A DNA stretch of 23,728 nucleotides, taken from positions 1 to 23,728 of the IMG/VR virus record IMGVR_UViG_3300025128_000337. One strand, given 5' to 3'. Origin of the DNA: a virus. Of this stretch, positions 1-23,728 are shown one piece after another; the stretch's first letter is position 1, and each line of letters opens with the position of its first letter. The notes under the pieces were generated by a model. The model did no database searches. It was not told where the DNA came from and worked only from the letters and a program-made list of their open reading frames with translations. A program made the position numbers and the translations under genes.

Positions 1-443
1 TTGTCTTTCAATTTTTCTACATCACTACGCAATGTTTGTACATCTTCTTGCAAGCGTGTGATATTAACACCATTAGACATATCATCTTCAATGCGTTTTT
101 GTACTTTTTCTACCTGACCACTTAAATGTTCAATTAACAAATATTGTTCTTGGTCTGCACTGGCTTGGCCCAGCTCACCGCGAGGCCATTTAATACGGAA
201 CTCATTGTTTTTAGCTATATCTGCTTGCAACTCTTTTAAACCTGTTTCCAAATCTTTAGCAATTAGCTGTTCAAATGTTTCTAGCTTGTTCAAGCGCTCA
301 ACGACGCCAAAGTATCCCCAGACCCCTATAGACACAGCGGCCACAATGCTAATTAGATTTCTAATCGGCATGGAGATCGCGGAGCTATCGCTTACGTTTA
401 TCTGATCCGACCCCCTTCTGCCACGACCCGATTCTTCCGCCAT
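1..443 (-). CDS. Membrane-anchored coiled-coil protein, 3' end cut by window edge
   Basis: The reading frame opens with ATG at 443 (MAEESGRGRRGSDQ) and stays open to the left edge, giving about 147 visible residues, so the C-terminus lies outside the window. A polar, basic N-terminus of about 25 residues is followed by one hydrophobic segment (about residues 28-47, NLISIVAAVSIGVWGYFGVV). A charged stretch with heptad-like leucine and lysine spacing follows and is probably coiled coil. The start overlaps the stop of the upstream gene as TGATG, so translation is probably coupled. It is the fourth membrane protein in a row after the fibre genes. A spanin-like, holin-associated or membrane-scaffold role is possible, but no family is recognised. 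The gene is well supported; the function is unknown. Confidence 0.8.
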   Translation of the reverse strand, partial: MAEESGRGRRGSDQINVSDSSAISMPIRNLISIVAAVSIGVWGYFGVVERLNKLETFEQLIAKDLETGLKELQADIAKNNEFRIKWPRGELGQASADQEQYLLIEHLSGQVEKVQKRIEDDMSNGVNITRLQEDVQTLRSDVEKLKD

Positions 444-766
444 CAGTTCTTACCAAGATGCTCGACAGGAAGCCACTTATCTCCATCTTGTCCCGCATTA
501 AACTTACGCAGAACTAGCTTGCCCCTGCCGCACTCCCAACGAGTCCCTACCGCTGTCCCTTGAGAGCGCAGTATTTGCCGCTTGACCTTTAGGCACTCAG
601 CCATACCACCTCTCGGTGTATACTCTTTTAACTGCCCGGATATGAACATATGCAGTATCCAACCAGCGAATACTTTTTCATCAGCCTTGGCGCTATTGCC
701 AAAAAATGTGATACAGCAAAAGACCAATAATAATGAGCTTGCCGTAGTCAATATTCCATATCGCAT
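443..766 (-). CDS. Small secreted protein with signal peptide, two cysteines
   Basis: About 107 residues from the ATG at 766 (MRYGILTTASSLLL). A longer frame begins at a TTG at 778. I prefer the ATG because GGTGGGAACA lies just upstream, though a second GGTGGG also precedes the TTG, so the start is uncertain. The N-terminus is a clear signal peptide: a hydrophobic core (SSLLLVFCCITFFG) with a likely cleavage site after AKA. No lipobox is seen, since the residue before the first cysteine is Phe. The mature part has two cysteines (AECLKVKRQ and RWECGRGK) that could form a disulphide in the periplasm. Small exported proteins of this kind are common in marine phage genomes without a known role. 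A lysis accessory role is only inferred from the neighbouring membrane proteins. Confidence 0.75.
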   Translation of the reverse strand: MRYGILTTASSLLLVFCCITFFGNSAKADEKVFAGWILHMFISGQLKEYTPRGGMAECLKVKRQILRSQGTAVGTRWECGRGKLVLRKFNAGQDGDKWLPVEHLGKN

Positions 767-822
767 TGTTCCCACCAAACGTGTTTTCCCACCAAATAAG
801 AATCTTATCCAATTCCCATCTC

Positions 823-1176
823 CTACTTGGACGTATCGGGGTGCTTCCCATTATGTATCGAATTAAGATGTTCAATTTGACTTTTCATCACTTTCATTTC
901 AGCCAGTAGTGTAGCCATTTCACGGTTACGATGTGCCAACTCCGAAACGCTGTTTATTTCTTTGAGCACGTCAATCTGGCTAGTAAACACAGCGCGTTGA
1001 CTTTCGGCATCATCTAGTCTCGCGTCAAACTTAGATTTAAACGCGCTTGTATTTCTGATGTGTCTGTCTAAATCTTCCATTACACGGGCTAGGTTGCTTT
1101 TCACAACAGCGTAGCCTCCGGCTACCGTTGCCAGCACCATAACACCCTGTATTGCGTGACTTGCTGTAAGTTCCAT
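823..1176 (-). CDS. Small membrane protein, N-terminal TM plus coiled coil
   Basis: 117 residues. A hydrophobic segment near the N-terminus (about residues 8-27, AIQGVMVLATVAGGYAVVKS) is followed by a long charged helix-forming region (SNLARVMEDLDRHIRN... to ...MKSQIEHLNSIHNG) typical of coiled coil. This one-pass layout matches inner-membrane spanins (Rz-like) or XhlA-like holin-associated proteins, but I see no diagnostic motif. The start is ATG at 1176, with GAGG about 4 bases upstream. It lies 1 base past the end of the upstream gene, so translation is likely coupled. It belongs to the run of four membrane or secreted genes after the fibres. The coding call is solid; the lysis role is a guess. 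Confidence 0.78.
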   Translation of the reverse strand: MELTASHAIQGVMVLATVAGGYAVVKSNLARVMEDLDRHIRNTSAFKSKFDARLDDAESQRAVFTSQIDVLKEINSVSELAHRNREMATLLAEMKVMKSQIEHLNSIHNGKHPDTSK

Positions 1177-1177
1177 A

Positions 1178-1714
1178 TTACCTCACTGCTGGACCATAAG
1201 TTGCCGCCCACCAAAGAAACCAAGCGATTCCACTGGCAATGATTACAACAGCCAAACCTTTACTGATCTCAATCAAAATTGCTTTTCGGCGTTCAGCTCG
1301 CTCTTCGGCTCTAATCTTTTCCTGTTTCTCACGTTCTTTTTTATCGGCGACCCGTTTTTCACGCTCCGCTAGTATCTGATCCCAAGTAGATTTTTCGCCG
1401 GGAGGAGTAGGCCACTTACGGTTAATTTCGTCCCTAAGGTCATTAAGCTGTTGCTGCAACTGCTTTTGTTCAATAACGGCGGCAGCGGCGGCTGACATTG
1501 ACGTTTCCGAGCCATCGTCTGCAGCACGTTTCTGTAAGATACTTTTGTTCTTTGCACCGATAGAACTCCCTGCGTCTTTTTGTTGGTTCTTTTCATGCTG
1601 TTCTTGAGCATGGAACAATCCGTCAAGACCGTGTGCAATCTCCTGTACACCGCGAGCAGACTTTACTAATGTCTTGGTTGCGGTAATGGCTGCGGCAATA
1701 GTGAGCGGATCCAT
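1178..1714 (-). CDS. Phage protein with C-terminal transmembrane segment and charged coiled coil
   Basis: 178 residues. The N-terminus (MDPLTIAAAITATKTLVKS) is mildly hydrophobic and Ala-rich. The middle is highly charged and Gln/Glu/Lys/Arg-rich (about residues 80-145, with KQLQQQLNDLRDEI and EREKRVADKKEREKQ), which predicts coiled coil. A strong hydrophobic segment follows (about residues 148-170, KGLAVVIIASGIAWFLWWAA) with a short tail of about 8 residues. Proteins with an MDPLT-type N-terminus and a basic/coiled middle often lie directly after fibre genes in marine phages, but their function is not established. It starts 3 bases after the upstream stop codon. The tail-anchor topology differs from the next gene, which has its TM at the N-terminus. 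Confidence 0.78.
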   Translation of the reverse strand: MDPLTIAAAITATKTLVKSARGVQEIAHGLDGLFHAQEQHEKNQQKDAGSSIGAKNKSILQKRAADDGSETSMSAAAAAVIEQKQLQQQLNDLRDEINRKWPTPPGEKSTWDQILAEREKRVADKKEREKQEKIRAEERAERRKAILIEISKGLAVVIIASGIAWFLWWAATYGPAVR

Positions 1715-1717
1715 ACA

Positions 1718-3988
1718 CTATCTCGCTCTAGCCTGAGCCACACCTGCGCCACCGAAGGGGCGCAGACCCCACGCCCACACTAACATGGGATCATCAGCGC
1801 CGATACCAAAAGCTCCCCCAGAACTCGGACGCATCTTGTAGCCGTTGGCAGTTACATCTCCAATCGTAATACCGCTGTAACCCTTTTCTTGATTAGTCCA
1901 GTTATAACGAATATCGGTAGGATTACCGCTGCCGACGCCGTCGCTGGAGTACGTTGGAAATGTTGCAAAGAAATCGTTGGAATTGGAAGAATCAATATTG
2001 CGCCATGCGACGAGTGACGCCGATCCACCAAGATTCACATAAGGACCATCACTCGACCCGTTATGGGAATAGCCTGTGAACGCACTGAACCCTTCGATCT
2101 GCTCCCATACAATGACCCGATAGGTTCCAGATGCGAAGCTACTATTTAGTGTTATGTTCGTTCCATCAACCGTGACAAGTTCAGTGGTTGATGGTCTGTC
2201 TTGTTGGTTCCAGCGGATATTGGCCGAGGACATGTTTGGGTGTGATACGTACCAATCGCCCGTGCTATCTGACCTTTTCGCTACAGCCGTTTTTGCACCA
2301 CTCCCCAGACCATGGGCTTGGTTTGTCGCCGAGCCATTCGTGTGGCTAATCTCTGCTGTGTAGCAACCATAAGCCGCACCTACGCGCCAAGACCATGCGG
2401 AGTAGTTCACGCCTGTGTTCAGGGTTAACTCTGAACCTGCGGCGGCGTCTGTGTTGAAGTGCATTGAATTGCCGCTATCATCAGAAAACCGAACATCGTA
2501 ATCTTCATCGTCAGCCTCTTTCTTAAAGACGTCGATGTAGCTGCTCCACCCTGTACGTGCGGTGGCTAGGCTGGCTTCGATAGTATTCCCGCTTTCCAAT
2601 GTGATGAGTGCAAACCCGTCATCAGGGTTTTTCACCGTGGGAGCCGGGAGGTTTGCGGTGCTCCACGCTTTGAAACCTGTGGGTGCGGTGTAACCCCATT
2701 GCGATGGGCGAAACTTGTGAAACAGCGTATCCCCTGATTGAGCCGAGGCAGCACATTTGATAGGAACAGTAAGGCTCATGCTTGTCGGAGCGGCGTTTGC
2801 ACCTGTAGCGGGATTCCCGACACCACTGTTCGTGAACCAAGTGCCATTCAAACCCCACCACATTTTGGCGTTGTCCATATCGAGCGCCATCATGATTGTA
2901 GAGCCGCTCGACGCATCAGTTCCGTACGCTGTTGTGCTTGAATTATTTCGGAGTACGCCAGCACTGCTGTTAGCGTACCAACCCTCTTCAGTTGCAAGGT
3001 TTCCGAAGAAATGAGTAGTGCCGGGATAGACAGTAGAGGCATGGGCTATACCCACGGCGACACTGCCATCATTGAAACCAGAACTGTCGAGGTCTACTTC
3101 CCAATAATATTTTCCACTTGAAACCGCCATTGTGCAAGCGAACGGACTGTTCCCACCACCCGAACTATCTACATCTTGGTTTCCGTTAGCAAACCGTGTG
3201 GAGGTTCCAGAATCCAAAGGATTTGGCAGATTGTAATTTCCAGTGCCGGTTGCTGTCTTTGTCAGTGCTGTGTATGTGGATGGCGCACTGTAGGCCCAAG
3301 AGTCACTTGAAAACCGCATTGTGATGCTTTCGCCTTGATTGTGACCTTGAATCATAGGAAACAATGTCACAGAATTTGAAAGCGTTGCGTCCCAAATAGT
3401 TCCTGGGCCACTGGTGTTACTATTGAAATCATCGCCATTCCACCAATCACCGTTTTTACTCATATATAAATCTTGATTAGCGTAATCCACTGCAAAACCC
3501 CAAATGGTTCCTACAGGGTTTTCATTGGATGTGCCGGGAGTTCCGTCACCATCACCAAACTCCGCTCCAATAGACGTACCGTCATATTTTTCGCCGCTTC
3601 CTGAACTGGGCTGTATGTATGAAAAAGACCCCGACGCGCCTGGACCGCCCGTATTGGCAAGATCGGTGGCAAGTGACCCAACTCCAGCAACCCAAGTGTC
3701 ATCATCATCTTCGCTACATACGACTTCCCAATAAACTTTATCAGTGCCGCTGATTCCAATATTTGTTCTTACGCCGTGCCAAGCACCTGCGTTGTGACTG
3801 CGAAAAAAGAGATTGTTGTTGGCCAGAACCGCAGATGTGTTCGTAAGTGTGCCGGGGTCTAGGCAGGGGTAAAGCGTAACTTGTTCCGATGTGCTGTCCC
3901 TTGGACAATCCACCACCACATTGTTCGCACCCATACTGGTTGCTGACCAATCTTGAAGAAGGTAAACAGGAGAGTAAGACTGCGGCAT
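1718..3988 (-). CDS. Tail fibre-type protein with two SPRY-like domains
   Basis: 756 residues, rich in Ser, Thr, Gly, Asn and aromatic residues, as expected of a beta-sheet fibre or lectin protein. Two SPRY/concanavalin-like modules are visible. The first is about residues 50-240 (KVYWEVVCSEDDDDTW, GFAVDYANQDLYMSKNGDWW, ending MRFSSDSWAYSAP). The second is about 265-435 (KYYWEVDLDSSGF, MALDMDNAKMWWGLNGTW, ending FRPSQWGYTAPTGFKAW). The remainder (about 450-756) is a separate beta-rich domain resembling the C-terminal domains of marine phage fibres, and it ends in ARAR. SPRY folds bind proteins or glycans, so host-surface recognition is likely. The ATG at 3988 follows GAGGTAAAA and lies 2 bases past the upstream fibre gene. 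No enzymatic motif is seen. Confidence 0.85.
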   Translation of the reverse strand: MPQSYSPVYLLQDWSATSMGANNVVVDCPRDSTSEQVTLYPCLDPGTLTNTSAVLANNNLFFRSHNAGAWHGVRTNIGISGTDKVYWEVVCSEDDDDTWVAGVGSLATDLANTGGPGASGSFSYIQPSSGSGEKYDGTSIGAEFGDGDGTPGTSNENPVGTIWGFAVDYANQDLYMSKNGDWWNGDDFNSNTSGPGTIWDATLSNSVTLFPMIQGHNQGESITMRFSSDSWAYSAPSTYTALTKTATGTGNYNLPNPLDSGTSTRFANGNQDVDSSGGGNSPFACTMAVSSGKYYWEVDLDSSGFNDGSVAVGIAHASTVYPGTTHFFGNLATEEGWYANSSAGVLRNNSSTTAYGTDASSGSTIMMALDMDNAKMWWGLNGTWFTNSGVGNPATGANAAPTSMSLTVPIKCAASAQSGDTLFHKFRPSQWGYTAPTGFKAWSTANLPAPTVKNPDDGFALITLESGNTIEASLATARTGWSSYIDVFKKEADDEDYDVRFSDDSGNSMHFNTDAAAGSELTLNTGVNYSAWSWRVGAAYGCYTAEISHTNGSATNQAHGLGSGAKTAVAKRSDSTGDWYVSHPNMSSANIRWNQQDRPSTTELVTVDGTNITLNSSFASGTYRVIVWEQIEGFSAFTGYSHNGSSDGPYVNLGGSASLVAWRNIDSSNSNDFFATFPTYSSDGVGSGNPTDIRYNWTNQEKGYSGITIGDVTANGYKMRPSSGGAFGIGADDPMLVWAWGLRPFGGAGVAQARAR

Positions 3989-3990
3989 TT

Positions 3991-6900
3991 TTACCTCGCC
4001 CTTGCTAAGTTAAATGACTGGTCCGCGAAGGCTAGATAGATGTAAGTACCTGTATTAGCATTTGTAGCTCCCTGAGTTCCGCGCAATTTGAACCCGTTAG
4101 CGGTAAAATCCATGTAGGCAGACCCGCTTTCTGCACCAGTTGTGTTTGGTTGTAATTGGTTGTCTAACGGATTAAAGGTGTCACGCGCAGCATCATTGAT
4201 ATGCCAGCCTTCAGCAGAATCTACTCTCTTTATCATAACCCACGCTGGCCGAAACCCCGATGCCCCGTCATCAACAACTACATATGGATGGCTAGTCGTA
4301 TTTCCTGTATACTTACCAATACCAATTAGTCCCGGTGTTCTTGCAAAGAAGTAAGCGATCATTGCGCGGGTGCCTGTAGCTTCACCGTCTTGTACAGCGA
4401 ATAAGGTTGATGTTACAGGGCTTTCTCCAGATGAAATATTTGCATAACTACCGGTGCCGTCAGCACTATCAGAAGCGTCTGCCCAATAAGCCGTAGATTC
4501 AGCATCAGTGTCATTGATCCAAACTCGTTTGGCGGTGTCAGCAAAATCTTTATGCCAACTAGACCAGTTTGTCGCTTCATCGCGCGCCTTCGTAATAAAA
4601 AATTCTGGCGTTGTTCCGAGGTTGTGCTTGATAGCGTAGTTGGCAGAAGTACGGTGTGTCCAACTTGCTATCGAAAACTTAGCTGTGTCATTTTTACTGC
4701 CAGACGATGCAAGAATATTTGAGTTTTGTGCGCTCTCTGACCACGCCGTTCCAGCCTTTAAACACCATGCAACGTAAGTTTTAGCGTTGTCGTTGCTGTC
4801 GTTTCGGTCGTCACCATTGCCAAGTGTGAAACCACCCTCGATAAATGACGTTACTGCTTTTACATCTTGGAACTCAACCGGACTGTTATCTGGCGTTAGA
4901 ACATTAGCGGCACCTCTAACACTATCAACAAGCACACCCTCACCAGCATCGCTACGGCCCTTTATCCACACAAAGTCAGGTGTCCATGCTGTGCCTGTAC
5001 TATCAAAACACGACCGGACAGTTTTGCTCTGCGCTGTGCCTGTATATAGAGCATTAGCAAAATGTGCCCGTGGATCGGTTACGGTTGGTGCTGCAAGGTC
5101 GGCGGTATTTAATCTTTTGTAACCAGTAGGAACGCTACCGGCGAACGCCGTCTGACCAAAATTAAAAGTAACGCTATGCCCACCAGAATTGTGAGCAGTC
5201 ATTGCTACATACAAATCGTCTGGCAGAGAAGACAGCATCGGGCTGGCACGAGTAGCTGGGTTGCTACTCGCGAGGAATGTTCCGTCATCGCTCACATACA
5301 TCTCGTCGTTGTCTTTGTCGATAGCAAACCCAAGAACAGAGCTATTAGCTATGGAACCTCCGTAACTTGAAGTTGAACCATTAGTAACTTTAGATGACGA
5401 GCTATTAACTGGGTAGAACCCGTAGAACCCCGCTGTAGTAGAACCGTTCACAGCAGATACGAAGTCCCACTTATTCGCTTCATTAACAACGCCAATATAT
5501 TGGTTGGACAAAGTTCCGGGGAGAGTAACCTCAAAATAATACTTTCCACTGTTTGGTATTCTTTGAGTAGCAATAGCCCCATGAAATGCAGCAGCGCCTG
5601 TATTTGTAACGGTCAAATTTCCGTTAGTTAGGGTCATGTTGGAGCTTTTATCAATCGAGTTAAATGTCGTATAATTACCCTCATTATCACCAGAGGTGTT
5701 AGTTGGTGAGTCGGTTACTTGATTAGCCGCCGCTAGGCTATTTGATGCAAATGAATTGTTGTTGCTGAATGTAACTCCAAGAAAACCATTATCGTTTCCT
5801 GAGCCTCCGGAAATCGTAGCTGTTTCTGTATGACTTTCTGCGGCGTCAAATGTATAATCAGCAGAAGTCCAACTACGAGTGCTGGTTATATCAATGTGTT
5901 CAGACCTCTCTGTAGCATCTGACCAAGCATAGGCATCAGCATTGCCCTCGTCATAGATTGCGTAAAATGCTACATCACCGGTTTGGCCTATTGTAGTTAC
6001 GGCTTGAGTCGTCCAACCACTAGCAGTATTACCGTCTGTCGATATGGGATTACCCGCATCAAGCACACGCCACCAACTGATACCAGCCGTTGCCATTGAA
6101 GCACTAAAGGTTACAACAATATCTGCAGAGGTTCCAGAAGCAACAGCAATAGACCAAAACTCTAAAACATTTCCAGCGCCTGAATTTTTTCTAGCTATAA
6201 ATGTTGCAGAACTACCGCCCACTGTTAGAGTGCTTACAGTTCTTGTTCCAGAAGTGGCGCGGCCACCACCAACTGCAATCACAATGGTACGGTTACTTGC
6301 TGCGGCTCCAAGAGACGAAGATGAAAACGTATATGCCGTAGAAGTAGACCCATTTGTTGACGAGCCTAGGTGTGAAACACTTGGGTTTGTCGAAGAGATA
6401 CTGCTCTTACCTAACAAACCTGACGCATCAAATTTTAAATGAAAACCGTTGGTGCCAGCACTTGCCGCTACTGTAGTCGCCGGGTCAATAGGCACCCAAT
6501 TACCATTTGTGTCCCACCCACCAAAATCACTAGCATCACTAACAGCCGTGCCGTCAAGAAGAATTGCATCAGCAAGATAGCCGCCGAAATGCTGATGACT
6601 TAGATTCCCCGGTCTAGCGCCAATAACTTGGTTCTCAGTAAAATTGATATTCGTATCATAATTCTGAGCAGGATAACTAGGTGAATTAAGAGCCGCCTCA
6701 GCACCGTTTACATAGATTTTAACGCGATCGCTAGCTACTGGTTGTGTTGTGTCAACTACCCATAAAACGTGCATCCACGTAGTAGGATCACGGTACAGTG
6801 CATGAGTTTTCACTAACCCGGATGACCCATCATGGAACGAGGCTTCGAGCCAATCATTACCATCATCAGCACTACCAAACATAATGCGGTCTGAGTAGCT

Positions 6901-7833
6901 ACTCGTTCTGTCTCCACCAAAAATGTTGTTTCCGGTAGTGCCGCCTTGACTGCTAACAGCAGATCGTTTTAGCCAACAACTAAATGTGAAGGTTCGCCTG
7001 TTACCAGCCGTAAACGGGTCACGGATTAAATAATCAGCACCACCATCTAGCATCATCGATTTATTTATTTGATAAGAACCCTCAACAGCCGATACCGTTG
7101 TCGGCCGACTGTTTTTTCCTATATTGTCTCCATCGTCAAACTTTAACCAAAATGAATTTTTGCCGCCCCAGTCCGCAATATTATCTGTACTTGCGGGGTC
7201 TTTTGGCACCCACACACCATTGTCATCATTTGCACCAAAAGAGCCAGCATCTGTTGTTGCCACACCGTCAAGGAATATAAACTCTGCTAAATACCCACCA
7301 AAATAATCACCACTGCCACTAAAGCCAATGTAGTGCGGATTTGCTGAGTTTATACCTTGCGCCGACTCATAGCCTTGACCAGAATTAGTCTCTGTGCTAA
7401 ATGACGTTACTCTAGTTCCGTTTATATAAATTCTTTGTCGGTTACCGGCTGTGCCGTTTCCTGTGTCGTTTACTAAAACAACGTGCATCCATGCAGTTGG
7501 ATCACGAAACATAGCGTCAGTGTACAATCGCCATGCAGGGGTGGCGACACCATCATCATAATCTTGCCAGTAAATATCTGAATTTTGAAAATAAAACGCA
7601 CCCGTATTGTTACCATCAGCACGGGCTTCAAAAACAACTCCGGTACTTATGTCCCCACGTTTAATCCAAAGAGAAGCTGTCCACTCTGCCGTATTACCCG
7701 CCTCATCAAATTTTAATTGCAGACGATCACTAGAGCCGTCAAACAGCAACGCGCTTTTTATAACAGACGCGGTTGTAGTGGTACTAGGAAACCCGTCTCC
7801 GAAAAGCCCGATAGAGGCTGGTACAATAAGCAT
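3991..7833 (-). CDS. Giant modular tail fibre: two LamG-like domains, SPRY, C-terminal fibre domain
   Basis: 1280 residues, the largest protein in the window. Domains in order: LamG/concanavalin-like repeat 1 (about 30-235), LamG-like repeat 2 (about 260-472), a Ser/Thr/Gly-rich beta domain (about 485-700), a SPRY-like domain (about 770-915, KYYFEVTLPG, LGFAIDKDNDEMYVSDDGTF), and a long C-terminal domain (about 925-1280) with paired motifs such as PDFVWIKGRSDAGEG and PAWVMIKRVDSAEGW. This last domain resembles one frequent in marine phage fibres (I believe annotated DUF7483). The two LamG units share RDPTAWMHVV/RDPTTWMHVL and FGGYLAEFIFLDG/FGGYLADAILLDG, which points to internal duplication. 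It ends LARAR. The ATG overlaps the upstream stop as TAATG. A receptor- or glycan-binding role is inferred from the folds. Confidence 0.88.
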   Translation of the reverse strand: MLIVPASIGLFGDGFPSTTTTASVIKSALLFDGSSDRLQLKFDEAGNTAEWTASLWIKRGDISTGVVFEARADGNNTGAFYFQNSDIYWQDYDDGVATPAWRLYTDAMFRDPTAWMHVVLVNDTGNGTAGNRQRIYINGTRVTSFSTETNSGQGYESAQGINSANPHYIGFSGSGDYFGGYLAEFIFLDGVATTDAGSFGANDDNGVWVPKDPASTDNIADWGGKNSFWLKFDDGDNIGKNSRPTTVSAVEGSYQINKSMMLDGGADYLIRDPFTAGNRRTFTFSCWLKRSAVSSQGGTTGNNIFGGDRTSSYSDRIMFGSADDGNDWLEASFHDGSSGLVKTHALYRDPTTWMHVLWVVDTTQPVASDRVKIYVNGAEAALNSPSYPAQNYDTNINFTENQVIGARPGNLSHQHFGGYLADAILLDGTAVSDASDFGGWDTNGNWVPIDPATTVAASAGTNGFHLKFDASGLLGKSSISSTNPSVSHLGSSTNGSTSTAYTFSSSSLGAAASNRTIVIAVGGGRATSGTRTVSTLTVGGSSATFIARKNSGAGNVLEFWSIAVASGTSADIVVTFSASMATAGISWWRVLDAGNPISTDGNTASGWTTQAVTTIGQTGDVAFYAIYDEGNADAYAWSDATERSEHIDITSTRSWTSADYTFDAAESHTETATISGGSGNDNGFLGVTFSNNNSFASNSLAAANQVTDSPTNTSGDNEGNYTTFNSIDKSSNMTLTNGNLTVTNTGAAAFHGAIATQRIPNSGKYYFEVTLPGTLSNQYIGVVNEANKWDFVSAVNGSTTAGFYGFYPVNSSSSKVTNGSTSSYGGSIANSSVLGFAIDKDNDEMYVSDDGTFLASSNPATRASPMLSSLPDDLYVAMTAHNSGGHSVTFNFGQTAFAGSVPTGYKRLNTADLAAPTVTDPRAHFANALYTGTAQSKTVRSCFDSTGTAWTPDFVWIKGRSDAGEGVLVDSVRGAANVLTPDNSPVEFQDVKAVTSFIEGGFTLGNGDDRNDSNDNAKTYVAWCLKAGTAWSESAQNSNILASSGSKNDTAKFSIASWTHRTSANYAIKHNLGTTPEFFITKARDEATNWSSWHKDFADTAKRVWINDTDAESTAYWADASDSADGTGSYANISSGESPVTSTLFAVQDGEATGTRAMIAYFFARTPGLIGIGKYTGNTTSHPYVVVDDGASGFRPAWVMIKRVDSAEGWHINDAARDTFNPLDNQLQPNTTGAESGSAYMDFTANGFKLRGTQGATNANTGTYIYLAFADQSFNLARAR

Positions 7834-8984
7834 TAGGCATCTGTCCCTGCGTCGGTCGTTATGTCGATTTTAACAGCATGTAACCGTGCGTCTATAGCCA
7901 TATCATCATTACTGTCACTAACATCACGGAACACTCTAAAAATTACAATGTCCTCAGCCGCTGCACTTCCCGATACTGTAACTGCGCTCGTTGCCGCTGT
8001 GACATAAATATCATCCGTAGTGCCGCCCGTGTCATCTACAACAACAGCCGTTCCAAAAGCAGTGTCTAGAGCATCGTCATTACCAAGGGCCAAGCCTTGT
8101 ATTGCCCAACTGCAACCGAAGTTTGAGCTTGTTGCTGCATGGCTCCAATAAAACTTGGCTGTAATCGTACCTTCATTCCAAGACTTAGGCATAGGAACTT
8201 GAAACTGCACATACTCATCTGTACTAGCATCAAAGTCCCACGTTTTGATCATGACTGCATTACTACTAGTTTCGGCCGAACCAGATGCTGCGCCATTGGT
8301 AGTTGTAGTATACATGCCCGTAGCCGGAATAGGAATCGAGTGCACACCCGCAATAACCACAGGCACTGAACCAGACTTAACAACACCCGTACCTTTAGGG
8401 ATAAGCTCAATATCTATATTACTGTCACCGCCCGTAGCTTCAAGCTGAGGACCATTACTCGTAGCGGCGTTAGATATAGTAAACTCGTTAACCGCTGAGG
8501 CCACCGTGGTAAGGGTTATAAGCTCATTACCATTAGTGTCCAGTAGCTTGGTGCCGTCGTTCGTGATTCCTAGCGTTGCTGCTTCTACGTTTGTGCCGTC
8601 ACAATAAACGTATTGAACACCGCCCTGCGGAATAATAACACCCGTTCCACTGGCCGTTTTAACAGTCAGCGTATACGCACCACCGTTTCCGTTCTGCACT
8701 AAATAGGTTTTAGTTCTGGCTGGAACAATCACATCACGGTTGCCCGTCAGTGTGCCAGTGGTTTTAATTATGTGAAGGTGTGACTCAGCTGTGGTTGAAG
8801 TGTTTTCTACATATTGAGTATCATCAAGAGTGTAGTTGCTGCCCGTAACCGTAATCGTGGTCATTCCAGCAATGGCCTCTTCAATACGAGATAACGCCGT
8901 ATTGGTCTTAGTTCCCCACGTATTAGCGTTTTCGCCTGTGGCTTGTTTCTCAAATTTAATGAGATCAGATGCGGATGAGGCCAT
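7833..8984 (-). CDS. Tail fibre-type protein, probable virion-proximal fibre
   Basis: 383 residues. The N-terminal part (about 1-135: LIKFEKQATGENANTWGTKT, SRIEEAIAGMTTITVTGSN, YLVQNGNGGAYTLTVKT, GGVQYVYCDGTNV) matches by eye a module often found at the start of fibre proteins in marine phages, probably the part that attaches to the tail. A middle repeat-like strand region (about 140-210, DGTKLLDTNGNEL, DSNIDIELIPKGTG) is typical of trimeric fibre shafts. The C-terminal half (about 215-383, MIKTWDFDASTDEYVQFQV, SWNEGTITAKFYWSHAA) looks like a jelly-roll beta domain. A good ribosome site (AAGGAG, 6 bases upstream of ATG) marks the start. The end overlaps the next fibre gene as TAATG, suggesting fixed stoichiometry between the two. 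Confidence 0.82.
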   Translation of the reverse strand: MASSASDLIKFEKQATGENANTWGTKTNTALSRIEEAIAGMTTITVTGSNYTLDDTQYVENTSTTAESHLHIIKTTGTLTGNRDVIVPARTKTYLVQNGNGGAYTLTVKTASGTGVIIPQGGVQYVYCDGTNVEAATLGITNDGTKLLDTNGNELITLTTVASAVNEFTISNAATSNGPQLEATGGDSNIDIELIPKGTGVVKSGSVPVVIAGVHSIPIPATGMYTTTTNGAASGSAETSSNAVMIKTWDFDASTDEYVQFQVPMPKSWNEGTITAKFYWSHAATSSNFGCSWAIQGLALGNDDALDTAFGTAVVVDDTGGTTDDIYVTAATSAVTVSGSAAAEDIVIFRVFRDVSDSNDDMAIDARLHAVKIDITTDAGTDA

Positions 8985-8994
8985 GTTAAGCTCC

Positions 8995-9423
8995 TTACGC
9001 TAAACGAATTAAAGCGTTACTTGCGTCTGCGGCCGGAAACGTGATTTGAAATGTCCCGTTTGTAACAGTAAAGTCCCCGCCAAAAGCTAAAACACAAATC
9101 GCCTTGTTGCTATTACTAGAATTGTAGATCAAAGCTCCGTTTGCCGTAAAACTTGCACTTGTCCACGTTGGGTCGGCAAAATCTATAGTTACAGTTGTTC
9201 CGTCTGTAGCAACGGCGGCACTGCCTAATGTTGCCCCTCCTGCCGAGTAAGCAGAACCAGAAGCGTTGCTAATTTCATTAGAACTTGAGTACGCCGTGGT
9301 AGCCGCACCTAAACTCGCACTGCTTGTATACAGCGCAATTTTGATTGTGTCTGACGTTATATCATGTTGTTCATCCAAAATTTCTGATTTGAATGAAGTA
9401 CATAATGCTTGGGAAATTGCCAT
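8995..9423 (-). CDS. Small structural (tail/neck) protein
   Basis: 142 residues. The N-terminus (MAISQALCTSFKSEILDEQH) precedes a beta-rich, Ser/Thr/Ala-rich sequence (IKIALYTSSASLGAATTAY, YSAGGATLGSAAVATDGTTV, FTANGALIYNSSNSNKAIC, TFQITFPAADASNALIRLA). This matches the general pattern of a small conserved protein found between adaptor and fibre genes in many uncultured marine phages. The exact virion location is not established; neck, tail or fibre-base positions all fit. A clear ribosome site (AGGAG, 9 bases upstream of the ATG) supports the start. The next gene follows after 10 bases with its own strong site. Functional name low confidence, coding call high. Confidence 0.8.
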   Translation of the reverse strand: MAISQALCTSFKSEILDEQHDITSDTIKIALYTSSASLGAATTAYSSSNEISNASGSAYSAGGATLGSAAVATDGTTVTIDFADPTWTSASFTANGALIYNSSNSNKAICVLAFGGDFTVTNGTFQITFPAADASNALIRLA

Positions 9424-9435
9424 TAGATTATACTC

Positions 9436-10059
9436 CTATTGCAGTTCACTATAGCTTGCCGTTATTTCCGCATTGAGCTTTTGGACTTCTGCCTCAAAAT
9501 CAGCACGCAGTTCTTGACGCATTTGCGCCTCGCGGTTAAGAAAAACAGAAGACTCGTACATCGCTCCCTTAATTAAAACATCCGGATGGTTCAAGCTAAC
9601 ATATGTTGTCGTGTTACTGCTACTCAACCGTGTCGGCATCCTAGTATACTTTAACGTATATGAAAAATTAGTATTCGGCGTAGGTGCCAACAAGAGCGTT
9701 GTGCCGTTGGTTGCTGCCGTGTCTAGCGCGTAATATTTTGGCTGGCCCGTGGTTGTAGAATTAAGCCAATAATCTTGTAGGTACTCGTCTTTGCGTTCTT
9801 CTAAAAACACCGTACTGTTACTGACAGTTAGATACAGATAGCGGATACCACGCACATCTGTCGCTGTGGTTCTAACTGTATTGGTGCCACTGGTGAGTGT
9901 TCCTGTTTCAGCTGTCCTGTGGTCGAGTATTTGTGGAACTGATCTGAAAATACGGTCTTCCGACCGTGCCAAAATTTCAGGAATCGCATTTGAAAACTCA
10001 GTCGAATCGTCTTCATTGCGTTGTTGCAGAATACTTACGATTTCAGCGTATGTGCTCAT
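9436..10059 (-). CDS. Head-tail adaptor protein (SU10-adaptor-like)
   Basis: 207 residues. The N-terminal pattern (MSTYAEIVSILQQRNEDDST, NAIPEILARSEDRIFRSVPQ) and the central strands (DVRGIRYLYLTVSNST, EERKDEYLQDYW, YYALDTAATNGTTLLLAPTP, FSYTLKYTRMPTRL) followed by C-terminal helices (LIKGAMYESSVFLNREAQMR, FEAEVQKLNAEIT) fit the adaptor/connector proteins of SU10-like phages. These form a ring beneath the portal. That family is recognised by eye, not by search. The position after capsid genes and before fibres agrees. The start at ATG 10059 is only weakly supported by a ribosome site (GGGGG about 15 bases upstream), so coupling with the upstream gene, which ends 6 bases before, is likely. Confidence 0.78.
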   Translation of the reverse strand: MSTYAEIVSILQQRNEDDSTEFSNAIPEILARSEDRIFRSVPQILDHRTAETGTLTSGTNTVRTTATDVRGIRYLYLTVSNSTVFLEERKDEYLQDYWLNSTTTGQPKYYALDTAATNGTTLLLAPTPNTNFSYTLKYTRMPTRLSSSNTTTYVSLNHPDVLIKGAMYESSVFLNREAQMRQELRADFEAEVQKLNAEITASYSELQ

Positions 10060-10065
10060 AACAAA

Positions 10066-10791
10066 TTAGCCATGCCCCCACGTATCGTCGCCCCAACCGT
10101 CATTACCCCAACCCAGAGTTCTAATTGATTCATTACCAACTGCCGTCGTTATTGCAAAGCCTGTTTCTATTGCTGCTGCTTGCGGCGTTTCATTTCCAAG
10201 GGCTAATGTAGTAGAAACTCCACTAACAGACAAGATAGCATCTGCGCGGAGTGTTTCGTTACCGACAGCGGTAGTTACAGCTATACCGTCTGGCTCAGCA
10301 TAAGTTTGTATGGTTTTTCCGTGGTCACCGATTGCCGTTGTAACCGCAATACCGTCTGGCGAAGCAATAGCGCCAGCAAAGACTGTTTCATTACCAACTG
10401 CCGTTGTGGTAGCCACACCCGACGGGAACGCCGTTGCAGCGGCACTATTGGAGCTAGCCATGCCCGTCGTTGTAGAAACACCCGTGCCCGTAATAACGCT
10501 ATCCGCACGCCCAATTAAAGCACCACCATCCGGCCCCATACGCCCAAACGTGCTCACGCCGCTGGTTATAACAACACGGGCATCTTCACGTTTATGGGTG
10601 CTTGGGCGCGGAAAACGTAGAGCCTGTGCGTCAGTAACAACAACTGGATCTAAGGCAGGGTGTTTAGGTTCCCAGCAATCTTGGCAAGTCCTTAAACCGT
10701 TCCACTCTTCTCTAAGCGTGAGATACGGGTACGACAGGCCGCACCTGTCACAAATTGCTTTTGCATGAGCGCCGGACGCATAGCGGGGCAT
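10066..10791 (-). CDS. Zinc-ribbon protein with tandem 22-residue beta repeats and Gly/Trp-rich tail
   Basis: 241 residues. Residues 1-45 form a CxxC...CxxC zinc-ribbon-like head (Cys14, Cys17, Cys36, Cys39; AICDRCGLSYPYLTLREEW, RTCQDCWEPKHP). From about residue 75 the chain is built from degenerate repeats of about 22 residues centred on GIAVTTAVGNET (variants GVSTTTGM, GVATTTAVGNET, GIAVTTAIGDHG, GVSTTLALGNET, FAITTAVGNES). The chain ends in GWGNDGWGDDTWGHG. The head resembles a conserved marine phage protein placed beside adaptor genes, and the repeats resemble short beta repeats in phage fibre and neck proteins. It is flanked on both sides by adaptor-type genes, so a neck or tail-base structural role is inferred. 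The start is ATG 10791; no strong ribosome site is seen. Confidence 0.75.
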   Translation of the reverse strand: MPRYASGAHAKAICDRCGLSYPYLTLREEWNGLRTCQDCWEPKHPALDPVVVTDAQALRFPRPSTHKREDARVVITSGVSTFGRMGPDGGALIGRADSVITGTGVSTTTGMASSNSAAATAFPSGVATTTAVGNETVFAGAIASPDGIAVTTAIGDHGKTIQTYAEPDGIAVTTAVGNETLRADAILSVSGVSTTLALGNETPQAAAIETGFAITTAVGNESIRTLGWGNDGWGDDTWGHG

Positions 10792-10802
10792 ATCATTTCA
10801 CA

Positions 10803-11465
10803 CTACGTTGGTATGATTCTAAGAGCAGCTTTTTCACCCTCTTCGTCTGAAGCAAATTTAAAAGAGCTCTCGGCTTGAGTAAGTAGGATTTGCATTCTTT
10901 GCGGAGAAACATTAGGTAGCTTTATCGCAAGTTTAGAAGCAAGCCCTGCACACATGGCTTCGGTCCACCGATACGGAACATCTGTATCTTGGTACGCTGC
11001 CGTAATGTCTTCGATCTGTGACAAAGCCCAATACACAAGTGTGTCTGTGCTGTTTTCTGGCACAGGCCATAGGTATATAGAAGGTGTGTATTGCCTATCA
11101 AAAAAGTATTGAGTCGGCATACCTTCGGTTGTTTTATTAGACTGACCATTATAATCAGTCATAGACAAACGTGTCATCGCAGTGTCATTACCGCTACGCC
11201 TAAGTGCGGCGGTAAGTATGTCTACGGTACCAGCGGGTAAAGTGTACGAACGTAGAGACTGTGTTAGCGTTAATGTGGTTTCAGTAGTGCACCAATAATT
11301 GATACCACGCACAGCCCACTCACTGAACATAAGGTTCAAACTGCGCCGTGCGGAAACAGCAACTTTTCTATCTATAAGTGTGGGGTCTAACCCACACCGC
11401 TCACAAGCCTCAGTTACTATTTCGTCAACCTCTGGCCTGAATGTAACTGACCCAGAAGTTGCCAT
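10803..11465 (-). CDS. Head-tail connector/adaptor protein (gp4/gp11-like)
   Basis: 220 residues. The N-terminal helix region (DEIVTEACERCGLDPTLIDR, RRSLNLMFSEWAVRGINYW), the strands (TTETTLTLTQSLRSYTLPAG, TVDILTAALRR) and the C-terminal helices (YRWTEAMCAGLASKLAIKLP, RMQILLTQAESSFKFA) match the layout of phage connector proteins that dock under the portal. The pattern of a repeated R..LN.....WA.RG.N.W motif followed by Y.LP..TVDI is common in short-tailed phages. The ATG at 11465 is 1 base after the end of the preceding gene and no clear ribosome site is present, so translational coupling is expected. Whether it or the 207-residue protein contacts the portal directly cannot be told from sequence alone. 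Confidence 0.75.
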   Translation of the reverse strand: MATSGSVTFRPEVDEIVTEACERCGLDPTLIDRKVAVSARRSLNLMFSEWAVRGINYWCTTETTLTLTQSLRSYTLPAGTVDILTAALRRSGNDTAMTRLSMTDYNGQSNKTTEGMPTQYFFDRQYTPSIYLWPVPENSTDTLVYWALSQIEDITAAYQDTDVPYRWTEAMCAGLASKLAIKLPNVSPQRMQILLTQAESSFKFASDEEGEKAALRIIPT

Positions 11466-11466
11466 G

Positions 11467-11874
11467 TTAGTAGTCTTTGGCTAGTTTCAGAACGATGTTA
11501 TATGCGTCGCCAACGGAACCCGCACCCGTCGTAGTAAACAGTATGTCACCTGTAGCACCACTGCCGAGTTTTGAAGTTATACCGCCAAAGCTAGACATAT
11601 CCAACCGGCCCATGCGGTCTGAGGGAACCGGCACTAAAACTGTATCAGCCGTTGCATCCGCTTCAATCAAAACAGCCATACCAACTGTCGCAAACCAAAT
11701 CTCTTCGATTCGAACAGCGGTACACGTATCGCCATTGGAACTAGCCGTAAGAGCCGAAACATCAACCTTGCTAACAGCATCTTCATTACCTGTATCTACA
11801 TACTGGTAAGTGAACCGCATAACAGCATGGCGCTCGCCATCTGAAATGGTTGTGGAAGTCGCTATATCTGCCAT
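11467..11874 (-). CDS. Small conserved virion protein downstream of capsid genes
   Basis: 135 residues, beta-rich, no signal peptide or membrane segment. Recognisable pattern: GERHAVMRFTYQYVDTGNED, SKVDVSALTASSNGDTC, VRIEEIWFATVGMAVLIEAD, RLDMSSFGGITSKLGSGATG and GDAYNIVLKLAKDY. Proteins with this order of motifs (VDVSAL, followed by an IW..TVGM strand, then D.SSFGGI and GDI.FTT) are frequent in marine phage structural clusters, always near connector genes, but I know of no assigned function. A capsid accessory or neck role is likely. The start is very well marked: AAAGGAGG lies 6 bases upstream of the ATG, just after a perfect 8-bp hairpin. Confidence 0.75.
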   Translation of the reverse strand: MADIATSTTISDGERHAVMRFTYQYVDTGNEDAVSKVDVSALTASSNGDTCTAVRIEEIWFATVGMAVLIEADATADTVLVPVPSDRMGRLDMSSFGGITSKLGSGATGDILFTTTGAGSVGDAYNIVLKLAKDY

Positions 11875-11896
11875 CGTATTCCTCCTTTAGAGCAAT

Positions 11897-11916
11897 GGGG
11901 GGAGACAGCTCCCCCC
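11897..11916 (-). promoter_or_regulatory. GC-rich intergenic hairpin (mRNA stabiliser or processing site)
   Basis: On the minus strand GGGGGGAG pairs perfectly with CTCCCCCC (8 bp) around the 4-base loop CTGT. It lies 13 bases past the stop of the LamG-like gene and just ahead of the AAAGGAGG ribosome site of the next gene. There is no U-run after the stem, so an intrinsic terminator is unlikely. A 3'-end stabilising or processing hairpin that sets different expression of the genes on either side is the simpler reading. Confidence 0.6.
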
Positions 11917-11929
11917 GCTCCCAAAAAGT

Positions 11930-12619
11930 TTACCGTTCTTTGCAGACAAAGATATAGTCGATATCCGTGGTTTCTGCACCCGCTGCACCGTTTAGATAAC
12001 CAAACCCTACAGCCATTTCAGCTGCTGGCGGTGTTTGGCTAGTCATAGTGGTTACAAGCGCGTCATTCAAAAACAGCTGAATGTTGCCGTTACCATCATA
12101 GTAGGCACCCACGGTTACGAACGTGTCATCTTCCAACGTAGCAACCGTGCTGCTATCATTGTCGTCCGTGTTATTGTCGTTGTTGAAATACAACGCTGCC
12201 GAACCATCTACAGACTCAAACAGGAACCGCATAGTTGCGTCCTGAGGAGTGGTATCCGTAGAATGCAGTCCGATAATAAGATCAGACTGAGTTGCGTCGC
12301 CTACTTGAAACCGTGTTTTGATCCAAGTTTTCTTGCTGCTGTTCAACAAAAACACTTCACCGATGGTTTGGGCAAACAACCCGTCATCTTCATTAGCCGC
12401 CGTGGTAATGCGAGCGCAACCGCCGTCAAGATCAGGCGTGCTAATTGCAGAGGTACCGCTACCGGCTGACGTAGCTGTGATTGTCCATTCCGTAGAAAGC
12501 GGCTCATGGATAAAATCATCAAAATACGTGAGAAATTTAGTAGGATCTAGTTGACCCATTGCGGCGAGAGTAGAGTTGCGAGAGGCATTTGAAATGCCAG
12601 AAAAATGAGTAGTTCCCAT
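11930..12619 (-). CDS. LamG/concanavalin-like virion protein (head fibre or decoration candidate)
   Basis: 229 residues. After a polar N-terminus (MGTTHFSGISNASRNSTLAA), residues from about 30 to the end form one lectin-like beta sandwich: YFDDFIHEPLSTEWTITA, CARITTAANEDDGLFAQ, KKTWIKTRFQVGDATQSDLI, MRFLFESVDGSAALYFNN, DTFVTVGAYYDGNGNIQLFL and MAVGFGYLNGAAGAETTDID. This strand pattern fits the concanavalin/LamG superfamily. It lies directly downstream of the major capsid gene and before the connectors. A capsid-surface protein that binds glycans or stabilises the head is the most natural role, though a neck or fibre component is possible. The ATG at 12619 has GGAG 9 bases upstream (AAAGGAGACTGTTCAA). 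GC-rich hairpins lie on both sides. Confidence 0.75.
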   Translation of the reverse strand: MGTTHFSGISNASRNSTLAAMGQLDPTKFLTYFDDFIHEPLSTEWTITATSAGSGTSAISTPDLDGGCARITTAANEDDGLFAQTIGEVFLLNSSKKTWIKTRFQVGDATQSDLIIGLHSTDTTPQDATMRFLFESVDGSAALYFNNDNNTDDNDSSTVATLEDDTFVTVGAYYDGNGNIQLFLNDALVTTMTSQTPPAAEMAVGFGYLNGAAGAETTDIDYIFVCKER

Positions 12620-12635
12620 TTGAACAGTCTCCTTT

Positions 12636-12660
12636 CAAAAAGACCAAGGCCGAAGCCTCA
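12636..12660 (-). terminator. Probable weak intrinsic terminator/attenuator after the capsid gene
   Basis: On the minus strand GAGGC and GCCTT enclose a TTCG tetraloop (the stable C-UUCG-G type; one G-T wobble). GGTCTTTTT follows, with a run of five T at 12641-12637. The site lies 66-90 bases past the capsid stop codon and just before the ribosome site of the next gene. The stem is short, so partial termination (attenuation) is more likely than a full stop. This would make capsid mRNA more abundant than the downstream transcript. Confidence 0.5.
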
Positions 12661-12685
12661 TTCAAATTTAGTGAAACCACCCCCA

Positions 12686-12700
12686 CCCCGAAGAGCGGGG
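12686..12700 (-). promoter_or_regulatory. Second hairpin after the major capsid gene
   Basis: CCCCG pairs with CGGGG around a 5-base loop (minus strand CCCCGCTCTTCGGGG). An alternative pairing of the flanking ACCCCC and GGGGGT gives a longer but looser stem. No U-run follows. It lies about 25 bases after the capsid stop and may protect the capsid message from 3' exonucleases. It sits just before the small TTCG hairpin at 12646-12659. Confidence 0.5.
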
Positions 12701-12725
12701 GTAGCTTCCCCTAGAAACCGAGAGC

Positions 12726-13628
12726 TTACGCCCCCGGAGTACCAAAGATTCCGCGCCAATCGGTAAAGCCGAAGCTGTACCGCTCGGAAACTTTGTAGCG
12801 AACATTTCCGGTTTCAAAGTCACCTTCCATGCCGCGAGTTAATGCACGACGCTGGAACATCTTGAGGCCGTCTGGAACATCCGTAAGGATAAAGAAGGCA
12901 TCCGTGTCCGTGAGTCGCTGGTTGACAGTATAGCCTTGCGGCAGATAACCGCCAGAAGACAGTGCGTTGATATCATTGTCTCCGGTGCCGGTGCGAAGCG
13001 TTGATTTCATCAAACGCTCAGCAACAAACGCAAGAGCCGTAGGAATAACAAGTTTGACGCCCGTGGCAGCAATAGGAATGCCCCGGTCATCATCCATGTT
13101 AGAGATATCAATGAGCATTTGCTCAAGGCTGGTTTCACTCAAATCAGCTGCCGTGGACAGAATGTTTGATTGAGTGCCGTTGGCCGTTGGGTGGCTAGCC
13201 GAACCAAGAACAACACCGTCACCGCCAGTGCCTGAAGTGAACATATTGTTAAGAATGTTCGCTCCTTTGATTTCCTTGGTGTGGACCATGCTGCGAGCCA
13301 GCGCCTTAACGTAGCGTTGGCCAATGGAACCATACAAGCCATCCTCTTCAGCTTCTTCCGTAATGGAAAACGCCAAAGCAATGGTGTCGTGGTTGTAGCG
13401 AGCAGTCCAAAGTTCAGCCGCCGTGTCGTATGCCACTGCGGTGCCTTCAGCTTTAACTGCTGCCGCCCCAAAACCTTCAAGCAGGGTATCTTCTTCAAAA
13501 GCCTTTTGAGAAGTATTCTGCGAAAAGATTTCTTTCCACTGTTCTGGGTAGCTTGCGTACTCGATGCCGAAAAGGGTGTTTAGTCCCGGCTCGAGCTGTT
13601 TTGCAAAGAGTGCTCTATTCAAAGCCAT
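12726..13628 (-). CDS. Major capsid protein (HK97 fold, gpT-like)
   Basis: 300 residues. The sequence begins MALNRALFAKQLEPGLNTLF and continues EYASYPEQWKEIFSQNTSQK. A region with alternating strands (AVAYDTAAELWTARYNHDTI, LAFSITEEAEEDGLYG) leads into the long spine-like helix (QRYVKALARSMVHTKEIKGA). The P/A-domain pattern follows (MFTSGTGGDGVVLGSASHPT, KLVIPTALAFVAERLMKST) and the C-terminal strands (AFFILTDVPDGLKMFQRRAL, VRYKVSERYSFGFTDWRGIF). This layout matches Mu gpT-like HK97-fold capsid proteins. It is downstream of the scaffold-like and decoration-type genes, as expected, and is followed by stabilising hairpins. GGGGG lies 8 bases upstream of the ATG. The length is typical, with no separate delta domain evident. 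No protease gene is recognised in the window, so N-terminal cleavage cannot be assumed. Confidence 0.9.
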   Translation of the reverse strand: MALNRALFAKQLEPGLNTLFGIEYASYPEQWKEIFSQNTSQKAFEEDTLLEGFGAAAVKAEGTAVAYDTAAELWTARYNHDTIALAFSITEEAEEDGLYGSIGQRYVKALARSMVHTKEIKGANILNNMFTSGTGGDGVVLGSASHPTANGTQSNILSTAADLSETSLEQMLIDISNMDDDRGIPIAATGVKLVIPTALAFVAERLMKSTLRTGTGDNDINALSSGGYLPQGYTVNQRLTDTDAFFILTDVPDGLKMFQRRALTRGMEGDFETGNVRYKVSERYSFGFTDWRGIFGTPGA

Positions 13629-13640
13629 TGTCTAAACCCC

Positions 13641-14201
13641 CTATACGCCTGGAGTACTATGGTCAGCCATAGTGTACTCATGCTCATACGGCTGAACAAT
13701 CAGGTTGACATTTGTCCCATAGGCATTGTCCGGCGCTTCGATTTTTCCGAGAACTCGGAATCCTGCGTCGCCGGTACCAGTAGAACCGTTCAATTCGTGG
13801 GCCGAGATCCCCGTAGTAGTAGAACCCGTACCAGCAACATGGTCACCTATGTTACCAACATCGGCAGCCACAGTAGAACCAGCGGACTGAACACCGAAGC
13901 AGATGTTTGGATCGTCATAAACATAGGCTTCAATTTCAGTAGCCGTGGTGCTTGCGGGCCAATACTTGGAATAGACCTGCTCGCCACTAGAGTTAACATA
14001 CCGGCATCCATCAAAGATACCGAGGAATCGGTCACCAGCGGCGGCAACTTCAATGCCCCCTCCAGCAACAAGTTTGACTACGTCACCTCGAAAGATGTTG
14101 GTGCCATACCCACTCGCAAGCGTGTGAGCAGAGGGCCGCATGGTCCCACCCGAGAGATGACGAAGCGGCCAAAAGCCCCGAGGGGCGTCCGTGTTTGCCA
14201 T
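13641..14201 (-). CDS. Putative capsid decoration/head stabilisation protein
   Basis: 186 residues. Recognisable pattern: MANTDAPRGFWPLRHLSGGT, TLASGYGTNIFRGDVVKLVA, AAGDRFLGIFDGCRYVNSSG, YSKYWPASTTATEIEAYVYD and DPNICFGVQSAGSTVAADVG. The protein is beta-rich and ends in an acidic and polar tail. Proteins of this pattern usually lie immediately upstream of the major capsid gene in marine phages and are taken as head decoration or minor capsid proteins; direct proof is lacking here. AAGGAG lies 7 bases upstream of the ATG at 14201. It is 12 bases from the capsid gene, so both are likely made in quantity from the same message. Confidence 0.75.
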   Translation of the reverse strand: MANTDAPRGFWPLRHLSGGTMRPSAHTLASGYGTNIFRGDVVKLVAGGGIEVAAAGDRFLGIFDGCRYVNSSGEQVYSKYWPASTTATEIEAYVYDDPNICFGVQSAGSTVAADVGNIGDHVAGTGSTTTGISAHELNGSTGTGDAGFRVLGKIEAPDNAYGTNVNLIVQPYEHEYTMADHSTPGV

Positions 14202-14212
14202 AAGAATGCTCC

Positions 14213-14689
14213 TTAATCATCGACAATTTTTTGACCACGTGAAACATCGGAACGGAAATCTCTGTCAATAGCGATACCGCCACTTCGTTCCACCTTATTG
14301 AGATTTGATTCCACAAACTGGTTAAGCTCTGCATTTTTCCGAGCAAAATACTTTGTCCGAGCAGCGACTTTCGTTTCTGGCATCTCGCACAGAATCATGC
14401 CCTCAACGCCTATTAACCCTTCCCACTGCCCTTGGGCAATAGTGGGAACTGGAAAGTCTTTCGGTACCGTATCTGCCGGTCGCGGAGTCCAACCTTCACG
14501 GAATCTTTTCATAGTGTGGTGCGGAATTTCTTGCCCTAGGATCTGGGTAGATACCCATCTTTGCCGCATACCCTCCCTAGCAGGGGGAGCATCCAACAAA
14601 GCTGGAGGTGACCACGTTTCTTCGCGAGAAATATCTTCTCGAAGTTCATGCGTCGGTTCGGAATTACGAGTTGTTCGAGCGATAGCCAT
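14213..14689 (-). CDS. Conserved phage protein of unknown function beside scaffold and capsid genes
   Basis: 158 residues from the ATG at 14689, chosen because AGGAG lies 9 bases upstream; an in-frame TTG at 14695 would add two residues and overlap the upstream gene. Charged, mostly soluble, helical and without membrane segments. Motifs: TWSPPALLDAPPAREGMRQR, KRFREGWTPRPADTVPKDFP, GLIGVEGMILCEMPETKVAA and RTKYFARKNAELNQFVESNL. The order W.PP.LLDAP, R.REGW.P..AD and GVGG.IL..MP recurs in small proteins between scaffold and capsid genes in marine phages. A role in head assembly is suggested by position, but no function is assigned. No cysteine- or metal-binding motif stands out (one Cys). Confidence 0.75.
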   Translation of the reverse strand: MAIARTTRNSEPTHELREDISREETWSPPALLDAPPAREGMRQRWVSTQILGQEIPHHTMKRFREGWTPRPADTVPKDFPVPTIAQGQWEGLIGVEGMILCEMPETKVAARTKYFARKNAELNQFVESNLNKVERSGGIAIDRDFRSDVSRGQKIVDD

Positions 14690-14691
14690 AA

Positions 14692-15594
14692 TCAAGACTC
14701 CTGTCTACTCTTTTGGATTTCTTTAGCGTAAGCCTTTAATTGGGCTTCCGATGTAATCCCGAGTTCGCGAGCCATGCTAAGTTCATCTTTCGTTAACTGT
14801 ACCCGACCGTCTTTTGCGATTTTACCAGAACTCGCTCTACCGCCTGTCGGCGCTGTTGCGGGTTTTGATTTTTTTACATCGCCCTTGTTGTATAACTCAG
14901 GAAATTTTTCTTGTAAACGGTTATCAAGCTCTGTGTAGTAGGCAGGGCTGTTCTTATCGAAACCTTCCTGCTCTAATTGAACGTCAACAACCCGCGCATA
15001 AGCTGACTCAGCTTGGTTTTCCGGTGTGTTAAACCACTGGTTCCGCTCCCACCAAGTATAAGCCGCTTGTGGTGCATCTTGCGCCGGTTGCTGTTGCTGT
15101 TGCTGTTGCTGCTGTTGCGCTGGCTGTTGCCTATTAGTCAACTGAGCAACTTTTGCCTCAGCACGCATATCGGCAAGTTGCTCAGTTAAAGCGATTTGCT
15201 GAGCCGTGTCGCCTTCTTCTGCAGCGGCGGTTAAGTCAGCGCGTACTTGATTATACCGATCTTGAAAACTTTGCACCGCTTGCTCTTGGCCTTTGTTTTC
15301 AAGCTGTGCCATTCTTTCCGTGAGTGCTTGTAACTCGGCATCTTTAGCTTGCTCACGCCGTTCTGCTTCACGCCGTTCACGTGTTAGCTGGTCGATGCGT
15401 TTCTGCACACGGTCAGACATGTCATTATCTGGTTCAGATGCTGCCGCTGGTTCGGGCGCAGGAACTGAGTCCGGTGCAGACTCATCAATAATTTCAACGA
15501 GGTCTGAAAACTCAGCATTGTCTTCTTGCGGTGCCAAGTCTTTTTCGAGAGCCTGTTCGTCTACAGGTTCCCACTCTTCTTTCTGCTCTGCCAT
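14692..15594 (-). CDS. Scaffold-like head assembly protein with polyglutamine run
   Basis: 300 residues. It is acidic and proline/alanine-rich at the N-terminus (about 1-60). A long charged coiled coil follows (about 60-155, DRVQKRIDQLTRERREAERR, DAELQALTERMAQLENKGQE). Ten consecutive glutamines sit at residues 160-169, then a conserved-looking segment (YTWWERNQWFNTPENQAES, YYTELDNRLQEKFPELYN). The tail is basic and Lys-rich (KDELSMARELGITSEAQLKA). The helical, charged build and the position between the co-chaperonin and the capsid fit phage scaffolding proteins, which fill the procapsid and leave on maturation. A clear ribosome site (AAAGGAAAAATT) precedes the ATG. An internal core protein is the alternative. 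Confidence 0.78.
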   Translation of the reverse strand: MAEQKEEWEPVDEQALEKDLAPQEDNAEFSDLVEIIDESAPDSVPAPEPAAASEPDNDMSDRVQKRIDQLTRERREAERREQAKDAELQALTERMAQLENKGQEQAVQSFQDRYNQVRADLTAAAEEGDTAQQIALTEQLADMRAEAKVAQLTNRQQPAQQQQQQQQQQPAQDAPQAAYTWWERNQWFNTPENQAESAYARVVDVQLEQEGFDKNSPAYYTELDNRLQEKFPELYNKGDVKKSKPATAPTGGRASSGKIAKDGRVQLTKDELSMARELGITSEAQLKAYAKEIQKSRQES

Positions 15595-15633
15595 AATTTT
15601 TCCTTTCTACGCGATTACGTCGCGATACGATGT

Positions 15634-15978
15634 TTAAGCGTATACCTTTATTACAGTTGGGTCTTCGACAACAGCGATAATTTCATCGTCGTTAATAAAG
15701 CGATACTCTTTGTCGTCAATTTCCATGCGAAACTGCGTAAATTTAGGCACGATAACCCACTGGCCGGGAGTAGCCCACGGACCACCAGCCCAAAACTTGC
15801 CCGTCTCGCGGTCTTTGAATGCAAGCGGACCAATGCTAACCACCTTGGCACAGATGCTCAAATAGTTCTCGGCTTCTATTGCTTGGTCTGGCAGCAAGAT
15901 GCCGCCATCAGTTTTGTCTTTAGGTTTAGGCTTTTCGATCAGCACCTTAAATCCTCGGGGAATAGGAAGGTTACTCAT
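15634..15978 (-). CDS. GroES-like co-chaperonin
   Basis: 114 residues. The sequence fits the GroES/Cpn10 fold: IPRGFKVLIEKPKPKDKTDG leads into a mobile-loop-like GGILLP (residues 25-30, hydrophobic Ile-Leu-Leu tripeptide at 27-29). AKVVSIGPLAFKDRETGKFW and GQWVIVPKFTQFRMEIDDKE follow, then the C-terminal strand DEIIAVVEDPTVIKVYA. Such a co-chaperonin would cap the host GroEL (or a phage chaperonin) and help fold phage proteins, most plausibly the capsid protein, as T4 gp31 does. The mobile loop is the GroEL contact site. The start ATG overlaps the upstream stop as ATGA. It lies directly upstream of the scaffold-like gene, which supports a head-assembly role. No GroEL homologue is in the window. 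Confidence 0.9.
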   Translation of the reverse strand: MSNLPIPRGFKVLIEKPKPKDKTDGGILLPDQAIEAENYLSICAKVVSIGPLAFKDRETGKFWAGGPWATPGQWVIVPKFTQFRMEIDDKEYRFINDDEIIAVVEDPTVIKVYA

Positions 15979-16175
15979 TCTTGATCCTCTTTATCTAGGG
16001 TTTCAACAGTCTCTTGTATTGTGGCTATAGCTAAATCAACTCCAGCGATCATGCCTACGTTACGGCAATAATCATTGAAATCACTACAGCCGCCAGAACC
16101 CATACGCTCCTGTATAGATTCTTGCTCAGCACGTAAACCCTCTTGGAGCTTACGCAAAAATTCACCTATGACCAT
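15975..16175 (-). CDS. Small helical phage protein
   Basis: 66 residues. Helical and charged: MVIGEFLRKLQEGLRAEQES, IQERMGSGGCSDFNDYCRNV, GMIAGVDLAIATIQETVETL. Small proteins with this sequence pattern (a Q/E-rich helix, a short glycine turn, then a Y...VG.I.G...A...I.E helix) are common between portal and capsid genes in marine phages, with no assigned role. The start is well marked (AGGAG, 4 bases upstream of ATG). The stop overlaps the co-chaperonin start as ATGA, so the two are probably co-translated. No membrane segment is seen; Cys30 and Cys37 are present. Confidence 0.75.
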   Translation of the reverse strand: MVIGEFLRKLQEGLRAEQESIQERMGSGGCSDFNDYCRNVGMIAGVDLAIATIQETVETLDKEDQE

Positions 16176-16200
16176 AATTCTCCTAGGTCTTAATTTCTAG

Positions 16201-17187
16201 CTATTTCTTAAGTAGTTTCTTAATCTCGTCCAGTAGTTTCTTTTTCTGTGTTTGCTCGGCAAGAGCTTCTAAATTTTTGCCCTGCTTGGTGGGTAGGGCG
16301 GTCAAATAGTCTAACGAACTTTTGCGCGGCCCCATTGCTTGTCGCTGTAAAATTGCGCGAGTAAGAGCTTCTTCAGCTGCGGGACCTTTAACTCCGGCGG
16401 CTTTACCCGCTGTTTTAGCAAGATCAGCTAGAGCGCCACTTTCACCGGCACGCGCTAGCGCACCAACTTCCTGTGCAGCTACGTTGGGTGCTCCGGCTTT
16501 AGCCCCTGGAAAACTGAGCATATCAAGTGCTGACTGTGGTTTCTGTTTGGCGATTTGACTAATGATCTGGCCAACTTCTTGTTCTGAAGGTGCGCGGCCC
16601 GCTCGCTTGGCAAATGCTTCTATTGCTTTTTGTAAATCTGAAGTCAGAGAGGCCGGAACAGTTTGCGTACCGTGAATCACGCGTTCTGGAAATTGTCCCA
16701 TAAACGCTGCTTGTTCAGAAGGAATAAGCGGTCCTGGTCTGCTTTGCATTCGCGTTGCAAGTGAAAGACCTTGTCCCGGCATACCGCTCTCGAGCATTTT
16801 AGGAATTTTTTTATAGTCTCTTGTGTCAAACCCTAGCGCGTCTTCGACCTTTCCGGGGCGGTAGTGGAAAGTAGTGTTGTCGGGTGTTTTTAGGCGACTT
16901 ATCATCTGCCCTTCAAATGCTCCGCGAGCAGGATTTACAACACCCGTAGGGCTTCTCCCTAACGGAGCGGCGGCGGCACCCGCTTGATCTTCAGCAATAC
17001 CTCGGGCTATTTTTGCAATATCATCCGCAGGAGGTACGGGTCGGCCCATACGTTTATATGCGTCAACAACCATACGCATTAAGTTTTGAAACGACGGTGC
17101 CAGTTTAGGTATGTTTTGATACGCGACAGGTTGCGCCATCATCTGACGGGAAGGTAATCCCCCCATTCTAGGTGCCATCGTTACCAT
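16201..17187 (-). CDS. Unrecognised Ala/Gly/Pro-rich protein downstream of portal
   Basis: 328 residues. Proline-, alanine- and glycine-rich with many short helices: MAPRMGGLPSRQMMAQPVAY, SFQNLMRMVVDAYKRMGRPV, DDIAKIARGIAEDQAGAAAA, LQKAIEAFAKRAGRAPSEQE and LAKTAGKAAGVKGPAAEEAL. It ends in a lysine-rich tail (KKKLLDEIKKLLKK). No transmembrane segment, signal peptide or enzymatic motif is visible. A minor virion or internal (ejection) protein is a guess from composition and position. GGAGGT lies 8 bases upstream of the ATG at 17187, and that ATG overlaps the stop of the 59-residue gene as TAATG. Coding is well supported; the family is not recognised. Confidence 0.7.
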   Translation of the reverse strand: MVTMAPRMGGLPSRQMMAQPVAYQNIPKLAPSFQNLMRMVVDAYKRMGRPVPPADDIAKIARGIAEDQAGAAAAPLGRSPTGVVNPARGAFEGQMISRLKTPDNTTFHYRPGKVEDALGFDTRDYKKIPKMLESGMPGQGLSLATRMQSRPGPLIPSEQAAFMGQFPERVIHGTQTVPASLTSDLQKAIEAFAKRAGRAPSEQEVGQIISQIAKQKPQSALDMLSFPGAKAGAPNVAAQEVGALARAGESGALADLAKTAGKAAGVKGPAAEEALTRAILQRQAMGPRKSSLDYLTALPTKQGKNLEALAEQTQKKKLLDEIKKLLKK

Positions 17188-17366
17188 TATACCTGACCTC
17201 CGGTTTGCGACGCCGCAATAACAGCCAAAGTTTCCTTAAAACCTTTATCTAACATTTTTGCAGCCTTTGCAAATTTTCTTGGCGATAGTTCTTTAGGCGT
17301 AATGTCACGCCTACCTAACCAGCTCTTTGCAGCGCGTACCTCTGCGGCAGTAAGTTTAGTCGCCAA
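17187..17366 (-). CDS. Small basic protein, TTG start
   Basis: 59 residues, translated by me from a TTG at 17366 to TAA at 17189-17187: LATKLTAAEVRAAKSWLGRR followed by DITPKELSPRKFAKAAKMLD. It is the only early start possible, because an in-frame TGA lies two codons upstream. A near-consensus ribosome site (AAGGAGG) lies 9 bases before the TTG. It begins inside the last codons of the upstream gene and its stop overlaps the next start as TAATG. It fills an otherwise empty interval exactly, which is strong context for a real gene. Ala/Lys-rich and helical, probably nucleic-acid or protein binding, but no family is recognised. Confidence 0.75.
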   Translation of the reverse strand: MATKLTAAEVRAAKSWLGRRDITPKELSPRKFAKAAKMLDKGFKETLAVIAASQTGGQV

Positions 17367-17979
17367 ACTTCAATGCCTCCTTAACGGCAGCAAGGATTTG
17401 TTCAACCGTATACTCTTGTGAGTTGAAGATGTTAGCGATATTTTCATTTTGTTTGGGCGATGTAGGCATCTTAGCCAATTCCAATCTCAATTGCCGCTCC
17501 TGTTCCGCGATCTTTTTAGGCATCCGCTCGCCTATACCCTGACCCTTGGGTCTGAGCAATGTGGGCGTGGTAGTGTTGATTTGATCGGCTAGCTTGAGTA
17601 TCAAATTTTTTAGCCCACCCGCTTCTGCCTCATCAACCGTAGCTGGCGTCATTGCAACTGCCGCCGCCGTCGGTGGCGCTGCTTTCTTTATTGCTTTGCC
17701 GACTACGGGCACAGCGTCACTAATCAGTGAACCACCTTTAATAAAAGCATCAATGGGCAAAAGTCTCAAAGCGCCACCAGCAATTTTTGTTTGCAAGCCT
17801 CCTGCCGGACCTAATGCCGCAAGCCCTATATTTGTAGCTGAAGGATAACCCTGTTTACGTACATCATCAACCATAGCGGGGACGTTAAACACATCACCAA
17901 GTCCACGGCGTAAATATTCCGCAAGACTGCCCACTTGCCGCCGTGTGGCCGGAGGTATGAGCTTTTCTAAATTAGCCAT
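17356..17979 (-). CDS. Unrecognised protein with central hydrophobic Ala/Gly-rich segment
   Basis: 207 residues. An N-terminal helical stretch (MANLEKLIPPATRRQVGSLA, EYLRRGLGDVFNVPAMVDDV) leads to a hydrophobic Ala/Gly/Pro-rich centre (about 50-120, NIGLAALGPAGGLQTKIAGG, KKAAPPTAAAVAMTPATVDE). The rest is charged and helical (KKIAEQERQLRLELAKMPTS, EQILAAVKEALKFGD). The centre is hydrophobic enough to insert in or span a membrane but lacks the charge pattern of a clear transmembrane helix. It starts 8 bases inside the portal gene end (ATG at 17979). Internal virion or ejection protein is a possibility. No family is recognised. Confidence 0.7.
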   Translation of the reverse strand: MANLEKLIPPATRRQVGSLAEYLRRGLGDVFNVPAMVDDVRKQGYPSATNIGLAALGPAGGLQTKIAGGALRLLPIDAFIKGGSLISDAVPVVGKAIKKAAPPTAAAVAMTPATVDEAEAGGLKNLILKLADQINTTTPTLLRPKGQGIGERMPKKIAEQERQLRLELAKMPTSPKQNENIANIFNSQEYTVEQILAAVKEALKFGD

Positions 17980-20476
17980 CTGTGCGCTCAGCTTTAATTT
18001 GTGCTATGGCCACCTGTGATGCCGCCTTTTCTTGCTCTACCTCAATCATCGCTTCAGCTTTTTCTTTAGCTAACTGTATATCAGCCTCTGTCTTGAGCAC
18101 AAGCTGTTGAATGCGTGCATCCATTTCTTGCTCTTCAAGGTCTTGCTGGTTCTCGTTACGTATTCTGTTTTCATCAATACGGGCCTGAGCACGGATACGT
18201 TCAATTTCCATGTCCATTTGTGACTGCGCCATTTTGATTTGCATATCCATCTGAGCTTTTTGCATCTTAGCTTCTATGTCAGCTTGAGCCTTGGCTTGCG
18301 TAGCCTGAGCCTCAATCTGCATTGCCATCTGCGCTTGCTCCATAGGATTAGGCTGGTTTTGTTGCTCACCCGCTGGTGGTGGCGGTGGCCCAATCATTGG
18401 TTGTGGATTCTGCGTTACAATCGTAGCCGCTGCCTGACTAATTTCTGCATCCAACTCAGGTGGAATTGCTGGTGTATCATCACCTTGTTCACCTAACGGT
18501 GGCATGGGCGCGGCCATCTGCGCTTGAATCATTGCACGATAGAACAACGCCGTATGTTCAGCACGGTGGCTAATGTACGGCATAAAGAACTGTTCCTGTT
18601 GCTCAGGTGGCAACCTACGGAAAAAGTCATCCAGTACAGTAATATGTGCCATGTGGTCTTGGTCAGGAAATGCCTTAACTGGTCTGCCCAAAGCAATCAA
18701 TGAGTTTTCCGTAACCGCATCGCGCCGAATACCTTCTTTAGGATCTGTAAGCACTTCTTCATAGTTGGGTATACGCATCGCCTCGTACATTCTACGCAAA
18801 GCGTTATACTGGTTATGATACTGCGGAAACTCTTTAGAGAGCTGCATCATCGCTTGAGCTTGAGCGATGCGTTGCGTAGAGCTGAATGTGTTGGGATCTG
18901 ATACAGGTATTACATCAATACGGTCATCAAAATCCTTACGCAGAACAACCGTAAGGTCACGTATCCGGTAGGGGTAACGCTCCGGTAAATAAATACCGTT
19001 GAGCTTGGCAATGAGCTTAAACTCTTTACGCTGGCTGTTGTGCAGTCGCTTGTGCACGGCAGAAAACACACGGCTGTTTTCTTCCAACAACGCCATCGTA
19101 GTTCCTACGGGCGTGTTCTGGTTTGCATCGGCTAAATTAGTTTCTACCGTGTTAGCGAACTGCTTGCCCGTTTGCACCACAAACTGAAGCAGTTGCATCA
19201 TGGTTTGGCTTGGCTCTTTGAACGGCAGTGGCATGATCGCTTTTTTAACGTCATCAACCGCTGCGTCAATATCTGTAAACTCACCGGGGCCAATCTCCAT
19301 GTCGCCGCCTTTAACACGACCACGAAGTTTGAATCCACCCTGCATGTTGCTAAATGCCGCTGCGTCAAGCAGAGAGCGCAGTGCTCCCGTTGCGGCTTTA
19401 CCCAACCCGCCGATTACATGATACAGCCCATACCCATACGGCCCGAGTCCCGGCAAAAATTTGTACGAAATGAACCAAACGTTCTTGCGTTCTTTTTCAT
19501 CTTCTTCGTCCCAGTTACGGCGAACCGCAACAACCTTTTCAGAGTCACGATGAATTGTAACCACTATTGGCTTATCAGGGTCATCTTCGTTTTTATTGAG
19601 TATGTCAGAATACGTGTGTATTTCTAGCAATTCAATCGGCGCATCATATGTGCCGTACACAGCCTCAATGCCATCAATGTCTTGAATCGTCGTTTCTTGC
19701 AATGAATCAGAACTGGCTGGTGCAGGAAGGTAATAGTCATTAGCTACATACTGGTCATACTCATGGCGCGGAACACGCAAAACATGCGTATACCGGCACG
19801 CAGACTCAAGGTCAGTAGCACCGGCATCAATTACAAAATCTTCAGCTTGAACAAACCGGCTGCAAATGCGCCGTAGGTTGACATCAAACCAACACTTCTT
19901 GTATGTCTGACCCACCAGCGGCAAATGAAAAAGCATTTGGTCAAGATCAGGAAAATACTCCGTCATCTCTTCCGTAAGTTGATAGTTCATATAGTCAGTA
20001 ACACGCTTGGCTTGTTCCTGCGTGGCTACGCTGGCCTCACCTACAATAGTCGCGCCTACTGGACCCTTGGGCGGGAACAGTTCATTGATCGCCTTGGCTT
20101 GAAACTGCGTAGCGGCCTCCGCGATCATCGGGTGCACTACATTGGTCAGGCGCTTTTGCTCACGGTTGACGGAGGTTTCATCTATTTGGCGCTCATCCGG
20201 TTTGAGTGTTTCAAGCCCGTTCTGGTATACCCGCAACCAATCATCACGCGCCGAGGCATCGTCCTCATAGTCACTAATCAACGACGAAGCAAGTTTACTC
20301 AGGTCTTGCTCATCTAATGTTTCAACAAGGTTAGAGTCCCACTCACGTAATTCTGGTTCTTCTATAGTGTCAAGGGCGGGAGTACCTATTAAAAAACTAC
20401 CGTCGGGCTGTTCTTCTATAGGCACGTTATTCAACGTGTCTTCAATCAATTGAAACGGTGCCGCATACTCAGCCAT
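17972..20476 (-). CDS. Portal protein (SU10-like)
   Basis: 834 residues, long for a portal. Family features: SLISDYEDDASARDDWLRVY at the start of the core, EQAKRVTDYMNYQLTEEMTE, PDLDQMLFHLPLVGQTYKKC, EDFVIDAGATDLESACRYTH, FISYKFLPGLGPYGYGLYHV, GALRSLLDAAAFSNMQGGFK and ETNLADANQNTPVGTTMALL. These are seen in the large portals of SU10-like phages. The core is followed by a proline-rich hinge (about 690-710, MIGPPPPPAGEQQNQPNP) and a very long Gln/Lys/Glu coiled coil (about 708-834) that could form a barrel or internal extension. The portal is a dodecameric ring through which terminase packages DNA. It overlaps the terminase end by 8 bases. Confidence 0.9.
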   Translation of the reverse strand: MAEYAAPFQLIEDTLNNVPIEEQPDGSFLIGTPALDTIEEPELREWDSNLVETLDEQDLSKLASSLISDYEDDASARDDWLRVYQNGLETLKPDERQIDETSVNREQKRLTNVVHPMIAEAATQFQAKAINELFPPKGPVGATIVGEASVATQEQAKRVTDYMNYQLTEEMTEYFPDLDQMLFHLPLVGQTYKKCWFDVNLRRICSRFVQAEDFVIDAGATDLESACRYTHVLRVPRHEYDQYVANDYYLPAPASSDSLQETTIQDIDGIEAVYGTYDAPIELLEIHTYSDILNKNEDDPDKPIVVTIHRDSEKVVAVRRNWDEEDEKERKNVWFISYKFLPGLGPYGYGLYHVIGGLGKAATGALRSLLDAAAFSNMQGGFKLRGRVKGGDMEIGPGEFTDIDAAVDDVKKAIMPLPFKEPSQTMMQLLQFVVQTGKQFANTVETNLADANQNTPVGTTMALLEENSRVFSAVHKRLHNSQRKEFKLIAKLNGIYLPERYPYRIRDLTVVLRKDFDDRIDVIPVSDPNTFSSTQRIAQAQAMMQLSKEFPQYHNQYNALRRMYEAMRIPNYEEVLTDPKEGIRRDAVTENSLIALGRPVKAFPDQDHMAHITVLDDFFRRLPPEQQEQFFMPYISHRAEHTALFYRAMIQAQMAAPMPPLGEQGDDTPAIPPELDAEISQAAATIVTQNPQPMIGPPPPPAGEQQNQPNPMEQAQMAMQIEAQATQAKAQADIEAKMQKAQMDMQIKMAQSQMDMEIERIRAQARIDENRIRNENQQDLEEQEMDARIQQLVLKTEADIQLAKEKAEAMIEVEQEKAASQVAIAQIKAERTDG

Positions 20477-22046
20477 AAATAGCCCCCGGTAGATTCACTA
20501 CATTGGATTGTGCAAAGGGATCATCACGAAATACAGTTTCTGGTTCCCATTCGTCATCTTCAGGCGGTTGAGCGTACCACATTGCTCGGAGGCGTAGCAA
20601 TGCCTGAGTAACTGTATCAACAATATCGGCACCGTCTCCGGCCGGGAACACGGCACAGTGTTTAATCACTTCTTTGGCCCAACGGCGGTCGGGGTACCAC
20701 ACCAATCCCGCTTCCAGCAAGGCACTGGCGGCATGAGCACGCGCCGTTTTGTCACGGTCAGGCGAGTACGGTATAGTGGGTATACCCATCTGGCGCATAT
20801 CCTGTATCAAACTCTGGCCGCTGGCTTTTTTCTCTATTAACACGGCGTCCGGTGCGAAATCATCGTAAAGTTCACGGGCGGCACGGCGTAGTTCAGGGTA
20901 CGCACAGCGATCACGCCAACGGTTCATTAGCATGATATTATACCGTGTGCCGTAACTGAACACGCCCCATGTTGTGCACGCAGAATAACTGGCTCCATCG
21001 CGCTCACTAAAAGCTGTATCCCAAGACTGTATTACATAAATAAACTGTGGGTTACTGTCTTTTTCCCACTCGCGCCACCATTTTTCTTTTATGATACCAC
21101 CGCCCTTGGGTGCCGGACGTTGCTGTAGTTGTCCTGCCGCTGCATACTCGCCAAGGCTAGTGCGTAGATTGGCTATGGCCTTTTGATCAAAACGGTTTGG
21201 CCACAACAACTCACCTTCTTCCTGGCGCGGGTCTTCCGGCACACTGGTATCAGGCAACTTTGAAAAGTACGTGTGTGGGTGGTTCTGCTCAAACTCAGCG
21301 GGTACGCATAGGTGCGTCCACTCTTCTGGGTCGGTTTGCGTTTTATCTTCAAACGCCTCAGCCTGTTTTTTAATTATGTGCCCCGTAAGATCGTTTTCAT
21401 GCACGCGCTGCATGATAATGACAAAAGCGCCCGTGCGCGGGTCATTCAAACGGGAGGGTACGGCTGTGTCCCACCATTCTAGAACGTCCTGCCGTACTAA
21501 ATCACTTTCAGCCTGTTTGACGTTGTGCGGGTCATCTATAACTATGATGTCGCCACCTTCACCGGTCAAGCCACCACCTACGGATGTTGCAATGCGATGC
21601 CCGTTGTGATTGTTTTCAAACCTCTGCTTTTGGTTTTGGTCACCCGTTAAATGGAACACGCTGCCCCAATTATCCTGATACCACTGCGACGTAAGTAGCC
21701 TTCTGCACTTGACGCTGTCCCGTGTAGATAGTGATTGGGCGTAACTGGCAAACAAGAACTGTTTGTTGGGCTGGTGCAGCCATGTCCAGCACGGAAACGC
21801 CACCGAGCACGTTAAACTTTTCATGTGGCGGGGCGGTATGTTGATAATCAGCCGCTGTAACTCACCACGGCTTACGGCCTCAAGGTGCTCACATATAGCT
21901 TCTATGTGCCAGTTGTCATGGAACACACGTCCCGGCTCTAAGCTAGCCCATGCCCCCCTAATGAATTCGTGCATGTAGCGGCTCTGTAGCTCGCGGTCTA
22001 TGTCTTGCGGCGTAAGGTTCTGGGCTAGTTCCTGTAGATCATTCAC
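20469..22046 (-). CDS. Terminase large subunit (ATPase/nuclease)
   Basis: About 525 residues from the GTG at 22046, which overlaps the upstream stop as GTGA and has GGAAG 8 bases upstream; another GTG at 22061 would add five residues, so the start is uncertain. In numbering from the longer start, the Walker A region is IPPRHMKS (about 75-82), with Met at the usual Gly position. Walker B is DIIVIDDP (about 171-178), and IIMQRVHENDLTG (about 215-227) fits the coupling motif. The nuclease half has SWDTAF (Asp348), LIEKKASGQS (Glu410) and DIVDTV (Asp482), the acidic triad of an RNase H-like nuclease. It packages DNA into the prohead through the portal, the next gene. No small subunit was recognised. 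Confidence 0.93.
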   Translation of the reverse strand: MNDLQELAQNLTPQDIDRELQSRYMHEFIRGAWASLEPGRVFHDNWHIEAICEHLEAVSRGELQRLIINIPPRHMKSLTCSVAFPCWTWLHQPNKQFLFASYAQSLSTRDSVKCRRLLTSQWYQDNWGSVFHLTGDQNQKQRFENNHNGHRIATSVGGGLTGEGGDIIVIDDPHNVKQAESDLVRQDVLEWWDTAVPSRLNDPRTGAFVIIMQRVHENDLTGHIIKKQAEAFEDKTQTDPEEWTHLCVPAEFEQNHPHTYFSKLPDTSVPEDPRQEEGELLWPNRFDQKAIANLRTSLGEYAAAGQLQQRPAPKGGGIIKEKWWREWEKDSNPQFIYVIQSWDTAFSERDGASYSACTTWGVFSYGTRYNIMLMNRWRDRCAYPELRRAARELYDDFAPDAVLIEKKASGQSLIQDMRQMGIPTIPYSPDRDKTARAHAASALLEAGLVWYPDRRWAKEVIKHCAVFPAGDGADIVDTVTQALLRLRAMWYAQPPEDDEWEPETVFRDDPFAQSNVVNLPGAIYG

Positions 22047-22261
22047 TTTTTTAACTTCCACAGTATGTACGGCTCACCACACGCTTTACCGTTTTGGTCC
22101 GCACACTGTAGCGTGAGTGATTTGGCCTGTACATCAGGTGGCGATTTGCCCACATAATGCCAGTCATAACCCTGCTCGCGTTCTTTTGCAGCCTGAGCAA
22201 AAAAATCAGCGTTGTCAACTATAAATATATAAATGAATGGCACCAGGAGTAATGCTGTCAT
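22043..22261 (-). CDS. Small membrane-anchored or secreted protein
   Basis: 72 residues. A hydrophobic N-terminal segment (MTALLLVPFIYIFIVDNADF) acts as signal peptide or membrane anchor. A short polar domain with two cysteines follows (TLQCADQNGKACGEPYILWK), perhaps a disulphide. The role is unknown. The ATG at 22261 has GAAAGG about 7 bases upstream. Its stop overlaps the preferred terminase start as GTGA, which ties it to the packaging genes by translation coupling. It shares only a general layout, not sequence, with the secreted protein at 443-766. Confidence 0.72.
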   Translation of the reverse strand: MTALLLVPFIYIFIVDNADFFAQAAKEREQGYDWHYVGKSPPDVQAKSLTLQCADQNGKACGEPYILWKLKK

Positions 22262-22273
22262 TTCTAACCTTTC

Positions 22274-22444
22274 TTAGCTGGTGTCTTCTTCCTCAAGTAT
22301 TTGTTTGAGGTCTCTTTTATTCCAGCCCAACCGCTCCATACGGTTCAAGAATTGATCCTGCGTTATGCGCCCGTATGCAAAACGGTGAAACTGGTCGTCT
22401 ACAAGTTTCTGCCAAAAGACTCGTTGGTGAACAACTTCGCTCAC
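22274..22444 (-). CDS. Small protein, GTG start
   Basis: 56 residues, translated by me from a GTG at 22444 to TAA at 22276-22274: MSEVVHQRVFWQKLVDDQFH, followed by RFAYGRITQDQFLNRMERLG and WNKRDLKQILEEEDTS. Charged and helical, with three short helices. The GTG overlaps the stop of the lysine-rich peptide gene as GTGA, and the gene ends 12 bases before the next start. No strong ribosome site is seen, so coupling is likely. It keeps coding-like amino acid usage throughout and fills the interval neatly. No family is recognised. Confidence 0.7.
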   Translation of the reverse strand: MSEVVHQRVFWQKLVDDQFHRFAYGRITQDQFLNRMERLGWNKRDLKQILEEEDTS

Positions 22445-22515
22445 TTTTTCTTTTTCTTATTCTTTTTGTTCTTAGTCTTTTTGGTTTTTTTACCGTAACT
22501 GTATCCCTGTCCCAT
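22441..22515 (-). CDS. 24-residue lysine-rich peptide
   Basis: Frame from ATG at 22515 to TGA at 22443-22441: MGQGYSYGKKTKKTKNKKNK and four more lysines. Twelve of 24 residues are Lys. AGGAGG lies 5 bases upstream of the ATG, the strongest ribosome site nearby, and the stop overlaps the next gene's GTG start as GTGA. Both arguments make it likely to be translated despite its size. A peptide this basic would bind nucleic acid. Alternatively the translation itself may matter, as a leader that couples expression of the downstream gene. Confidence 0.65.
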   Translation of the reverse strand: MGQGYSYGKKTKKTKNKKNKKKKK

Positions 22516-22524
22516 CGGTGCCTC

Positions 22525-22860
22525 CTAGCTGTGGTCTAAACGGATAGTAAGCGCCTGTGCAATCAGGTCACCCTTTGTGTGTCGCCGGTCTAGCTCCACA
22601 CCGTAATTGTCACGCACAAAAGTTTCAATCTGCAGCTTGGTCATCTTACCAAAGTCTACGGCTTCTTGCTCTGGGGCGGGGGTTGGTTCTGGAGTAGGGG
22701 TGGATGCGGGAGCGGGTGTGGCGTCGTCACCCCAACTGACACTATCGCCAGAAACACTAAACGCCGCTCCGGCGGGCTTGCCGCTTCCTACCAAGTATTC
22801 CTCAAGCTGCTCTTTACCCATCGCATCGCGACGCCGAGCCGATATTTGTATGGTGGGCAT
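22525..22860 (-). CDS. Small protein with C-terminal HeH/SAP-like helical domain
   Basis: 111 residues. A short N-terminal part (MPTIQISARRRDAMGKEQLE) is joined by a Pro/Ala/Thr linker (about 48-65, PAPASTPTPEPTPAPEQE) to a C-terminal helical unit (about 73-105, MTKLQIETFVRDNYGVELDR and TKGDLIAQAL). The second unit resembles the HeH/LEM/SAP-type helix-extended-loop-helix fold that often binds nucleic acid. In phages such tails are found on several small proteins. The gene lies two genes upstream of the membrane protein that precedes terminase, so a small-terminase-like or packaging-accessory role can be considered but is not shown. AAAGGA lies upstream of the ATG at 22860. Confidence 0.78.
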   Translation of the reverse strand: MPTIQISARRRDAMGKEQLEEYLVGSGKPAGAAFSVSGDSVSWGDDATPAPASTPTPEPTPAPEQEAVDFGKMTKLQIETFVRDNYGVELDRRHTKGDLIAQALTIRLDHS

Positions 22861-22863
22861 AGT

Positions 22864-23019
22864 CTATCCTTTCTTGTGAACCTTCTGCACTTCAAAAGTA
22901 GCCTTTTTACTCGCGCCCTTGTGCGCCTTGTATCCGGTTGATGGGTCTTTCATCAACTTGTAAGAGGCTCCCTTTTTCATCCAATGGAAACCCTTGGGCG
23001 CGGCAACAGACTTTTTCAT
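22864..23019 (-). CDS. 51-residue basic protein
   Basis: Frame from ATG at 23019 to TAG at 22866-22864: MKKSVAAPKGFHWMKKGASY followed by KLMKDPSTGYKAHKGASKKA and TFEVQKVHKKG. Very Lys-rich, with the pattern PKGFHWM near the start that I have seen in small phage proteins of unknown function. AAGAAGG lies 7 bases upstream of the ATG, and the ATG overlaps the upstream stop as ATGA. DNA binding or a virion-internal role is possible from charge alone. Confidence 0.72.
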   Translation of the reverse strand: MKKSVAAPKGFHWMKKGASYKLMKDPSTGYKAHKGASKKATFEVQKVHKKG

Positions 23020-23159
23020 GATTTGGCCTTCTTCTTTTTCTTCTTCTTTGGCCAGCCAGCTTTCATATCAGCGTAAGCCTTTGCTGAAATCGTGCTCTTT
23101 TTCTTAGAGCGACTAATTCCCTTTTTCTTGCGTTTGTTGATATTCTCTACAAGCGACAT
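23016..23159 (-). CDS. 47-residue lysine-rich protein
   Basis: Frame from ATG at 23159 to TGA at 23018-23016: MSLVENINKRKKKGISRSKK followed by KSTISAKAYADMKAGWPKKK and a run of lysines. About a third of the residues are Lys. The stop overlaps the next start as ATGA. The start lies 4 bases past the preceding gene, with only weak GGTGA upstream, so coupling is likely. The pattern (basic N-terminus, short AYADMKAGWP motif, poly-Lys tail) suggests nucleic-acid binding; no family is recognised. Confidence 0.7.
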   Translation of the reverse strand: MSLVENINKRKKKGISRSKKKSTISAKAYADMKAGWPKKKKKKKAKS

Positions 23160-23163
23160 CGCA

Positions 23164-23415
23164 TCACCAATTCTTGCAGCTCCAATAACGGGCCGTCAAT
23201 TTACTCGGGGGTCTACTGTCACAACCATGCCGCGCACGAAAATTTTTTCTGCGTCCGGGCTGGCTCTTCTTAATCTTCATGTTGGGGTCGCCATAACGAA
23301 TTAACTTCGTCTTGCTTCCCTGCTTGGCAAGGACCGCAAACTTTTTCTTCTTGCCGGGAGTTCGCTTGGGCTTGTTATACCCGCTGAATCTCTCGCCTCG
23401 GTAGGTAATAGCCAT
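23164..23415 (-). CDS. First operon gene: conserved small basic phage protein
   Basis: 83 residues. Recognisable pattern: MAITYRGERFSGYNKPKRTP, KKKKFAVLAKQGSKTKLIRY, GDPNMKIKKSQPGRRKNFRA and RHGCDSRPPSKLTARYWSCK. This arrangement (a basic linker, AVLAK..G.K.KLIR.GDP, a second basic stretch, RARH.CD and ARYWSC.W) is common in marine and other aquatic phages, with unknown function. His63, Cys65 and Cys80 could bind a metal, but a full zinc site is not proven. It is the promoter-proximal gene of the whole minus-strand operon. No ribosome site lies upstream of the ATG, which fits a leaderless or near-leaderless start. Confidence 0.85.
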   Translation of the reverse strand: MAITYRGERFSGYNKPKRTPGKKKKFAVLAKQGSKTKLIRYGDPNMKIKKSQPGRRKNFRARHGCDSRPPSKLTARYWSCKNW

Positions 23416-23451
23416 GCGTGAAAATATATTCGAAAAATTTTTTTATTGCAA
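23416..23451 (-). promoter_or_regulatory. Predicted sigma70-like promoter for the late operon (possibly leaderless)
   Basis: On the minus strand TTGCAA (23451-23446) and TATATT (23428-23423) are separated by exactly 17 bases. They match the -35 and -10 consensus at 4/6 and 5/6. The -10 ends 7 bases before the ATG of the first operon gene, so transcription would start at or next to that ATG. The spacer is A/T-rich, which helps melting and bending. Confidence 0.5.
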
Positions 23452-23602
23452 GGGTACCTTTTTTAAAGGCGGGGGGTGACAGGTTATCAACGTGTAACGA
23501 AGGCGCAGGTGCGATCATGAGAAAATATGGTACCTAATTTTCATTGTGGGGGTGGGGGCCGTTTTTATCATCTGTTTTCAGGGAAACTCACATAGGGGTG
23601 GT
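23452..23602. other. Non-coding interval between terminator and operon
   Basis: About 150 bases hold the upstream promoter candidate (23462-23490) but no convincing gene. Two GGTACC sites occur (about 23453-23458 and 23530-23535), each followed on the minus strand within a few tens of bases by a similar ATATTTTC...ATG stretch, which may be an old duplication of the promoter segment. Short G-runs (GGGGGTGGGGG near 23550) are seen with no clear role. Confidence 0.4.
23462..23490 (-). promoter_or_regulatory. Alternative sigma70-like promoter upstream
   Basis: TTGATA (23490-23485, 5/6 to the -35 consensus) and TTTAAA (23467-23462, 4/6 to the -10) are also 17 bases apart on the minus strand. This would start the transcript about 40 bases before the first ATG. 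The leader would still have no ribosome site. It could act together with the nearer promoter or instead of it. Confidence 0.4.
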
Positions 23603-23638
23603 AAAAAAACACCCGGCGTTACCTACGCGCCGGGTGTT
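23603..23638 (-). terminator. Intrinsic terminator ending the upstream gene
   Basis: On the minus strand AACACCCGGCG and CGCCGGGTGTT form a perfect GC-rich stem of 11 bp (23638-23628 with 23618-23608) around a 9-base loop (CGTAGGTAA). A run of seven T follows at the 3' side (23609-23603, partly used in the stem). It sits 12 bases past the stop of the partial gene at the right edge. It marks a transcription boundary between that gene and the operon to the left. Confidence 0.85.
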
Positions 23639-23649
23639 GGTTGCCGGTG

Positions 23650-23728
23650 TTACTGTTTGGGCGCGTACAAAGTAATAAGGCCAGCCTTTGCCGCCATTAG
23701 CGGGTTGTTTGGGCTTATGGTGCCGCTA
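23650..23728 (-). CDS. C-terminal end of an upstream gene (5' end outside window)
   Basis: The last 25 codons of a minus-strand frame run in from the right edge and end at TAA (23652-23650): SGTISPNNPLMAAKAGLITL then YAPKQ. It is supported mainly by the strong terminator just after the stop. Too short to assign a family. Codon choice and the stop-plus-terminator arrangement make it more likely real than chance. Confidence 0.55.
   Translation of the reverse strand, partial: SGTISPNNPLMAAKAGLITLYAPKQ

Follow-up and report, generated by a model that had tools for sequence, protein, structure and literature searches.

A three-tryptophan tail on a repeat-built phage neck protein as a candidate dock for trimeric tail fibres

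The window analysed here is a 23,728-nucleotide stretch of viral DNA (positions 1 to 23,728 of the IMG/VR record IMGVR_UViG_3300025128_000337), and an open reading frame on its minus strand, 10066..10791, begins at an ATG and encodes a 241-aa neck protein composed of an N-terminal head, a series of 22-residue repeats and a tail with three tryptophans. By analogy with the nozzle of phage SU10, this protein is on balance probably a fibre dock, in which a neck-anchored stalk of beta repeats carries the tryptophan tail (W3). The tail is the most informative part of the protein. The original prediction for 10066-10791 had described a four-cysteine ribbon, repeats and a GW-rich tail joined in one protein, and this observation is confirmed by the cysteines C14, C17, C36, and C39, six repeat units, and the tryptophans W228, W233, and W238. 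Its interpretation as a whole, a repeat-built neck spike or beta helix whose length changes by unequal recombination, is partly supported.

The gene lies, as had been proposed, between two adaptor-type genes, an upstream gene of 220 aa (10803..11465, minus strand; PF24175, E 3e-13) and a downstream gene of 207 aa (9436..10059, minus strand; E 5e-18), which both pass the 27-bit cut-off of the Pfam SU10_adaptor family (51.0 and 66.7 bits). On the coding strand, the order runs from adaptor to the 241-aa gene, the second adaptor, a conserved 142-aa gene of the same block assigned to phrog_644 (8995..9423, minus strand; E 7e-25), which has a similar gene at the same place in relatives, and a 383-aa fibre-like gene (7833..8984, minus strand) that matches phrog_31104 (9e-20) and the tail fiber family phrog_12796 (3e-12). 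The first 60 residues of this last product (8805-8984, minus strand) form an ATGENxxTWGTKTNT N-terminal domain that is proposed, from gene linkage, as the partner of W3. Pfam has no match to the 241-aa protein, NCBIfam returned nothing above its cut-offs, and no significant PDB match was obtained for the whole protein, its GW tail, or the head profile, nor for the upstream adaptor, the fibre, or the fibre profile. Searched whole against viral contigs, the protein matched one identical record alone, and its relatives were reached via the adaptor gene and other family members.

Elsewhere in the window, no nozzle gene was identified within the 23.7 kb, and an 834-aa protein at the portal position (17972-20476, minus strand) has no Pfam match. 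Two large DUF7483 proteins are encoded at 1718-3988 and 3991-7833 (minus strand), the first also with a SPRY domain. A 114-aa protein at 15634-15978 (minus strand) has, by eye, the look of a GroES-type co-chaperonin, and phage CRP-901 has an annotated GroES in its corresponding block. A glutamine-rich short tandem repeat occupies 15087-15130 within the ORF at 14692-15594.

The head domain (aa 1-66; 10594..10791, minus strand) has a sole match, over residues 1-65, to phrog_28581 (E 7e-10), a family of no assigned function that shares this domain with the window protein; of the 165 positions in the family profile, 1-66 alone match. The domain is widespread in phages, as a search with a relative as query found at least 592 viral loci encoding a relative, from which the best 80, mostly matched through the head, were kept, and the head gene adjoins an adaptor-like gene in the seven phage records examined. 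In the window the head bears two CxxC knuckles, C14/C17 and C36/C39. Both cysteine pairs occur in 5 of 73 distinct heads and neither in 65, which makes zinc optional. Proteins consisting of the head only, 69-91 aa in length (L020, Pra-JY27, and ct2G2228), indicate that it has a role without repeats. An AlphaFold2 model of the window protein from 34 sequences is confident for about residues 11-40 alone, with nearly all of the repeats and tail at pLDDT below 50; a single compact domain, the outcome that would have spoken against a repeat-built protein, was looked for and the prediction is not of that kind. Foldseek matched the head over about 28-38 residues to zinc fingers of the RING, LIM, and FMDH-E types, all of them weak and none at E <= 0.001.

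Behind the head, six degenerate repeats of 20-22 residues each fill aa 95-221 (10129..10509, minus strand), with units starting at aa 95, 116, 138, 160, 182, and 202 and centred on G104, G125, G147, G169, G191, and G211, at spacings of 21, 22, 22, 22, and 20. At lag 22 the protein has a BLOSUM self-similarity of 0.88, whereas shuffled sequences average -0.48 (sd 0.18), and the observed value was equalled by none of 5000 shuffles at that lag and by none of 1000 at any lag from 5 to 49. This periodicity, together with the 12-mer ataccgtctggc at 10283 and again at 10349, 66 bases apart, bears out the predicted array of about six repeats with a 66-base period, and with the flanking SU10_adaptor genes it upholds a repeat construction at a neck position. 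At the DNA level, TRF at score 30 found no array in the gene, and a DNA repeat search recovered one 43-nt pair at 77% identity (10258/10324) and one family of 24-mers. Identity between copies of the 60-nt units is 37-60%, and the array is therefore old.

The fold of the repeats is better predicted in L155, a standalone repeat relative, for which AlphaFold2 predicts beta strands, roughly two to each repeat, between disordered ends, with a pTM of 0.61 and pLDDT values mostly of 66-80. Many beta-helix proteins are found among the structural matches of this model, all of them weak and none at E <= 0.001, and a beta rod or solenoid is a plausible model for the repeats. A tblastn search with a standalone repeat protein against phages gave no match, though isolates encode such proteins, and low-complexity filtering may explain this result.

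Over 99 distinct closed heads, the number of repeats ranges from 0 to about 8 by a profile count that is approximate, as it finds five units in the window where the pattern gives six. By the same count the number is steady within close groups, including the nearest relatives of the window, in which 5-6 were found. The standalone pair L218 and L229 differs by exactly 198 nt, or three repeats, between 800-nt flanks with identities of 99.8% and 100%, though this gap may come from misassembly. Within the window array, the last repeat is conserved by position, with 19 of 20 residues shared with L011 and 17 of 20 with L015, and unit 3 matches its own unit 4 at 11 of 20 residues versus at best 10 and 8 of 20 to units of L011 and L015; this likeness is compatible, if weakly, with some turnover within the array. 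The proposal that length changes by unequal recombination thus gains from the three-repeat difference and from the spread across heads, but the steady number in the nearest kin of the window counts against it there. A different unit varies in standalone W3 proteins, which carry three to five C-terminal aromatic units of 11 residues each; L195 and L207, 99% identical over their aligned residues, differ by 22 aa that correspond to two extra units of this kind. Since these units are not fixed at three, the rule of three described below is confined to the five-spaced tryptophan triplets.

The tail itself, GWGNDGWGDDTWGHG (10078..10110, minus strand), places W228, W233, and W238 exactly five residues apart in a W-x4-W-x4-W pattern. 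Tryptophan clusters were counted in 153 proteins encoded directly upstream of the same fibre type and in 155 head proteins, a cluster being any with at least one five-residue step, so that three tryptophans were not required. Exactly three were found in 99 of 105 distinct clusters, with 78 of 83 for the upstream proteins and 21 of 22 for the head proteins. Among the six exceptions, three have a fourth tryptophan at +6 (L291, L303, and L311) and three have two tryptophans (L228 and L145, both with Phe in the missing register, and L297). The number stays at three despite broken spacing (5+10 in L019, 7+5 in L225-type proteins) and through aromatic substitutions that give W-Y-W, Y-Y-W, and F-W-W. 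Where one protein has several clusters, each of them retains three, as in HTVC027P gp68 with three clusters and, by eye, L310 with four; DSL-LC04 has four clusters, of which one is W-Y-W, and a further C-terminal set. When Phe and Tyr are allowed, a fourth aromatic residue lies one step away in 39 distinct segments (37 upstream of the fibre, 2 in heads), which counts against the rule. In the L155 model, W3 and the C-terminal tail are disordered beside the beta core, as would be expected of a docking peptide. A search of the open-licence PMC literature found no paper on the W3 motif.

The same modules are placed differently between lineages. The lineage of the window encodes head, repeats, and W3 as one fused protein; in other lineages, W3 is missing from the head and is encoded near the start of a separate gene immediately preceding the fibre, where repeats of the same type follow it. 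Among loci with W3 on the head and at least 2200 nt downstream, the fibre was present in 24 of 24 and a separate W3 gene in none, while loci without W3 on the head had a separate W3 gene within 2200 nt in 33 of 55, many of these contigs ending before the fibre. Loci fetched by the fibre N-terminus (ATGENxGTWG) carried W3 in the immediately upstream gene in 46 of 47 cases, compared with 0 of 71 among controls retrieved with a different collar protein; short upstream sequence had removed 33 of 80 fibre loci and 9 of 80 control loci. Identity to the queries was 92-100% in one set and 66-100% in the other, so the loci within each set are closely related and not independent. By eye, the single exception (L301) and four fibre-bearing control loci keep the five-residue register and fill it with Phe or Ile.

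In eight complete phage records, a DNA pattern for W3 gave 12 matches in five, compared with 1 for the reversed control. The fibre domain is present in six of the eight, and SU10 and ct2G2228 lack both the domain and the pattern. A whole-genome search of HTVC023P found both W3 and the fibre, 023Pt_psg01 has the fibre and no intact W3, and Pra-JY27 has the fibre with W3 absent from the neighbouring gene. The fibre also occurs without a tryptophan triplet on the head or the neighbouring gene in L020, L005, L301, L367, L372, L387, and L392. In L301:6996, L372, L387, L392, and L395:1159, the proteins upstream of the same fibre type begin with a five-spaced F/L-I/F-I/F series such as MAFGISAFSEAPFAS, which may represent a non-tryptophan version of the triplet.

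W3 is found in nozzle proteins as well. The homologues of the SU10 nozzle gp17 belong with it to phrog_3287 (SU10, 8e-116; CRP-901, 8e-68; L224, 1e-66), with 9nwi_Y as a nozzle relative in the PDB (E 4e-12). These homologues have W3, and in an alignment W3 is carried by five of six aligned phage nozzles, including those of DSL-LC04, Pra-JY27, HTVC027P, and HTVC023P. The triplet of the 023Pt_psg01 nozzle (L395:2386) is apparently split by an insertion of about 90 residues between the second and third aromatic positions. A further domain, which we take from its H...YYC..H..M motif, seen by eye, to be cupredoxin-like, occurs at L022:4165-5334, L023, L025, L027, and L032, at L003:2889-3986, and at L248:3311-4651. 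Its placements are an insertion among the repeats, the beginning of an adaptor gene in 023Pt_psg01, and the beginning of a W3 protein, and it could be a mobile module among neck proteins.

In the mechanism proposed here, the head, a putative four-cysteine zinc ribbon in the window and cysteine-free in most relatives, would bind the portal or adaptor ring, as we infer from gene position. The 22-residue repeats would form an extended beta stalk whose length changes by whole repeats, and the tail would be one flexible strand bearing three tryptophans. In the manner of the SU10 nozzle loop, the tail would dock a homotrimeric tail fibre by its base, which would offer three equivalent pockets, one for each tryptophan. 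The fibre encoded nearby at 7833-8984, with its ATGENxGTWG N-terminus, is the likely partner. In a broader and more tentative form, which we regard as possible rather than favoured, W-x4-W-x4-W could be a portable docking tag, one strand for three pockets, that is used across abundant ocean phages and is exchanged among proteins of the neck, the nozzle, and stand-alone stalks. Arrays of one to four triplets within one repeat protein would then serve as racks fixing the number of trimeric fibres at each attachment point, and the length of the stalk would be adjusted as whole 22-residue repeats are gained or lost. If so, a short, countable motif would mark the docks, and fibre number and attachment points could be read from sequence. 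The motif also offers a simple mutational test in cultured isolates such as CRP-901 and HTVC027P.

Several of the same observations could be read otherwise. The beta strands predicted for the repeat in L155, the beta-helix proteins among its weak fold matches, and the neck position of the gene would suit a spike or whisker, a beta-helical appendage whose GW tail trimerizes it by tryptophan stacking and binds nothing else. This reading is unlikely, since a simple trimer tip would not explain W3 inside the nozzle protein or up to four W3 motifs in one chain, and the tight linkage with one fibre type also stands against it. Exposed aromatic residues and repeat arrays are common in adhesins, and the varying array length would likewise agree with a host-surface adhesin in which the tryptophan triplets and repeats bind cell-surface glycans or the membrane. 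The binding residues of such a protein should diversify, yet the number and register of the tryptophans are nearly invariant across phages of Pelagibacter, Roseobacter, and lake hosts, and we give this possibility a low probability. Similarly improbable is an assembly or measuring factor, whose head plugs the adaptor ring while the repeats and tail guide the addition of the fibre or nozzle and form no lasting dock; it is favoured by the head-only versions but leaves both the exact count of three tryptophans and the fibre linkage unexplained. A fibre dock anchored in the neck is the reading preferred here.

Among cultured phages, CRP-901 gp53 (WED25072.1, a hypothetical protein) shares its gene position, head, repeats, and GW tail with the window protein, 94% of which it covers at 35% identity, but its head lacks cysteines and it has about seven repeats by profile in 314 aa; the available text of PMC10149686 makes no mention of it. 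In the T7-like cyanophage P-SCSP1u, nozzle and adaptor both provide a dock and each fibre trimer sits between the two, according to the available text of PMC10575957, an arrangement that fits those relatives of the window with W3 on both the nozzle and a neck-gene product. The two differ in that the P-SCSP1u adaptor is itself the dock, with no added repeat protein, and the word tryptophan does not appear in that text.

The original prediction had known of no characterized member, which holds for the repeat and the head, for which none was found, but not for the three-tryptophan tail, which has a functional precedent in SU10. There, a loop of the nozzle gp17 presents W839, W847, and W857, verified here in the sequence, with pseudo-threefold symmetry and docks the trimeric short fibre, as described in the available part of PMC9509320. 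A single chain thus provides three tryptophans for a trimeric fibre, and the phrog_3287 nozzles of the window's relatives also bear three-tryptophan clusters. The spacing is 8+10 in the SU10 nozzle loop, compared with 5+5 in the window, where the tryptophans lie in the C-terminal tail of a separate neck protein. Furthermore, W3 of the marine nozzles aligns to another loop than the SU10 dock loop, and no homology was detected between the fibre N-terminus and SU10 gp16 (hhalign probability 0.2%). For these two reasons, W3 is best described by analogy, as a motif that probably works like the SU10 dock rather than one that is the SU10 dock.
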